A stretch of DNA of 64,000 nt from NCBI GenBank assembly GCA_021648145.1, contig JAKITI010000015.1, positions 1-64,000 of the forward strand, written 5' to 3'. The translations under genes and the position numbers were made by a program. Under the pieces are notes generated by a model. It made no database searches, was not told the origin of the DNA, and saw nothing but the letters and a program-made list of their open reading frames with translations. Positions within the stretch are counted from its first letter, which is position 1; each line of letters starts with the position of its first letter. The DNA comes from Gammaproteobacteria bacterium. Lineage in GTDB: Bacteria; Pseudomonadota; Gammaproteobacteria; JAADGQ01. Shown in pieces: positions 1 to 64,000 of this stretch.

Positions 1-1091
1 GACGATACGACGGATGGAACCTGTCGTTCGGCTTGTTTAACCTGAATGGGCTCTTTAATTTGTGGAGCGACTCTCTCTGGCTTTTCTATGTAAGGTGTCT
101 CTGTGGAAACCATATCTAAAGGTGGCTTTGGAATAATATTTGGTAATTGTACGTTGTCATCCACCTGTATCTCAGCAACATATGCTTTTTCTGATGCAGC
201 GTTTTCTTCTATTGTATGGATTACTTCAGGCACTTCTTCCGGTAAAAAAACCGTGTCAGTGGGTTGGGTTGGGCGCTGTTGTGTGGTTTCCACCTCTACC
301 TGTAATGATTCTTTAATAGGTACCTCAGCCACATCACTCTTGCCTGGTTCAGCGCTTTCATTAATAACCGCATATGAGTCAGGTGATTTTTCTTGTAAGG
401 AAGCCACCTCTGTATCAGGGGATTTTTCAAGATAGAACATAAAGACAGACAAGCCAAGAATCACGGGGAGTGCAACTGCGGCAACGCGCCACAAACCACT
501 CCGACCCGAGCTGGATTCCAGTTGCTCAAACAGCTTTTGCTCTTCATCGTAGCGCTGTCGTGACTCTGATTCTTTTAACGCGGTATAGGCTTCGAAAATT
601 CGTAACCGGCTTTTCTGTTGTGGATCAATGGTTCCGTCAAACCAGAATAGCTCATGAAGCAGTCGATAGTGTTCGGCGATCTGTGTCGAAGTGGCTCCGC
701 TATCGAGACCAAGAACCCGATAGTGGTTTGCCTCTGGCATATGCAGTACACGACGTAGCATGACGGCAGCTAAATGAAGTATCTTGCTTTTCTCTTCTCT
801 GTTTGAATCATTTGCCTTGGCTTCTATTGCTAATTCGGCCAATAGCTGAAGGGTGCTTGGTAAATCTTCCAGCGGGAAAGTCATGGAGTCATCGGAATTG
901 CTTGATGAAGAGCAGACCCGTGATATTTGTGAGGCAAGTTGTTTTAATGCTTCGTTACGCTCAAACCGATTGAGCGTGTTGATTAATGGATAGCTGGGTG
1001 GGTTTAACGAACCGTCTGTTCCAGACGTATCTGCATCTTCAGATTTTTGGTTGTTTTTCAACGGTTGTTGTGGATGTTTGTTGGCACTCAT
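1..1091 (-). CDS. J-domain-like membrane protein, C-terminus cut off by window edge
   Basis: This frame is open from an ATG at 1091 to the window edge, giving about 363 residues without a stop. The N-terminal 130 residues have no recognised fold. Around residues 155-215 there is a J-domain-like stretch that starts HYRVLGLDSGATSTQI and ends AYTALKESESRQRYDEE, matching helix I/II and the closing helix of DnaJ-type domains. The usual HPD tripeptide between helices II and III is absent; that place reads LHELFWFDG, so stimulation of DnaK is doubtful. A single membrane segment (LWRVAAVALPVILGLSVFMF) follows, then an acidic, Pro/Glu-rich tail. This layout suggests an inner-membrane protein with a cytoplasmic J-like domain and a periplasmic tail. 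The function is not known to me. The assignment as a real gene is strong because of the long open frame and the domain match. Confidence 0.8.
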   Translation of the reverse strand, partial: MSANKHPQQPLKNNQKSEDADTSGTDGSLNPPSYPLINTLNRFERNEALKQLASQISRVCSSSSNSDDSMTFPLEDLPSTLQLLAELAIEAKANDSNREEKSKILHLAAVMLRRVLHMPEANHYRVLGLDSGATSTQIAEHYRLLHELFWFDGTIDPQQKSRLRIFEAYTALKESESRQRYDEEQKLFEQLESSSGRSGLWRVAAVALPVILGLSVFMFYLEKSPDTEVASLQEKSPDSYAVINESAEPGKSDVAEVPIKESLQVEVETTQQRPTQPTDTVFLPEEVPEVIHTIEENAASEKAYVAEIQVDDNVQLPNIIPKPPLDMVSTETPYIEKPERVAPQIKEPIQVKQAERQVPSVVS

Positions 1092-1266
1092 ACTGAAATT
1101 CTTCTATGTGGTGATAGTTGTGGCCCTCCTTTTAGTAAACATTGCACATCCTGATTATGATCTTTAAGCCCGTGCTTTATGATGTATGTAAAGAGTGTTT
1201 GTGCCAATAAGTACAATTACTTATTGTTGGCGGTAAATTTTTTGAAGGGGGGTGGAAATCGAACCT

Positions 1267-1302
1267 CCTCGCCAGAGAGGGAATTGTTGTTCTCGGGCGA
1301 GG
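1267..1302 (-). terminator. Imperfect hairpin downstream of the PDC-sensor gene
   Basis: CCTCGCC at 1267-1273 pairs with GGCGAGG at 1296-1302. A shorter inner AGAGA/TCTC pairing lies between them. It sits just past the stop of the minus-strand gene that ends at 1313. There is no T-run after it, so this may be an RNA-stabilising hairpin rather than a strong intrinsic terminator. Confidence 0.35.
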
Positions 1303-1312
1303 GCGTGTATCG

Positions 1313-2284
1313 TTACGATCTCTTTGTATGAAGCCGCTGTTGTCTCTGGCTGTTTAATATTGCTTCGGCTTTAGAGCCGAGATAAACATAAATACCCAAC
1401 CCGACCATCAAACCAATCGCAGCAAACATCATCCAGACGGCTTCCATTAAATGCTGACCATCACCTAGTGCACCTTTAAACATCAATAACAGAGATTCAA
1501 TCGAAATAGCGATGAGAATTGCAGCAATAAAGCGTGTGATTGTTCGTCTTGTAGAGCTATGGCGGAAGATGTCCTTGTGCATGAGCACCTCTTCTTCCAG
1601 AGTTGTTTTTCCCAAATCAAAAATAGCCAGCGCCAAAGTGAGAAAAATAATGACACCAAAAGGTTTAAGGTAATAGTCTTCAAAGCTGGCACTTTCGGAA
1701 AACAGTGACAGGAGTTCAGTCGTTGCGGAGTAGAGAAGGATGCCGACAACGGCAAAAAGGCCAATAGATATAAAGGTGTATATCGCTTTGAATAGAGGTT
1801 CAAAACGGCGGCGGGGGGTGTCACCCATTAAAAATTCAAGGGTCTCTGGCAGATCAATATCTACAACAATATAGCCTTGAGTATCATCATTTTGGTTTTT
1901 TCGCTTTATAGCCGCTGAAATACAGAGGTTACGGCTCACCGCCGAAAGGTAGGGTTCTGTGACGATGATTCCATCATTTTGACGTGCCATCAAATAATAA
2001 GGGCGTTGGCTACGGTCTTTCCCTAGGCCTTTATTATTAGGAATGTTGCTGTTGGCGGGTACAATATTATTACTGGTCTGTGTGCCCTCATTGTCGAGCG
2101 TATAAAGTGTATTAACAAAAGGATAGGTATCATCCAGATAGTCGATAGTTTTTTGCTGAAACTCGGAGTCAGTAAATAGCTTCTCTTCTAATATTCCTGA
2201 TAAAATCGAGGCGAGCAGCTCATGTATTGCACCACAGTATTCGTGGTAACGCTCAATAACACTGATGTAGCTCATGGCAGCCAT
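1313..2284 (-). CDS. PDC/Cache-like sensor membrane protein
   Basis: The protein has 323 residues. Residues 1-155 look like a PDC/Cache-type sensor module, with the pattern RPYYLMARQNDGIIVTEPYLS followed by a later beta strand, GYIVVDIDLPETLEF. Four hydrophobic segments follow at roughly 168-190, 207-228, 252-273 and 283-307, with a short basic tail. No kinase, GGDEF, HAMP or methyl-accepting domain is present. There is no transmembrane helix ahead of the sensor module, so its side of the membrane is unclear; most Cache domains are periplasmic and flanked by helices. The start at 2284 has AAGGA about ten bases upstream; a second ATG lies at 2275. Proteins of this form are annotated as PDC-sensor proteins of unknown function, and I cannot name a ligand. 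Confidence 0.65.
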   Translation of the reverse strand: MAAMSYISVIERYHEYCGAIHELLASILSGILEEKLFTDSEFQQKTIDYLDDTYPFVNTLYTLDNEGTQTSNNIVPANSNIPNNKGLGKDRSQRPYYLMARQNDGIIVTEPYLSAVSRNLCISAAIKRKNQNDDTQGYIVVDIDLPETLEFLMGDTPRRRFEPLFKAIYTFISIGLFAVVGILLYSATTELLSLFSESASFEDYYLKPFGVIIFLTLALAIFDLGKTTLEEEVLMHKDIFRHSSTRRTITRFIAAILIAISIESLLLMFKGALGDGQHLMEAVWMMFAAIGLMVGLGIYVYLGSKAEAILNSQRQQRLHTKRS

Positions 2285-2318
2285 GTATGGTTTTCCTTTC
2301 TGAAAATTTTTTAATTAC

Positions 2319-2354
2319 TCAGCATAGTGACATGCTAATTTTATACTATGCTGA
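2319..2354. repeat. 10-bp inverted repeat between the DUF411 and PDC-sensor genes
   Basis: TCAGCATAGT (2319-2328) and ACTATGCTGA (2345-2354) form a perfect inverted repeat with a 16-base spacer. It lies in the short gap between two minus-strand genes. Read on the minus strand it is followed by an A/T-rich stretch. It could end the rdgC-DUF411 transcript or act as an operator for the PDC-sensor gene; sequence alone does not decide. Confidence 0.5.
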
Positions 2355-2380
2355 ATATTTGATAATTTCTGAATTCATTA

Positions 2381-2875
2381 TCATTTGTAGGAGGTAAAAA
2401 TTTCCGTTTTACCATTTTCATCAAAACTTAATACGTCGTAATTTTTAGGTGCTTCACCGTGTGGCTGCATACCAGGTGACATTTTTGGCATGCCGGGTGC
2501 GGTAAGCCCTGTAATTTCAGGGCGCTTAGCCAATAACCGTTTGATATCAGATGCCGGCACATGGCCTTCAATCACATAGCCATCAATAATCCCGGTGTGG
2601 CATGAAGCCAGGTTACGGCTGACCCCAAATTTTTCTTTGATCGGGTTCATATTGTTACGTTCTATAGAAGTCACTTCGAAGCCTTCCATGCGCAAGTGGT
2701 CTTCCCAATCGGTGCAGCAGTCACAGGTAGGTGATTTATAAACAGTTATTTGGAGGGGCGTGGATGATGCCGTGTTGGGTTCAATTTGAGGTGTTTTTTC
2801 ACTGCAAGCGGTTAGAGCTGTTGTGATTAAAAGTAGTCCGGCGAATAGAGCGGGTTTTAAAAAGTAGTTTTGCAT
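2381..2875 (-). CDS. DUF411 metal-binding lipoprotein
   Basis: DUF411 proteins are small periplasmic proteins linked to copper or other metal handling. The hallmark TCDCCTDWEDHL segment with its clustered cysteines is present, followed by a second conserved part (SCHTGIIDGYVIEGHVPASD) and the LLAKRPEITGLTAPGMP segment. From the start at 2875 the N-terminus is MQNYFLKPALFAG, then a hydrophobic stretch ending in the lipobox LTAC, so the mature protein is probably lipid-anchored. Longer starts at 2908 and 2920 exist, and 2908 has a GGTGGG box upstream. I prefer 2875 because it gives a signal peptide of normal length and begins just after the rdgC stop, whereas the longer forms overlap rdgC. Cotranscription with rdgC looks likely. 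No copper exporter or oxidase is adjacent. Confidence 0.82.
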   Translation of the reverse strand: MQNYFLKPALFAGLLLITTALTACSEKTPQIEPNTASSTPLQITVYKSPTCDCCTDWEDHLRMEGFEVTSIERNNMNPIKEKFGVSRNLASCHTGIIDGYVIEGHVPASDIKRLLAKRPEITGLTAPGMPKMSPGMQPHGEAPKNYDVLSFDENGKTEIFTSYK

Positions 2876-2879
2876 GAAA

Positions 2880-3809
2880 TTATCCATTGAGTTGATTTGA
2901 TTTTTCATTGTTGAGCCCACCGAAGGCTTCTATTAGGGCAGGTATAAAGCGAGAGAGTTCCAAAGTCATCAGTGCAAAATCGGCATCAAAACACGAGGCC
3001 GCATCATCATCGTAGCTGTTTTGTGCTTCTTCTTGAATCACATCCAGAAAACGAAGCCGTTTGACGGTTAAATCGTCCGCCAAAATTGCAGTGAGGCGTT
3101 CGCTCCATTCAACGGCCAGTTTGGTCACTTGTTTACCTGCTTGAAGATGAGATTGCACTTCATCGGCCATTAAGTCTTGCCGTGTGCAACGTATCACACC
3201 GCCTTCTTTATCGGGGTCACGCAGCTCACACTGGTTATCAATAACAAAATTGGTCGCAGGTGCTTGTTGGCTCAACCAGCGAGTCAGTATATCCGTTGGG
3301 TTGCCATTGACTTTGGGTGCCTGAGTGGGGAACTGGCCGATGGCTTTGCGCAACAAACTTATTAAATCTTCTGCTTTGGTGGCATTGGCGGCATCAACAA
3401 TCAGCCAGCCGTTATGCGGGTCAATATAAGCAAACGTGTAGTTTGAACGACTGAATGCGCGTGGCATAAGGTCTTGTAATACTTCTTCACGAATATCTTT
3501 TCGTTCTTTGCTGCGCACGGTTCTGGCCTGGCTATCTTCAATGTCAGCGACTTTTTCTGCAACAATTTCATTGACAACAGAAGCCGGTAAAACCTTCTCT
3601 TCTTTGCGCGCACACACCATAATGTAACCATTGGTGGCATGAGTGAGCTGTGAACCATGACGACCCAATGGTTGAACCCAACCAAATGTGAAAGTTTCCA
3701 GAGTGCTACAAGGTCTGAAAGCGTGCTCATCAAGTTTTTGATGCAGCTCTTCAGCGGTGAGTTCAAAGGGTTTTGTCATACGGTGGATGTGAAGATTTTT
3801 AAACCACAT
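2880..3809 (-). CDS. rdgC: Recombination-associated protein RdgC
   Basis: RdgC is a nucleoid-associated ring-shaped dimer that binds double-stranded DNA and restrains RecA-dependent recombination. The N-terminal MWFKNLHIHR, the early FRPC segment, the GRHGSQLTHATNGYIMVCARKEEK block and the C-terminal DFALMTLELSRFIPALIEAFGG are all typical of the family. The length of 309 residues matches the usual ~300. It is the upstream gene of a minus-strand pair with the DUF411 lipoprotein, and it is divergent from the secreted-protein/sigma cluster across a 141-base gap that must carry both promoters. It is complete and nothing about it is unusual. Confidence 0.95.
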   Translation of the reverse strand: MWFKNLHIHRMTKPFELTAEELHQKLDEHAFRPCSTLETFTFGWVQPLGRHGSQLTHATNGYIMVCARKEEKVLPASVVNEIVAEKVADIEDSQARTVRSKERKDIREEVLQDLMPRAFSRSNYTFAYIDPHNGWLIVDAANATKAEDLISLLRKAIGQFPTQAPKVNGNPTDILTRWLSQQAPATNFVIDNQCELRDPDKEGGVIRCTRQDLMADEVQSHLQAGKQVTKLAVEWSERLTAILADDLTVKRLRFLDVIQEEAQNSYDDDAASCFDADFALMTLELSRFIPALIEAFGGLNNEKSNQLNG

Positions 3810-3950
3810 AAATATAAAGTAACCTTGTTAAAATTAAAAACAGGGTTGAGATTATACTCAAATGCAATCAAATGCACCTCCCGATTGTTTACTTAAGTAC
3901 AGGCCATAAAAAAACCTGTCATACCAAAAATAAAATTAGAGGAATAATTA

Positions 3951-4358
3951 ATGTTTACATACAAAAAAATTATAACGACTTCTGCTGCGCTGTTATTGGG
4001 TGCATCTTTATCATTTAGCGCTTTAGCTGCCGATGATCCTTCAATAAAAGGTGATTTGCGCACGAATGTTCAGCAGTCAATGAATGAGTTCATTAACAAT
4101 CAAACTATAGATGGTTCTATGTACGTTTATGACTCCGTTAAGGGTGGTCTTTTAAAATTAAAGTTGGATAAGCTGCATGACGGTATCGTTAAAAAAGGTG
4201 ATTTTTATGTTAGTTGTGCTGATTTTAAAGACCAAAATGGCAATAAAGTCGATGTTGACTTTATGGTTCGCCCATCGGGTGACAAGCTTATAACGACTCA
4301 AGCATTGCTGCATAAAGTCGATGGCAAAAAACGTAAATACCATCTGGAAAGCATGTAA
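3951..4358 (+). CDS. Small secreted protein preceding an ECF sigma factor
   Basis: The protein has 135 residues with a clear Sec signal peptide: two to three lysines, a hydrophobic core (LLLGASLSFSALA) and cleavage after ALA before ADDPS. The mature part of about 108 residues is polar and lysine-rich, with one cysteine (YVSCADF). The strand pattern GGLLKLKLDKLHDGIVKKGDFYVSCADF and a later VDVDFMVRPSGDKLITTQALL suggest a small beta-rich periplasmic fold. I do not recognise the family. RBS GAGGA lies upstream of the ATG. It ends six bases before the sigma-factor start, so the three genes 3951-5447 are almost certainly one transcript. It may be the stress-exposed product or signal of that sigma factor; that is inference from position only. 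Confidence 0.75.
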   Translation: MFTYKKIITTSAALLLGASLSFSALAADDPSIKGDLRTNVQQSMNEFINNQTIDGSMYVYDSVKGGLLKLKLDKLHDGIVKKGDFYVSCADFKDQNGNKVDVDFMVRPSGDKLITTQALLHKVDGKKRKYHLESM

Positions 4359-4363
4359 TAAAT

Positions 4364-4870
4364 ATGATGAAAGAGGTGACTCAAAACCTCGAAGCGTTGT
4401 TGCATAGCGGTTATCGCTATGCACTCTCTTTAACGCATGACAAGGTGCGTGCTGAAGATGTTGTTCAGGACGCATGGCTGGCGGTGCTGAAGGCGAAGGG
4501 GCCTCATAGCCGTCCTTACTTGTTCAGTGCGGTACGCTCTCGCTTTTTAAATTTGAATAAACGAGAGCAGTTGGTGACCGTTGTAGCATTAGATGATGTG
4601 CCGCAGATGGAGCAGCAGGAAGATGTGACGAATAGTTTAGATGCAATGGGTTATCTGGAATATCCTTTGCTGGAAGAGGCTCTGGACAGTTTGCGAAGCG
4701 TAGAGCGAGAAGCGCTTTTTTTGATGGCAGTTGAAGGCTATACCGCCAACGAAATTGCCACATTCACAACGCAACCGCGTGGCACGGTATTGAGTCATAT
4801 TCACAGAGCTAAACAGAAAATAAGACGCTTTTTAGCAACACATGATGTCGAGGTGCGCCATGAGCGATGA
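4364..4870 (+). CDS. ECF-type RNA polymerase sigma factor
   Basis: The protein has 168 residues. Region 2 is visible as GYRYALSLTHDKVRAEDVVQ followed by DAWLAVLKAKGP, and the promoter-recognition end reads PYLFSAVRSRFLNLNKRE. Region 4 is ALDSLRSVEREALFLMAVEG followed by the helix-turn-helix YTANEIATFTTQPRGTVLSHIHRAKQKIRRFL. No extra C-terminal domain is present. It is translationally coupled to the next gene, whose start overlaps by 11 bases, the classical arrangement of an ECF sigma factor with its anti-sigma factor. ATGs occur at 4364 and 4367; either is possible. The target promoters and inducing signal are unknown, but self-activation of the 3951 promoter would be usual for this class. 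Confidence 0.88.
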   Translation: MMKEVTQNLEALLHSGYRYALSLTHDKVRAEDVVQDAWLAVLKAKGPHSRPYLFSAVRSRFLNLNKREQLVTVVALDDVPQMEQQEDVTNSLDAMGYLEYPLLEEALDSLRSVEREALFLMAVEGYTANEIATFTTQPRGTVLSHIHRAKQKIRRFLATHDVEVRHER

Positions 4871-5447
4871 TGTCATCAATAAAAATATTAAAAATCATTA
4901 TGAAAAGCAGGTACTTTCTCCTGAGATATTAGCTCGAATGAGAGCAATGACAGGCACGCAATCTCAGAAAAAACATGGCTTATGGCAGGCCAGTAAATAC
5001 TTCGCGATCGCTGCATCATGTGCACTTGTGATCTTAACGGGCGTTCAGTTAACTAATTTTTCACAAACATCAGGTGATGAATTGATCGTTCGAGTGGCTC
5101 AAGAAGTGGCAATGAATCATAATAAGCAGCTTGCCAGTGAATTTATTTCAGATAATTATTCAAAGCTCGCAGCCACGATGGATAAGCTTGATTTTATAAT
5201 TAAATCGCCCGAGCAGCTTAAAGATTCAGAGTATCAATTGCTCGGAGCACGTTATTGCTCGATTCAAGGGCGTATTGCCGCTCAAATCAATCTGGTTAAT
5301 CAACATGGGGAATCAATGACTCTATATGTGACGCAGCTTAATGATGCACTCTCTGTATTGCAGAATAAGAGCCAGTCACATGAAAATTTATTGATCAGCA
5401 ACTGGCATGAAAATGGGCTGTTTTATAGCTTGGCTCGTCGTCAGTGA
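4860..5447 (+). CDS. Membrane-anchored anti-sigma factor
   Basis: Starting at the ATG at 4860, which has GAGGTG just upstream, the protein has 195 residues. A cytoplasmic N-terminal part of about 45 residues precedes one transmembrane helix (YFAIAASCALVILTGVQL), followed by a periplasmic domain of about 130 residues. The N-terminal part lacks a zinc-binding HxxxCxxC signature, so it is not a ZAS-type anti-sigma. The assignment rests on topology and on the 11-base overlap with the sigma gene. The periplasmic part contains GARYCSIQGRIAAQINLVNQ and a later YVTQLND stretch that I cannot match to a ligand-binding family. It probably holds the sigma factor inactive until an envelope signal arrives. 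Confidence 0.75.
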   Translation: MSDDVINKNIKNHYEKQVLSPEILARMRAMTGTQSQKKHGLWQASKYFAIAASCALVILTGVQLTNFSQTSGDELIVRVAQEVAMNHNKQLASEFISDNYSKLAATMDKLDFIIKSPEQLKDSEYQLLGARYCSIQGRIAAQINLVNQHGESMTLYVTQLNDALSVLQNKSQSHENLLISNWHENGLFYSLARRQ

Positions 5448-5538
5448 CTATTATTTTCAAGAGATCACCGACGATAGTTTTTATCTTTCCTCCTTCAAGA
5501 TTTGGACTCCCCTCGTGCGACCTGCCTCATTAGGCATC

Positions 5539-6519
5539 TCAGAATGATTGTGCTCTATTGTGGGGTTGATCAAAATCTAATATTGGCCCTTTAGGGACAA
5601 TGCGAGTTGGGTTGATGGTGGACTGACTGAAGTAATAGTGCTGTTTAATATGGGTGAAATTGACGGTTTTTTTCACGCCTGAAACTTGGTATAACTCGCG
5701 TAAGTAGTGGCTTAGGTTTGAATAATCCATTAACAGATGCAAGTTGCACTTGAAGTGGCTGTAATAGACCGCATCAAAGCGGATCAATGTGGTAAAAAGA
5801 CGCCAGTCCGCTTCTGTGAGTTGATCTCCGACTAAATAACGTTGCTGCTTCAGGCGTTGCTCCAGTGTGTCTAAGGCTGAAAACAATTCATCGAAGGCTT
5901 TTTCATACGCGGCTTGCTTGGTTGCAAAGCCACAGCGGTAGACACCGTTATTGATATTGGAATAGACAAAGTCATTAATAGCATCAATATCACTCTGTAA
6001 TGTTTCGGGGTAGTAGTCGTGCTTAACATCAGTGAATGCATCAAAAGCACTATTGAGCATACGAATGATTTCTGATGATTCATTATTGACGATGGTCTGG
6101 GTTTTTTTGTCCCATAACACAGGTACGGTAACGCGTCCGCTGTAACCCGATTGTTGCAATGTATAAATTTGATGTAGAAACTGACTGCTATTCACATCAT
6201 CTAAATCACTACCAAAATTGCCCGTAAATGCCCAACCCTGTTCCAACATATAAGGGTCAACCACAGATACTGAAATTACTTTTTCCAGGTTTTTCAGTGT
6301 ACGAAAGATCAGTGTGCGGTGAGCCCAAGGACAGGCCAATGAAACATAGAGATGGTAACGTCCTGCTTCAGCTTTGAATCCGCTTACACCGCTGGGGCCT
6401 TTTGTCCCATCAGCGCTCACCCAATTGCGAAATTGTGAATCAGCACGTATAAACGCCCCTTGGCTTTTTTGTGTGTCATACCACTGGTCGTGCCAAACAC
6501 CTTCAACTAATAAACCCAT
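5539..6519 (-). CDS. yqjG: Glutathionyl-hydroquinone reductase (YqjG/xi-class GST)
   Basis: This is a cytoplasmic xi-class glutathione transferase that reduces glutathionyl-hydroquinones to free hydroquinones. The catalytic motif is SLACPWAHRT with the active cysteine at residue 63, the same position as in E. coli YqjG. The thioredoxin-like N-terminal domain includes VTVPVLWDKKTQTIVNNESSEI, and the helical C-terminal half includes YLVGDQLTEADWRLFTTLIRFD. The length of 326 residues is normal. It follows the DoxX gene by 15 bases on the same strand, so the two are probably one operon. E. coli has the same pairing (yqjF-yqjG), which supports a shared role in handling quinones or other electrophiles. 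Confidence 0.95.
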   Translation of the reverse strand: MGLLVEGVWHDQWYDTQKSQGAFIRADSQFRNWVSADGTKGPSGVSGFKAEAGRYHLYVSLACPWAHRTLIFRTLKNLEKVISVSVVDPYMLEQGWAFTGNFGSDLDDVNSSQFLHQIYTLQQSGYSGRVTVPVLWDKKTQTIVNNESSEIIRMLNSAFDAFTDVKHDYYPETLQSDIDAINDFVYSNINNGVYRCGFATKQAAYEKAFDELFSALDTLEQRLKQQRYLVGDQLTEADWRLFTTLIRFDAVYYSHFKCNLHLLMDYSNLSHYLRELYQVSGVKKTVNFTHIKQHYYFSQSTINPTRIVPKGPILDFDQPHNRAQSF

Positions 6520-6534
6520 AATGAATCACTCCTG

Positions 6535-6930
6535 TTAATTTGTTGTATCAGTTTTATTGCTACGATAAGCATCAATACTCCATGAACCTGCACCAAAAGC
6601 AGTGATAAATAATAGGCCACCCGCGATCGCGAAATTTTTCATAAACATGATTGATTGCATTTGGTCGCCGAGGTTCGCGTGAAAGATGATTGCGGAAATG
6701 ATCGAGAATCCGGCCAATAGAGAAGCCGTAATTCGTGCTTGAAAGCCTACGATCAGGGCAAGGCCACCGCCAATTTCCAGCAATATGACCAAGGGTAGAA
6801 GCATTCCCGGTACACCCATGGCCTCCATGTAGCCCTGAGTGCCCGCATAGCTACCAATTTTACTTATACCCGCGAGTAAAAATATGTGCCCCAAAAGAAT
6901 GCGCCCGACTAAAGTTGTTGCTTTTTCCAT
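6535..6930 (-). CDS. DoxX-family membrane protein (YqjF-like)
   Basis: The protein has 131 residues with four hydrophobic segments. It opens with VGRILLGHIFLLAGISKIGS, the conserved first helix of DoxX proteins, and continues with the family's VILLEIGGGLALIVGFQARI and FMKNFAIAGGLLFITAFGAG segments. DoxX-family proteins sit in the inner membrane and are often linked to quinone or thiol redox chemistry, but a defined reaction is not established for this branch. It precedes yqjG by 15 bases and diverges from a LysR regulator across about 109 bases, so expression is probably set by that regulator. Confidence 0.88.
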   Translation of the reverse strand: MEKATTLVGRILLGHIFLLAGISKIGSYAGTQGYMEAMGVPGMLLPLVILLEIGGGLALIVGFQARITASLLAGFSIISAIIFHANLGDQMQSIMFMKNFAIAGGLLFITAFGAGSWSIDAYRSNKTDTTN

Positions 6931-6975
6931 TTTTATACTTCCTCATAAGTTTGTTGATGGATGAAAACATTATGA

Positions 6976-7031
6976 CAATATTTTTTCGATAAAAAAGCGC
7001 AAATAATAGGTTATAATGATCTAAAATATTG
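6976..7031. promoter_or_regulatory. Inverted repeat in the doxX/lysR divergent promoter
   Basis: CAATATTTT at 6976-6984 and AAAATATTG at 7023-7031 are perfect inverted copies set about 38 bases apart. They flank a TATAAT-like hexamer at about 7013-7018 that could serve the LysR gene. LysR-type regulators commonly bind A/T-rich dyads in such divergent gaps, so this is a candidate operator. The A/T richness of the area weakens the case. Confidence 0.4.
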
Positions 7032-7039
7032 ATAGGTGT

Positions 7040-7939
7040 GTGAAAGTGAAAGCTCCAAAAGTTGCTTTAGAGCAGTGGAGAGTGCTGCAGGCAGTGATTG
7101 ATCATGATGGTTATGCACAAGCTGCTGAGCATCTCCATCGAAGTCAGTCATCGGTCAGTTATACAGTTTCTAAATTACAGGAACAACTGGGTGTCTCTTT
7201 GCTACAAATAGAGGGTCGTAAAGCGGTGCTCACTGAAGTGGGTGAAGTTTTGCTGCGTCGTTCACGTCAGTTGGTTGAGGATGCTGCTGAATTGGAGCAA
7301 TTTGCTTATTGCCTTGAGGAGGGGTGGGAGGCTGAAATTGATCTGGTTGTTGATGCCGCTTTTCCTTCCTGTTATCTGATGGCCGCCCTGAAACAATTTA
7401 TACCTGTGAGCAGGGGCACTCGAGTGCAACTGAATGAAGTGGTGCTTTCTGGCGCTGATGAAGCATTGCTGGAGGGGCGTGCTGATTTGGTGATTGGCTC
7501 TCGGGTTCCTAAAGGTTTTTTGGGTAATTCTTTGATCAAGGTGGAGTTTATTGCCGTGGCTCATAAAGAGCACCCGCTTCATCAGTTACAACGCGTACCC
7601 ACTCACAAAGATCTGCGTAAGGAGATGCAAGTGGTGATTCGTGATTCTGGTTTGCATATGAAGCGTGATTCTGGTTGGCTAGGTTCAGAATATCGCTGGA
7701 CAGTGAGCAGTATCGATACAGCAGTTGAGACAGTGAGCAGTGGATTGGGTTTTGGTTGGTTGCCTAAACATAAAATTGAATCATTACTGGATGGTGGTAC
7801 TTTGAAGCCTTTAAAATTAAAAGAAGGGCAGCAGCGAGCAACCTTTCTCTACCTGATTTTTGGTCATCCAGAGAGTGTTGGACCAGCAACGCAACAGCTG
7901 GCTGATATTTTTAGTTCTTTGGTCGACGCTGAGGAGTAA
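7040..7939 (+). CDS. LysR-family transcriptional regulator
   Basis: The protein has 299 residues. The N-terminal winged helix-turn-helix is complete: LEQWRVLQAVIDHDGYAQAA followed by EHLHRSQSSVSYTVSKLQEQLG, then the linker LTEVGEVLLRRSRQLVEDAA. Residues 95-295 form the usual effector-binding domain, including LEGRADLVIGSRVP and the closing DTAVETVSSGLGFGWLPKHKIE segment. The start is GTG at 7040, with another GTG two codons later at 7046. It is divergent from doxX-yqjG and so most likely controls them. In E. coli the LysR protein YhaJ regulates yqjF, but the helix-turn-helix of the present protein is not obviously the YhaJ type. The effector is unknown. Confidence 0.92.
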   Translation: MKVKAPKVALEQWRVLQAVIDHDGYAQAAEHLHRSQSSVSYTVSKLQEQLGVSLLQIEGRKAVLTEVGEVLLRRSRQLVEDAAELEQFAYCLEEGWEAEIDLVVDAAFPSCYLMAALKQFIPVSRGTRVQLNEVVLSGADEALLEGRADLVIGSRVPKGFLGNSLIKVEFIAVAHKEHPLHQLQRVPTHKDLRKEMQVVIRDSGLHMKRDSGWLGSEYRWTVSSIDTAVETVSSGLGFGWLPKHKIESLLDGGTLKPLKLKEGQQRATFLYLIFGHPESVGPATQQLADIFSSLVDAEE

Positions 7940-7958
7940 ATTAATATTTCAGGAATTT

Positions 7959-8720
7959 TTAACTCTTCAAGCGATATCCCGTTTTGAATATCCACCAAAT
8001 TGTTGTGAGGCAGAGAAACATAAAGACAAAGATCATCCCGATACTGGCGATAATATTGACATCAGAAATGCCGTAAAAGCTCCAGCGAAAGCCACTAATC
8101 AGGTAAACGACCGGGTTGAACAGTGTGACGGTTTGCCATGGCTCTGGCAGCATGTCGATTGAATAAAAAGCACCGCCCAGAAAGGTCAGTGGCATGACAA
8201 CCATCATAGGGATGATTTGCAACTTTTGAAAATCGTCCGCCCATAAACCGATGATGAAACCGAACAGGCTGAATGTGATGGCCGTGAGCACTAAAAAGAA
8301 GAGCATCCACAGTGGGTGTGCAATTTCATAGTCTACAAACAGGTTGGCAGTCAGTAAAATCAATAGGCCAAGAAGAATAGATTTAGTGGCCGCTGCGCCC
8401 ACAAAACCAATGACAACCTCAGTAGGTGAAACAGGTGCTGAAAGTATCTCGTAGATCGTGCCTGAAAATTTTGGAAAATAGATGCCGAAAGAGGCATTGG
8501 AAATGCTTTCGTTAAGCAGCGATAACATGAGCAATCCAGGAATGATGAAAGCACCATAGCTGATGCCGTTGATCTCACCCATGCGTGAACCGATCGCTGC
8601 GCCAAAAACCACAAAGTAGAGCGATGTGGAAAGAATCGGCGAGATCAGACTTTGCAATAATGTTCGCCAGGTACGAGCCATTTCGAACAAGTAAATTGCA
8701 CGAACTCCGTATAGATTCAT
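7959..8720 (-). CDS. ABC-2 type transporter permease
   Basis: The protein has 253 residues with six hydrophobic segments. It belongs to the ABC-2 permease family: an N-terminal [20 protein letters not shown] amphipathic start, then [20 protein letters not shown] and [20 protein letters not shown], followed by the late loop [23 protein letters not shown] that precedes the last helix. It resembles the YadH branch. Its start is two bases from the stop of the ATPase gene on the same strand, so the two form one export unit. The substrate cannot be inferred from sequence; YadGH-type pairs are poorly characterised. Confidence 0.9.
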
Positions 8721-8722
8721 GA

Positions 8723-9643
8723 TTAATCCCTCACCAGACTGACAAAAATCTCTTCCAGTGAGCTTTCGCTGGATTGGAGATCTTTAAAATCAATGCCGAG
8801 GTTGCTGAGTTGGCGCAGTAGCTCGGAAATACCTGTGTGCTCTTTCTGTGTATCAAAAGTATAGGTGAGCGTATAGCCATCTTGTGATAAATCCAGAGAA
8901 TATTCTGCAAGCTCTTTAGGCGTGTGGTCGAGTGGGTTTTGCAGTGTTAGAGTCAGTTGCTTTTTACCAAGTCTATCCATCAGTACATCTTTGTCTTCAA
9001 CCATGATGATTTCACCTTTGTTGATGACTCCAATTCGGTCGGCCATCTCTTCAGCTTCTTCAATGTAGTGTGTGGTCAGGATAATGGTCACACCGCTTTC
9101 ACGCAGCTTTCGCACCATTTGCCACATATCACGACGCAGTTCAACATCAACACCGGCGGTGGGTTCATCAAGAAACAGGATTTCTGGTTCGTGAGAAAGT
9201 GCCTTGGCGATGAGAACGCGGCGTTTCATGCCGCCGGATAATGTCATAATCCTCTCTTTTCGTTTGTCCCAAAGCGAGAGGTCGCGTAGTATTTTTTCGA
9301 TAAAGGCATGGTTTTTTGGTTTTCCAAATAAACCACGGCTAAAATTCATGGTATCCCAGACGCTTTCAAAAGTGGCGGTGGAAAGCTCTTGAGGGACTAA
9401 GCCAATTTTGGATCGAGCGGCACGAAAGTTTGTAAGGATATCATGACCATCCACTGAAACACTGCCTTCACTGGGCGTGACTATGCCACAGATAATGCTG
9501 ATCAGTGTTGTTTTACCTGCACCATTTGGCCCCAAAAGAGCCAGAATTTCTCCTCGGTGGATATCCAGATTGATATTGTTAAGTGCCAGAAGACCTGAAT
9601 CGTATTTTTTAGTCAGATTTTTGATTGAGATGATGGACTCCAC
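8723..9643 (-). CDS. ABC transporter ATP-binding protein
   Basis: This is the ATPase partner of the permease at 7959. Walker A is GPNGAGKTT, the signature motif LSGGMKRR, Walker [14 protein letters not shown] and the H-loop [11 protein letters not shown]. The nucleotide-binding domain covers about residues 5-215. A C-terminal extension of about 90 residues (from [19 protein letters not shown] to [12 protein letters not shown]) is typical of CcmA/YadG-type drug- or polysaccharide-export ATPases. All catalytic motifs are intact, so it should be functional. It is the first gene of the pair and its promoter should lie in the 9644-9740 stretch. Confidence 0.93.
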
Positions 9644-10186
9644 AGAGCCTCCTGATGATGGAAACGAGAGGGCGTATTATACGCATTCAGGTTTGATATT
9701 ACATTTTCATCTGCGGATCATATGGTCTAAATTACTGCGTCACTACCCAACCAAGCGCTGTAAACTATCTTCCCACGACGCTTTAAAGGCCGCATCGCTT
9801 GCAAACAGTTTATACAACTCCAACTCATCTTTGCGCCGCCCTAACATCACGATACTTACCCCTAACATAAACATCACGCAGACAATCGTCTGCAATTGAC
9901 CAGATAAAAGAGATCAGTTTGTTGTGTGCGCTGTGGTTCATTGAGTGGTTCTCTTAGTGTGCGTATTTATATCGCAATATATCAGTAGAAGACATTTTCT
10001 GATCAATGAGAAAGATAGATAACGGACAAGGTTAGCCGCATTTATTTGACCTTGCTATGAATAGGAATTTTAATGCCCTTCCCCTGTTTATGGCAAGAAT
10101 TTTATGGACAAAATGGATAAAAATCTAATTGGAGAAAAGATATCGGGGTCATGGTAGGCAATAAAAATGCCTATTGATGTACTCTC
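9644..10186. other. Non-coding, apparently decayed stretch
   Basis: No intact gene is visible in these 543 bases. The right edge of the ABC operon promoter should be here. A 43-codon minus-strand frame at 9743-9874 reads like the end of a larger protein. A small hairpin GCAGAC/GTCTGC lies at about 9879-9894. The right end runs into a broken hipA. Together with 10187-10899 this looks like the residue of an acquired segment. Confidence 0.55.
9743..9874 (-). pseudogene. Possible C-terminal gene remnant, 43 codons
   Basis: The minus-strand frame ending at a TAG at 9743 reads ...GRRKDELELYKLFASDAAFK and then SWEDSLQRLVG. It has the look of a helical C-terminus rather than random translation, and the frame stays open some codons upstream of the ATG at 9874. 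The tail resembles the ends of some large ATPases of restriction or helicase type, but I cannot name a family. There is no ribosome binding site. It may be chance; it is listed because it sits next to another clear pseudogene. Confidence 0.25.
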
Positions 10187-10899
10187 TTGCCCTCTTCACA
10201 GGATAAGCCCACGGTGATGCATTGCTGGTTTTGCGTAACCCAGCAGGCGAATCACAATCTCCCGATCGGAAAACGAAGTGTGGTGAAGGCCGAGTTTATC
10301 GCCATGCGGCTGGCCGCTCTGGCTCGGCTGAATGTTGCGTCGGTTTCTATGACGCAAGCCGCCAATAAGGATGTATTGCTCATTGAGCGCTTTGACCGCG
10401 TTCATGTATCAAAGGGCTGGCAGCGTAAAGCTATTGTCTCCGGTCTGACTTTGTTCGGTCTGGATGAAGTGATGACGCGCTATGCCAGTTACGAAGATTT
10501 AGCCGAGATTATTCGCTACCGTTTCAGGAATGCTTCCGTGACATTGAAGGAGCTGTTTTCCCGCTTGGTCTTCAATATTTTGTGCGGGAATACAGACGAC
10601 CACGCTCGTAATCATGCGGCCTTCTGGGACCGTGAAATGCTCTCCCTCACACCATTTGTCCACAAGGGCGAACTGGCAATGAGGCCACGCAAGCAATGTT
10701 GATTTCCGGTAACAACCGGATGAGTCAGCTTACCGCTTGCCTGGATGCAGCACCGCACTTTCTACTTTCTCGTGAAGAGGCTGGATCCATTATCGAGTAT
10801 CAAATTGAAGTGATCGAAGCAAACTGGACTCTTGTGTGCGATGAAGAAAATTTAAGCGAAACGGATCGCGCCTTAAAAAGAATAAAAGTAAATATATAG
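10187..10899 (+). pseudogene. Broken hipA-type toxin kinase
   Basis: The fragment matches the central and C-terminal parts of HipA-family serine/threonine kinases of type II toxin-antitoxin systems. VVKAEFIAMRLAALARLNVA, DVLLIERFDR, ASYEDLAEIIRYRF and NILCGNTDDHARNHAAFWD run in one frame to about 10653; ICPQGRTGNEATQAMLISGN and the following helix then continue in another frame from 10654 to 10899. At the junction the TPAYD part of the expected TPAYDICP motif is missing, consistent with a small deletion that shifts the frame and removes the second acidic (probably Mg-binding) residue. The N-terminal ~150 residues and the last part of the usual C-terminus are also gone, and no hipB antitoxin is adjacent. 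It cannot encode an active kinase. Confidence 0.85.
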
Positions 10900-10963
10900 C
10901 TAAACTTTTTCGTTATAATAGTTTAGATTTATGTTGACTTTTTTAGATGAGAACTAAGGTTTT

Positions 10964-12556
10964 ATGGGTATGGCTGACAGAAATTTAATCAATGAAATCA
11001 ATAGGCGACGCACGTTTGCTATCATTTCTCATCCTGATGCGGGAAAGACCACATTAACTGAAAAGCTCCTTTTATTCGGTGGTGCTATTCAAATGGCAGG
11101 TACGGTTAAAGGCCGTAAAGCTGCGCGTCATGCAACTTCTGACTGGATGGAACTGGAAAAAGAGCGTGGCATTTCGGTGACTTCATCCGTGATGCAATTC
11201 ATGCATAATGACCGTGTGGTGAATCTTTTGGATACACCAGGCCATGAAGATTTTTCGGAGGATACCTACCGTACATTGACTGCAGTGGATTCAGCTTTGA
11301 TGGTGATTGACTGCGTTAAAGGCGTTGAGAAACGTACTATTAAATTGATGGATGTTTGTCGTTTGCGTGATACGCCGATCATGACTTTTATCAATAAACT
11401 GGATCGTGAAGGGCGTGATCCGATTGATCTTCTGGATGAGATCGAGGATGTACTGAAAATTAAGTGTGCGCCGATTGTCTGGCCGATGGGAATGGGTAAG
11501 GCTTTTAAGGGTGTATTTCACCTTCAAAATGATTGTATTCACCTTTTCAGTGCCACACATGGTGGAAAAATTCAGGAAGGTGAGGTGATTCAGGGGTTGG
11601 ATAATCCTCGGTTGGATGAGCTGTTTGGTGATGATGCGGATGAGTTTCGAGAAGAGGTGGAGTTAGTCAGAGGTGCAAGCCATGAATTTGATCTGGATGC
11701 TTATCTCAAAGGCGAGCTCACACCTGTATTTTTTGGTTCGGCAGCCAATAATTTTGGTGTTAAAGAGTTACTGGATAAGTTTGTAGAGTACGCACCGGCT
11801 CCGTTACCGCGTCAGGCCAATGAACGGCTGGTGGAAACGAATGAAGAAAAATTTACAGGGTTTGTTTTTAAAATTCAGGCCAATATGGATCCAGCTCATC
11901 GTGACCGGATCGCATTCGTGCGTATTTGCTCGGGATCATATCAGAAAGGGATGAAAGTACATCAGGTTCGTTTGGAAAAAAATGTACAAATTTCTAATGC
12001 GATTACATTTTTGGCAGGTGATCGAGAGCATGTGAATGAAGCGTACCCAGGTGATATTATCGGTTTTTTCAATCATGGCACAATTCAGATCGGGGACACT
12101 TTCACTCAAGGTGAAAAAATAAAATTTGCAGGGATTCCTCATTTTGCACCAGAGCTATTCAGGCGAGCGCGATTGCGTGATCCAATGCGTTTGAAGGCAT
12201 TGCTTAAAGGATTACAGCAGCTCTGTGAAGAGGGTGCGACTCAGTTGTTCAGACCCCTGAATAATAACGATCTCATTTTGGGGGCGGTGGGTATACTGCA
12301 GTTTGATGTTGTGGCTCACCGCTTAAAAAGTGAATATGGTGTTGAGTGTTCTTTTGAGGCCGTACAGGTGAATACTGCGCGTTGGATTGTGTGTGAAGAC
12401 TCCAAGAAACTGGAAGAATTTCAGCGTAAGGCCAATGATAATTTAGCTTTAGATGCGAGTGGTCACCTTAGTTATATTGCACCGACTCGCGTGAATTTGC
12501 AGCTCATGGAAGAGCGTTGGCCTGATATCAAATTTATGGCAACGCGAGAGCATTAA
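10964..12556 (+). CDS. prfC: Peptide chain release factor 3
   Basis: RF3 is the GTPase that recycles RF1/RF2 from the ribosome after termination. Its length of 530 residues is the family norm. The G1 motif [10 protein letters not shown] is at residues 22-31, the switch II G3 motif is [15 protein letters not shown]4 is [10 protein letters not shown], and the RF3-specific [20 protein letters not shown] covers switch I. The C-terminal domain ending [18 protein letters not shown] is intact. The ATG at 10964 and one at 10970 both fit. It stands alone, behind the broken hipA and ahead of a palindromic terminator shared with the convergent gene at 12586. Confidence 0.97.
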
Positions 12557-12582
12557 GGAACCTCTGATCAGAGGTTCCTTAA
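12553..12582. terminator. 30-bp perfect palindrome, bidirectional terminator
   Basis: The sequence from 12553 to 12582 reads the same on both strands: TTAAGGAACCTCTGA followed by its reverse complement. It begins inside the prfC stop codon and ends three bases before the stop of the convergent gene at 12586. With A/T-rich flanks on both sides it should terminate both transcripts. Confidence 0.75.
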
Positions 12583-12585
12583 TTA

Positions 12586-13128
12586 TTATTTCCAGTCTCT
12601 GACCAGTCGTGCATAAGCACGGGTGTTGAACTCATCTTTGTCATTGAGTGTGATCTTGCCATCATCAAAGTGCGCCGCCCATGCTTTGTAGGGAGAGGAA
12701 AAGGAGGTTGAACTGCTCCAGAAAGAGACGCGTGATGTGTTACTGAAAACATCCAGGTTAATAGCTGGACTCATACAGCGGTGTTCCACGATTGATTCAA
12801 GCTCTTTTATATTAGGAATTCGCCAGTCACTGTAGTTTCGTGAATTACCTATTTTTCCTTGGTTAAGTTGCTGTATATATTGCAGTAAGCCTTGCCAGGT
12901 ATAAACGTTTGCCTCGTCATCACATTGCTCATTTTTGACATTGTAGCGAGTGCCTTCAGTGCATTGCTTCCACATCAAGCCCGTTTTAGAGTCAATAACA
13001 AGGCCATCATTTTTGGCAAAACGATCAGAAGGCGTTGAGGGCGCTTGGTTTTCGTCGCAGATCTGAGCCAGAGTGGCGTTTGTGGTAATGAGTGCAAGCA
13101 GTGTAGTGATTAATAAGGCGTATTGCAT
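12586..13128 (-). CDS. Secreted DUF1566 domain protein
   Basis: The protein has 180 residues. A Sec signal peptide (ALLITTLLALITTNATLA) is followed by a DUF1566 (Lcl C-terminal-like) domain. The domain marks are the opening GLVIDSKTGLMWKQC, the central WRIPNIKELESIVEH, the VSFWSSSTSF strand and the closing YARLVRDW. Several cysteines (QICDEN, KQCTEG, NEQCDDE, HRCMS) suggest disulphides, in line with a periplasmic or surface location. DUF1566 occurs in surface proteins such as the Legionella collagen-like protein Lcl, where it binds glycans, but ligands here are unknown. It lies 18 bases behind the larger lipoprotein at 13147 that carries the same domain, so the two are probably coexpressed. 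Confidence 0.85.
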   Translation of the reverse strand: MQYALLITTLLALITTNATLAQICDENQAPSTPSDRFAKNDGLVIDSKTGLMWKQCTEGTRYNVKNEQCDDEANVYTWQGLLQYIQQLNQGKIGNSRNYSDWRIPNIKELESIVEHRCMSPAINLDVFSNTSRVSFWSSSTSFSSPYKAWAAHFDDGKITLNDKDEFNTRAYARLVRDWK

Positions 13129-13146
13129 TTAAATGGAATCCAAAGT

Positions 13147-15195
13147 TTATTGGGGTGAATATACCAAACGTACAAACCATTCTGTATCTTTTTTAACCGC
13201 TCCAGACTCGCCTTTCATATAGTCAACAATCAAGGCACGCTCTGATGCGGCGAAAGTTCTTTGTCTTGTAAGGAACTCTTTGAGAACAGCTCTCACATTA
13301 TCTTCATTTTCTATTGTAATTTGCAGGCCTTCTTCAGTCGTTATTGTTATGCTCTGATCGGCAGGTGAAGCATCAATCAGCTGATCGACATAAAGTGTCA
13401 AAGCTTCCTCTTTTATTGCTGCAATAAATTCAGTTTCAGCGTCGCTATTATCTCTGTATTGAGACTCTACAATGATTTCATCCTTGATCAGGCTTCTGAT
13501 TTTCTCTCTATTTTGTTTTAAAGCAACCACTTCTTTAGCGATTACAATATGAGCTTCTTCATCACCTCTTATTTTGACATCATATATGATGACTGCTTTT
13601 GATGGAGAGGTGTTTTGGCTCCAGTAATTCAATGGGGGTGATCGTCGAGCAATAATAGGGTAAGGGAAATAATTACGATCAACCGCAGGGTGGCTTGCAC
13701 CGTAGTTAACGATGGAGAGTAGTTCACTGCGTGTTGGAAGCCGCCATTGATTAATTCCACAAAGTGGCTCTGTTGTTGTATTGATGGCGTTCATGTAAGC
13801 ATAGGTGTCGCAGCCGTTATAGTCGCACTCATCTAGGCTTTTTTTACCTTCACTACTGTTTTCAGCCAAGGGGTTGTACCAGGTGTATTTTGCATTGTGA
13901 TATTGCAAATCTGCATCAGCACTTTTATTTTCCCAGATTAGACCCGTGACATTGTCTTTTACGCAGAACCATTCAGCTGCCGTTGGTGGCAGTGAGTTTC
14001 CTTCCATATCCAGTTTTGTAAAATTAAAACCAGCATGGCCATCGCTGTCATCATTTTGAGTGGCATCACGGCCATAGAGAGCGTCTTGTTCAGGAAAGAG
14101 TTCCAGAGTGCTTTCAAGTGTTTCCGCTTCACATGTTGTATCGTTATCTTCAATCTGTTGCTCAGTGCATACCTTGGCAAGGTCGAGCGTATCAAAATAT
14201 TGAACTACATCTTTGGTTTTGTTGGATGCGGTCAAAGTGATGCCGGTATCATTGAGTGTTTCAAGGTTATCATCAGAGACAATAATTCCAGTGGCTGTGA
14301 GTTGTCTGGACTTGGCAGCGATTTCGCTGTCTGAAATATTGCTTAAACTTAAAGTAAAGGTTTCGTTAGCTTCGGCTTGAGTATCGCCATGAACAGGGAC
14401 TGAGATCGTTTTTTCCAGCTCGCCTGGGTAAAATGAAATTTCACCAGAGACGGGTGAATAATCGTTGTTGGCGGTTGTGGCAGTGCCATCGGTGGTTTGG
14501 TAGTTAGCTGTAACACGGCTCTCGAATTTATCATTGAGTGACGCAGTGAATTGCAGTGTTTCTGTGCCTTCATTGCCTTCGGTAATCACTTTATTGCGAA
14601 TTTTTATCGCATAGCCGTCATCATTGTTAATTGTGGCGCGGCCTGTCATCTGTTTGCCTTCCTGACCCTGACTGGATGTTGCGATGGTTAATTTTACGTC
14701 AAAATACTCATTGGCTTCGGCTTCATTATCACCATAAACAATGATTTCGATTGGCTTGCTGGTTTTTGCTTGCTGAAAGACGTTTTCTCCTGTGGCCGGA
14801 TCAACGACACTTCGACCTGGAAAGAAAAAAACTTGCCCTTTTTTTGGCTCATAGTCATTTTCGCCGGCTGTTGCAGAGCCATCAACAGTGGTGTAATCGA
14901 CGACTATTTTTTCTGTTTCTTTACGAACAGGTACGTCAACTGTAACAGAGAATGTTGCTTTAAATTTGGGGCGTTCATCAGGTTCAGAACCATCTTCATT
15001 CAGCTCAATATTACCTTCAGCAATGAGGATGTCACTGATGTTTACTGTGGGGGGAATCAGGCTTTCTGCATCAGGATCATAATCAATATCAATCTCTTCA
15101 ATGCATGAAATCAATGAGAGAGTGATTATAATCACGCTAGTGATCAGTGAAGTTTTTTTGAATAGATGAAGTACAGCGGCCATTACTTGAATCAT
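13147..15195 (-). CDS. Calx-beta and DUF1566 lipoprotein
   Basis: This is a large surface lipoprotein. The N-terminus has KK, a hydrophobic run and the lipobox LISC. Two Calx-beta domains follow, at about residues 55-190 and 195-315, each with the signature DYTTVDGSATAGENDYEP or NYQTTDGTATTANNDYSP and later EANEYFDV or EANETFTLSLSN; these domains bind calcium. A DUF1566 domain starts near residue 375, with WFCVKDNVTGLIWENK, WRLPTRSELLSIVNYG and NYWSQN, and closes with WFVRLVYSPQ. Between the last two parts about 95 residues of helical, charged sequence are inserted, which the smaller neighbour lacks. A TTG at 15231 and ATGs at 15195 and 15183 are possible starts; none has a strong RBS. The role is probably adhesion or cell-surface recognition. 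Confidence 0.82.
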   Translation of the reverse strand: MIQVMAAVLHLFKKTSLITSVIIITLSLISCIEEIDIDYDPDAESLIPPTVNISDILIAEGNIELNEDGSEPDERPKFKATFSVTVDVPVRKETEKIVVDYTTVDGSATAGENDYEPKKGQVFFFPGRSVVDPATGENVFQQAKTSKPIEIIVYGDNEAEANEYFDVKLTIATSSQGQEGKQMTGRATINNDDGYAIKIRNKVITEGNEGTETLQFTASLNDKFESRVTANYQTTDGTATTANNDYSPVSGEISFYPGELEKTISVPVHGDTQAEANETFTLSLSNISDSEIAAKSRQLTATGIIVSDDNLETLNDTGITLTASNKTKDVVQYFDTLDLAKVCTEQQIEDNDTTCEAETLESTLELFPEQDALYGRDATQNDDSDGHAGFNFTKLDMEGNSLPPTAAEWFCVKDNVTGLIWENKSADADLQYHNAKYTWYNPLAENSSEGKKSLDECDYNGCDTYAYMNAINTTTEPLCGINQWRLPTRSELLSIVNYGASHPAVDRNYFPYPIIARRSPPLNYWSQNTSPSKAVIIYDVKIRGDEEAHIVIAKEVVALKQNREKIRSLIKDEIIVESQYRDNSDAETEFIAAIKEEALTLYVDQLIDASPADQSITITTEEGLQITIENEDNVRAVLKEFLTRQRTFAASERALIVDYMKGESGAVKKDTEWFVRLVYSPQ

Positions 15196-15283
15196 TAAAA
15201 GAATTGAAATTAATGTGACAGTATATTCCAATAGAGGTTCCGGTAAAATGGCGGTAACTAAATAATCATGAGAGTATTAAGTA

Positions 15284-16009
15284 ATGACTGAACAAAGCTT
15301 TTTATCTAATAAACCGATCGAAATGAAAGATCGCCTGATTTTTGCTCTTGACTTTGAAAATACCAAAACAGCGAAGGCCATGGTGGAAACATTAGGCGAT
15401 GCCGTCACTTTTTATAAGGTGGGTATGGAATTGTTCATGGCAGGGGGCTACTTTGAATTGATTGACTGGTTGATTGCCAGAGATAAAAAAGTGTTTGTTG
15501 ATCTTAAATTTTTTGATGTGCCACAGACCGTCAGTTCCGCCATAAAGAGCTTAAGTGATAAAGGTGCAACATTTGCAACCATTCATGGGAATGATGCGAT
15601 GATGAAAGCAGCAGCGGCCACAAAAGGAGACTTGAAAGTGTTGGCGGTGACTGCTTTGACAAGCCTTGATCGGGGCGACTTGGATGATCTGGGATTTCAG
15701 TGTGATGTTGAGCAACTGGTGCTGTCACGCGCAAAACGGGCATTAGAATCAGGTTGTGATGGAGTGGTCTCTTCTGGATTAGAAGCGAAGAGCTTGCGCG
15801 AATCACTGGATTCAAAGTTATTAGTGATTACACCCGGTATTCGCCCTGTGGATAATGATGATGATCAAAAGAGAGTTGTTAATGTAGAAACAGCTTTTCG
15901 AAATGGTGCCGATTATATTGTCGTAGGGCGGCCGATTAAATTGGCAGATGATCCATATAAGATGGCATGTGATATTCAGAATAAAATAAAAAAAGTCTTT
16001 ATGGAGTAG
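15284..16009 (+). CDS. pyrF: Orotidine 5'-phosphate decarboxylase
   Basis: This enzyme makes UMP from OMP in pyrimidine synthesis. The catalytic stretch KVFVDLKFFDVPQTV carries the Lys/Asp set, IFALDFEN starts the barrel, and TPGIRP plus YIVVGRPI bind phosphate near the C-terminus. The length of 241 residues is normal. The gene begins 52 bases from the divergent lipoprotein gene if that starts at the TTG at 15231. It is followed 19 bases later by the pyruvate carboxylase genes, so it may head a four-gene transcript ending with maf or csiV. Everything needed for activity is present. Confidence 0.95.
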   Translation: MTEQSFLSNKPIEMKDRLIFALDFENTKTAKAMVETLGDAVTFYKVGMELFMAGGYFELIDWLIARDKKVFVDLKFFDVPQTVSSAIKSLSDKGATFATIHGNDAMMKAAAATKGDLKVLAVTALTSLDRGDLDDLGFQCDVEQLVLSRAKRALESGCDGVVSSGLEAKSLRESLDSKLLVITPGIRPVDNDDDQKRVVNVETAFRNGADYIVVGRPIKLADDPYKMACDIQNKIKKVFME

Positions 16010-16028
16010 AGATAATTCAAGGAGCAGG

Positions 16029-17450
16029 GTGGTGATAAAAAAAATACTCATTGCAAATAGAGGGGAAATCGCAGTAAGAATTGTGCGAGCCTGTGCTGAA
16101 ATGGGTGTGAAATCAGTCGCGGTCTATACCGATGCAGATCGCTACGCACTGCATGTTAAAAAAGCGGATGAAGCTTATAATTTGGGGCCAGAAACAGTGG
16201 CTGGATATTTAAGTGTGCATCGCTTGGTGAATCTGGCCGCAGCGACAGGCTGTGATGCAATTCATCCGGGGTACGGGTTTCTTTCAGAAAATCCAGACCT
16301 AGCAGCGGGCTGTGAAAAGCGTGGAATTCAGTTTATTGGCCCGAGTGCGGCGGTTATTCGTCATATGGGTGATAAAATTGAGGCACGCAAGGCGATGATT
16401 AAAGCGGGTATTCCAGTCACGCCAGGCAGTGATGCCAGCCTGGAAAGTCTGGATGAAGCGCTGCTTTGTGCTCAGCGTGTCGGTTACCCCATCATGCTTA
16501 AAGCCACTTCGGGGGGCGGTGGGCGCGGCATTCGTCGCTGCTCCGATGCTGAAGATCTTAAAAACAATTATGAACGAGTCATTTCAGAGGCGACAAAAGC
16601 TTTTGGCAGTGCTGAAGTTTTTCTTGAGAAGTGTATTGAAAACCCTCGTCATATCGAAATGCAAATTCTGGCAGATCGCCAGGGTCACGTCATTCACCTC
16701 TTTGAACGCGACTGCTCAATACAGCGTCGTCATCAAAAGCTGATTGAAATTGCACCTTCACCGCAACTGAGTGATGAGCAGCAAAAATATATTGCAGATT
16801 TGGCTGTGCGTGCGGCAAAAGTGGTGGAGTATGAAAATGCTGGAACGGTAGAGTTTTTGCTTGATGATAAAGATAATTTTTATTTCATGGAGATGAATAC
16901 TCGCCTGCAAGTTGAGCATACGATCAGTGAAGAGATTTCCGGTGTTGATATTGTTCAAGAGCAGATCAAAATTGCTTCCGGCTTACCGCTTTCGTATCAG
17001 CAAGAAAATATCCAACGCCGTGGTTTTGCCATGGAGTTTCGCATCAATGCAGAAGATCCTAAAAATGATTTTCTGCCCAGCTTTGGTCGTATTACACGCT
17101 ATTTTGCGCCGGGTGGCCCCGGCGTTCGTACCGACAGCGCCATTTACAGTGGCTATGAGATTCTCCCTTATTATGATTCGCTGTGCGTTAAGCTTACGGT
17201 CTGGGCGATGACATGGGATGAATTGCTGGCGCGTGCAACACGAGCACTGGGCGATATAGGTGTGTACGGTATTAAAACAACCATTCCATATTACCTGGAA
17301 ATTTTGAAACACCCAGACTTTCGCAAAGGTGAGTTCGATACCAGTTTTGTAGAAACAAACACAGAGTTGGTGAATTATTCAGAGCGCCGCCCACCGAGTG
17401 AACTCGCTGCCGTGATTGTCGCTGCAATTGCAGTTCACAAAGGATTATAG
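16029..17450 (+). CDS. pycA: Pyruvate carboxylase subunit A (biotin carboxylase)
   Basis: This is the ATP-grasp biotin carboxylase subunit. KKILIANRGEIAVRIVRACA starts the protein, the ATP loop is TSGGGGRGIR, and HLFERDCSIQRRHQK, FYFMEMNTRLQVEHTI and EFRINAEDP form the active site. The length is 473 residues. The start is a GTG at 16029 (a second GTG is adjacent) with GGAGCAGG upstream. The next gene encodes a carboxyltransferase/biotin-carrier subunit rather than AccB, so this pair is a two-subunit pyruvate carboxylase feeding oxaloacetate to the TCA cycle. An acetyl-CoA carboxylase AccC is similar in sequence, but the neighbour argues against that role. Confidence 0.9.
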   Translation: MVIKKILIANRGEIAVRIVRACAEMGVKSVAVYTDADRYALHVKKADEAYNLGPETVAGYLSVHRLVNLAAATGCDAIHPGYGFLSENPDLAAGCEKRGIQFIGPSAAVIRHMGDKIEARKAMIKAGIPVTPGSDASLESLDEALLCAQRVGYPIMLKATSGGGGRGIRRCSDAEDLKNNYERVISEATKAFGSAEVFLEKCIENPRHIEMQILADRQGHVIHLFERDCSIQRRHQKLIEIAPSPQLSDEQQKYIADLAVRAAKVVEYENAGTVEFLLDDKDNFYFMEMNTRLQVEHTISEEISGVDIVQEQIKIASGLPLSYQQENIQRRGFAMEFRINAEDPKNDFLPSFGRITRYFAPGGPGVRTDSAIYSGYEILPYYDSLCVKLTVWAMTWDELLARATRALGDIGVYGIKTTIPYYLEILKHPDFRKGEFDTSFVETNTELVNYSERRPPSELAAVIVAAIAVHKGL

Positions 17451-17464
17451 AAAAGGAATCGACG

Positions 17465-19279
17465 ATGGCACAAGTTCAGATTACCGATACGACACTGCGT
17501 GATGCCCACCAATCCCTGTTAGCCACTCGATTTCGTATAGAGGATATGCTGCCCATTTGTGAAAAAATGGATCGAGTCGGTTTTTGGTCATTGGAGGTTT
17601 GGGGCGGTGCGACCTTTGATTCTTGCATTCGATTTTTGAAAGAAGACCCTTGGGAACGATTACGGAAATTCAGAAAAGCACTGCCGAATACTCGTTTGCA
17701 AATGTTACTGCGAGGGCAAAATTTACTGGGTTATCGTCACTATTCTGATGACGTAGTACGTGCCTTTGTGCAAAAGTCAGCGGATAACGGCATGGATGTT
17801 TTTCGCGTATTTGATGCACTAAATGATCTTCGTAATGTGCGCGTTTCGATTGAAGCAGTTAAAGCGGCAGGCAAACACGCACAAGGCACGATCTGCTATA
17901 CCACCAGTCCGGTACATAAAATTTCAATGTTTGTTGAAATGGCATGTGAATTGGAGTCGATGGGCTGTGACAGCATTGCAATTAAGGATATGGCTGGACT
18001 GCTGACTCCTGGTGTGACGGCAGAGCTTGTTTCAGCACTGACTCAAGCGGTCAATATTCCACTGCACTTGCACAGTCATGCCACTTCAGGGTTGTCAGAG
18101 ATGTGTCAACTTAAAGCCGTTGAAAATGGTTGTTACCATATTGATACAGCAACTTCTACGCTTTCTGGTGGAACTAGTCATCCCGCAACTGAAAGCATGG
18201 TCGCTGCATTTAAAAATAGTCAATATGATACGGGTTTGAACCTTGAATTGTTACAAGAAATTGGTGCCTATTTTTATGGTGTTCGAAAAAAGTATCACCA
18301 TTTTGAAAGTGAATTCACCGGCCTTGATACCCGTGTGCAAGTCAATCAGATTCCAGGTGGTATGATTTCCAATCTGGCCAATCAGCTGCGTGATCAAAAT
18401 GCGTTGGGGCGTATGAATGAAGTGATGGCAGAAGTGCCCAGGGTTCGAGAGGATCTGGGGTATCCACCTCTGGTGACACCATCGTCACAAATTGTGGGCA
18501 CACAAGCGGTATTAAATGTATTAACAGGTCAGCGTTATAAAAGCGTAACCAATGAAGTAAAAAGCTATCTGCTGGGGTATTATGGAAAACCTCCTGCAGC
18601 TGCCAATGATGTTGTGCGGCAACAGGTCTGTGGTGATGAAGAAGTGATTACCTGTCGCCCTGCAGATTTACTTGATGATGAGATGGCTCAATTGCGCCAA
18701 GAGGTCGGCTCTCTGGCTGAATCAGAGGAAGATCTGTTGAGTTATGCGATGTTCCCTGATATCGGGCGCGAATTTTTGGAACAACGTGCAGCGGGAGCGC
18801 TGGAACCAGAGCCATTGGAGCCTGTGATTTCTGGTGAGATCGTTTGTGGTATACCGCCGATTGAATTTAATGTGGCATTGCATGGTGAAAAATATCATAT
18901 AAAAATTGCAGGAAAAGGGCTATCAGGGCAAAGTAGTCGAGCTTTTTATGTTTTGGTGGATGGTGTTTCAGAAGAAATTATTGTTGAAACATTGGATGAG
19001 CTGGCAACAACTGAGGTATCAGAATCGGTTGATAAAAATGGCAGCACTCGGCCACGTGCTGATGCGCCAGGGCATGTGAGTACATCAATGCCAGGAGTGA
19101 TTGTTGACGTTCTTGTCAGCGAAGGTGATGTCGTAAAAGAGGGGGATTCGTTGGTCGTGGTGGAAGCGATGAAAATGGAGACTGAAATTCAAGCTCCTGT
19201 TAGTGGTAAAATAATGGCAGTTCATGTAAAAAAGGGGGATCATGTTAACCCTGATGAGATGTTGATTCAGATTGATTAG
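17465..19279 (+). CDS. pycB: Pyruvate carboxylase subunit B (carboxyltransferase-biotin carrier)
   Basis: The protein has 604 residues. The carboxyltransferase TIM barrel is at the N-terminus: ITDTTLRDAHQSLLATRFR, RVFDALNDLRN, the metal-binding LHLHSHATSGLS and the AIKDMAGLL motif. A conserved middle domain follows, then a biotinyl domain whose VVVEAMKMET motif places the biotin-accepting lysine at residue 570. This is the shape of both oxaloacetate decarboxylase alpha and pyruvate carboxylase subunit B. No oadB or oadG membrane subunit is nearby, and a biotin carboxylase lies directly upstream, so pyruvate carboxylase is the better call. The start ATG has GGAATC upstream, 15 bases after pycA. 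Confidence 0.9.
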   Translation: MAQVQITDTTLRDAHQSLLATRFRIEDMLPICEKMDRVGFWSLEVWGGATFDSCIRFLKEDPWERLRKFRKALPNTRLQMLLRGQNLLGYRHYSDDVVRAFVQKSADNGMDVFRVFDALNDLRNVRVSIEAVKAAGKHAQGTICYTTSPVHKISMFVEMACELESMGCDSIAIKDMAGLLTPGVTAELVSALTQAVNIPLHLHSHATSGLSEMCQLKAVENGCYHIDTATSTLSGGTSHPATESMVAAFKNSQYDTGLNLELLQEIGAYFYGVRKKYHHFESEFTGLDTRVQVNQIPGGMISNLANQLRDQNALGRMNEVMAEVPRVREDLGYPPLVTPSSQIVGTQAVLNVLTGQRYKSVTNEVKSYLLGYYGKPPAAANDVVRQQVCGDEEVITCRPADLLDDEMAQLRQEVGSLAESEEDLLSYAMFPDIGREFLEQRAAGALEPEPLEPVISGEIVCGIPPIEFNVALHGEKYHIKIAGKGLSGQSSRAFYVLVDGVSEEIIVETLDELATTEVSESVDKNGSTRPRADAPGHVSTSMPGVIVDVLVSEGDVVKEGDSLVVVEAMKMETEIQAPVSGKIMAVHVKKGDHVNPDEMLIQID

Positions 19280-19299
19280 AGTTTTAAAAGAGGTATCCA

Positions 19300-19890
19300 T
19301 TGGCCGTTGTAAAGCAGCAAATTGTTTTAGCATCAAGCTCCATTTATCGAAGAGATCTGCTTCGTAAGCTGGTGGTTGAGTTCAGTCGTTATTCTCCTGA
19401 TATTGATGAAACTCCCTTGCCAGATGAGTTGCCTGAGGCGATGGTACGTCGTTTGGCGACACTAAAAGCTCAAGCAGTTACTGAAAAATACTCTAATGCC
19501 TTGGTGATCGCTTCAGATCAAGCGGCCGTGGTGGATGGTCAGGTGTTAGGTAAACCTGGGAATTATGAAAATGCATTGGAACAACTGCTTTTAGTGTCTG
19601 GCAAGTCTGTTGTTTTTCATACGTCACTATGCCTGCTTAATAGTGCAACCGGGCATATGCAAACGGCTGTTGAGCCTTTTATAGTACACTTTCGTTCATT
19701 GACTACCGATCAAATCGGCAACTATCTGCGACGTGATAAACCCTATGATTGTGCGGGTGCATTCAAGTCGGAAGGGTTTGGTGTTGTGTTATTTGAAAAA
19801 ATGGAAGGGGATGACCCCAATGCTCTTGTTGGGTTACCATTAATTCGTCTGCGGCAGATGTTTGAGCGTGAGGGTATTTATCTTGTTTGA
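19300..19890 (+). CDS. Maf-family nucleotide pyrophosphatase (YceF-like)
   Basis: Maf/Ham1-fold proteins hydrolyse non-canonical NTPs; the YceF branch prefers 7-methyl-GTP. The N-terminal IVLASSSIYRRDLLRKL loop is the substrate-phosphate site, followed by DIDETPLPDELPEAMVRRLA, the conserved VIASDQAAVVDGQVLGKPGN and the late DKPYDCAGAFKSEGFGVVL. The length of 196 residues is normal. The start is the TTG at 19300, preceded by AGAGG; no better ATG exists ahead of the conserved core. It lies 20 bases after pycB. The exact branch (YceF or YhdE) would need alignment; the GAFKSEG version favours YceF. Confidence 0.85.
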   Translation: MAVVKQQIVLASSSIYRRDLLRKLVVEFSRYSPDIDETPLPDELPEAMVRRLATLKAQAVTEKYSNALVIASDQAAVVDGQVLGKPGNYENALEQLLLVSGKSVVFHTSLCLLNSATGHMQTAVEPFIVHFRSLTTDQIGNYLRRDKPYDCAGAFKSEGFGVVLFEKMEGDDPNALVGLPLIRLRQMFEREGIYLV

Positions 19891-19894
19891 AGCG

Positions 19895-20479
19895 ATGTTG
19901 TTAAGAGTTTATTTTAAAGTTTTTCTAATACTTTTTCTGGTGTTATTCAGTGTTAATAGTTGGGCTTCATCAAAAGCACCTCGCTGGTTTGAAATTGAAC
20001 TCGTTATTTTTGAAAACAGGGATTCATACTGGATGGATTCAGAGCAGTGGCCAGACGATGTGGAGCCGCCTTCTTTTGAGGACGCATTGGAATTGTTTCA
20101 ACAAAAAGCACTAAAAACAACGCGATTGGAAGGGGTGGCTAAACGTATTTCGCGCTCTTCAAAATATAAATTACTGATGCATAAAGGGTGGTTGCAATCA
20201 GTGAAACCCCGAGATGAAGCGATTGGGGTTCGGCTGACAAAGACCATAGGAGAGAATACACTTGATGGTATAGTAAAAATAAGTGTGGAGCGTTATCTTC
20301 ATGTGAACATTGATCTGTTGTACCAGAAAGAAAATGAGGGTTTTAAAAGCTATACAATTAAAAGTAAAAGACGGATTCGCAGTAAGGAACTGCACTATTT
20401 TGACCACCCTCTGGTCTCAGTGCTGGTATTGGTGACACCATATGAAGAAAAGACTGAAAAAGAATCAAATAAAAAATAA
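19895..20479 (+). CDS. CsiV-family periplasmic protein
   Basis: The protein has 195 residues from the ATG at 19895. A signal peptide (VYFKVFLILFLVLFSVNSWA) precedes a mature part that begins APRWFEIELVIFENRD, the hallmark opening of the CsiV family. The next conserved part, LLMHKGWLQSVKP, and a C-terminal strand set ending HPLVSVLVLVTPYE also fit. In Vibrio cholerae CsiV helps an effector (CRP/cyclic AMP or cell-wall) response, and related genes often follow mfd or maf; a precise role here is open. A TTG at 19862 would overlap maf and is less likely than the ATG four bases past the maf stop. Confidence 0.75.
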   Translation: MLLRVYFKVFLILFLVLFSVNSWASSKAPRWFEIELVIFENRDSYWMDSEQWPDDVEPPSFEDALELFQQKALKTTRLEGVAKRISRSSKYKLLMHKGWLQSVKPRDEAIGVRLTKTIGENTLDGIVKISVERYLHVNIDLLYQKENEGFKSYTIKSKRRIRSKELHYFDHPLVSVLVLVTPYEEKTEKESNKK

Positions 20480-20566
20480 ATGAAGGTCACTTCTTTCACT
20501 TTAAAAGGCATACTTAAGCTTGACATCGGTTGGTTGTATCAGCATAATCCACCGCTCTTTAGATAC

Positions 20567-20643
20567 GCGCCCGTAGCTCAGCTGGATAGAGTACCTGGCT
20601 ACGAACCAGGCGGTCGGGAGTTCGAATCTCTCCGGGCGCGCCA
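20567..20643 (+). tRNA. tRNA-Arg (anticodon ACG)
   Basis: The acceptor stem GCGCCCG (20567-20573) pairs with CGGGCGC (20633-20639), followed by the discriminator G and an encoded CCA. The D arm, the anticodon arm CCTGG-CTACGAA-CCAGG and the T arm with TTCGAATC are all intact. Anticodon ACG (read as ICG) decodes CGU/CGC/CGA. Confidence 0.97.
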
Positions 20644-20646
20644 TAT

Positions 20647-20721
20647 TTACTCAATCACCACAAACTGCCCCATCATGTCCTCATGTTCAAGAATATGGCA
20701 ATGATACATATAAGGGTATCT
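20647..20721 (-). pseudogene. C-terminal tail of a lost multicopper oxidase
   Basis: The minus strand reads RYPYMYHCHILEHEDMMGQF and ends VVIE-stop at 20647. HCH-x4-HE is the type 1/type 3 copper-binding signature found at the very C-terminus of multicopper oxidases. Only about 25 codons survive, beginning four bases past the tRNA-Arg gene; upstream the frame is not recognisable. It is a relic left after a deletion or rearrangement at the tRNA. Confidence 0.8.
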
Positions 20722-20802
20722 GGGTCGGCGAAATCACTGTCTTTACAACCTGATGTATTGTCAATGTAGTCTTCGAATTTAGCAATAATTCGTACCGTTT
20801 GG

Positions 20803-21285
20803 TTATAGGCTCACCCAGTAAATCAGTTGTAATCCACCCAAGGCGAATATACCGGCAAGCACATCGTCAAGCATAATGCCCAAACCGCCATGAACATGCC
20901 GGTCAAGCAGGTTGATGGGCCAGGGCTTCCAGATATCGAATAACCTGAACAGTAAAAAACCTATGACGATCCAGAGCCACCCGGGGGGGGCGGCAATCAT
21001 GGTGATCCAGAATCCAACAAACTCATCCCATACGATGCCTGGATGGTCATGCACTTTCATCGCTTTGGCAGTCACATCGCAGAGCCATATTCCGAATAGT
21101 GCTGCAACTATTACAAACAATAGGTAACTGCCAAGAGTCAAATTTTGAATGATAAGGTAGATGGGAATTGCTGCGAGTGTGCCGTAAGTGCCTGGGGCTT
21201 TCGGCAGTAAGCCACTGCCAAAACCAAAGGCTAAAAAATGGACAGGTGTTTTTAAAAAACTGGCTGGAACGTGTTTATGTTTCAT
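20803..21285 (-). CDS. pgpA: Phosphatidylglycerophosphatase A
   Basis: PgpA removes phosphate from phosphatidylglycerol-phosphate to give phosphatidylglycerol in the inner membrane. The sequence has the typical FGSGLLPKAPGTYGTLAAIP start, the acidic IVWDEFVGFWITM and the FLLFRLFDIWKPWPI-x-LLD block with GGLGIMLDDVLAG, which together carry the metal-binding acids. Four hydrophobic segments are present. The ATG at 21285 overlaps the end of thiL by 11 bases; a TTG at 21297 is also in frame. It is the last gene of the nrdR-rib-nusB-thiL run, the usual gammaproteobacterial position. Confidence 0.93.
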   Translation of the reverse strand: MKHKHVPASFLKTPVHFLAFGFGSGLLPKAPGTYGTLAAIPIYLIIQNLTLGSYLLFVIVAALFGIWLCDVTAKAMKVHDHPGIVWDEFVGFWITMIAAPPGWLWIVIGFLLFRLFDIWKPWPINLLDRHVHGGLGIMLDDVLAGIFALGGLQLIYWVSL

Positions 21286-22252
21286 TGAAGTGATCAAAGC
21301 CGTGTTGTTTTATATTAATGATTTTTTTGTTGCCATCAAGGCAGCGTAAGCCCAACTGTTTTTCGATGGCTCCTATGCAGGTGAAGTCGCATTCAAAAGA
21401 ACGCATGATCTGTTGTGCTCTCTTTTGATTTATTTGAGGAATTGTTAAAATTAGCTCGTAATCATCGCCGGCAGTTAATGGCAGTGTTAAGTCATCTACT
21501 TTTGAAATGAATGATTTAAAAGAGGACGACAGTGGAAGTTTGTCTGTGTGCAGGGTTGCTCCCACTTGGCTACGATCTAAAATATGAGAGAGATCGGCGA
21601 CCAGTCCATCAGAAATATCAATCGCCGCATGAACCAAGCCTTGTAACGCCAGCGCTTCCGCTACGCGTGGCTCAGGACAATCTAATCGTTGCCTTAAAAG
21701 CTGAACTTCACTTGTTGTTGGTTTCAGATTTTCTTGCCAATGTTTAAGAGCCAGCCCAGCATCACCTAAAGTACCCGTGACATAAATTAAATCACCCGTC
21801 TTCGCGGCACTTCTTAAATAGCCTTGATCTGTTTTTATTAATCCAAAAATTTGTACAGTGATGCTTAATACAGAGCCGCGAGTGGTATCGCCACCAATAA
21901 GTTGCACACCAAATTGGTGAGCCAGATCTGAAAAACCTTGAGAGAACTCTTTTAGCCATAAAGAGTCATTGTCTGGCAGAGTGAGAGCGAGCGTTGCCCA
22001 CGTAGGTTTTGCTCCCATTGCAGCCATATCACTGAGATTCACGGCCAGTGCTTTATGGCCGATGGCTTTAGGGGGTGTCTCCTTTGGAAAGTGAACCGAT
22101 GAAATTAACGTATCAACAGCAATTGCCAGCGATTGTCCTGGAGGCACATTAACAATCGCCGCATCATCACCAATGCCCAGTGCAACATCGTCACGCTGAG
22201 TTGTTGCATGGGTGAAAAATTGCTCTATCAGGTTAAATTCAGGGCTGGCCAT
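21275..22252 (-). CDS. thiL: Thiamine-monophosphate kinase
   Basis: ThiL phosphorylates thiamine monophosphate to the active diphosphate. EFNLIEQFFTH opens the protein, and GIGDDAAIV and AIAVDTLISSVHF bind metal and nucleotide. HKALAVNLSDMAAMGAKP, QLIGGDTTRGS and the late AIDISDGLVADLSHI plus GDDYELI motifs follow. The length of 325 residues is normal. The short 18-base gap from nusB and the overlap with pgpA indicate a single transcript. It is complete. Confidence 0.95.
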   Translation of the reverse strand: MASPEFNLIEQFFTHATTQRDDVALGIGDDAAIVNVPPGQSLAIAVDTLISSVHFPKETPPKAIGHKALAVNLSDMAAMGAKPTWATLALTLPDNDSLWLKEFSQGFSDLAHQFGVQLIGGDTTRGSVLSITVQIFGLIKTDQGYLRSAAKTGDLIYVTGTLGDAGLALKHWQENLKPTTSEVQLLRQRLDCPEPRVAEALALQGLVHAAIDISDGLVADLSHILDRSQVGATLHTDKLPLSSSFKSFISKVDDLTLPLTAGDDYELILTIPQINQKRAQQIMRSFECDFTCIGAIEKQLGLRCLDGNKKIINIKQHGFDHFNET

Positions 22253-22270
22253 CGCCTGTTGCGTATAAAT

Positions 22271-22720
22271 TTAAGTTGACGGTTTTTTAGCGGAACGCTT
22301 TATTGCCACTTCTTCAGGCCGAATCTGGTGAGCGAGTTTATCTAAAACACCATTAATAAACTTATGGCCTTTATCCGCCCCGAACACCTTGGCGAGTTCA
22401 ACACCTTCATTGATAATCACTCGATAAGGCAGCTCAGGGCGATACATTAATTCATAGGTGCTCATGCGAATAATAGAGCACTCAACTGGGTTGACCTCTT
22501 TTATAGGGCGATCAAGAGTCGGGGCTATTTTTTCATCCAACGCCTCAATGTGCTTAATAGTTTGACTCAGCAACTCATTGAAATATTTTTTATGAACCTT
22601 GTCTACAGGGCGTGTTTCGATAAACTGTTTTTCAATATCACTGGCGGATTGACCCGTCAATTGCCACTGATATAGTGCTTGAATGGCACTGCGCCGTGCT
22701 AGACTTTTTGGACGGCTCAT
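22271..22720 (-). CDS. nusB: Transcription antitermination factor NusB
   Basis: NusB binds boxA RNA with NusE/S10 and supports rRNA antitermination. The protein is 149 residues, all-helical, with the conserved [16 protein letters not shown] start, [20 protein letters not shown] and [20 protein letters not shown], and the ending [13 protein letters not shown]. Its start overlaps the stop of ribH by four bases, so translation is probably coupled. It is followed by thiL. Confidence 0.95.
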
Positions 22721-23187
22721 AATTTTTTCAATAAACTAATCATTTCAATGGCTGAAAGTGCAGCATCAACGCCTTTATTACCTGCTTTAGTACCGGCTCT
22801 TTCAATGGCTTGCTCGATAGTATCAACGGTTAATACACCAAAAATAATCGGCAAATCATGTTGCATTGAAACAAACGCGACACCTTTTGAGCACTCTCCA
22901 GCCACATAATCAAAATGGGGTGTGCTACCACGAATCACTGCACCAAGAGCAATGATGGCATCGTATTTTTTGCTGGCTGCCAGACGCTGCGTGGCGATGG
23001 GGATTTCAAAAGCTCCGGGCACGTAGATCACATCAATATCTTGTGCATTGATGCCGTGGCGTTTCAATGTGTCTATCGCACCGCTGAGCAGAGGCTCTAC
23101 AATAAAACTATTGAAGCGACCTGCGACGATCGCAATTTTGGCCGAACCGATATTGAAGTTACCTTCGATGATGTTAATTTCTTTCAT
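22717..23187 (-). CDS. ribH: 6,7-dimethyl-8-ribityllumazine synthase
   Basis: RibH condenses the ribityl-aminopyrimidine with the four-carbon phosphate to make the riboflavin precursor, in a large shell or pentamer. The substrate loops are visible: [55 protein letters not shown] with its catalytic histidine, and [20 protein letters not shown]. The length of 156 residues is typical. It lies 26 bases after the RibBA-type gene and overlaps nusB. Confidence 0.96.
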
Positions 23188-23213
23188 TTTTTAGCCTTAA
23201 TCTTAATCATATA

Positions 23214-24311
23214 TTATTTGATATATTCAGTGACTTCCAGTCCGAAGCCGGATAAACCATGGAGTTTTTTTTGTGATCCCAGTATACGCATTTTTCTAAC
23301 GCCCAGGTCATTAAGTATTTGTGCGCCTAAGCCGTAAAGGCGTAAATCTTCACCGACTGGCGGGGTGGGCAGATTAATGCCTTGTTGCTTTAGTTGGATG
23401 TTTTGAATGCGTTTTATTAGCTCGTTTTCATTTTCAGGCAGCCTGAGCAGAACCAGTGCGCCATACTTTTCATCAGCAATGCGTTGCAGTGCGGTGCGCA
23501 GGGCTAATTTTTTGTTATGAAGCTCACCTAATATATCAGTGAGACTGTCTTGAATATGAACTCTGACCAAGGTGGGTTGAGTGGGTGTGATATCGCCAAG
23601 CGTTAATGCAAAGTGTAGTGACTGATGCAGAGTGTCACGGTAGGCGGTGAGTTTGAACGTGGCAAACTCTGTTTCAAATGGGCATGTCGCCACTCTTTCG
23701 ATATTTTTTTCATGCTGGGTACGATAATGAATCAAGTCGGCAATCGTGCCCATTTTCAAGTTGTGTTGCTTTGCAAACAGCTCCAGGTCTGGGCGGCGTG
23801 CCATGGTGCCATCGTCATTGAGTATTTCGACGATGACGGCTGCGGGTTCCAAACCTGCCAGTCTGGCAAAGTCGCAGCCACCTTCAGTATGGCCAGCTCG
23901 GGCAAGCACACCGCCGGGCTGTGCCATGACAGGGAATATGTGACCGGGCTGGCTGATGTCTGAAGGTTTTGCACTAGCCGCAATCGCGGCTTGCACGGTG
24001 GTGGCTCGATCAGCCGCTGAGATTCCTGTGGTGATCCCTTTTGTCGCTTCAATGGAGAGCGTGAAGTTGGTCGCATGTTTTGCGTCTGTACCGCTGACCA
24101 TGAGCGGCAGGTTCAGTTGCTCGCAGCGCTCACGGGTTAATGTCAGGCAAACCAGGCCTCGCCCATATCGAGCCATGAAATTAATATCTTCAGGGCGTAC
24201 GCAACTGGCGGCCATGATTAAATCGCCTTCATTTTCACGATCTTCGTCATCCAGAATAACGACCATTTTTCCTTGGCGGATGTCATTAATAATTTCTTCA
24301 GTGCTGTTCAT
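23214..24311 (-). CDS. ribB: 3,4-dihydroxy-2-butanone 4-phosphate synthase with degenerate RibA-like domain (RibBX type)
   Basis: The N-terminal 200 residues are a complete RibB: GKMVVILDDEDRENEGDLIM, the RYGRGLVCLTLT strand, DAKHATNFTLSIEA, KPSDISQPGHIFPV and HTEGGCDFARLAG contain the metal and substrate ligands. The C-terminal 165 residues align with GTP cyclohydrolase II, but the usual zinc-binding CxxGxRxxSxC block is missing. At that place the sequence is VRVHIQDSLTDILGELHNKK, without the three cysteines. This matches the RibBX hybrids described in proteobacteria, whose second half does not make the first riboflavin precursor. A separate ribA should therefore lie elsewhere. It overlaps ribE by four bases. 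Confidence 0.9.
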   Translation of the reverse strand: MNSTEEIINDIRQGKMVVILDDEDRENEGDLIMAASCVRPEDINFMARYGRGLVCLTLTRERCEQLNLPLMVSGTDAKHATNFTLSIEATKGITTGISAADRATTVQAAIAASAKPSDISQPGHIFPVMAQPGGVLARAGHTEGGCDFARLAGLEPAAVIVEILNDDGTMARRPDLELFAKQHNLKMGTIADLIHYRTQHEKNIERVATCPFETEFATFKLTAYRDTLHQSLHFALTLGDITPTQPTLVRVHIQDSLTDILGELHNKKLALRTALQRIADEKYGALVLLRLPENENELIKRIQNIQLKQQGINLPTPPVGEDLRLYGLGAQILNDLGVRKMRILGSQKKLHGLSGFGLEVTEYIK

Positions 24312-24967
24312 GAGATGAATCCATGCTCTTGCAGGAGAGCACTTGTGATGCCCGCACTGTTTGGAGTGGCAGCTTTTTCGCCTAATATTAAACGCTCAAG
24401 GTAGCGGGCGATCAAGTCAACTTCTAAGTTCACGGCAGTCCCTATTTTATGGTGGCCAATAATTGTTTCCTGCAATGTGTGCGGAACGATATTGAGTTCA
24501 AATTCAGCGCCATTGACGGTGTTGACTGTCAAGCTGATGCCATCAATACAGATAGAACCTTTTGTGGCAATATATTTTGCAAGTTCAGCGGGGGCTTTAA
24601 TGGTAAAGCGTACTGATTGACCATCTTGACAACGCGCGGTGATTGTACCGATGCCGTCAACATGGCCGCTGACCAAATGCCCACCTAAATGAGTCGTTGG
24701 TGTCAGTGCTTTTTCCAGATTAACAGGACTTCCCTGTGAAAGCACAGACAGTGTAGTGCAAGCGATGGTTTCATTGGAAACGTCTGCACTAAAGCTTTGC
24801 TCGGTGAGCACCACGGCGGTCAGGCAAACACCATTGACAGCAATGCTGTCACCCAGTTGGGTATTGGTCAGATCCAGATTGCCGGTATTAACCGTGAGGC
24901 GCTGGCTGTTGGGCGTTTTTTCAATACTCGTAATTTTACCAACGGCCTGTATGATTCCTGTAAACAT
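24308..24967 (-). CDS. ribE: Riboflavin synthase, alpha chain
   Basis: This trimeric enzyme dismutates two lumazine molecules into riboflavin. It has two lumazine-binding repeats: the first opens MFTGIIQAVGKITSIEKTPN with DSIAVNGVCLTAV, the second opens LGGHLVSGHVDGIGTI with GSICIDGISLTVN. The length of 219 residues is slightly long because of a C-terminal tail of about 20 residues after YLERLIL. It sits two bases from the ribD stop and overlaps the following ribB-type gene. Confidence 0.96.
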   Translation of the reverse strand: MFTGIIQAVGKITSIEKTPNSQRLTVNTGNLDLTNTQLGDSIAVNGVCLTAVVLTEQSFSADVSNETIACTTLSVLSQGSPVNLEKALTPTTHLGGHLVSGHVDGIGTITARCQDGQSVRFTIKAPAELAKYIATKGSICIDGISLTVNTVNGAEFELNIVPHTLQETIIGHHKIGTAVNLEVDLIARYLERLILGEKAATPNSAGITSALLQEHGFIS

Positions 24968-24969
24968 AA

Positions 24970-26079
24970 TTAATCCGCAGCGTTATTGACTTTTGCAGTG
25001 ATTCGCCAATCTTTTCCAACTGCGCGTATATCCGTAATATTTAGATCAATACGATCAGTCATTTCCGATAAACCTGGCAATTGGAATAGAGGCTTTGCTG
25101 TGCTGCCCATTAAGTGAGGAGCCATATAGATGATGAGTTCATCTATGAGTCCAGCAGTTAACATGCCACTGCTGAGCGCCGAGCCAGCCTCTACAAGCAC
25201 TTCGTTGACCTGTTGTATTGTCAGTGTATCCATGAGCGCGGTTAAGTCAACATGCTGACCTTTTAACGGCAATTGCAAAACTTCAATATTGGCGTGTTGA
25301 ACAATCTGGCGTGTGACTTCGGTGTCCGGTGATCCTGTGGCAATAATTGTGCGGCCTTCTTGAGTCAGTATTTTTGCACTTTCAGGGATTCGTAAATGCG
25401 TATCGACAACAACACGTAATGGTTGCATGAATTCATCGGCATCAACATCTCTAGCGGTTAATAACGGGTCATCCACCAAAATGGTGTTGATTCCGGTAAT
25501 AATTGCCGAGCTGCGTGCGCGTAACCGGTGCACATCTTTTCTGGCTGCCGGTGAGGTGATCCAGCGACTTTCTCCACTGGCCATTGCTGTCCGTCCGTCC
25601 AGGCTCATGGCAAGTTTGCAGCGTACAAAGGGACGGCCTTTTCGCATGCGTGAAATGAAACCTGGATTAAGTGCTTCAGCGCTGTTTTCTGAAACACCAC
25701 TCTCAACTGTTATGCCTGCTTGAATAAGCTCTTGTATGCCACAGCCTGAAACAACAGGGTTTGGATCTTTCATTGAAATCACAACGCGTCGAATTCCCAC
25801 GCGAATCAGTGCATCAGTGCAGGGTGGAGTCAGGCCGTGATGGCAGCAAGGTTCCAGAGTGACATAAGCCGTCGCACCATGAGCGAGATTTCCAGCAGCT
25901 TTAAGTGCATGAATTTCAGCATGAGGCTGGCCAGCATATTGATGCCAGCCTTCACCTACAATTTTATCATCACGCACAATAACGCAACCCACACGAGGGT
26001 TAGGGTCTGTGGTGTATAAACCACGTTCGGCCAGCTTTAATGCATGAGCCATATATTGAAAGTCGCTACTGGATGCCAT
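24970..26079 (-). CDS. ribD: Bifunctional riboflavin deaminase/reductase
   Basis: RibD deaminates and then reduces the pyrimidine intermediate. The zinc deaminase domain (residues 1-145) shows PHAEIHALKAAG and EPCCHHGLTPPCTDA. The reductase domain follows, with RCKLAMSLDGRTAMASGESR, DDPLLTARD and LIDELIIYMAPHLMG. The length of 369 residues is normal. It lies 21 bases after nrdR and is followed directly by ribE, so the whole riboflavin branch other than ribA is one transcript. Confidence 0.96.
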   Translation of the reverse strand: MASSSDFQYMAHALKLAERGLYTTDPNPRVGCVIVRDDKIVGEGWHQYAGQPHAEIHALKAAGNLAHGATAYVTLEPCCHHGLTPPCTDALIRVGIRRVVISMKDPNPVVSGCGIQELIQAGITVESGVSENSAEALNPGFISRMRKGRPFVRCKLAMSLDGRTAMASGESRWITSPAARKDVHRLRARSSAIITGINTILVDDPLLTARDVDADEFMQPLRVVVDTHLRIPESAKILTQEGRTIIATGSPDTEVTRQIVQHANIEVLQLPLKGQHVDLTALMDTLTIQQVNEVLVEAGSALSSGMLTAGLIDELIIYMAPHLMGSTAKPLFQLPGLSEMTDRIDLNITDIRAVGKDWRITAKVNNAAD

Positions 26080-26100
26080 GATTTTTTTGTATGGGGCTAT

Positions 26101-26553
26101 TTATTTGTTTTCTAAACGTTCGACTTCTTCACGAAAAGCGCTGACATTTTCAAAGCGAAGATAGACGGAAGCAAAGCGTACATATGCAACTTCATCCAGC
26201 TCTCGCAGTTCATTCATAACCCATTCGCCCAATGTACGAGATTTGACTTCTCGTTCACCACTGCCGCGTAACTGGTGTTTGATGCGATTAAGCGCAGCAT
26301 CAATGCTTTCTGTGCTAACAGGCCTCTTTTCCAGTGCTCTTAAAATACCGGTGCGTAATTTTTCATCGTTAAATGGTTCACGGCATCCATCACTTTTGAT
26401 GATGCGAGGCATGACAAGTTCAGCTGTTTCATACGTTGTGAAACGCTCACTGCAAGAAAGACATTCTCGCCGCCGCCGCACCATGTCACCTTCACTCGTT
26501 AAACGTGAATCAATGACTTTGGTATCAGCTTTGAAACAGAATGGGCAGCGCAT
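26101..26553 (-). CDS. nrdR: Transcriptional repressor NrdR
   Basis: NrdR senses ATP/dATP through its ATP-cone and represses ribonucleotide reductase genes. The N-terminal zinc ribbon is [17 protein letters not shown] followed by [17 protein letters not shown]. The ATP-cone starts at about residue 50 with [20 protein letters not shown]. The length of 150 residues is the family norm. It starts 15 bases after the glyA stop and leads into ribD, as in most gammaproteobacteria. Confidence 0.96.
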
Positions 26554-26568
26554 CAGGCTATTTTATGC

Positions 26569-27825
26569 TTAGTTGCTGTAAACAGGGAAGCGTTGGCACA
26601 ACTCCAGCACTTGTTGTTTAACGCGTGCAATAGTTTTCTGATTGTTGACATCATCAAGGATATCGCAAATCCAACCAGCCAATAGCTTGGCTTCTTCTTC
26701 TTTGAAGCCACGAGTGGTCATGGCCGGTGTGCCGATGCGAATACCGCTGGTGACAAAAGGCGATTGAGGGTCATTAGGCACGCTATTTTTGTTGACTGTG
26801 ATGTTAGCAGCGCCCAATGCGGCATCCGCTTCTTTTCCTGTCATACCCTGCTTGATCAAATCGATCAAAAACAGGTGATTATCTGTTCCTTTAGATACAA
26901 TGTTATAACCGCGTTCAATCAGCGTATCAGCCATCATCTGAGCGTTAATAATGACCTGTTTTTGGTATGTTTTAAATTCAGGTAATAAAGCTTCTTTAAA
27001 CGCAATGGCTTTGCCCGCAATTACGTGCATTAATGGGCCACCCTGAGTTCCTGGGAATACCATGGAGTTGAGTTTTTTCTCAATGTCGAGATTGGCTTTG
27101 GCAAGGATGATTCCACCGCGCGGTCCACGTAAAGTTTTGTGAGTGGTGCTGGTGGTGATGTCGGCAATATTAACAGGGCTGGGGTAGTGACCCGCAGCAA
27201 TTAAACCGGCCACATGAGCCATATCCACAAACAGGTAGGCATCAATTTTATCGGCAATATCACGAAAACGTTGCCAATCAACAACACGAGAGTAAGCACT
27301 GAAACCCGCAACAACCATTTTAGGTTTATGTTCCAGAGCTAATGCTTCAACTTCATCGTAATCAATTTCACCCGTTTCAGTGTTTAAACCATATTGAATG
27401 GCGTTAAATATTTTTCCTGAAAAATTGACTTTAGAACCATGTGTTAAATGGCCGCCATGAGCCAGACTCATGCCCAAAATGGTATCGCCCGGTTTTAACA
27501 GTGCGAGGTAAACGGCTGCATTTGCTTGAGAGCCAGAGTGGGGTTGTACGTTTGCGTAATCAGCACTAAACAGCTCTTTTAAGCGATCAATCGCAAGTTG
27601 TTCAATCACATCAACATTTTCGCAGCCGCCGTAATAGCGTTTGTATGGGTAACCTTCGGCGTATTTATTAGTTAGCACCGAACCTTGAGCTTCCATGACG
27701 CATGGGCTGGTATAATTCTCTGATGCAATGAGTTCGATATGCTCTTCTTGGCGAACAGTTTCACTCTCCATTGCGGCCCAAACTGCGGGATCAAAATCGG
27801 AAATACGTACCTTACGAGAAAACAT
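26569..27825 (-). CDS. glyA: Serine hydroxymethyltransferase
   Basis: This PLP enzyme interconverts serine and glycine and charges tetrahydrofolate with a one-carbon unit. [20 protein letters not shown] is the N-terminal cofactor region, [14 protein letters not shown] the substrate loop, and [16 protein letters not shown] carries the PLP lysine near residue 230. The length of 418 residues is normal. It is the first gene of the long minus-strand run to pgpA and probably owns the promoter, in the 158-base gap before the divergent transglycosylase gene. Confidence 0.97.
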
Positions 27826-27983
27826 CGGCCACCTGCACTTGCTTCAAATCAAAAAAGGGCGTAATGATAACCGATTGCTTGAAAATATCCTACCTGCTGC
27901 GAGCCAAACAAATGATCCTTGAGTATGCTTATGAATAAATGTAAAAGAGCCGATAAAGTAAAATGACTCGGTAATATGATTTT

Positions 27984-30140
27984 ATGCAGATAATGCGGCA
28001 AGTATTTAATATAAAGAACGGTTCATTTGTAGCTGTGTTGCTGCTCTGTTTGGCAATACTGCTTTTGTCTGTTTTTACCTCATCAGAGATACCGCAACAA
28101 GAAAACTCTCAGTTAGATTTGCAAATAATTCCACCCGAATTTACCTCTGAAACAGGCGATTTGGGCGCTATTATGGAACGGGGTGAGCTGCGCATTTTAA
28201 TGAGTGCTGAAGAAGGTCCCTATTTGCCGCGCAAAGGTTCCCCCATTGATTTTGAAATTGAAGTTGCCACCAAATTTGCCCAAACCTTGGGTTTGAAGGT
28301 TAAAACAGTTTATGTGAAGAGATTTGAAAAACTATTGCCCGCTCTATTGGCGGGACAGGGTGATTTTATTGCTGCAAACTTAACGATTACAAAGCCTCGT
28401 AAAGAACGGATTGATTTTACGGTACCGCTGGCGCACGTCAAAGAGCAGCTAGTTTATCGTGTCACCGACCACTCCCCTATAGATAATGTTTCTCAGATTG
28501 TTGGGCGTACGATTGCTGTACGCAAGTCGACCTCTTTTTGGCAAAGCCTCATAACTTTGAAGGCGTTATATCCTGGCTTCAATATTGAAGCACTGCCTGA
28601 AAGCTACAGTAATGAAAGAATTATGGAGTTATTGGTCAGTGGTCAAATAGATTTGACGATTGAAGATAGTAACACTTTGGAAACCTATAGAAATTATAGA
28701 GATGATGTGCGAGTTGGTTTTGATGTCACGCAAGATCGAGCGGTTGGCTGGGGTGTCAGGAAAAGTAACCCACTACTGCTGGAGGCTTTGAATCGTTTTT
28801 TAAATCTGGAGCAGCTGACTCGGCGTCAAACTGTATATTATCAGGATGACCTGCCTGGCATAGAGAAACGCAATACATTGCGCGTACTGACAAAAAATGA
28901 TGCCGCCAGTTATTTTTTGTGGCAAGGCGAATTGATGGGGTTTGACTACGAATTAATTCGTAAATATGCAAAACAAAAAGAGTTATGGTTGGAAGTGATT
29001 GAAGTTCCTGATCATATGCAGATGGCTGAAATGTTAGTTGATGGGCAGGCTGATATTATGACGGGTTTCTTAATGCCGTCGAATTCTATTGAAAAAAAAG
29101 GTGTAGCTTTTAGTGAACCCTATCATTTTACAGCCAACGTTGTTGTGGCTCGCGAAAATGATTCTGTATTAATGAATGCTGATGACTTGTCTGGAAGAGT
29201 TATTTACGGTTTCGCAAATAGCTCGGGTTGGAGGAGTTTGCAGTTATTGCAAAAAGAGCAGGGTGGCTTTACTTTGATTCCTATTGGTGAAGAGCTGTCG
29301 GCTGAAGATATTTTAGATCGTGTTGATGATGGCGTGTTTGACTTGGCAGTACTTTATCGGCATGAGGTGGAAGGTGAGTTAAAGTGGCGACGCGGTATTA
29401 AAGTGGCTTTAACCTTGAGTGATGATATCCCTCATGTTTGGGGGGTGCGTGAAAATAACATAGAGCTGTTAAATAGTCTCAATGAATTTATTCGTAAAGA
29501 GTATAAGGGGCTGTTTTATAATATTGTTCATCGCCGATATTTTGAATGGGGGTCGGATAAAGATTCGACAAGGGTCGGTCGTACCAAGGATAAAAATAAT
29601 CAAGGCTTAACCCCCTATGATGGTTTAATAAAAAAGTATGCGGGCATCTATGGCGTAGATTGGCGCTTGGTGGCGGCTCAGATGTATCAGGAAAGCCGGT
29701 TTGATCCATCGGTAATCTCGTGGGCTGGAGCGCAGGGTTTGATGCAGGTGTTACCACGCACGGCTGAGTCGATGGGCGTTGGAAATCTAACAGATCCTGA
29801 GTCGGGAATTAAAGCGGGTGTTAAATACCTTGCATGGTTGCGTGAACGTTTTGAACAAGAGCTTTCGGTTAAAGACCGGCAGTGGTTCGTCTTGGCATCT
29901 TATAATGCAGGCTTGGGTCATGTGCGTGATGCACGGAGTTTGGCGACTCAAAAAGGGTGGGATGCAGATCGTTGGTTCGATAATGTAGAGCGCGCCATGC
30001 TGCTTTTATCCAAGCAAAAATATGCCAGTCAATCTAGGCATGGTTATGTGCGAGGGCGTGAGCCTGTTCAGTATGTTCGCAAAATAAAACAGCGCTACGA
30101 AGCTTATATTCAGCAGGTTGAATCACTGGTGTCCGGTTAA
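27984..30140 (+). CDS. MltF-like lytic transglycosylase with two solute-binding domains
   Basis: The protein has 718 residues, about 200 longer than ordinary MltF. An N-terminal membrane anchor (residues 14-32) is followed by two successive SBP_bac_3 (periplasmic solute-binding) domains. The first covers about 66-290 (GELRILMSAEEGP, GQGDFIAANLTITKPRKERI); the second covers about 293-525 (NTLRVLTKNDAASYFLW, GQADIMTGFLMPSNSIEKKG). The SLT catalytic domain starts near 545: RLVAAQMYQESRFDPSVISW, with the general acid glutamate near residue 570, then GAQGLMQVLPRTAESMGVG and LASYNAGLGHVRDA. MltF cleaves peptidoglycan at the outer membrane and its sensor domain regulates it. The double sensor suggests two ligands or an internal dimer. 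The ATG at 27984 or 27993 fits. Confidence 0.85.
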   Translation: MQIMRQVFNIKNGSFVAVLLLCLAILLLSVFTSSEIPQQENSQLDLQIIPPEFTSETGDLGAIMERGELRILMSAEEGPYLPRKGSPIDFEIEVATKFAQTLGLKVKTVYVKRFEKLLPALLAGQGDFIAANLTITKPRKERIDFTVPLAHVKEQLVYRVTDHSPIDNVSQIVGRTIAVRKSTSFWQSLITLKALYPGFNIEALPESYSNERIMELLVSGQIDLTIEDSNTLETYRNYRDDVRVGFDVTQDRAVGWGVRKSNPLLLEALNRFLNLEQLTRRQTVYYQDDLPGIEKRNTLRVLTKNDAASYFLWQGELMGFDYELIRKYAKQKELWLEVIEVPDHMQMAEMLVDGQADIMTGFLMPSNSIEKKGVAFSEPYHFTANVVVARENDSVLMNADDLSGRVIYGFANSSGWRSLQLLQKEQGGFTLIPIGEELSAEDILDRVDDGVFDLAVLYRHEVEGELKWRRGIKVALTLSDDIPHVWGVRENNIELLNSLNEFIRKEYKGLFYNIVHRRYFEWGSDKDSTRVGRTKDKNNQGLTPYDGLIKKYAGIYGVDWRLVAAQMYQESRFDPSVISWAGAQGLMQVLPRTAESMGVGNLTDPESGIKAGVKYLAWLRERFEQELSVKDRQWFVLASYNAGLGHVRDARSLATQKGWDADRWFDNVERAMLLLSKQKYASQSRHGYVRGREPVQYVRKIKQRYEAYIQQVESLVSG

Positions 30141-30459
30141 ATATTGCCAATTATTGAACAAGAGCATTTCTCTGAGCGCCACCTAAAAACTGGGTCAGTT
30201 GTTCTATAGTCTTCAACTCTTCTAGTTTCATGATCATTTTCATCGTTGGATGATGAGCGACTTTTAACCAGTTTTGACCGTTTCAGGCTCATTTCATATT
30301 GGACAAGGCTAAATATGGACTCTATTAGAGATTGTGATAAGCTTTCTTGCTTTGTTTTAAAGTCGCCAAAAAGACTGTTTTAAGTATGTTTAAACTTATT
30401 TTAGGGTGTTTGAAAGGCTTAAAACTTTTATCAGATTAATTTTATAACACAGGTAGCTC
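30141..30459. other. Intergenic stretch upstream of the mrp operon
   Basis: These 319 bases hold no intact gene. The left third contains a short minus-strand integrase fragment (30151-30243). The right two thirds are A/T-rich and should carry the promoter of the mrp operon; I see no convincing -35/-10 pair or riboswitch. AGGT just ahead of the ATG at 30460 is the likely ribosome binding site. Confidence 0.5.
30151..30243 (-). pseudogene. N-terminal fragment of an integrase/transposase
   Basis: The minus strand reads MKMIMKLEELKTIEQLTQFL followed by GGAQRNALVQ and a stop at 30151. The segment TIEQLTQFL-GAQ is the characteristic opening of a DDE-type integrase family whose full members continue with a helical YxWI and GYSRxQVTRL region. 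Only about 31 codons remain. It marks a past insertion event next to the mrp operon. Confidence 0.55.
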
Positions 30460-33336
30460 ATGACATTAATGACGACGCTTTTAAGTTTTAACTTGCCAAT
30501 TGCGGCTTTGCTTCCTTTTGTGGGAGCGATTTTTGCCGCATGGGCAGCCAATATAAATCGTTTGGCTTCGGCATGGGTAGCGGCTTTTGTGACCACTCTT
30601 GCGTTGGCCTTTTTGGCACCGTCCATGGCCATGGTGTTTGCCGGTGAAACCTTAATTCAGAGCTGGACATGGATTCCCGCCATTGGGCTGGAGTTTGCAT
30701 TCCGTTTCGACGGTTTGGCGCTGTTGTTTGCGTTGCTGATTTTAGTCATTGGTCTGTTGGTTATTATTTACGCCCGTTACTACTTATCTAAAAAAGATTC
30801 GATGGGTCGATTTTTTGCCTATTTATTGATGTTTATGGGTTCCATGCTCGGAATTGTTCTGTCTGAAAACTTGATTCAGATGGTGGTTTTTTGGGAGTTG
30901 ACCTCACTTACCTCTTTCTTATTAATCAGTTATTGGCAACACCGTCAAGATGCTCGTGCAGGCGCGCGCATGGCCTTAGTGATTACCGGTGGTGGTGGCC
31001 TAGCCTTATTGGCGGGTGTGTTGCTGCTAGGCCACGTGGTGGGCAGCTACAACTTAACCGATGTGTTGGTGGCGGGTGAGTTGATTCGTGGACATGATTT
31101 ATACCTTCCTATTTTAGTGTTGATTTTATTGGGTGTGTTTACCAAGTCGGCACAGTTTCCGTTTCACTTTTGGTTGCCTCATGCGATGGCGGCTCCTACG
31201 CCAGTATCGGCGTATTTGCACTCCGCAACGATGGTAAAAGCGGGAATTTTCTTATTAGCGCGTTTCTTTCCCGTGTTGTCAGGTACGCCTGAGTGGACTT
31301 GGTTAGTAGGGGGGGCAGGCTTAATTACCTTTTTACTGGGGGCTTATTTTGCGTTGTTTCAACACGATATTAAAGGGTTGTTGGCGTACTCGACTATCAG
31401 TCATTTAGGGTTAATTACCCTCCTGTTTGGTTTTGGAACTCAGTTGGCTGCGGTCGCGGCAATTTTTCATATTATTAACCACGCTACCTTTAAGGCCTCG
31501 CTGTTTATGGTGGCGGGTATTATTGACCACGAAACCGGAACGCGTGACATGCGGCGACTTAATGGCTTGTTTAAATACATGCCGCATACCGCCGTATTGG
31601 CGATGATTGCCGCCGCCGCAATGGCAGGGGTGCCACTCTTAAATGGTTTCTTGAGTAAAGAGATGTTTTTTGATCAAGCACTCACCGCCTCAGATAGCTC
31701 TGTTTGGGCGTGGGCGATTCCTATTTTAGTGGTGTTTGCGGCGGTTTTTTCGGTTGCTTACTCCCTACGTTTTATTCACGATGTTTTCTTTAATGGTGAA
31801 CCAGTCGATCTGCCTAAAACACCGCATGAGCCGCCACGTTTTATGAAAATTCCAGTCGACCTGTTGGTCATTGTCTGTTTAGCCGTGGGTATGATTCCAA
31901 TGTTTACCGTTGCCCCCATCTTAGCGATTGCAGTGGCAGGCACGCTCCAAACCACGCCGCCAGAATATAGTTTAGCCATTTGGCACGGCTTTAACTTGCC
32001 ATTGTTAATGAGTTTTGTGGCATTGGTGTTGGGTGTATTGGTTTATACGATGCGTAAACGCTTATTTGAATGGCATGAATCTGGTGTGGCGCATTGGGAT
32101 GCCCGTATCATTTTTAATGCCGTGTTAGGTGCCGTGGGTGCCTTTGCCAGCAGCGTAACGCGTTCGTTTGATAAAGGCTCATTGCAAAACGCCACCATCT
32201 GGGTCATTGCGACGGCGTTATTGGCTGGCTTTATTGGGTTTACGACGGTCTCCGCCCCTCTGTTCGGCGATCGTGAGTTGCTCCCCGTGGATGGCGTGAG
32301 CCTGTTAGCCATTGTGATCTTAATGGTTGCCAGTGTGCTGACTATGGCATGGCATCGAAAACGTTTAGTTGCTTTGGTGATGTTGGGCGTGGTCGGGTTA
32401 ATTATTTCGTTAATTTTTGTTAAATTTTCCGCACCAGATTTGGCCTTAACACAGCTTTCGGTCGAAATCGTAACCGTTGTTTTACTGTTATTGGCGTTGT
32501 ACTTTTTACCTCAAACCACCCCCAAAGAGACCAGCGATTTACGTGTAAGCCGAGATATTGTCATTGCATTGCTCTCAGGTGTTGGGGTAACGCTGTTGAC
32601 CATGGCGGTGCTCACACGTGATTTTGCACCGATTTCAGAGTTTTTCTTATTAAATTCCGTACCCGGTGGTGGTGGAACCAATGTGGTAAACGTGATTCTA
32701 GTGGACTTTAGAGGAACCGATACCCTCGGTGAAATTGTTGTGCTGGCCTTAGCGGGCTTGGGTATTTTTGCCATGTTGCAAGGCATGAAACTGCACGCAC
32801 CCGTCCAAGACAGTGTTGGGCGCGTTTGGAATCGCGACCTCCACCCTGAGATCATGCAAACCCTAACGCGTTTGTTGTTGCCGTTAATGCTGATGATTGC
32901 CATCTATATTTTCTTACGCGGGCATAACTTACCCGGTGGTGGTTTTATTGCAGGCTTAATTGCCGCCGTGGCCTTAATTGTGCAATACCTCTCTAACGGA
33001 ATTGCGTGGACCAATGACCGCCTTAAGTTTGATATGCACTGGGTGATCGGGTTTGGTCTATTGATTGCCACGGCTACAGGACTTGTAGCAATGGGGCTGG
33101 GCTATCCCTTTATGACCACCGCATTTACCTATTTAAATTGGCCAGTGGTAGGCAAGTTTGAAGTGGCCAGTGCCATCGCCTTTGATTTAGGGGTGTTTTT
33201 AGTCGTGGTGGGTGCAACCGTCATGAGCTTGGTTGAACTTGGTAAATTAAGTAACCAGTCTCACCAAACACAGCCCAACTTAAACGACTCAACTCAACCT
33301 ACATCCGCGCTTAAGTCGCAACAGGAGACAAACTAA
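30460..33336 (+). CDS. mrpA: Mrp/Mnh antiporter subunit A fused with subunit B
   Basis: This is the largest subunit of the multi-subunit Na+/H+ (or K+/H+) antiporter in the inner membrane. The 958 residues contain about 20 membrane helices. The NuoL-like proton-channel core includes MVVFWELTSLTSFLLISYW, FPFHFWLPHAMAAPTPVSAY, LHSATMVKAGIFLLARFFP and HDIKGLLAYSTISHLGLITL with conserved Glu, Lys and His residues. The C-terminal 150 residues, starting HPEIMQTLTRLLLPLMLMI and including GHNLPGGGFIAGLIAAVALI, are a full MrpB domain. Such fused AB subunits are known, for example PhaAB. It starts an operon in which C, D, E and F follow with tiny gaps or overlaps. Base usage looks richer in C-ending codons than the neighbours. 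Confidence 0.94.
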   Translation: MTLMTTLLSFNLPIAALLPFVGAIFAAWAANINRLASAWVAAFVTTLALAFLAPSMAMVFAGETLIQSWTWIPAIGLEFAFRFDGLALLFALLILVIGLLVIIYARYYLSKKDSMGRFFAYLLMFMGSMLGIVLSENLIQMVVFWELTSLTSFLLISYWQHRQDARAGARMALVITGGGGLALLAGVLLLGHVVGSYNLTDVLVAGELIRGHDLYLPILVLILLGVFTKSAQFPFHFWLPHAMAAPTPVSAYLHSATMVKAGIFLLARFFPVLSGTPEWTWLVGGAGLITFLLGAYFALFQHDIKGLLAYSTISHLGLITLLFGFGTQLAAVAAIFHIINHATFKASLFMVAGIIDHETGTRDMRRLNGLFKYMPHTAVLAMIAAAAMAGVPLLNGFLSKEMFFDQALTASDSSVWAWAIPILVVFAAVFSVAYSLRFIHDVFFNGEPVDLPKTPHEPPRFMKIPVDLLVIVCLAVGMIPMFTVAPILAIAVAGTLQTTPPEYSLAIWHGFNLPLLMSFVALVLGVLVYTMRKRLFEWHESGVAHWDARIIFNAVLGAVGAFASSVTRSFDKGSLQNATIWVIATALLAGFIGFTTVSAPLFGDRELLPVDGVSLLAIVILMVASVLTMAWHRKRLVALVMLGVVGLIISLIFVKFSAPDLALTQLSVEIVTVVLLLLALYFLPQTTPKETSDLRVSRDIVIALLSGVGVTLLTMAVLTRDFAPISEFFLLNSVPGGGGTNVVNVILVDFRGTDTLGEIVVLALAGLGIFAMLQGMKLHAPVQDSVGRVWNRDLHPEIMQTLTRLLLPLMLMIAIYIFLRGHNLPGGGFIAGLIAAVALIVQYLSNGIAWTNDRLKFDMHWVIGFGLLIATATGLVAMGLGYPFMTTAFTYLNWPVVGKFEVASAIAFDLGVFLVVVGATVMSLVELGKLSNQSHQTQPNLNDSTQPTSALKSQQETN

Positions 33337-33689
33337 TGGAGTGGCTTATTTCTCTCGCAATCGGTGTGCTCACCGCAACGGGTGTGTACTTAACTTTACG
33401 GGCGCGTACTTTTCCTGTGGTGTTGGGATTAACCTTACTGGCGTATGCCGTTAATATCTTTTTGTTCGCCATGGGGCGTTTAACCGTTGGCTTGCCCGCC
33501 GTGATTGATAAAACGGCCGAAGCGGCACAATACAGCGACCCTTTACCACAAGCGTTGGTGCTCACCGCCATTGTTATCGCCTTTGGAATGACCGCCTTTT
33601 TAATCGTACTGGCATTGAAAGCGCGTGGCGAACTCGGCAACGATCACGTAGATGGTTTGGATACCGAATCAAACAAGGAGGCCAAATAG
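33336..33689 (+). CDS. mrpC: Mrp antiporter subunit C
   Basis: The protein is a small NuoK-like membrane subunit of 117 residues with three helices. GVLTATGVYLTLRARTFPVV and LGLTLLAYAVNIFLFAMGRL match subunit C, and DPLPQALVLTAIVIAFGMTA is the family's strongly conserved final helix. The ATG overlaps the last base of mrpA and the stop abuts mrpD, so the subunits are translated together in fixed ratio. Confidence 0.94.
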   Translation: MEWLISLAIGVLTATGVYLTLRARTFPVVLGLTLLAYAVNIFLFAMGRLTVGLPAVIDKTAEAAQYSDPLPQALVLTAIVIAFGMTAFLIVLALKARGELGNDHVDGLDTESNKEAK

Positions 33690-35228
33690 ATGAGTCACTT
33701 AACCGCTTGGCCAGTCTTTTTACCCCTGATTACAGGCTTTATTCTTATTTTGGCGCACATGGGCGGCATTCGCCTACAGCGTGCCATCAGCTTCTTAGCC
33801 GTGATTGGGCTGGTGTTGTTGAGTGTTGCGCTTATTTTGGCCACCTCTACCGATCAATATCAGGTCTATTTGCTCGGAAATTGGACGGCACCATTTGGGA
33901 TTGTTCTGGTGCTGGATCGTCTGTCGGCACTCATGGTCTTAATTACCTCACTGCTGGCAGTGGGAGCTCTGTGGTACGCCATGACCACCGATACCGATAA
34001 AAAAGGCGCGCACTTTCATATTCTGTTTCAACTGCAACTGTTTGGGTTAAACGGCGCGTTTTTAACGGGCGATGTGTTCAATCTGTTTGTCTTTTTCGAG
34101 GTCTTATTGCTGGCCTCTTACGGACTGTTGTTACACGGCAATGGACGTTTGCGAACCAAAGCAGGTTTGCACTATGTGGTGATTAACCTTGTTGGCTCGA
34201 CCCTGTTCTTATTTGCCGTTGGCGCACTGTATGGCGTACTGGGAACACTTAATATTGCCGATATGGCGGCTAAAATAGCCGTAGCGCCGCAAGAAGACCT
34301 AGGCGTAATTGCCGCCGCAGGGTTATTATTATTAGTGGTGTTTGGGGTTAAAGCGGCCATGTTCCCACTGTATTTGTGGATGCCAAGTGCTTACGCCAAT
34401 ACTTCGGCTCCCGTTGCTGCTCTGTTTGCGATTATGACCAAAGTGGGAATTTACTCCATTATTCGAATTCATGGCACCATTTTTGGCAGTGAAGCAGGTG
34501 AGTTATCCTATTTCTACGCACCGTGGGTATTAGGGCTTGGTTTAGTCACGCTATTTTTAGCGGCACTGGGCGTGATGGCCGCGCGCGGATTACGTGAGCA
34601 AGTTGCCTATTTGGTCTTGGCATCGGTTGCTACCTTATTGGTCGGGGTCGGGCTTATGAGTGCCGAGGCACTCAACGCCACGCTCTACTACCTCATTCAC
34701 TCCACCTTAATTGCAGGGGCGATGTTCTTATTGGCCGATGTGGTGTTAAGAGGGCGTGGTGCCTATGAAGATCGATTTGAAAGTGGGCCATTTATGCCCA
34801 ATGCTATTTTGATTGGTTCCGTCTTTATGATTGGTGCAATTGCTATGACGGGTATGCCCCCCTTGTCTGGATTCTTTGGTAAAGTCTTGATTTTAAGTGC
34901 CGCCTTAGACGATTCATGGTTTGCTGTGATTATTACCGTGGTTTTGGTGTCAGGGCTTATTACCATCTTGTCGATGGCACGTTCAGGGTCATTGATTTTT
35001 TACCGCACGTTATCCGACGAGTCGATTTCCTCCTCCGAACGTGGCGAACCGTTAAATCGAATGGCATTTATTGCGGTCATTGGGTTACTGTTATCCAGTC
35101 CCATTTTGGTGGTTTTTGCACAACCCATTACCGCGTTTACCGAAGCGACCGCGCATCAAGTCTTTAACAGCGCTGCTTACATCGAGGCCGTACTGTCCAC
35201 CCCAATGGTTACGGAGGCAAATAAATAA
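33690..35228 (+). CDS. mrpD: Mrp antiporter subunit D
   Basis: The protein is a NuoN/NuoM-like antiporter subunit of 512 residues and about 14 helices. Key segments are FVFFEVLLLASYGLLLHGNG with its conserved glutamate, VVFGVKAAMFPLYLWMPSAY with the lysine of the proton path, SAPVAALFAIMTKVGIYSII, and ALYY-like LNATLYYLIHSTLIAGAMFL. It starts one base after mrpC and ends with TAATG shared with mrpE. It forms the second half of the proton-translocating module with MrpA. Confidence 0.94.
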   Translation: MSHLTAWPVFLPLITGFILILAHMGGIRLQRAISFLAVIGLVLLSVALILATSTDQYQVYLLGNWTAPFGIVLVLDRLSALMVLITSLLAVGALWYAMTTDTDKKGAHFHILFQLQLFGLNGAFLTGDVFNLFVFFEVLLLASYGLLLHGNGRLRTKAGLHYVVINLVGSTLFLFAVGALYGVLGTLNIADMAAKIAVAPQEDLGVIAAAGLLLLVVFGVKAAMFPLYLWMPSAYANTSAPVAALFAIMTKVGIYSIIRIHGTIFGSEAGELSYFYAPWVLGLGLVTLFLAALGVMAARGLREQVAYLVLASVATLLVGVGLMSAEALNATLYYLIHSTLIAGAMFLLADVVLRGRGAYEDRFESGPFMPNAILIGSVFMIGAIAMTGMPPLSGFFGKVLILSAALDDSWFAVIITVVLVSGLITILSMARSGSLIFYRTLSDESISSSERGEPLNRMAFIAVIGLLLSSPILVVFAQPITAFTEATAHQVFNSAAYIEAVLSTPMVTEANK

Positions 35229-35731
35229 TGAAAACGTTATTCAACAAAGTTCTTCCTCATCCTATTCTAACCCTTGTTTTATGGGGCGTTTGGTTACTGC
35301 TCAATAACACCGTTGGGGCAGGACACATCGTTCTTGGGTTAATTTTAGCCATCTTCATTCCTTGGTTCACCTCAGGGTTTTGGCCAGAAAAAATACGCAT
35401 TCAAGCGCCCTTAACCCTGTTAAAATTTTTAGGCGTAGTGTTGTGGGATATTCTGGTGGCCAATATGGCGGTTGCGAAACTGATTTTAAGCCGTAATGAA
35501 AACCTAAAACCTGGGTTTTTTTACATTAACCTAGACATCCAAACGCCATTAGGCATTAGCTTGTTAGCCAATACCATTTCACTGACACCCGGCACGGTTT
35601 CGTGCGACTTAACTGAAGACCGAAAACAACTGTTGGTTCATGCGTTGCACATTGAAGACATTCCCGCAACGATTAAAGAGATCAAAGCGCGCTACGAAGC
35701 GCCCTTAAAAAAGGTATTTACAGCATGTTAG
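35228..35731 (+). CDS. mrpE: Mrp antiporter subunit E
   Basis: The protein has 167 residues with two or three hydrophobic N-terminal segments and a soluble C-terminal half. ILTLVLWGVWLLLNNTVGAG and GHIVLGLILAIFIPWF are the first helices, and GISLLANTISLTPGTVSCDL is the diagnostic motif of subunit E. It overlaps both neighbours slightly, consistent with translational coupling. MrpE is needed for assembly or full activity rather than for ion movement itself. Confidence 0.92.
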   Translation: MKTLFNKVLPHPILTLVLWGVWLLLNNTVGAGHIVLGLILAIFIPWFTSGFWPEKIRIQAPLTLLKFLGVVLWDILVANMAVAKLILSRNENLKPGFFYINLDIQTPLGISLLANTISLTPGTVSCDLTEDRKQLLVHALHIEDIPATIKEIKARYEAPLKKVFTAC

Positions 35732-35994
35732 AAACCGTTTTATTGATTGGGTTTGCAATGGTCAGTGTTGCCATATTGCTCAGCTTTTTACGCCTAGTAA
35801 AAGGGCCCGACGTGCCAGACCGTATTTTAGCGCTCGACACCCTATATATAAACTCCATCGCCTTATTGGTGTTGCTCGGGCTTTACTTTCAAAGTGCGCT
35901 GTATTTTGAAGCCGCACTGTTGATCGCCGTAATGGGCTTTGTAGGCACCATTGGCTTAAGTAAATATTTGCTTCGTGGCGATATTATGGAATAA
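35725..35994 (+). CDS. mrpF: Mrp antiporter subunit F
   Basis: The protein has 89 residues with three membrane helices. RLVKGPDVPDRILALDTLYI is the family's central motif with the conserved Asp, and ALLIAVMGFVGTIGLSKYLL is the last helix. It overlaps the end of mrpE by seven bases. The next subunit, G, begins only after a 113-base gap, which is unusual in an otherwise tightly packed operon. Confidence 0.92.
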   Translation: MLETVLLIGFAMVSVAILLSFLRLVKGPDVPDRILALDTLYINSIALLVLLGLYFQSALYFEAALLIAVMGFVGTIGLSKYLLRGDIME

Positions 35995-36107
35995 ACGCAA
36001 CACCCGTTGTTACAAATAAATAACATAAGAAGAAACATCGTATAAAATTTTATCCCCCCTCTATTCAGCGTTATAAAGCATAGGGGACAATTTGAAAAGG
36101 AAAAAAC

Positions 36108-36425
36108 ATGTTTGAATGGATTTTATCTGCACTTATCTTAATCGGTGCCTTTTTTACCCTAGTGGGCTCAATAGGGCTATATAAACTGCCTGATTTTTTC
36201 ATGCGCCTGCATGGCTCAACCAAAGCCACAACCTTAGGAGTAGGGGCGCTGTTAATCGCCTCGGCACTGTACTTTAGTTTCAAAACAGACGACATAAGCC
36301 TGCATGAAATTTTAATTACCGTCTTCCTATTCATTACCGCACCCGTTAGCGCACACCTAATGGCAAAAGCCGCTATTCACATTAAGCTAAAACAAGTTGA
36401 AAACACTCAAAACCAAATGAAGTAA
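36108..36425 (+). CDS. mrpG: Mrp antiporter subunit G
   Basis: The protein has 105 residues with three helices. FEWILSALILIGAFFTLVGS, IGLYKLPDFFMRLHGSTKAT and TVFLFITAPVSAHLMAKAAI are typical of subunit G; the LPDxxxRxHG motif is diagnostic. AAAGGA lies seven bases ahead of the ATG, so it can be translated on its own despite the gap after mrpF. It completes the set A(B)-C-D-E-F-G, so a whole antiporter is encoded. Confidence 0.93.
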   Translation: MFEWILSALILIGAFFTLVGSIGLYKLPDFFMRLHGSTKATTLGVGALLIASALYFSFKTDDISLHEILITVFLFITAPVSAHLMAKAAIHIKLKQVENTQNQMK

Positions 36426-36658
36426 AGTTATTTTTTTGAGATTTTAGTGCTCTTTAATTTACCCTGTTTTATTCCATAAGATGATGATATTTTACTTATT
36501 TTTTAGAGCTTGTTTGTCATGACTATGGGAAATATGCTGTAAATAAAATCTATAATTTATATCTTCGTGCCCAGTCATTATTCAAGTAACATTAACACTT
36601 GATAATATTATTTATATGTAATATTGTGGTGTTAAGTATGACTTGACAGGGCTATTGA

Positions 36659-38014
36659 ATGTGTACGTTTAATTATTTTCGGTTTTCTTTTTTTATTCTC
36701 ATGCTCTCTATTGTTTCATTTGCACCTCAAGCAAATGAGCAAAAGCTTACTATTCAACAAGCGGTTGATCTGGCACTCAGTCAAAACTATCTGCTTGCGG
36801 CAGAGCAGGCCAGGGTGGATGCGGCTCAATTGACGGCACTGGGTGCGGAGCGTTCTCACTGGCCGAAGATCACTGCTTACAGCACAATTTCACGAACAAA
36901 CTCTCCACTTCAGGCTTTTGGTAGCAAGCTGGAACAGTCTCGTATTTCTGCGAGTGATTTTGACCCAAACAATCTAAACAATCCCGATGCGATAACAAAT
37001 TTTCAAACGCGCTTGGAAATTGCGGCTCCAATCTATAACGGCGGTGCGATTACTGCGGGTCGGCAGCGAGCGGCGGCATTCGCGAACTCCAGTATTGCGG
37101 CAAAACAAGGGTTAGAGCAGCAGATTATATTTGAAGTGATCAAAGCGTATGGCGAAACTCTTCAAGCAGAAGCTCAAATTTCAGCGACTCAAAAAGCATA
37201 TCAAGCGGCAAAAAATCACCAGAAAACGACACAGGCACTGTTAGAAAAAGGGATGGTTATTCCGAGTGATTTGATGGATGCCGATGTGCATCTATTAGAT
37301 GTCAATATTGCATTGACTCAATCAAAGCACGCACGGGCACGAGCGGAAGATCAATTGCGCGATTTGTTAGGTATGGATTTTGAAGCCCAATTTTCATTAG
37401 AGCCTTTTGAGCTTGAGGTGCTGTTTGATAAAAGTGATGTGGCTGATTGGGTTCAATGGGCTTCCGTGCACCGCTCTGACTTGAAGGTGTTGCAGGAGCA
37501 AATGAAAGCATCGCAAAGCACAGTCGTTGAGCGGCGCTCTGCCTTCAAACCCCAAGTGGCGGTTAAAGCCGTGCAGTCATGGAATAGTGATTCAATGGCG
37601 ATTGAAAATGGCAATACAACACTGGTCGGTGTAGTTGAATGGAATCTGTTTTCAGGCGGATCCGATAAAGCAGCACTGGATGTGGCGACGGCTCAAACCT
37701 CACAACTGCGTTACCGTTTACAGGATAAACAGCAACAGATTCGGCGAGAGGTAATGGAAGCATCACGTCAGCTATCAGAAGCAAAATATCGAAGAGAAGC
37801 ATGGCAGAAGGCTTTGAGCCAAGCAGAGGAAGCGCTGCGAATTCGTACCCTTCGCCATGATCAAGGGCTGGAAAATACAACAGATTTATTAAACTCACAA
37901 GCTCAAGCGGATTCTGTTCGGGCCGAATATATTCGGGCTGGATTTGATGTCACTCTGGCTCAGGCTGCACTCTTTATGGCCGCAGGAAAATTAACTTCGG
38001 AGGTTGTTCAATGA
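36659..38014 (+). CDS. TolC-family outer-membrane efflux protein
   Basis: The protein has 451 residues, starting with a signal peptide (FSFFILMLSIVSFAPQANE). The mature protein shows the twofold TolC pattern: TIQQAVDLALSQNYLLAAEQ with ALGAERSHWPKITAYSTISR in the first half, and RSDLKVLQEQMKASQSTVVE with FKPQVAVKAV in the second. It forms the trimeric outer-membrane channel of the efflux system. Its stop overlaps the ATG of the adaptor gene by four bases. The gene begins 233 bases after mrpG and carries its own likely promoter, as it is unrelated to the antiporter. Confidence 0.92.
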   Translation: MCTFNYFRFSFFILMLSIVSFAPQANEQKLTIQQAVDLALSQNYLLAAEQARVDAAQLTALGAERSHWPKITAYSTISRTNSPLQAFGSKLEQSRISASDFDPNNLNNPDAITNFQTRLEIAAPIYNGGAITAGRQRAAAFANSSIAAKQGLEQQIIFEVIKAYGETLQAEAQISATQKAYQAAKNHQKTTQALLEKGMVIPSDLMDADVHLLDVNIALTQSKHARARAEDQLRDLLGMDFEAQFSLEPFELEVLFDKSDVADWVQWASVHRSDLKVLQEQMKASQSTVVERRSAFKPQVAVKAVQSWNSDSMAIENGNTTLVGVVEWNLFSGGSDKAALDVATAQTSQLRYRLQDKQQQIRREVMEASRQLSEAKYRREAWQKALSQAEEALRIRTLRHDQGLENTTDLLNSQAQADSVRAEYIRAGFDVTLAQAALFMAAGKLTSEVVQ

Positions 38015-39063
38015 AACGTTATTTTATGAATCACGCGTGGTTGCCCATGATGGTGGCCACTTTAGTTATTGCTGGTATCACAGGCTGTTCAAACCCTGAA
38101 GAGACGCTGATTGAAACAACGCCTGAAACCATCCAAGCAGAGCTGCATACTGTGGCAACGACCGATCTGGCTTCAGAATACATCACCAGCGGCATCGTGA
38201 CATCAGACCATCGGGTCGCGATCAGCTCAAGGTTGTCGGGTTATATTCGTGGTATTAAAGTGCGTGAAGGCACGCGCGTTAAAAAAGGTGATGTGCTGTT
38301 TCGTATTGATCCTGTGGATGCCAAGCAGGCATTGGCACAAGCCGAAGCTGATTTGGCAGATGCTACCTCTGATCGGGATCGCTTTAAAAGCTTGTTGTCA
38401 GAGCGTGCGATCAGTCAGCAACAGTTTGATAAAACACAATTGCGTTACAAAGTGGCCGAGTCAAAAGTGGCTCAGGCACGCAACCAGCTCACCTATGCTG
38501 AAGTGCGCGCGCCACTCAGTGGTGTGATTGTTCAAAAACAGATGAACAGTGGGGATCTTGCATCACCTGGCATGCCGATTTTAGTTTTAGAAGATCCGTC
38601 TCATCTTCTCGTTGAAACACATATTTCAGAGCAATACCTGTCTGATGTTCAAATAGGGAGTTCAGTCGAGCTGCATATCGCTTCTATTGAATTACCCGTT
38701 ATAGCGACTGTTAGGCAGGTAGTTCAGGCGGCAGATGCGGGTTCGTATCAATTTTTGGTCAAGATTTCTCTGCCGAGCAATAAAGCGATTCATCCAGGTA
38801 TGTTTGCGGAAGTGGTGTTTAACGTCGGGCAACGTCAAGGGTTGGTAGTTCCTGAATCAAGTATCGTACACAGCCATGGAATGACCGCCATTTATCTGGC
38901 CGATGATAATAATATTTTACGTTATCGACTGGTGCGCTTGGGGCAAAATAAAGCTGAAGGCGTTGAAGTGGTGGTCGGCCTTAACTCAGGGCAACGTATT
39001 GTACGGAATCTTGATTCACTTCCACAGATTAAAAGTGGTCTTCAAGTTGTTGAGGGGAAATAA
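38011..39063 (+). CDS. RND efflux periplasmic adaptor lipoprotein
   Basis: The protein has 350 residues. A signal peptide ends in the lipobox ITGC, so it is probably anchored to the inner membrane by lipid. SRLSGYIRGIKVREGTRVKK and GDVLFRIDPVDAKQALAQAE start the lipoyl domain, a helical hairpin runs over about residues 95-160, and LTYAEVRAPLSGVIVQKQMN closes it. The beta-barrel domain follows, with LLVETHISEQYLSDVQIGSS and later PGMFAEVVFNVGQRQGLVVP. It links the TolC channel to the RND pump encoded next, three bases downstream. Confidence 0.93.
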   Translation: MKRYFMNHAWLPMMVATLVIAGITGCSNPEETLIETTPETIQAELHTVATTDLASEYITSGIVTSDHRVAISSRLSGYIRGIKVREGTRVKKGDVLFRIDPVDAKQALAQAEADLADATSDRDRFKSLLSERAISQQQFDKTQLRYKVAESKVAQARNQLTYAEVRAPLSGVIVQKQMNSGDLASPGMPILVLEDPSHLLVETHISEQYLSDVQIGSSVELHIASIELPVIATVRQVVQAADAGSYQFLVKISLPSNKAIHPGMFAEVVFNVGQRQGLVVPESSIVHSHGMTAIYLADDNNILRYRLVRLGQNKAEGVEVVVGLNSGQRIVRNLDSLPQIKSGLQVVEGK

Positions 39064-39066
39064 TCA

Positions 39067-42000
39067 ATGGCTGATGTAGAACCAAAATTAAATATTGCAG
39101 GCCGTTTGGGTAAAGCGGCGATGGGGTCGAACATCACACCGATCATCAGCGCCCTGATTTTTATCATTGGCGTGGTGGCGTTGATGGTTACGCCACGCGA
39201 AGAAAACCCGCAAATTGATGTGCCTGCGGCGAATGTGATTGTACAGATGCAGGGAGCCAGCCCCGAAGAGGTGCAAAATCTTGTGGTTCGGCCGCTGGAA
39301 ATGGTGCTTCGAGAGATGACGGGCGTGGAGCACACCTATGGAATGGCGATGGATTCGCTGGGTGTGGTCACCGTGATGTTTGAAGTGGGCGCGAATAAGG
39401 AAGTCAGTCTGGTCAAGCTTTATGACCGTATCATGCAGAATCTGGATCGCATACCGCCAGGGGCATCACAGCCTTTGATCAAGCCGCTGGATGTGGATGA
39501 AGTGCCCGTTTCAGTGATCACACTGTCATCGACTGAAGTGGACGAAGTCTTGCTGAAACAGCTTGCGCAGCGAGTCAAAGAGCAGATCATTCCACTGGAA
39601 GGTGTTTCGGTGGCGAACACCATTGGTGGGCGAGACCGTGAAATTCGTATTACGTTAGATCCTGCGCGCCTTGCCGCGTATCGCATCCCACTGGATACCT
39701 TGAAGCAAGTGCTTGTCAGTGCCAATGCTGGTGGGCCGGTGGGTGATATGGTCGGGGGTAACCGTGTCGCCAAAATCTGGCTCGATGGTTACTTGAAAAC
39801 AGCCGATGATGTCGGACGCTTGATTGTTGGCGAGTGGAGCAATAACCCAGTTTACTTGCGTGATGTGGCAGATATTGCCGATGGGGCAGCAGAAATGGAT
39901 ACGTTGCATCGCATCGGTTTTGGGCTGGCTTCCAAACATGTTGTTCATAGCTCTGAGCCTGAGGTTCCAGCGGTTTCGATCACCTTTGCCAAAAAGCGAG
40001 GCTCAAATGCCGTTTTTGTTACCGAGCGAATTCTTGAAAAGCTTGAAACACTCAAGGGCGACCTGATTCCTGACAATGTTCAGGTTCATGTTACGCGTGA
40101 TTCTGGAAAGCAGGCGGACGATGCGGTCAATGTTCTGATTGAACATCTGGCCGTTGCGATTGTTTCGATTGTAATCATCATGATGCTATTTCTGGGCTGG
40201 CGTGAAGCAACGATTGTTACCATGAATATTCCGTTGATTCTGTTTGTCGTGCTCGCCGTGGGCCTGCTTGCCGATCAGACAATTAACCGAATTACACTTT
40301 TTTCCCTGATTTTAGCATTGGGATTGCTTGTCGATGATGCGATTGTGGTGATTGAAAATATTCACCGTCACCTGCATAAAAAAGCGCTCTCTGTTTCTGA
40401 AAAAGCGGCCGCTATCATTGTTGCGACGAATGAGACAGGCAAGCCGACGATTATTGCAACCATTGCGGTGATTTTGGCTTTTATCCCGATGGCATTTGTG
40501 ACCGGAATGATGGGGCCATACATGGGGCCGATTCCGTTTAATACGCCCGTGGCTATGGCGGCTTCGCTAGTGATTGCATACATGTTAACGCCATGGATTG
40601 CTCAGCGCTGGTTGCCCTGCAAAATGCCAGAGCCCACGATGGAAGAGAAAGACGAAGATCCGAAAGACTGGGTTTATCGCACCTACATGCGTATTACAAA
40701 ACCATTGATTGATCGCCCAGTGATTCGACGTACTTTCTGGGTCGTGGTGGTTATTTTATTTGTGGCTTCGATGTGGCAACCTGTTTGGCAATTTTTCCGC
40801 CCTGGCGGAGTCAATGGGCCGATGACGATGGGTACCGTTGAGCTGAAAATGTTACCCAAGGGCAATAAAAATACCTTTAATATTGTGATTGATATGCCTG
40901 AAGGCACAGCGCTGGAAAACACTGATGCCGTGGCGCGAGATGTTGCGGATGTTCTGCGCAGTCATGCGATGGTGACGGACTATGAAACCTTTGTCGGACA
41001 AACGGGGCCGATTGATTTTAATGGAATCTTACGTGGTGCAACCTTTCGCCAAGGGGCTCATCTGGCTGAAATTCGGGTTAATTTGGTGGATAAGTCAGAG
41101 CGAGCCATTAAGTCAGACCGCATTGTTATCGAGTTGCGTGAGCGTTTGGCGGATGTCTATGAAAAATATCCCGCAGCGAGTATTAAGCTGGTTGAAGACC
41201 CCCCCGGGCCTCCCGTTCGCGCGACACTGTTAGCTGAAATTTATGGGCCGGATTACGAGACTCAGCGTGAAATTGCCAAGCAAGTCAGAAAGCAGTTTGA
41301 GCAGACTTATGACGTTGTCGATGTCGATGATTCCGTGGGTGATGATCAAGTTGAATTTCGTATTGATGTGAATAAAGAGAAAGCCGCACGTTTAGGCATT
41401 GCAACGGCTCAGGTCTCACAAGTGTTACGTGATTTCTTGAGTGGTTACGATATCGGCGCGATTCATGTGGATGAGGCACGTTATCCGGTACGGATTAATG
41501 TGCGTCTGCCGCGTGAGTATCGGGTTCAGCCATCGGATTTGAACCGTATTTATGTGTCGGGAAAAAATGGGCCGGTCTCACTTTCCACGATTGCAACAAT
41601 TCAAGAAGTGATCGCAGCGAAACCTATTTATAGTAAAGATGCTCACCCTGTCACTTATGTTTCGGGTGAAACCAGGCAAGGCTCTCAGGTTTATCCGTTG
41701 CTTGAAATGGATGGCATTCTGGATGGTCAGGAGGTCGTGCCAGGAGTCATTTTAAAAACAGGTGGCATGCGCTTTACTGATACCGCACCTGATAATACGT
41801 TTGGTTATCACATGTTATGGGATGGCGAAATGCGACTGACGCTGGATGTGTTCCGTGACATGGGCGCAGCATTTATTGTCGCACTGGTGCTGATTTATCT
41901 TCTAATGGTCGCATATTATGGGCAATTTATGCTGCCCATGTTAGTGATCGCACCGACGGCATTGACGATGATTGGGATTTTTCCGGGGCATATGATCACG

Positions 42001-42348
42001 GGGCAGCCGTTCACGGCGACATCAATGATTGGAATGATTGCGCTGGCTGGGATTGTTGTGCGAAATTCAACGTTGCTGATTGATTTCATTCTGGACTATC
42101 GGAAAAAAGGGCACTCTGTTCGTGATGCGGTATTGGAGTCTGGGGCTGCGCGTGCCCGGCCTATATTGCTGACGGCATTGGCGGTAATTGCGGGTACATC
42201 CATCATGATCAGCGACCCTGTGTTTGGAGGGCTGGGTGTTTCAATGGCTTTTGGCACATTGGCCGCGACGATCTTGACGCTGTTTATCGTCCCAGTGATC
42301 TATTATTTATGGCAAAAAGACAAACCTTTTCCAGAAGAGAAGTGCTAA
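39067..42348 (+). CDS. RND efflux pump, inner-membrane permease
   Basis: The protein has 1093 residues with two six-helix halves and two large periplasmic loops, the AcrB architecture. Proton relay residues are visible as LGLLVDDAIVVIENIHRHL in helix 4 (Asp423/424). The opening TPREENPQIDVPAANVIVQM and GASPEEVQNLVVRPLEMVLR are typical of the branch often found with DUF2892 genes. The second half has IGMIALAGIVVRNSTLLIDF. No metal-binding triad of CusA could be seen with confidence, so a metal pump is not supported. The substrate is unknown. Start and stop are well placed between the adaptor and the DUF2892 gene. Confidence 0.93.
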   Translation: MADVEPKLNIAGRLGKAAMGSNITPIISALIFIIGVVALMVTPREENPQIDVPAANVIVQMQGASPEEVQNLVVRPLEMVLREMTGVEHTYGMAMDSLGVVTVMFEVGANKEVSLVKLYDRIMQNLDRIPPGASQPLIKPLDVDEVPVSVITLSSTEVDEVLLKQLAQRVKEQIIPLEGVSVANTIGGRDREIRITLDPARLAAYRIPLDTLKQVLVSANAGGPVGDMVGGNRVAKIWLDGYLKTADDVGRLIVGEWSNNPVYLRDVADIADGAAEMDTLHRIGFGLASKHVVHSSEPEVPAVSITFAKKRGSNAVFVTERILEKLETLKGDLIPDNVQVHVTRDSGKQADDAVNVLIEHLAVAIVSIVIIMMLFLGWREATIVTMNIPLILFVVLAVGLLADQTINRITLFSLILALGLLVDDAIVVIENIHRHLHKKALSVSEKAAAIIVATNETGKPTIIATIAVILAFIPMAFVTGMMGPYMGPIPFNTPVAMAASLVIAYMLTPWIAQRWLPCKMPEPTMEEKDEDPKDWVYRTYMRITKPLIDRPVIRRTFWVVVVILFVASMWQPVWQFFRPGGVNGPMTMGTVELKMLPKGNKNTFNIVIDMPEGTALENTDAVARDVADVLRSHAMVTDYETFVGQTGPIDFNGILRGATFRQGAHLAEIRVNLVDKSERAIKSDRIVIELRERLADVYEKYPAASIKLVEDPPGPPVRATLLAEIYGPDYETQREIAKQVRKQFEQTYDVVDVDDSVGDDQVEFRIDVNKEKAARLGIATAQVSQVLRDFLSGYDIGAIHVDEARYPVRINVRLPREYRVQPSDLNRIYVSGKNGPVSLSTIATIQEVIAAKPIYSKDAHPVTYVSGETRQGSQVYPLLEMDGILDGQEVVPGVILKTGGMRFTDTAPDNTFGYHMLWDGEMRLTLDVFRDMGAAFIVALVLIYLLMVAYYGQFMLPMLVIAPTALTMIGIFPGHMITGQPFTATSMIGMIALAGIVVRNSTLLIDFILDYRKKGHSVRDAVLESGAARARPILLTALAVIAGTSIMISDPVFGGLGVSMAFGTLAATILTLFIVPVIYYLWQKDKPFPEEKC

Positions 42349-42378
42349 CTAACCCAAGAAATTAATCAGGAGATTATT

Positions 42379-42600
42379 ATGACAACTGACCGAATTATTC
42401 ATATTATTGCAGGCTTTTTTATTATGCTTTCCGTGGTGCTTTCAAGCCTCTATAACGGCGTGGTATTAAGTGAGCCTACATGGTTATGGTTCACCTTGTT
42501 TGTGGGAGCGAATCTATTTCAATCAGGCATCACACAGTGGTGTTTGATGGAAACTATCTTGAAAAAATTTGGGGTTAAATCTTGTTGTGGTAAGAGTTAA
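42379..42600 (+). CDS. DUF2892 small membrane protein
   Basis: The protein has 73 residues with two hydrophobic segments. TDRIIHIIAGFFIMLSVVLS opens it, and WLWFTLFVGANLFQSGITQW followed by CLMETILKKFGVKSCC is the diagnostic end of DUF2892. The two C-terminal cysteines in CCGKS could bind metal or form a disulphide. GGAG is 10 bases ahead of the ATG. It lies 30 bases after the RND pump on the same strand and probably belongs to that operon. No biochemical role is established for the family. Confidence 0.85.
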   Translation: MTTDRIIHIIAGFFIMLSVVLSSLYNGVVLSEPTWLWFTLFVGANLFQSGITQWCLMETILKKFGVKSCCGKS

Positions 42601-42739
42601 TGGTATGGTAGGTTTTATTACTTATAGCTCATGGTGCTTTGTTCGTTCAAGATTATGAGTTTATTATGAGTATTCTTGTAATTTATCTTATTTACCCCAT
42701 AATATGACGATCTAATACTAAATTTTTTGGAGTTTTTTT

Positions 42740-43624
42740 ATGAAGCGTATCGCACTATTTTTGGTGACAAATATTGCCGTAATGATTGTGTTGAGTATTA
42801 CCCTTAGGTTGTTGGGGGTTGATCAAATTCTTCATGAAAATGGCAGTGACCTTAATTTAGGTAATTTACTGGTTTTTGCTGCAATCTTTGGTATGGGCGG
42901 TGCTTTTATTTCACTGGCTATTTCAAAATGGACGGCCAAGCGAATGACGGGTGCTCAGGTGATTGAAAATCCAAGCAATGAAACGGAGCGCTGGTTAGTG
43001 GAAACTGTTCGCCATCAAGCAGAACGTGCGGGCATAAAAATGCCCGAAGTTGCGATTTATGATGCTCCAGATATGAACGCATTTGCAACGGGTATGAATA
43101 AAAACAAGGCATTGGTCGCGGTGAGTACTGGCCTGATGCAAAATATGACTCAAGAGGAAGTGGAAGCTGTATTGGCACATGAGGTCAGTCATGTTGCGAA
43201 TGGTGATATGGTGACATTGGCACTGATTCAGGGTGTTGTTAATACTTTTGTTATTTTTCTAGCTCGAATTGTAGGCCATACGGTTGATCGTGTTGTTTTC
43301 AAAAATGAACAGGGGCATGGTGTCGCATACTGGGTAACAAGTATTGCAGCAGAATTGGTTTTGGGAATACTGGCTTCAACTATTGTGCACTGGTTTAGCC
43401 GGAAGCGTGAGTTTCGTGCCGATGAAGGGGGCGCTGCATTAACCAGCCCAGCAGCGATGGCTTCGGCACTGGAGCGCTTGAAGTCAGGTATTAATGAAGC
43501 TCATTTACCTGACCAAATGGCCGCATTGGCAATATCCAATAAATCGAGTGGAGGAATTAAGCGCTTGTTTATGAGTCATCCACCGCTGGATGAACGTATT
43601 GCAGCATTACGTTCAATGAGATAA
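42740..43624 (+). CDS. htpX: Membrane zinc protease HtpX
   Basis: HtpX is an inner-membrane M48 metalloprotease that degrades misfolded membrane proteins, partly overlapping FtsH. Two N-terminal helices (residues 4-25, 40-61) precede the catalytic HEVSH motif at 147-151, with MNAFATGM just upstream and the third ligand glutamate in [12 protein letters not shown]. Two more hydrophobic segments surround residues 155-205. The length of 294 residues is normal. GGAG precedes the start by about 10 bases. It is convergent with the PilZ-like gene, the stops being seven bases apart. Confidence 0.96.
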
Positions 43625-43630
43625 TCACTG

Positions 43631-45430
43631 TTAGGGTGGATTGATGTTCACCCTTACTTTTTCAGAAGTATGTGGGGTGACTTCGAAACGGTTGTAACCA
43701 TATGCATCTTCTATCATTGTCAGTAGCGTGTATCGTTTCTCTATATTATCTTCAAGTAAACTTACAATAGAGCCTGATTGATAGCAGTTGACTCGAGTGA
43801 GCAAGCTTCGGGATTGTTTGAGCGTTTTTATTTCGGGTAAAAGCAGGGCTCTGACGTAATCTTTTTGCTTACTTTCCGGTTTGGTATTAATATCACAATA
43901 AGTTGAGAGAGCAACCGCTTCAGCAGAAGGCGATAAAAGTTGCACGCCAATTTTAACGATCTCGTCTTTAGAATTTTTGATCCACCGAACGACTCCAACG
44001 ACCCAATTATCTGTTTGCTTCAGCGCGTCTTGAAGGCACAATAATTCACCGATATGAATTAATGGTGGACTCTCTTTTGGTAGTTGAACACAGAGCCCTC
44101 CAGCACTTTCATTCATTACAATACAGTGATCTGTGTAGTATGCCTGATGATCTTCTGAGGTGAGTTTTGGTAACTGATCAATATTTGTAGGGAGCAACTC
44201 TTTATCATCAAGCTCTGTGTTAACAGGGTGGGGGTGGTTAAGTTCCCAAAGATTAATAGAATCTAGATTTGTTACTCCTTTTGGAGTGACATTAGAGACA
44301 GTAAAACGAGTTGAATGGAAGAGTGAGTTTTTTTCGTTTGTCTCCGAGTTTCGCGCAAAAGAGTTTTTGTTACCATTAACAAAATAGTGAACGGCATCTA
44401 GACCAAAGGCTCCGTTTAGGGTTGCTTCTCGATTTTTACGTGCAGAGCGCTGTTTAATGGCTGGACTCCACGCATTTAATAAATGGGTTAGTAAGCTGGA
44501 AGACAGGCGGCTTTGATTTTTTTGCCGGATGATTTTTTTTTCACTAGTTCGGGATAAGTCTCTTCTGATTTTATGTAATGCTTCTGTTGTATCTAGGCTT
44601 CGATATCGCACAGTTTGCTTTTCATCCAGTTGTACTTTTTTGGATGGAGGCAAATCACCATCAGGATTAATGAGTATAGTGTCTGACTGGCTGAATGAGT
44701 CTGAATATTGGGTCAATTGGCAAGAGCTCGCCCATAGAGAGAGAGTCGTACGCAGCTTTTTCATGTCATATTGAGATAAATGATAAGGGTCAGCCAGTGC
44801 AAATAGTGCAATTTTTTTGTATGCGTCGAGTATAGAGCTCCATGGAGTCAGGTCATTTTCTGTATCATTGACTGTGTTATGAAACAGGTTGAACTGCTCA
44901 GAAAAATGAAATACTTGATGGGTGTCACGCCATACTCCTGCGGGAGGTGGCATATATACCTGGTACGAAGTAAAGAGCATGCCGCCCAGGTAATAGAGAG
45001 CACGGTGAGCAACCATTGTCTGGATTTTAGGGTCTGGGTATGAATTTTCTGGATTTAAACTATCCATAATGACTATTTTATATCCATTAGCCATCTCTTC
45101 TTGTAATGAACGTACCAGGTGGGCGACCGTTTTATTTTTTGCTGTGATTGGAGTGGTCGAACTAAAAAAATGTTTATGTATTGTTTTTAGTAAACAGCTA
45201 ACTACGGGGCGAAAAATCTCCAGAATTTTCACTCTATTTTTAATTGGAATCGGGTGGCGATTCAGCTTGGTTAATGTGTTAAAGATTAATCGAGCCGTTT
45301 CGCCTGTGTTGGAGAGAGGAAGCTCTGCAATCCATTGTTCAACTTTCAGAGGGTGAGTATCAAAGTCGAAGTCTGGATACTCTATTAATGAAGGGGTTTT
45401 TATCTCAACTTGTCCTTTTTGAGTCACCAT
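43631..45430 (-). CDS. Large PilZ-like protein of unknown role
   Basis: The protein has 599 residues and no signal peptide. Residues 1-280 are helical and unassigned, with FRPVVSCLLKTIHKHFF and ALYYLGGMLFTSYQVYMPPP. Residues 280-440 are polar and probably less ordered. A PilZ-like beta barrel seems to cover about 450-550: CIVMNESAGGLCVQLPKESP carries the NxSxxG c-di-GMP motif, and WVVGVVRWIKNSKDEIVKIG followed by VQLLSP is the next strand pair. The arginine-rich RxxxR motif expected just before the barrel is not obvious, so c-di-GMP binding is uncertain. It is divergent from fliK across a gap holding a sigma-54 promoter. A motility or surface role is inference from position. Confidence 0.65.
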   Translation of the reverse strand: MVTQKGQVEIKTPSLIEYPDFDFDTHPLKVEQWIAELPLSNTGETARLIFNTLTKLNRHPIPIKNRVKILEIFRPVVSCLLKTIHKHFFSSTTPITAKNKTVAHLVRSLQEEMANGYKIVIMDSLNPENSYPDPKIQTMVAHRALYYLGGMLFTSYQVYMPPPAGVWRDTHQVFHFSEQFNLFHNTVNDTENDLTPWSSILDAYKKIALFALADPYHLSQYDMKKLRTTLSLWASSCQLTQYSDSFSQSDTILINPDGDLPPSKKVQLDEKQTVRYRSLDTTEALHKIRRDLSRTSEKKIIRQKNQSRLSSSLLTHLLNAWSPAIKQRSARKNREATLNGAFGLDAVHYFVNGNKNSFARNSETNEKNSLFHSTRFTVSNVTPKGVTNLDSINLWELNHPHPVNTELDDKELLPTNIDQLPKLTSEDHQAYYTDHCIVMNESAGGLCVQLPKESPPLIHIGELLCLQDALKQTDNWVVGVVRWIKNSKDEIVKIGVQLLSPSAEAVALSTYCDINTKPESKQKDYVRALLLPEIKTLKQSRSLLTRVNCYQSGSIVSLLEDNIEKRYTLLTMIEDAYGYNRFEVTPHTSEKVRVNINPP

Positions 45431-45506
45431 TATAATTAAGGTCTTCTTTTTAGTTATTCCTGAATTTTAAAAATTACAAAATATTTTGAGGCTGTTTCTA
45501 TTGCAA

Positions 45507-45522
45507 GGGCACGTCTCTTGCA
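45507..45522 (+). promoter_or_regulatory. Sigma-54 promoter of fliK
   Basis: GGGCACG at 45507-45513 and TTGCA at 45518-45522, separated by TCTC, match the -24/-12 consensus TGGCACG-N4-TTGCA in all but the first base. The GG and GC dinucleotides have the required spacing. Transcription should start near 45534, giving a short leader ahead of the fliK ATG at 45551. Class II/III flagellar genes in many gammaproteobacteria use RpoN with FlrA/FleQ-type activators. Confidence 0.8.
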
Positions 45523-45550
45523 GGTGTTTTTAAAACTATGGAGATTAACT

Positions 45551-46654
45551 ATGAATTTAGAGTTGTTGCAGTTGACACCACAAATCTCAGCTGATTCATC
45601 AAAAAATTCTATTTCAAGCATGAGCTTGCAAAATAGCCCTTTATTAGAGTTTGCCGGTAATGATGAGTTTTTTCAACAATTACAGCAGGAGTTTAATATT
45701 AGCGAGCAGAATGTCGTTGAGCAAACATTGCCAGAAAGCGGCAAAAATTTACCTGTAGTTAAAGATGCTGACGCTGGCTCTGACTCTTCTGAAATAGTAC
45801 AGCTAAATGAAGAAGCGCTTGAATTGCTGCGGTCGGATGAATTTATAAATTCAAATGTCATGTCAACAACTCCAGCCATACTCTTATCTGTGCAGTCTGT
45901 ACTTTCACCATTAGATACTAAAGCCCTTCAGCCGCCTGTCGTACTTAATAGTAAACCTGTTAATGTTCTGACTGAAACTACAGAAGTTATTCTTGAAGAG
46001 ATAGATGCAAACTTTTCTGAGGAAGAGATGGCAGAGATACCTTCTGAATTAATTCAGACTGAATTAAACCGAAAAAGTCAGGTCTATTTAGATACAGATG
46101 CAAAATCTGTCCGTGGTGACACTGGATTAACTGTGTCATTAGCGACGGGTTATTTATCGCCTTCGTTAAGAACAACGGCAGCACCCACCACCACTTTAAA
46201 TGCAACCCTTGCCCCCTCCGTCAGTGATTATGAAGCGTGGGGTGATGAGTTAAGTAATCGAATGGCATGGATGGTTAGTAAAGATATAAAAATGGTTAGT
46301 TTACGCCTTAATCCTGTAGATCTGGGGCCGGTAGAAGTCCGTATTCAAATTAAAAATGAGCAGGTTGATGTCCTTTTTAATTCGACTCATTCACAAGTAC
46401 GAGAAGCGATTGAAGCTGCCGTTCCCAGGCTGCGGGATATGTTTTCTGAACAACTGTTGCGTTTAGATAATGTCAATATTTCACAGCATGCTTTTGGCGA
46501 TCAAAAGGAACGGTCAAGAGGGCATGGGGAAGAGCTTTTTGCCGATAATGAGGCTCATGCAGGTGACGATGGACCCGAGTCCGAGGAAGAGACGGTGTCA
46601 GTATTGTCAAATTCGGCTATGATGGTAGATGGGAAAATTGATTATTTTGTTTAA
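45551..46654 (+). CDS. fliK: Flagellar hook-length control protein FliK
   Basis: FliK is exported by the flagellar secretion apparatus; it measures the hook and switches export from hook to filament. From the ATG at 45551 (GGAG 10 bases upstream) the protein has 367 residues. The N-terminal 220 residues are low in cysteine, polar and variable, as expected. The conserved C-terminal Flg_hook domain is RMAWMVSKDIKMVSLRLNPV, then DLGPVEVRIQIKNEQVDVLF and the helix VREAIEAAVPRLRDMFSEQL. The tail is acidic. No other flagellar structural gene is adjacent. A sigma-54 promoter lies just upstream. Confidence 0.9.
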   Translation: MNLELLQLTPQISADSSKNSISSMSLQNSPLLEFAGNDEFFQQLQQEFNISEQNVVEQTLPESGKNLPVVKDADAGSDSSEIVQLNEEALELLRSDEFINSNVMSTTPAILLSVQSVLSPLDTKALQPPVVLNSKPVNVLTETTEVILEEIDANFSEEEMAEIPSELIQTELNRKSQVYLDTDAKSVRGDTGLTVSLATGYLSPSLRTTAAPTTTLNATLAPSVSDYEAWGDELSNRMAWMVSKDIKMVSLRLNPVDLGPVEVRIQIKNEQVDVLFNSTHSQVREAIEAAVPRLRDMFSEQLLRLDNVNISQHAFGDQKERSRGHGEELFADNEAHAGDDGPESEEETVSVLSNSAMMVDGKIDYFV

Positions 46655-46809
46655 AATTAAGTAGGCTGGTGATCCTGTTGTGGAGTGTCTAGAAAAATAG
46701 CACTCGAAAAAAGGGTCAGTAATTTGTATAATGTGCTTTCGGCTATAATTTATCAGGGTGTAAGTCGAATACATCTGTTATTTTCTTAACTAGAAAAAGA
46801 GGTAGGACT

Positions 46810-46989
46810 ATGGAGCATGCAAGAAATATCAAAAGCAATCTTGATGGTGAGGGGCGGGATGCCGTCGCTATAGAAAATATAGAAGACATCAAAGATTTAA
46901 ATTTACTGGCTAATATTTTAAAGGTTTTATGGGCTGGTTTTGGTATACTAGCTGTATACGTTGTTGCTAATTTTGCAATGAGCTTTTGA
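46810..46989 (+). CDS. 59-residue single-span membrane protein
   Basis: The ATG at 46810 has AGAGG seven bases upstream and opens a frame of 59 codons. Residues 1-35 are charged (MEHARNIKSNLDGEGRDAVA then IENIEDIKDLNLLANIL), and one membrane helix, VLWAGFGILAVYVVANFAM, ends the protein. The good ribosome binding site and the clean amphipathic-plus-helix design argue for a real gene. I do not recognise the family. A TATAAT-like sequence lies near 46733 in the gap after fliK. It is one of the few things between fliK and the EF-G2 gene. Confidence 0.6.
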   Translation: MEHARNIKSNLDGEGRDAVAIENIEDIKDLNLLANILKVLWAGFGILAVYVVANFAMSF

Positions 46990-47251
46990 ATTGTTGAGTC
47001 GCTGTTTTTGGTTACTTGGCAGGTCGCTTGGTAACCAAAAACTTTAATTCAATTATCAAAAAAACATTATCGCTTTTTTCTTTAAACCTTCCAGTCTTTA
47101 ACTCTTTTTTGCATTCGCTTTCTGTGAAATAACAGGATATTTCCATATTTTTTCATTTCAACGTTATTTATGGATCATTTTAGGTTAGACTATCGCCCTT
47201 TTGAATCTAACCCAGCAAATTTCTGCGCCCAAATTGAATTAGAGTAAAAAC

Positions 47252-49336
47252 ATGGCAGACTTATCTCATTACAGAAACATCGGTATTTTCGCTCACGTTG
47301 ATGCCGGAAAAACAACAACGACTGAACGAATTCTGAAACTGACCGGAAAAATCCATAAAATCGGTGAAGTGCATGATGGCGCAGCCACAACAGATTTCAT
47401 GGATCAGGAGCAAGAGCGCGGCATTACCATTCAGTCAGCAGCAACGACTTGTATCTGGAATGACCATCGCTTAAATATTATTGATACGCCAGGTCATGTT
47501 GACTTCACTATTGAAGTATATCGCTCACTTAAAGTTCTTGACGGTGGCGTGGGTGTCTTCTGTGCTTCAGGCGGGGTTGAACCTCAATCTGAAACCAACT
47601 GGCGCTATGCGAATGACTCTGAAGTGTCACGAGTCATCTACATTAATAAAATGGATCGTATAGGCGCTGATTTTTATCGTGTTGTCAAACAGGTTGAAGA
47701 CGTTCTTGGTGCTAAGCCATTAGTGATGGTTCTGCCGATTGGTATCGAAGATGAGTTCTCTGGGGTTGTTGATCTGCTCACACGTAAAGCATGGGTCTGG
47801 GATGATTCAGGTGATCCACTGAATTATGAGGTCAAAGATGTGCCTGCTGATATGGTTGATGACGTCGAAATGTGGCGTGAAAAACTGATTGAAACAGCCG
47901 TTGAACAAGAAGATGGCGCGATGGAAATATACCTTGAAGGTGAAGAGCCTGATATGGAGACCATCAAGCGCTGTATCCGTAAAGGTACAATCAAACTCGA
48001 CTTCTTCCCAACATACTGTGGCTCTTCATTTAAAAACAAAGGCGTTCAGTTAGTTCTTAATGCTGTTGTTGATTACCTGCCATGTCCAACAGACGTCAAG
48101 CCACAACCTGAAGTGGATGAAGAAGGCAATGAAACGGGTGAGTTTGCGATCGTTGATGTGGATAAGCCATTTCGAGCTCTGGCGTTCAAAATCATGGATG
48201 ACCGTTACGGCGCGTTGACTTTTATCCGTATTTACTCAGGTAAACTAGCGAAAGGAACCACTATCCTTAATACCTTCACGGGTAAAACAGAACGTATTGG
48301 CCGAATTGTTGAGATGCATGCCGATTCACGTGAGGAGCTGGATTCAGCTCAAGCGGGTGATATCGTTGCCATCGTAGGCATGAAGAATGTTCAAACAGGT
48401 CACACACTTTGTGATCCAAAGTTCCCAGCCACATTGGAGCCTATGGTTTTCCCTGATCCTGTTATCTCAATTGCGGTCTCTCCTAAAGATAAAGGCGGCT
48501 CTGAAAAAATGGGTGTCGCTTTGGGTAAAATGATTCAGGAAGATCCCTCTTTCCGTGTTGAGACTGATGAAGATAGTGGTGAGACCATTTTGAAAGGAAT
48601 GGGTGAACTGCATCTTGATATTAAAGTCGATATTCTTAAGCGTACTCACGGGGTTGAGCTGGAAGTGGGTAAGCCGCAGGTGGCTTATCGTGAAACCATT
48701 ACTAAATTGGTTGATGATAGTTACACACACAAGAAACAGTCGGGTGGCTCAGGTCAATTTGGTAAAATTGATTATATTATTGAGCCAGGTGAGCCAGGTA
48801 CAGGTTTCGTATTTGCGTCCAAAGTGACCGGTGGTAATGTTCCTCGCGAATTCTGGCCGGCAGTTGAGAAGGGCTTCAAATCCATGCTGGATCAAGGCGT
48901 GTTGGCAGGGTTCCCTGTGCTTGATCTGCAAATCACATTAACAGACGGTGCTTACCATGCAGTTGACTCTTCTGCGGTTGCATTTGAAATTGCAGCAAGA
49001 GGCGCTTTCCGTCAATCAATCCCTAAAGCAGGCCCACAACTGATTGAGCCGATCATGAAAGTTGATGTGTTCACTCCAGACGATCATGTGGGTGATGTGA
49101 TTGGCGATTTGAATCGTCGTCGTGGAATGATCAAGTCTCAAGATGCGGGTGTCAGCGGTGTGCGTATTAAAGCGGATGTTCCACTAAGCGAAATGTTCGG
49201 TTACATCGGTGATTTACGTACGATGACCTCAGGCCGTGGACAGTTCTCTATGGAATTCTCACATTATTTGCCTTGCCCTAAAAATGTGGCGGAGGAAGTT
49301 GTGAAAGAAGTTAAAGAGCGTAACGCTAAGAAATAA
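47252..49336 (+). CDS. fusA2: Elongation factor G, second type (EF-G2)
   Basis: This translational GTPase of 694 residues has the EF-G domain order. G1 is [15 protein letters not shown], the switch region is [20 protein letters not shown]3 is [16 protein letters not shown] and G4 is [10 protein letters not shown]. Domains II-V follow, with [18 protein letters not shown] and [17 protein letters not shown]. The sequence is closer to the second EF-G of Vibrio-type bacteria (MTDLSKYRNIG start) than to the one in the str operon, and no rpsL/rpsG/tuf neighbour is present, so it is called fusA2. It stands alone between the small membrane protein and a terminator. Confidence 0.9.
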
Positions 49337-49350
49337 ATAATGCTTGATTG

Positions 49351-49395
49351 AAAAAAGGCCTCGCTGGGTAAATACTTACCCAGCGAGGTTTTTTT
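49351..49395. terminator. Bidirectional terminator between fusA2 and epmA
   Basis: A 13-bp stem, CCTCGCTGGGTAA (49359-49371) with TTACCCAGCGAGG (49376-49388), has an ATAC loop. Six A residues precede it and seven T residues follow it, so it works as an intrinsic terminator on both strands for the convergent genes. Confidence 0.92.
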
Positions 49396-50380
49396 ATGCC
49401 CGAGATATCGGAAAAGCAATCACATCACTGATATGATTCTCTTTTGTTATTAACATCAATAACCGATCAATTCCCAGAGCAACACCCGCACAGTCAGGAA
49501 AGCCTGCATGAAGTGCTGAAATTAAATTTTCGTCCATTGGAATCACGGGCAAACCTGCCTTTTTTCGACTTTCAATATCAATCGAAAACCTTCGAGCCTG
49601 CTCGTTAGCATCAGCTAATTCATGAAATCCATTCGCCAGTTCTACGCCTTTATAATAAAGCTCAAAGCGTTCGGCGACAGGTGGATTATCATTTCTAATG
49701 CGAGCCAACATTGCTTGTGATGCAGGGTAGTCATAAATAAAAACAGGCATTTTTTGACCTAGTTCTGGCTCAATCAGGTGTGTCATGAGTAGAGTGAGCC
49801 AGCCATCACGATCATCAGCGCTTAAATCGTAGGATAAATTAATGCCATGTGTTTCAGCACAATGGCGTAATGAGCAAACTGAATCTGTGAATGGATTAAT
49901 GTCAATATTTTGTTTGAATAGTGTTTGATAGCTTAATCGTTCAAAGCTCTTAATATTAAGCAGCTGGCCGACCAAACTTTCAACTTCATCCATGAGTTGG
50001 CGGTGATCAAACCCTGGGCGATACCACTCCAATAGAGTAAATTCAGGATTATGATGTTGCCCAGACTCTTCATTTCTGAATGCTTTACATATTTGATAAA
50101 TTGCACCTGAACCCGCAGCGAGCAAACGCTTCATGGCAAACTCAGGGGATGTCGTTAAATAATGGCTCTGACCTTGCGGTGCGCTGGGTCCAAGGTAGTT
50201 TGTTTTAAAAATAGTCAAGTGTGGGTCGGTGGAAGCCGCTGCTGAAAGCAGTGGTGTTTCCACTTCCATCACATGGCGCTGAGCAAAAAAACTTCGAATT
50301 GTTGCGAGTAACTGCGCTCGTGACTGCAGAGTAGGCAGGCTTACAGTCGGGCACCAGTCTGTTTCTGAGTTTTCATTCAT
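49394..50380 (-). CDS. epmA: EF-P beta-lysylation ligase EpmA
   Basis: EpmA (PoxA, GenX) is a shortened class II lysyl-tRNA synthetase that attaches beta-lysine to Lys34 of elongation factor P. Motifs include MEVETPLLSAAASTDPHLTI, YLTTSPEFAMKRLLAAGSGA, ICKAFRNEESGQHHNPEFTL and the C-terminal GVALGIDRLLMLI. The length of 328 residues is normal and no anticodon-binding domain is present, which separates it from LysS. It follows efp by eight bases on the same strand. EpmB, the lysine 2,3-aminomutase, is not in the window. Confidence 0.96.
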   Translation of the reverse strand: MNENSETDWCPTVSLPTLQSRAQLLATIRSFFAQRHVMEVETPLLSAAASTDPHLTIFKTNYLGPSAPQGQSHYLTTSPEFAMKRLLAAGSGAIYQICKAFRNEESGQHHNPEFTLLEWYRPGFDHRQLMDEVESLVGQLLNIKSFERLSYQTLFKQNIDINPFTDSVCSLRHCAETHGINLSYDLSADDRDGWLTLLMTHLIEPELGQKMPVFIYDYPASQAMLARIRNDNPPVAERFELYYKGVELANGFHELADANEQARRFSIDIESRKKAGLPVIPMDENLISALHAGFPDCAGVALGIDRLLMLITKENHISDVIAFPISRA

Positions 50381-50388
50381 ATAGAAGG

Positions 50389-50958
50389 TTATTTTTTAAC
50401 ACGCCCCACATACTCTCCAGTGCGGGTATCGACTTTAACTAACTCATCTTGCGGTACAAAAAGTGGCACGCGTACAACTGCGCCTGTCTCTAGCGTTGCA
50501 GGTTTACCACCGCCACCGGATGTATCACCGCGCTCACCTGGGTCTGTTTCTGTGATAGTCAACTCTACAAAGTTGGGCGCTGCTATACTGAGCGGATTAC
50601 CATTCCATAATGTCACTACGCAAACTTCTTGGCCTTTTATCCACTTGGCAGCATCACCGACAGCATTCACATCAGCGGCATATTGCTCAAAACTTTCCTG
50701 ATCCATAAAGTGCCAAAACTCACCATCGGAATAGAGAAACTCCATGTTGATATCAATAACATCAGCCGCCTCAACACTTTCGCCAGATTTAAATGTTCGC
50801 TCGACAGTACGGCCTGTTTTTAGATTGCGCAATTTAACTCGGCTGAACGCTTGTCCCTTGCCAGGTTTTACAAATTGATTTTCAACAATAACGCAGGGGT
50901 CAGCGCCCATCATTATTTTAAGTCCTGAGCGAAATTCGTTGGTACTGTAAGTCGCCAT
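50389..50958 (-). CDS. efp: Elongation factor P
   Basis: EF-P relieves ribosome stalling on polyproline stretches. The start ATG at 50958 gives 189 residues; a longer frame upstream is not conserved. [20 protein letters not shown] opens the KOW domain, and [10 protein letters not shown] places the modified lysine at position 34, as in EpmA-modified EF-P. The C-terminal OB domains contain [20 protein letters not shown] and [19 protein letters not shown]. It is cotranscribed with epmA and divergent from the lipoprotein at 51129. Confidence 0.97.
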
Positions 50959-51128
50959 GTGAGATATCCCCTTGCAACAGTAAAAAAGCAGGCGATTATA
51001 ACCCGAAAAATTCATAAATTCGTTTTATGTTTTAAGGCGCTCAAATTGTGGACTTTTGGGCGATAGGGTGTAGGGTGTTAGTGTATTTATTCGCACATAA
51101 ATACCTTGTAAATTGAAAGGATAATGTT

Positions 51129-52640
51129 ATGTTTTTCAATGCAATGCCAATTTTTTTGCCCTTTTTGTTTGTTCTTATGTTGTTGACATCGTGTAAAAAT
51201 ACAAATAAAGACATTTTTACGAGTGGAAGCAGTGTAGGTAGTCACACTGAAGAAAATGAAAGTGATTCGACTGAGCAGGCGAGTACCACAAATGCCGGTG
51301 TTATTGATGTTTCCGCTGAGAAAAAAAGTGAACTTTCTCTACCTCCAATTAATGGTCGCCTCTCTTTTTCTCAAATGAAAAGCAGTATTGCTTCTCAATA
51401 TTATTCTGTATGGGAGGAGTATAAAGTAGGCAGCCCTACATATATCTGGGCGAATCGCTTTGTCGGCTCTGGTTGGGAGACTGCACAGATTATTGGAGTG
51501 AGTGAACAAGAAATTTCTGCTGCGCCTCAAATCGCTGTGGATAATGAGGGCAATGCCGTCGCTGTATGGATTCAAGTGAGTAAAGAAAATTCAGCGGCAA
51601 GTGAAATATGGGGGGCTTATTATGATTTGGAATCAGGCTGGAATTCTGCTGAGTATATTGCAGGTCAGCAGGAAGGTCAGTTGATTGCTGTCAATATGCC
51701 GAAAATTGTTATGAATGGTGTTGGTCGTGCAGTTGTGGCTTGGCAGCAGCAAGAAGTCATTGAAGGTATTTCTCCTTACGATATGCGTATTGATATCTGG
51801 GCACGTCCATATTCGGTGAATGCCGGTGGCTGGGGGGGTATCAAACGTATTGAAACAGATGACATAGGCAATGCAAAGAGTGTGCAGATGACCGCTTTTA
51901 ATAATGGCAGTGTGCTCGCGGTGTGGCAGCAATTTGATGGTGCTCGGGATAATATTTTAGCGAATCAGTACACACTTGATGAAGGTTGGGGTCATGCCAC
52001 GCTGATTGAAAGTGACAATAATGGGGGTATGCATAGTGTACAAATAACATCGGATCATTTGGGGAATGCAACCGTTGTGTGGGTGCAGGAAGGTATCACT
52101 AAAGTTATTTGGAGTAATCACTACACCTCTGTGAGTGGTTGGGGTATGGCGGAGCCTATAGAGTCATCGGGTAGTGATTATCTAGGCAGTGTGCGAATCG
52201 CATCTGAAGGCAGTGATGGCCACACTGTTGCCGTATGGCATAGCTCAGATGGCGTAGATTCTAATATTCTAGCGAGTCATTATACCGTTGATGAGAAATG
52301 GAGTCCTATTGAGATTGTTAATACTAAAAATAGTGATATCAAAATATCTCCACGTATTGCCTCAAATAAGGCAGGCCATAGTACAGTCCTGTGGTCTCAA
52401 CGTGATAATAGCGGCTACTCCCTTTGGAGTAATTCCCATATCTCAGATGCGGGTTGGGGTGAAGCAAAACAAGTCGAGAGTAATATTACGGGTGATTATG
52501 GCATTGCACAGAGCGATGATAGTGGAAGTTCAATGGCTATCTGGGTGCAAGACTTTCAATCGCTTAAATCCAGCTCTTTTGAGTTGAATGAATTCTGGAG
52601 AGCACCTGAAAAGGTGAGCAATACAACGCCCCATCCTTAA
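51129..52640 (+). CDS. Repeat-containing lipoprotein, probable beta-propeller
   Basis: The protein has 503 residues. The N-terminus has a hydrophobic segment ending in the lipobox LTSC, then a Ser/Glu-rich linker to about residue 75. From there blades of 55-65 residues repeat: each has AVWQ or VVWVQ followed by NILANQYTLDEGWGHATLIE or a variant, then an S/N-x-x-G turn. I count about six repeats (near 80, 140, 205, 260, 320 and 375-450), which fits a six-bladed propeller. No catalytic residues are recognised. It is probably displayed on the cell surface or in the periplasm. GAAAGGA precedes the ATG. The function is unknown. Confidence 0.75.
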   Translation: MFFNAMPIFLPFLFVLMLLTSCKNTNKDIFTSGSSVGSHTEENESDSTEQASTTNAGVIDVSAEKKSELSLPPINGRLSFSQMKSSIASQYYSVWEEYKVGSPTYIWANRFVGSGWETAQIIGVSEQEISAAPQIAVDNEGNAVAVWIQVSKENSAASEIWGAYYDLESGWNSAEYIAGQQEGQLIAVNMPKIVMNGVGRAVVAWQQQEVIEGISPYDMRIDIWARPYSVNAGGWGGIKRIETDDIGNAKSVQMTAFNNGSVLAVWQQFDGARDNILANQYTLDEGWGHATLIESDNNGGMHSVQITSDHLGNATVVWVQEGITKVIWSNHYTSVSGWGMAEPIESSGSDYLGSVRIASEGSDGHTVAVWHSSDGVDSNILASHYTVDEKWSPIEIVNTKNSDIKISPRIASNKAGHSTVLWSQRDNSGYSLWSNSHISDAGWGEAKQVESNITGDYGIAQSDDSGSSMAIWVQDFQSLKSSSFELNEFWRAPEKVSNTTPHP

Positions 52641-52954
52641 AATTCAATATTAATTCCAAGCCCTGTACCAATGGTGTTTGCAGCCATATCTTCCCAGCTA
52701 AATTCACGATCTGAAAGCTCTTTGACAGCACCGACTGCCAGTGTTGCAGCAAAAGCGGCCAGCTTGGCTTGGTTGTCTGTGAGCTGTGTGTTCTTTCGGT
52801 AAAAATCGTAAGTTACGACTCCAATCACAATAGATACTGTGGCGTGTTTCACTTTGTCTTTTGGGATTGTTTGTGCAAAAGCATCATTTGCTCCGGAAAA
52901 TATAAAGCTGGCAGTGAGTAGCAGAAGTGTATGCAATGTATTACGTTGAGTCAT
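52637..52954 (-). CDS. Small secreted protein, YfiM/DUF2279-like
   Basis: The protein has 105 residues. A signal peptide (LLLLTASFIFSGANDAFA) precedes IPKDKVKHATVSIVIGVVTY and DNQAKLAAFAATLAVGAVKE, then a WEDMAANTIGTGLGI end. The DKxKH start and the glycine-rich membrane-like helices resemble the YfiM/DUF2279 group of small envelope proteins, though this is a weak match. It is convergent with the propeller lipoprotein; the two overlap by four bases. Confidence 0.55.
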   Translation of the reverse strand: MTQRNTLHTLLLLTASFIFSGANDAFAQTIPKDKVKHATVSIVIGVVTYDFYRKNTQLTDNQAKLAAFAATLAVGAVKELSDREFSWEDMAANTIGTGLGINIEF

Positions 52955-53010
52955 GTTTAGAGCCTATGGTTATTGTTGATGGCTCCTTGCCGGTCTTGTT
53001 TAAGTACAAA

Positions 53011-53508
53011 TCAAATAATGGAAATCAGAGTTATTTCGTAAATAATCAGCAGTGTGTAAGCAATAAAAAAAACATAAATAATTTTTGAGACAGAGACTGT
53101 CTTAATATGAAAGTTTTTGTGTACGACCAAAAATAGTAAAGAGCTTGATGTGAGTACTATTTTGGCGATAAGAAAGGGATAAAGACCCATTTCAATAAAG
53201 TGCAGCATGACTGGGTTGGCTTCGACGGCTTTGCCCTGTTGCAACAATTGAAGGGTGAAAAAAGCATCAAAGCATGAAAATAGAGCGATACCAATTGCTA
53301 TAAAGAAAAAGCTGGGTTCATAGCGATCAACATAGCTGTTGACATATTCACCATCGCGCCTTCCTTGAATTCGTCGACCTCGATGCCTTCCAATAAAGAG
53401 TGGTGGGGTGGTTTTTTTACGTCGGTTTGTATCGGTGCGGCGTTCAAAGTCCCGCGTGTTCATCAAGCCGCAACGAAGAGTGGGGTTTTTAAGGGCTGTT
53501 TGAGCCAT
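53011..53508 (-). CDS. DUF5658-like membrane protein
   Basis: The protein has 165 residues. A basic, polar N-terminus of about 65 residues (RRTDTNRRKKTTPP, RHRGRRIQGRR) precedes three hydrophobic segments. The motif FSCFDAFFTLQLLQQGKAVE followed by ANPVMLHFIEMGLYPFLIAK is the core of DUF5658. Family members are small inner-membrane proteins of unknown function. The start at 53508 has AAGG nine bases upstream. It lies alone between the small secreted gene and mutM. Confidence 0.7.
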   Translation of the reverse strand: MAQTALKNPTLRCGLMNTRDFERRTDTNRRKKTTPPLFIGRHRGRRIQGRRDGEYVNSYVDRYEPSFFFIAIGIALFSCFDAFFTLQLLQQGKAVEANPVMLHFIEMGLYPFLIAKIVLTSSSLLFLVVHKNFHIKTVSVSKIIYVFFIAYTLLIIYEITLISII

Positions 53509-53786
53509 GGTTTATTTACCTTGATAGGCTCAGTAACCTTATAAATTATGAATTTTAATTTTTCACAATTTATGGCGTTGCTGAATATATCAATGTTAGC
53601 TCGACCTAAAGTGAATCAGACTTAGGGTTTCCTTGAGAGTTAAAGTAAAAATTAATTGTTGTTTCAGGAAGAGCAATTTGAGTGCCAGTTCGAGGGTTTT
53701 ATAAATAATTAAAGAGGTTAGGTTGAAAAGGGAGTCTCACTGAACTTGAAAGTGTAAAACAATGTGACAGAGGCATTTTATAAATA

Positions 53787-54602
53787 TTATTGCTGACACT
53801 GTTTGCAATAATAGGTCGCACGTTGACCTTGCTGAATTTTGAGTATAGGTGTGTTGCAGTGGTGACAAGGTTGATTGTCTCGCCCATAAACATTTAATTT
53901 TTGCTGAAAATATCCAGGCTTACCTTCACTATTATAAAAGTCACGCAACGTTGTTCCGCCTTGGCTGATGGCTCGACTTAATACATCTTGTATAGCGATG
54001 ATCAGTGTTTGATAACGCTTGAGTGAAACTTGACCCGCTTGCCGTTTGGGGTTAATGCTTGCTTGAAACAGTGCTTCACTGGCGTAAATGTTTCCGACAC
54101 CAACCACGATGTGGCTGTTCATAATAAACTGTTTGATTGCAACAGTTCGTTTACGGGAAAGGTTGTAAAGATAACTTCCATTAAAGTTTCCTGACAACGG
54201 CTCAGGGCCGAGTGGTTTGAGTAATCTGTGTTGCAGTGGGTCTGTTGGAGTCCATAACAGACAGCCGAATCGTCTTGGGTCACGCAGGCGCAAGCACTTT
54301 CCATGATCAAAAATAATATCCACATGGTCATGCTTTTCAGCGCCTGTTTCAGACTCAACAATACGTAAAGTTCCGGACATTCCCAAATGGATGATTGCGA
54401 CACCCGTATCGGAATGAAGTAGAATATATTTTCCTCGTCGAGTGACTTGATTAATGGTTTGTCCGGTCAAATCTTGAGGCAGATTCTCTGGAATCGGGTA
54501 GCGTAATTGTGCATTACGAATGATAATCTTTTTTACTTTTTTTTCTATGATATGAGGAGCGATGCCTCGGCAGGTTGTTTCAACTTCAGGTAATTCAGGC
54601 AT
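53787..54602 (-). CDS. mutM: Formamidopyrimidine-DNA glycosylase
   Basis: MutM (Fpg) removes 8-oxoguanine and formamidopyrimidines and cuts at the resulting abasic site. PELPEVETTCRGI holds the catalytic proline and glutamate right after the start methionine. GRRG-like TRRGKYILLHSDTG includes the conserved lysine, VGNIYASEALF the H2TH motif, and CHHCNTPILKIQQGQRATYY plus CKQCQQ the C-terminal zinc finger. The length of 271 residues is normal. It is divergent from ampD across 17 bases, so the two promoters lie within or very near the coding regions. Confidence 0.96.
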   Translation of the reverse strand: MPELPEVETTCRGIAPHIIEKKVKKIIIRNAQLRYPIPENLPQDLTGQTINQVTRRGKYILLHSDTGVAIIHLGMSGTLRIVESETGAEKHDHVDIIFDHGKCLRLRDPRRFGCLLWTPTDPLQHRLLKPLGPEPLSGNFNGSYLYNLSRKRTVAIKQFIMNSHIVVGVGNIYASEALFQASINPKRQAGQVSLKRYQTLIIAIQDVLSRAISQGGTTLRDFYNSEGKPGYFQQKLNVYGRDNQPCHHCNTPILKIQQGQRATYYCKQCQQ

Positions 54603-54619
54603 GAGAAAGGGTTCAGTTG

Positions 54620-55174
54620 ATGATTGAAAATGGTTGGTTAAACAGGGTTAAGCGCGTTGAATCGCCTAATTGTGATGAAAGACCCGCAGATATGCAACCT
54701 GATCTGATTGTGGTGCACGGGATCAGTTTGCCACCTAATGAATATGGTGGTTCTCATATAGAAGCACTATTTACGAATTGCCTGAATCCTGATGACCACC
54801 CTTTTTTCGCTCAGGTCTGTAATTTACGTGTTTCAGCGCATCTGTTGATTCGCCGTGACGGTTCTTTGACCCAGTTTGTTCCTTTTGATAAACGTGCTTG
54901 GCATGCAGGAGAATCCTATTATCAGGGACGTTCAAGATGTAATGATTTTTCGATTGGAATTGAACTGGAGGGTGTAGATGATTTGCCTTATGATATGGCT
55001 CAGTATCAGGTATTAGCAAAAGTAATTGGCTATCTTTTTGATACCTATGCAACATTATCAAAAGAACATATTGTTGGGCACAGTGATATTGCATCGGGTC
55101 GAAAAACAGATCCGGGCGATGCATTTGATTGGATGCTATTTAAAACGTTATGCTGTTCAAAAAAATCAAGGTGA
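54620..55174 (+). CDS. ampD: 1,6-anhydro-N-acetylmuramyl-L-alanine amidase AmpD
   Basis: AmpD is the cytoplasmic zinc amidase of cell-wall recycling that controls beta-lactamase induction through AmpR. VVHGISLPPNEYGG carries the first zinc histidine, FDKRAWHAGESYYQGRSRCN and FSIGIELEGVDDLPYD the middle of the site, and IVGHSDIASGRKTDPGDAFD the second histidine and aspartate. The ATG at 54620 gives 184 residues, the usual size. The next gene starts 15 bases downstream on the same strand but encodes an unrelated exported protein. No ampC or ampR is present in the window. Confidence 0.95.
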   Translation: MIENGWLNRVKRVESPNCDERPADMQPDLIVVHGISLPPNEYGGSHIEALFTNCLNPDDHPFFAQVCNLRVSAHLLIRRDGSLTQFVPFDKRAWHAGESYYQGRSRCNDFSIGIELEGVDDLPYDMAQYQVLAKVIGYLFDTYATLSKEHIVGHSDIASGRKTDPGDAFDWMLFKTLCCSKKSR

Positions 55175-55189
55175 ATCAGGAGTGATCGA

Positions 55190-56842
55190 GTGACATTGAA
55201 TAGAAGGTTTTTTGTTGGAATGATTGCAGTTATGACTGTGTGGGGCATGAGCACGGCACAGAGTGCAGAAGACATCAGTGTGCCGAAGGATTATCAAACG
55301 ATTCAACTAGCCGTCGACAATGCAGTGGATGGTGATACGATTATCGTTGAACCCGGAACTTATAATGAAAGTATTACGCTAAAAAGTGGTGTGACGCTCA
55401 AAGGCAGAGAGACAGCGCGAACATTCCTGCGAGCACGCGACAAAGATTTATCTATTATAACTGTAGATCGTGTCGAAAATATCAATATCCGTAATTTTAC
55501 TTTTATTGGTTTTGCGATCGAAATGACAGCAATAAAAGTCACGCAAAGTAACGATGTTGAAATTACTAATAATGTGTTTGATATCGGATCATATGCTGTT
55601 GGGGTCGATATTCCCGATGATCAAAATAATATAGATATTATTAATAATACTTTTTACGCGGCTAAAATTGCGATTGATCGAGCTTTTTCTACAGTTAAGG
55701 TTGAAAATAATATTTTTGTAAAAAACGATGAGGCAATAAGCGGAACATCTTCTGATAACATCTCGTCTAACTGTTTTTTTGCAAATAAAAACACAAATTT
55801 TGGCAGTCGTGCAACTACAGGGGAGGATCCACTGTTTGTTGACGCTGAAATCAGTGACTACAAACTTCGTGACTTTCACCTGAAAAAAGATTCCCCTTGT
55901 GAAAATAGAGGTGCTTGGGCGGGCACTTATGCAGACTCCGTCATTTTGCCAGTTAATAGTGTTCAGTTGAAAACAGTTGTTGATAGCCTAGGGGTTGGTG
56001 TTACATGGAAGGCCAATCAATCAGCGAAGGTGACAGGGTACAAGGTGTATTACGATTCAGATCGTTCTGGCGCCCCTTATGATGGTAACGATGCGGCAGG
56101 AGGCACATCACCTATTGATGTGGGTGATGTGACTAAAATTAGTTTGGATAGCTTATCACCTGGGGCGACTCAGCCTGCTGTTCCTGTGCTTATTAAAGTG
56201 GCTGGAAGTTATCAGCGCCTGACAGTTTCTTGGTCTGCTGTGGAGGGTGCAACGGGATATAAAATCTATTATGGGCTCACTGATGTGACTGCAAATGAAG
56301 AGAGCGTGGGTAACGTGACTTCATATACATTGACAGGTTTGGAGAATGGTACGGTCTATAAAGTGGCTGTTAGCGCTTTGGCAAAAACAACGTATTATGT
56401 TGCAGTGAAAGCGTATGGCAATACAAGTAATGAAAGTGCTTATTCAGATGAAGCTTCAATTGTGATTGGCGAAGGGCTTGAAAGTGAACTTTCTTCTGAA
56501 AATACAGGGATTCCTGAAAAAGTAGCTGCTTACCCCGACTTACCAGATGAAGGCTGCTTTATTGCAACGGCGGCGTACGGCTCTTATGGCACAACAGAGG
56601 TTAAAATATTACGAAATTTTCGTGACCAGTATCTTTTGACCAATAATATTGGACGTGATTTTGTTCGCTTGTATTACGCTTACAGCCCTTCATTAGCTGG
56701 CTTTGTAAGTGAGTCAGCACTGCTTAAACATACGGTAAAACTTATGCTGACCCCTGTCGTTGCAGGGAGTCTGTTTTTGTTAAGTGCGAATGATTGGCTG
56801 GAGCAATTCATGGCAAACTGGCAAGTAGAAGAACTGGAGTGA
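55190..56842 (+). CDS. Exported beta-helix/FnIII protein with CFI-box C-terminal domain
   Basis: The protein has 550 residues and a signal peptide ending AQSA. Residues 30-230 form a right-handed beta helix: IQLAVDNAVDGDTIIVEPGT, LKSGVTLKGRETA, INIRNFTFIGFAIEMTAIKV and further NxI/NxF rungs. Two fibronectin type III-like domains follow at about 260-320 and 325-430 (GYKVYYDSDRSGAPYDGND; WSAVEGATGYKIYYGLTDV). The last 100 residues start with CFIATAAYGS, the CFI-box C-terminal domain, with LRNFRDQYLLTNNIGRDFVR and a final hydrophobic helix. The start is GTG at 55190. It is four bases from an outer-membrane barrel gene, so the pair may act together at the cell surface. Confidence 0.82.
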   Translation: MTLNRRFFVGMIAVMTVWGMSTAQSAEDISVPKDYQTIQLAVDNAVDGDTIIVEPGTYNESITLKSGVTLKGRETARTFLRARDKDLSIITVDRVENINIRNFTFIGFAIEMTAIKVTQSNDVEITNNVFDIGSYAVGVDIPDDQNNIDIINNTFYAAKIAIDRAFSTVKVENNIFVKNDEAISGTSSDNISSNCFFANKNTNFGSRATTGEDPLFVDAEISDYKLRDFHLKKDSPCENRGAWAGTYADSVILPVNSVQLKTVVDSLGVGVTWKANQSAKVTGYKVYYDSDRSGAPYDGNDAAGGTSPIDVGDVTKISLDSLSPGATQPAVPVLIKVAGSYQRLTVSWSAVEGATGYKIYYGLTDVTANEESVGNVTSYTLTGLENGTVYKVAVSALAKTTYYVAVKAYGNTSNESAYSDEASIVIGEGLESELSSENTGIPEKVAAYPDLPDEGCFIATAAYGSYGTTEVKILRNFRDQYLLTNNIGRDFVRLYYAYSPSLAGFVSESALLKHTVKLMLTPVVAGSLFLLSANDWLEQFMANWQVEELE

Positions 56843-56846
56843 TGTC

Positions 56847-57476
56847 ATGAAAAAGTTGTTTATTTTCTTTTTATTAGTGACTTTTCCTGCCGTTGGTTTT
56901 TCGCAAACGAATAGCAGTATGCCTCACTGGTCTTTTGAGCTTAAAGGTGGAAACTTTGAGCCTTCATTAGATAAATGGGAAGATTTTTACGGCAAAGATA
57001 AAATGGGTCAATTTAATTTATCTCTTGGCTACAAGTTGCTGCGACAGGTCGAAGTCGGAATTGATGTGGGTTATCGACGCGATAAAGGTGAAGGTAGTTT
57101 AGCAATCAGCGGAAAATCCGGTGGTGATGTACTTTATGAAAACGCTCCACTTGGCTTGTTTGTTGTGCTGCGTGGCGTATTTAATGAAGGGCAGTGGGTG
57201 GTTCCCTATGTAGGCGGTGGCTTGAATCGTGTTTATTACAAGACGGCGATTAAGAATCAAGAATCTGTTAGTGGAACGGTGAATGGTTATACTGCACGCG
57301 CAGGCATTCAGGTTTTGCTGGATGTATTAGATAAATCAGCAGCGTATAACGCTCAAAAAGAATACGGATTGGATAATACCTATCTTGTGTTAGAAGTGCA
57401 AAAAAGCAAAGTCAAAGAGTCATCGTTGGATATTGGTGGAAAATTTTACTCTGTAGGGCTGCTATTCGAATTTTAG
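56847..57476 (+). CDS. Outer-membrane beta-barrel protein
   Basis: The protein has 209 residues with a signal peptide (IFFLLVTFPAVGFS) and a mature part of alternating strands: FELKGGNFEPSLDKWEDFYG, LSLGYKLLRQVEVGIDVGYR and LGLFVVLRGVFNEGQWVVPY, closing with YSVGLLFEF, whose C-terminal phenylalanine is the BAM recognition mark. Eight strands fit an OmpA/OmpW-size barrel. The opening resembles the myxobacterial MXAN_2562 outer-membrane family, but I cannot confirm this. It follows the CFI-box protein by four bases and is probably cotranscribed with it. The role may be anchoring or export of that protein. Confidence 0.78.
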   Translation: MKKLFIFFLLVTFPAVGFSQTNSSMPHWSFELKGGNFEPSLDKWEDFYGKDKMGQFNLSLGYKLLRQVEVGIDVGYRRDKGEGSLAISGKSGGDVLYENAPLGLFVVLRGVFNEGQWVVPYVGGGLNRVYYKTAIKNQESVSGTVNGYTARAGIQVLLDVLDKSAAYNAQKEYGLDNTYLVLEVQKSKVKESSLDIGGKFYSVGLLFEF

Positions 57477-57482
57477 GAACTA

Positions 57483-57559
57483 TGGTGCCCCGGAGACGAT
57501 TTGAACGTCCGACCTATCGCTTAGGAGGCAATTGCTCTATCCAGCTGAGCTACCGGGGC
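57483..57559 (-). tRNA. tRNA-Arg (anticodon CCT)
   Basis: On the minus strand GCCCCGG pairs with CCGGGGC, followed by discriminator A and CCA at 57485-57483. The anticodon arm is ATTGC-CTCCTAA-GCGAT, giving anticodon CCU for the rare codon AGG. D and T arms are complete. Confidence 0.96.
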
Positions 57560-57620
57560 GTTATGAAAGCAGGCGAATTGTAGCATCCAACTTAGGAGTG
57601 CGCACAAGCTTTTGATCATA

Positions 57621-59891
57621 TCATGGTGTTGCAGGGTTTTTTACATCAACTCGATCCACTCGCTGATAGCCCCGCGGCAGTGATTGTCCGCGTCGTCCCC
57701 GTTCCCCTGTATAGTTCTCCATATCCCCACCCTTGAGTGTGAAGTGGCGTTGGCCAGAATATATAACGAGATGGTGATTCTCAGGAATAACAGCCACTGC
57801 AACAACGTACTCTTCATGAGAGGCGGCTTTAGCGGTTGGAATTGATATGATTTTATTGCCTTTACCTTTGGCCAGTTGAGGCAACTCTGAAACAGGAAAT
57901 ATGAGCAGTTTTCCACTCTTGGTAATGGCTGCTAGTTTGTCGTTGTTGAGTGATGTCACTGCAATGGGTGGCAATATTTTTGCATTTTTTGGCAGTGAAA
58001 TCATCGCCTTTCCAGCTCTGTTTTTGGAGTGTGTGTTGCCCAGCTTTGTGATAAAACCATAACCCGCATCTGAAGTGAGCAGATAATAGTCATCAGGGTC
58101 ACCGATGAGTAATGTATTGAAGGTTGCTTCATTGGGTAGGTTGAATCGTCCGGTCAGGGGCTCTCCCTGACTTCGGGCAGACGGCAATGTGTGAGTGGGC
58201 AGTGTATAACTTCGACCGGTTGAATCGAAGAAAACAGCTTGTTGATTACTACGCCCTTGCACTGAAGTGAGATAACCATCACCCGATTTATAGTTTAATT
58301 GGATCGGGTCGATTTCATGGCCTTTAGCCGCACGTACCCAACCTTTTTCTGACAATATTACGGTCACAGCTTCACTGGAAATCAGTGAGCTTTCATCCAA
58401 TGCTCGTGCGGCTGTACGAACCATAATGGGCGAGCGTCTGGCATCGCCATATTTTTCAGCATCGGCGCTGAGCTCTTTGCGAATCAAAGTTTTCAGGCGA
58501 CGACTAGAGCCAAGTATTTTTTCTAATGAATCACGTTCTTTGGCCAACTCTTCCTGTTCTCCACGAATTTTCATCTCTTCCAGCTTTGCCAAATGACGCA
58601 GTTTGAGCTCTAAAACTGCTTCTGCTTGTATGTCACTGATATCAAAGCGAGCCATCAAAACAGGTTTGGGCTTATCTTCTTCACGGATGATGGCGATCAC
58701 TTCATCAATATTCAGAAAGGCGATCAGCAAACCATCCAGAATATGCAGCCGTTTCAGAATTTTATCCAGACGAAACTGGAGGCGACGACGAACGGTATCT
58801 GTACGATATGCCAGCCATTCGTTCAGAATATTCAACAGACTTTTGACCCGAGGGCGTTGGTCTGTGCCAATAATATTCATGTTGACGCGATAGGTGCGTT
58901 CAAGGTCCGTCGTGGCAAAGAGATGAGACATCAACGCCATGTTGTTGATACGGTTTGAACGCGGAATGATCACTAGGCGTGTTGGGTTTTCATGGTCGGA
59001 TTCATCACGCAAATCTTCGACCATTGGCAGCTTTTTGGCCTGCATTTGTGCTGCAATTTGTTCCAGTATCTTTGCACCTGAAACTTGATGGGGCAGTGCA
59101 GTGATAATGATATTATCATCCTCTCTTTCAAAGCAGGCGCGAAGGCGAATGGAGCCGCGACCTGTTTCGTACATATGTGCAATTTCATTGGGAGAGGTGA
59201 TGATTTCTGCTTCTGTTGGGTAATCTGGGCCTTTGATGAATTCACAAAGTTTTTCAATGGTTGCTTTAGGGTGATCAAGTAGATGAATACAGGCTTGTAC
59301 GACTTCACGTAAATTATGGGGTGGAATATCGGTCGCCATACCGACCGCGATGCCACTGCCACCATTTAACAGAATATTGGGCAAGCGAGCGGGGAGTACG
59401 CAAGGCTCTTCCAGAGTGCCATCAAAATTAGGTTGCCAATCCACCGTGCCCAGCGCCACTTCACTGAGCAATGTAGCCGTATAAGGGGCTAATCGGCATT
59501 CGGTATAACGCATGGCAGCAAAGGATTTTGGATCATCTGATGATCCCCAGTTGCCTTGACCATCGACAAGTGGGTAGCGATATGAAAAAGGCTGCGCCAT
59601 TAATACCATGGCTTCATAACAGGCGCTATCACCATGCGGGTGAAATTTGCCTAAAACATCACCAATGGTACGTGCTGATTTTTTATATTTAGCTGTCGCC
59701 GATAAACCAAGCTCAGACATTGCATAAACAATGCGCCGCTGTACTGGCTTCAGGCCATCACCAATATGTGGCAGTGCTCGATCCATGATGACGTACATGG
59801 AATAATCCAGATAAGCTTTTTCGGTGTATTGCTTTAATGGTAAGGATTCGATGCTGTCGTCATGGAATAGCGTGGGGGGTTGATTGCTCAT
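57621..59891 (-). CDS. parC: DNA topoisomerase IV subunit A
   Basis: ParC cuts and rejoins DNA during chromosome decatenation. The N-terminal part has [20 protein letters not shown], the quinolone-determining [20 protein letters not shown] with wild-type serine (89) and glutamate (93), and the catalytic tyrosine at 129 in [11 protein letters not shown]. The C-terminal beta-pinwheel follows, with [20 protein letters not shown] and the closing [18 protein letters not shown]. The length of 756 residues fits ParC rather than GyrA. It has no parE neighbour here. Confidence 0.96.
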
Positions 59892-59965
59892 AGTGACATC
59901 GTAGGCCTTTTAAATTAATAGCCGCTATTTTAATGAGCTATTGCAATAGGAGCAAGGCGAACCGA

Positions 59966-61162
59966 CTAAAAAAGCTCAATATTACCTTCTTGCATATTTT
60001 GCTGCTGAGAGTTGAGCTCAAATTGGCGCGACCCTGTTTTCGCTTGAGCTAGTTGACTTTTTAGCGTTGTCAGGGACGCTTTGTCAGAGTTGTTTAAATA
60101 GAGGGGCTTAGTGTAACCCGCAAGCTGTTGCAGTGTTTTAAGACGAGTTGAGACATGCTCAATTGATTGAACAGTCAAATCCTCAAACTGCAAAGAGAGA
60201 ATGCTCGAACTGACATGTTGCTGGATATGGTGAGCAATATCATTGATAAGCTGTGACTGCTCAGTTGTTTTTTCAGTCAACTTACCAACCTCTCCCCACA
60301 TTTCATTCACTTGATCCTTAGATTCCAGCTGTGTTTCCATATTGATCGATTTGACAGAATCAACAGAGTTATTGGCTGCGCTGATGCTGCTTTTGATATT
60401 CTCCATCTGCAAACGTATTTCATCACTGAATTGATTGGTTCTAAGAGAAAGACTTCTGACCTCATCCGCAACCACTGCAAAGCCCCGGCCAGCTTCACCT
60501 GCACGAGCTGCCTCAATCGCAGCATTCAGAGCAAGCAGGTTAGTTTGAGAGTTAATATTGATAATATCACCAATCAAATTATCAACAGACTCAACATGAG
60601 TATGCATTTCTTCAAATTGCTGAGTAATATTACTGGTGGCTGAAATAACACCCCGAATAGAGTTCACCATGCTGCCAACAACATTTTCACAATCCCCAGC
60701 TTTTTGTTCGATACTTTGCTGCTGTTCCATCTGACTGGAACTTTCTGTGGCCTGAAGTAGTTGATCAATCAATTTTTTAAGTAGCTCAATCTGGTTTTCA
60801 GAAGCACTTTCGAGGCCGGATAAATTACTGCCCAACTGATTGCTTGCTGAAGTGACAACAGAACGCATATTGTCCAGCTCTTGTCCCGCCGTATTGAACT
60901 CAGCGATGCTATAATCGATAAAATCACACAGAGTTTGGCAGGTTTCTTCTCTGGTTTCAGATGACTCCATATTTTTACTTTCCAATTCATTTTGCTCCTG
61001 ACGGCTCGAATTTTGATTGCTGAATCCCTTAAAAATGAGAACACCCTGCAACAAAGCAGTCAATCCTATCAGGCTAAAAACGAGCGCATGAGACCAGCCA
61101 AGGCTCACCGCAGTGACTGTAATGAATAAACAAAGCAAAGAAAGAGAGGCAGAGATAACCAT
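59966..61162 (-). CDS. Methyl-accepting chemotaxis protein without periplasmic sensor
   Basis: From the ATG at 61162 (AAGGA upstream) the protein has 398 residues. Two N-terminal hydrophobic segments ([37 protein letters not shown]) are joined by only a few residues, so there is no real periplasmic domain and no HAMP domain. A coiled coil follows, then the signalling hairpin [20 protein letters not shown] with [20 protein letters not shown]. The C-terminal part has the [20 protein letters not shown] segment seen in receptors sensing inside the cell. It is 37 bases downstream of the other receptor and probably cotranscribed. The ligand is unknown. Confidence 0.86.
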
Positions 61163-61199
61163 CGAAATAAATTCCTTTTTACAGTTAAAATAAATTAAA

Positions 61200-62828
61200 T
61201 TACAACTTAAATCGATCGACAACCTGATTCAAATCCGTTGCGGCGCTCCCGAGAGAATTAGCCAGTTGATGTAAACCGTCGGTATGCTGGTTTGCATCAT
61301 TAGAAACAATAAAGAGTGAATTGGCCGTTGCAGTTATTGTTTCGACCTCAACGACTTGAGACTGTAATAATTCCACAACCTGAGCCATCAAGTTTCCCAT
61401 GTCGTTGGCATAGCTGTTACTGACAGTGACATCATTAGCAACTGATTTGAGGCGCTTAATGTTTGTTTTTGCGTCGGTGACACTCTGTTCGGAAGAGCTG
61501 ACAGTTGAGCCAATACTATGTGAAATATTTTCTATTAATGATGTAATTTCAATTGTTGCGTGACTGGTTTTTTCAGCAAGATGGCGTACTTCATCGGCGA
61601 CCACAGCAAAGCCACGGCCATGTTCACCCGCACGCGCCGCTTCAATGGCAGCATTAAGGGCTAATAAATTAGTTTGAGATGAAATGTTACGAATGGTGTC
61701 AGTAATTGATGTGATTTTATCCGTCAGATTTGAGAGGTCTCGGGTGATTTGAGCCGTATGCTCCATATTGCTTTGAAAGCGTTCAAATTCATTGACTGAC
61801 AGAGTGATTTGTTCGGCAGCATCATGTGTGGCCTTTGATGTGTGTTCGACAGCATCTGAGGCGGTCGATAATTTCTGTGTGATATCTTTTGTGACTGAAG
61901 TGACTGCGGCCGCTTTTTCATTAATGTGGGCAATGCCTTTATGTAGACGAGTCGAAACTTTGTGTACATTTTCGGCCGCAACATTGATTAGCAGTGATTC
62001 TTGACCAAGGTTTGCAGCATCGTCACGAATTTTTGAAATAAGCTGATGAAGTGAGCGAACTGTTTTTGCAATGGCCTGTGATATGTGGCTTGTTTCATCG
62101 CTGCCTACAGGGTTGACCTCAATTGAAAGGTCTCCCTCTGAAAGTGATATAATAGTCGTTTTTATGAGCGCAAGAGGTTTGGTCATCAAGTAGGCTGCAA
62201 GCAGGCTCAAAACAGTACCAATAATCAGACCCGCCAGGATGAGTAAACCCATTATGGTGATGGCTTTGATGCTATTTTCACCAATTGTTATTTCCATTTC
62301 AGTCATGAAAAGCCGTTCATCATCCACTAATTTCTGGGAGAGTGTGCTGATTCTTAGGGAGTCTGTGGCGATAATTTTGACTTTTTCCAAGGCGAGGTCA
62401 TCGTTGTTTTTACGAGCGGCTTTAATAACTTCCATCTGCCTGGGTCTGATATTCTTGACCAGTACTGATAGTTCTTTGACCTCTTCTTTCTCTCCCATTG
62501 TTGCACTGAGTGTTTGAATATTTTCATCCAGCAAAGAGAGCTCCTTGATCGCACCGACGGCACGTTTTCGAATATCTTTTTTCATCGTACCCGCAATGGT
62601 GTTGGCAATGGCACGCTCAAGTCTAAGCACTGCCATACGAGCATCAATGGCAATATTCAAACGTGTTTGTGTTGCGTGAACTATGGACTGCATGGATTTG
62701 CTTTGAAAATAGATGGTATAAGCGCCAAATAACCCAATGATAATGAGTAGTGCTAAAAACAGTGAGGAAAGAGAGAGTATTTTTTTGCGCCAACTCATGT
62801 AGCTGAGAAGTTGTTCAAATTTATTCAA
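61200..62828 (-). CDS. Methyl-accepting chemotaxis protein with periplasmic sensor and HAMP
   Basis: The protein has 542 residues. The first membrane helix is at residues 15-37. A periplasmic four-helix bundle covers about 40-190, with [20 protein letters not shown] and [12 protein letters not shown] second helix is at about 192-215, then HAMP ([20 protein letters not shown] and later [11 protein letters not shown]), then the signalling domain with [20 protein letters not shown] and [20 protein letters not shown]. No CheR-binding pentapeptide is found at the end. It heads a two-receptor unit with 59966-61162. A sigma-28-like promoter precedes it. Confidence 0.93.
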
Positions 62829-62873
62829 TGGCTCTTCCCTGATGGTATTGATTCATAACTAAGTAGTACCTAA

Positions 62874-62901
62874 CTATCGGCTGCCTTCATCAGCTTGTTT
62901 A
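62874..62901 (-). promoter_or_regulatory. Sigma-28-like promoter of the chemoreceptor operon
   Basis: On the minus strand TAAA (62901-62898) and GCCGATAG (62881-62874) are separated by 16 bases. The FliA consensus is TAAA-N15-GCCGATAA, so the -10 match is seven of eight and the spacing is one base long. It lies about 45 bases ahead of the start at 62828, as expected for a class III flagellar-regulated receptor. Confidence 0.6.
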
Positions 62902-63018
62902 GCGATCAAATTCATTAACTTTTTACAAATGATTCAAGACGAAATTATTTAAGCCGAAGTAATAGCTGCGCTTCGTTATAAATAATGAAAATGGATTGTT
63001 TTTACAAGGAGAGAGTGA

Positions 63019-64000
63019 ATGACAAAAAAGAGAGCTATGAATCATGTGGGCAAAGTAATCACTAGTGCGCTATGCGGTATTTCTGTTATAGCATGTGGCA
63101 CATTAGGGGCATCGAGCACATCAATTGTCAAACCTCAGGTGAGCGCAGAAAATACAGCGGTATCCATTGATAAAAGTAAATTTTTAATGCCTACAACGCT
63201 GCCGGACTCAAAGAAAAACCCGATGACACCTGAGCGTGTTGAGCTGGGTAAACATCTGTTCTTTGATCCACGCCTGTCAGGTTCAAATTTTATGAGTTGT
63301 GCGACCTGTCATAACCCTGCCATGGGCTGGTCAGACGGGCAACCTACAGCGGTCGGTAATTCTATGCACACACTCAGCCGAGCGACTCCAACGATTTTAA
63401 ATATAGGCCACACCACGCTGCAAATGTGGGATGGTCGTATTCGCACCTTGGATAAACAAGGTGTCGGACCGATTCAGGCAGCAGGTGAAATGAATCAGGA
63501 TATGAATGAGCTGATTCTGGAGCTGAATGCGATTGATGGCTATGTTGACATGTTCCAAAAAGCCTACCCTGATGAAGGCATTACTTCAGAGATCATTGGC
63601 AAGGCTCTCGCAGTATTTCAGCGAACTATTGTTTCAACTGAGGCTCCTTTGGATCGTTGGATCAAAGGGAATGAAAGTGCGATAAATGAATCGGCCAAGC
63701 GTGGCTTTAAGCTTTTTAACGGCAAAGCAAATTGTGTGGTTTGTCACGATGATTTTAATTTTACAGACAATGGTTTTCACAATGTAGGGCTGGAAGATCA
63801 AAGTGATTTAGGGCGCTATAACATTCGTAAAGTCAGTGTTTTGAAAGGTGCATTTAAAACACCAACACTGCGCGATATTGAAATCACAGCCCCTTATATG
63901 CACGATGGAAGTCTGAAAACTTTAGATGAAGTGATGGTGCATTATGATGTCGGTGGTGTGAATAAAAAATATATTTCACCTAATATGAAAGTACTGAATT
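63019..64000 (+). CDS. Diheme cytochrome c peroxidase, C-terminus beyond the window
   Basis: The frame is open from the ATG at 63019 (AAGGAGAG upstream) to the window edge, about 327 residues. The N-terminal hydrophobic segment ends in SVIAC, a possible lipobox. The first heme site CATCH is at 94-98, with ELGKHLFFDPRLSGSNFMSC before it; the second, CVVCH, is at 239-243. MWDGRIRTLDKQGVGPIQ, FKTPTLRDIEITAPYMHDGS and LDEVMVHYDVGG are typical of the bacterial CcpA/MauG-type diheme family. These enzymes reduce hydrogen peroxide in the periplasm, or modify proteins in the MauG case. The final residues are not visible, so the exact branch cannot be given. Confidence 0.92.
   Translation, partial: MTKKRAMNHVGKVITSALCGISVIACGTLGASSTSIVKPQVSAENTAVSIDKSKFLMPTTLPDSKKNPMTPERVELGKHLFFDPRLSGSNFMSCATCHNPAMGWSDGQPTAVGNSMHTLSRATPTILNIGHTTLQMWDGRIRTLDKQGVGPIQAAGEMNQDMNELILELNAIDGYVDMFQKAYPDEGITSEIIGKALAVFQRTIVSTEAPLDRWIKGNESAINESAKRGFKLFNGKANCVVCHDDFNFTDNGFHNVGLEDQSDLGRYNIRKVSVLKGAFKTPTLRDIEITAPYMHDGSLKTLDEVMVHYDVGGVNKKYISPNMKVLN

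Follow-up and report, generated by a model that had tools for sequence, protein, structure and literature searches.

A CFI-box protein and its adjoining barrel

Within a 64,000-nucleotide stretch of gammaproteobacterial DNA, here called the window, two forward-strand genes lie four bases apart, just as a preliminary description of this DNA had put it (Table 1). The first begins with a GTG codon preceded, on inspection of the open reading frame, by an AGGAG-like ribosome site. Its product (protein 1) has the signal peptide, beta helix, two FnIII domains and CFI-box that had been read in it, but the terminal hydrophobic helix with which that reading ended is only a short hydrophobic stretch (KLMLTPVVAGSLFLL). 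The N-terminal beta helix gives a partial match to NosD (2e-8), and the parallel beta-helix model TIGR03805 matches a relative of protein 1 that is fused to its barrel. Pfam fn3 detects two stretches, the best of which covers residues 340-399, while the NCBIfam profile of the MXAN_2561 family (NF045522) matches weakly and in the FnIII part only (residues 327-396). The C-terminal region is a full-length match to the CFI_box_CTERM domain (NF041770; residues 456-524, profile positions 1-69 of 69, 95.4 bits against a cut-off of 40) and retains its invariant cysteine. This domain is predicted to adopt a small, all-helical fold (AF2, mean pLDDT 88), for which a search of the PDB returned no significant match.

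The second product (protein 2) is, as had been recognized, a small barrel ending in Phe (...GLLFEF). It matches the profile of the MXAN_2562-family barrels (NF040596) over positions 1-208 of 208 with 122.5 bits (cut-off 100), and also PF13505. A fold model of a fused homologue from Geomonas has a barrel with 8 strands, the best PDB matches of which are to the transmembrane domain of OmpA, and has, between strands 6 and 7, a helix whose flanks are conserved. Both genes recur in a second species of the genus, with 77% identity for gene 1 and 73% for gene 2, and a comparison of the two species indicates purifying selection on both (dN/dS 0.14-0.20). By these models the genome holding the window encodes one CFI-box protein and one MXAN_2562-type barrel, and the two adjoin each other.

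Table 1. Features of the gene pair and of the gene directly upstream, in window coordinates
Feature	Position	Strand	Basis
ampD-like amidase gene, ending 15 bases before gene 1	54617-55174	+	PF01510
Gene 1, exported beta-helix/FnIII/CFI-box protein, 550 aa	55190-56842	+	ORF, domain matches, sister-species orthologue
N-terminal Sec signal peptide, ~26 aa, ...STAQSA	55190-55267	+	Sequence inspection; type kept across alignment A1
Right-handed beta-helix region	55277-55909	+	Partial NosD and DUF5123 matches; TIGR03805 match in fused homologue
Two FnIII-like domains, the part common to the MXAN_2561 family	55955-56464	+	Pfam fn3, weak NF045522 match, invariant residues in A1
CFI-box-CTERM domain, invariant Cys (CFIATAAYGS...)	56555-56761	+	NF041770; predicted small, all-helical
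C-terminal tail lacking the transmembrane helix and basic cluster of most homologues	56762-56839	+	Alignment A1, tail comparison
Gene 2, MXAN_2562-family 8-stranded OmpA-type outer-membrane barrel with signal peptide, 209 aa, ending in Phe	56847-57476	+	NF040596; fold of fused homologue

The ampD-like gene possibly shares a transcript with gene 1 in this genus, and it lies outside the conserved pair, other pairs having different upstream genes. Further upstream, positions 51129-52640 encode a lipoprotein-like protein of 503 aa in which W-G...IE segments recur and for which no Pfam family exceeds the threshold; the sister species' locus has a similar gene (L020, 11591-13219).

Linkage and fusion of the barrel with tagged proteins

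The preliminary description had proposed a dedicated barrel partner, and had named a barrel rarely found beside CFI-box genes as one outcome that would speak against it. Counted from the barrel, the linkage is without exception. The barrel model identified 13 barrels in 12 of 369 gammaproteobacterial genomes, and all 13 have a CFI-box protein encoded directly upstream on the same strand; these partners align over the beta helix, the FnIII domains and the CFI-box (alignment A1, in which a contig end truncates one partner). In 6 of the 12 genomes this neighbour is the sole CFI-box gene over the cut-off, and no barrel was found in any genome of the 369-genome set that lacks a CFI-box gene. A scan of other named genomes, made with the CFI protein alignment as query, yielded further pairs from Gammaproteobacteria, Nitrospirae, Geomonas, Myxococcales and unclassified Deltaproteobacteria, and here too each barrel (13/13) directly follows, or is fused to, a tagged protein. 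Among Myxococcota the barrel is present in 182 of 237 genomes (about three quarters), nearly always once. Upstream DNA was read for 90 of these barrels, mostly better-scoring ones rather than a random sample, and two loci at contig ends were left out of the counts. At all 88 readable loci the barrel is fused to a tagged protein or immediately preceded by one, with a CFI-box at 25 and a MYXO-CTERM-like tag at 63, three of the latter being assigned by reading the sequence. The regular expression for the MYXO-like tag has a low background, since on 1000 windows of 600 bases from the same loci it matched 83, including roughly 60 true ones. Scans of viral contigs with the barrel alignment and tblastn searches of plasmids found nothing, and a 299-genome phylum sample returned only the window's own barrel.

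Taken together, the upstream DNA could be read for 114 barrels, and every one of these lies directly after a tagged protein or is fused to one, which strongly supports a dedicated partner and leads us to reject the barrel as a stand-alone protein (0 exceptions in 114 loci). The tag is a CFI-box at 51 loci. At the other 63 a homologous protein carries a MYXO-CTERM-like tag, and hence the barrel is not exclusive to CFI-box proteins.

Counting from the CFI-box, as the preliminary description had suggested, gave a different picture. The same 369 genomes have 53 places over the CFI cut-off, only 13 of which have the barrel. Of 65 other CFI genes drawn from many phyla, 28 are followed within 200 bases by a co-directional gene, and no barrel family is among the families listed, at most 25 per list, for those 28 next genes or for 150 flanking genes. 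The neighbours of other CFI genes are mixed, and the barrel is therefore rejected as a general CFI-box partner; rather, within the CFI-box proteins one subfamily, to which protein 1 belongs, has an obligate barrel partner. Among the remaining CFI genes, three from Geobacteraceae/Desulfuromonadales are followed within 40 bases by genes for similar small exported proteins (L048, 5437-6051; L085, 3981-4598; L103, 5348-5950); the one displayed matches OmpH/Skp, with a family count of three. A beta-helix/FnIII/CFI protein without a barrel (L043, 77-1258) also has its tail cut before the membrane helix, possibly a joint loss of tag helix and barrel. A CFI-box protein was also found in a Clostridium (L068), from which it follows that the box itself is not an outer-membrane signal.

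At 32 loci a single open frame encodes both the tagged protein and the barrel, an internal signal peptide preceding the latter. The barrel tree shows 16 changes of the fusion state. A hydrophobic tag helix, a net-positive loop and a second hydrophobic segment can be parsed in 30 of the 32 fusions (of the other two, the script split one at an incorrect position, and the first helix of the other falls below the threshold), and in 31 of the 32 the barrel is preceded by an AxA-like signal-peptidase site. Because the barrel has to arrive in the periplasm, this sequence pattern is most simply read as a tag helix that would cross the inner membrane with its basic tail inside, whereupon the internal signal peptide would restart export and then be cut. 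There is a published precedent in MXAN_5598, in which an internal MYXO-CTERM is followed by a barrel and an OmpA domain (PMC11980579). The fusions resemble it in joining a tagged protein to a barrel and differ in that its adhesin region and OmpA domain do not occur in these pairs. The AF2 model of a natural fusion has a pTM of 0.48; the arrangement between the domains is not predicted, and the model says nothing on their interface.

Two tags ahead of one type of barrel

The barrel of the window belongs to the MXAN_2562 family, and the FnIII part of its partner is homologous to the MXAN_2561 family. MXAN_2561 and MXAN_2562 bear adjacent numbers in Myxococcus xanthus, and the Myxococcota partners lie directly before the barrel or are fused to it. 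Protein 1 differs from MXAN_2561 in its additional beta helix, in ending with a CFI-box rather than MYXO-CTERM, and in scoring 18.8 bits with NF045522 against a cut-off of 150; lacking both the score and the MYXO-CTERM tag, it is not itself a member of that family. Certain other CFI-box proteins come closer: L062, L053 and L071 match the MYXO-CTERM-anchored NF045522 over profile positions 1-279, 128-296 and 31-279 of 304, respectively, and in each the match ends at or beside the start of the CFI-box. Many Myxococcota proteins have a motif of the type FWE-Y--GG-E-GG ahead of either tag, and three of four MYXO-like fusions tested (L152, L157, L171) have TIGR03901 above the cut-off. On a tree of 116 barrels, unrooted and built by a quick method, the tag changes at least 7 times. 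As judged from these sequences, the CFI-box and the MYXO-CTERM-like tag replace each other on homologous proteins. TraA is brought to the cell surface by its MYXO-CTERM, which myxosortase cleaves (PMC11980579). Since the CFI-box occupies the position of a tag with this known outcome, it likely serves in sorting as well, by analogy, the same chemistry not being implied.

In 32 of 36 separate CFI partners the box is followed by a transmembrane helix and a basic tail. Both are missing in the two species of the window's genus and in L026, and L021 is borderline. Of the tripartite tag of the MYXO-CTERM type, i.e. Cys motif, transmembrane helix and Arg-rich cytoplasmic tail, the window protein thus has the Cys motif only. 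A search of the window's whole genome (G000) for a CPBP-family protease (PF02517) found none, while 16 of 18 paired genomes searched and 11 of 14 control genomes have the family. A CPBP protease was hence rejected as the CFI processing enzyme. Given a genome with no such protease detected and a tag devoid of helix and basic tail, myxosortase-like processing cannot be the rule, and on this sequence evidence canonical processing of the tag in the window's genus is doubtful. What holds the protein there may instead be the barrel, the helical CFI-box or a lipidated cysteine alone; retention by the barrel itself, with the pair maintained despite the lost helix, would fit an anchor role. A separate observation concerns a CFI/barrel pair upstream of which are encoded a protein whose tail, by eye, resembles JDVT-CTERM (GCTVNPGAGFDPVMPFLLV...) and a small CPBP protease (L028, 41-1156 and 2310-2759; PF02517 match at G212:C79:2445-2729).

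A full type II GspD is encoded in the window's genome. Paired genomes as a group show no enrichment of GspD over the cut-off, which is found in 20 of 25 of them vs 17 of 25 unpaired relatives, and type II secretion was therefore rejected as a co-occurring partner. It is retained only as a possible route because of two giant CFI-box genes: one, invasin/Ig-like, lies directly before gspC in a Magnetococcales genome, with gspD next (L101, 9-8787), and the other lies directly before a gspC-like gene in an Omnitrophota genome (L084, 3-6021). They hint that, in two unrelated phyla, type II secretion may be linked to the CFI-box, a lead only, from two cases noticed after the fact.

Relation to TraA/TraB and candidate mechanisms

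The closest parallel is provided by TraA and TraB of M. xanthus, which are likewise encoded by neighbouring genes, a tagged protein followed by an outer-membrane barrel (PMC3325183, PMC12045341). The tag of TraA comprises a Cys motif, a membrane helix and a basic tail, and both proteins are needed for function (PMC3325183, PMC12045341). The two proteins associate in 1:1 complexes (PMC12045341), and TraA reaches the surface through sorting by its MYXO-CTERM (PMC11980579). The pair described here differs in lacking the lectin-like domain and Cys-rich stalk of TraA and the OmpA peptidoglycan-binding domain of TraB: the barrel matches PF13505 with no PF00691, and protein 1 has no PA14 match. It differs further in its tag, a CFI-box, and in a barrel that has a named NCBIfam family of its own. 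By analogy, we infer that the pair works like TraAB without being a member of that system.

The pair is a real, conserved and dedicated two-part envelope module, as computed from linkage without exception, repeated fusion, tag exchange and the sequence pattern of the fusions; its mechanism is drawn by analogy. The model that we consider best, and moderately probable, is a TraA/TraB-like pair in which a tag-sorted ectodomain would be held at the outer membrane by its own barrel. Protein 1 would be exported by Sec, and in most relatives the C-terminal tag would first hold the protein in the inner membrane, with the Cys motif in the periplasm, the helix in the membrane and the basic tail in the cytoplasm. 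The tagged protein would then be handed to the outer membrane, where the OmpA-type barrel from the neighbouring gene would receive and anchor it and present the beta-helix and FnIII ectodomain, much as TraA with its MYXO-CTERM is paired with the barrel TraB in Myxococcus. This model supposes that the barrel binds the ectodomain, that the ectodomain is exposed on the surface, that the protein is lipidated or cleaved at the cysteine, and that type II secretion is the route.

Alternatively, the tagged protein might stay in the inner membrane or periplasm and bind the barrel from below, tying the membranes together or templating assembly of the barrel, with no surface display. An inner-membrane anchor would be in keeping with a CFI tag that has a helix, CFI-boxes are found in a Clostridium too, which has no outer membrane, and the helix between strands 6 and 7 of the barrel model would be periplasmic if both ends are. 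However, the same barrel works with MYXO-CTERM-like tags, the best-studied bearer of which, TraA, is displayed on the surface (PMC11980579), and the window's genus keeps the pair yet has no membrane helix; we regard this bridging arrangement as rather unlikely. Simple co-inheritance of two genes whose products do not act on each other is less probable still: adjacency alone can be ancestral, but such inertia accords poorly with an association unbroken over several phyla, with the 16 changes of fusion state, and with the lack of barrels in sampled gammaproteobacterial genomes devoid of CFI-box genes. Finally, the exporter function that the preliminary description had entertained, considered here as a small two-partner secretion system, would suit the dedicated adjacent barrel and the exported beta-helix protein but is very improbable, as such systems have a 16-stranded FhaC-type barrel, POTRA domains and a TPS partner, whereas this barrel is an OmpA-size protein of 209 aa with 8 strands and no POTRA domains, neither Pfam nor NCBIfam returned a TPS domain for protein 1, and the lumen of OmpA-type 8-stranded barrels is too narrow and filled. 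The barrel may plausibly serve in display, the other half of that proposal, or in anchoring.

Returning to the model of a tag-sorted ectodomain held by its own barrel, a more general proposal, which we put forward tentatively and at somewhat less than even chances, is that the CFI-box would be a C-terminal sorting signal functionally exchangeable with MYXO-CTERM, and the MXAN_2562-type barrels dedicated outer-membrane receptors for a class of proteins bearing either tag. They would then constitute a tag-plus-barrel device for surface anchoring spread over several phyla, in which payloads and tags are swapped and the barrel stays constant.

CFI-box domains end many exported bacterial proteins. 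A literature search found no paper naming the CFI-box domain or motif, so that no sorting machinery is on record there; a search for MXAN_2561 or MXAN_2562 likewise found no paper naming either, although the two Myxococcus families had clearly been recognised already by NCBI's curators. The barrel and its partner represent a near-universal, unstudied envelope module of the Myxococcota. Moreover, as the CFI-box here stands in for MYXO-CTERM before the same barrel, and both the protease and the surface outcome of MYXO-CTERM are known, the role of the CFI-box becomes directly testable.
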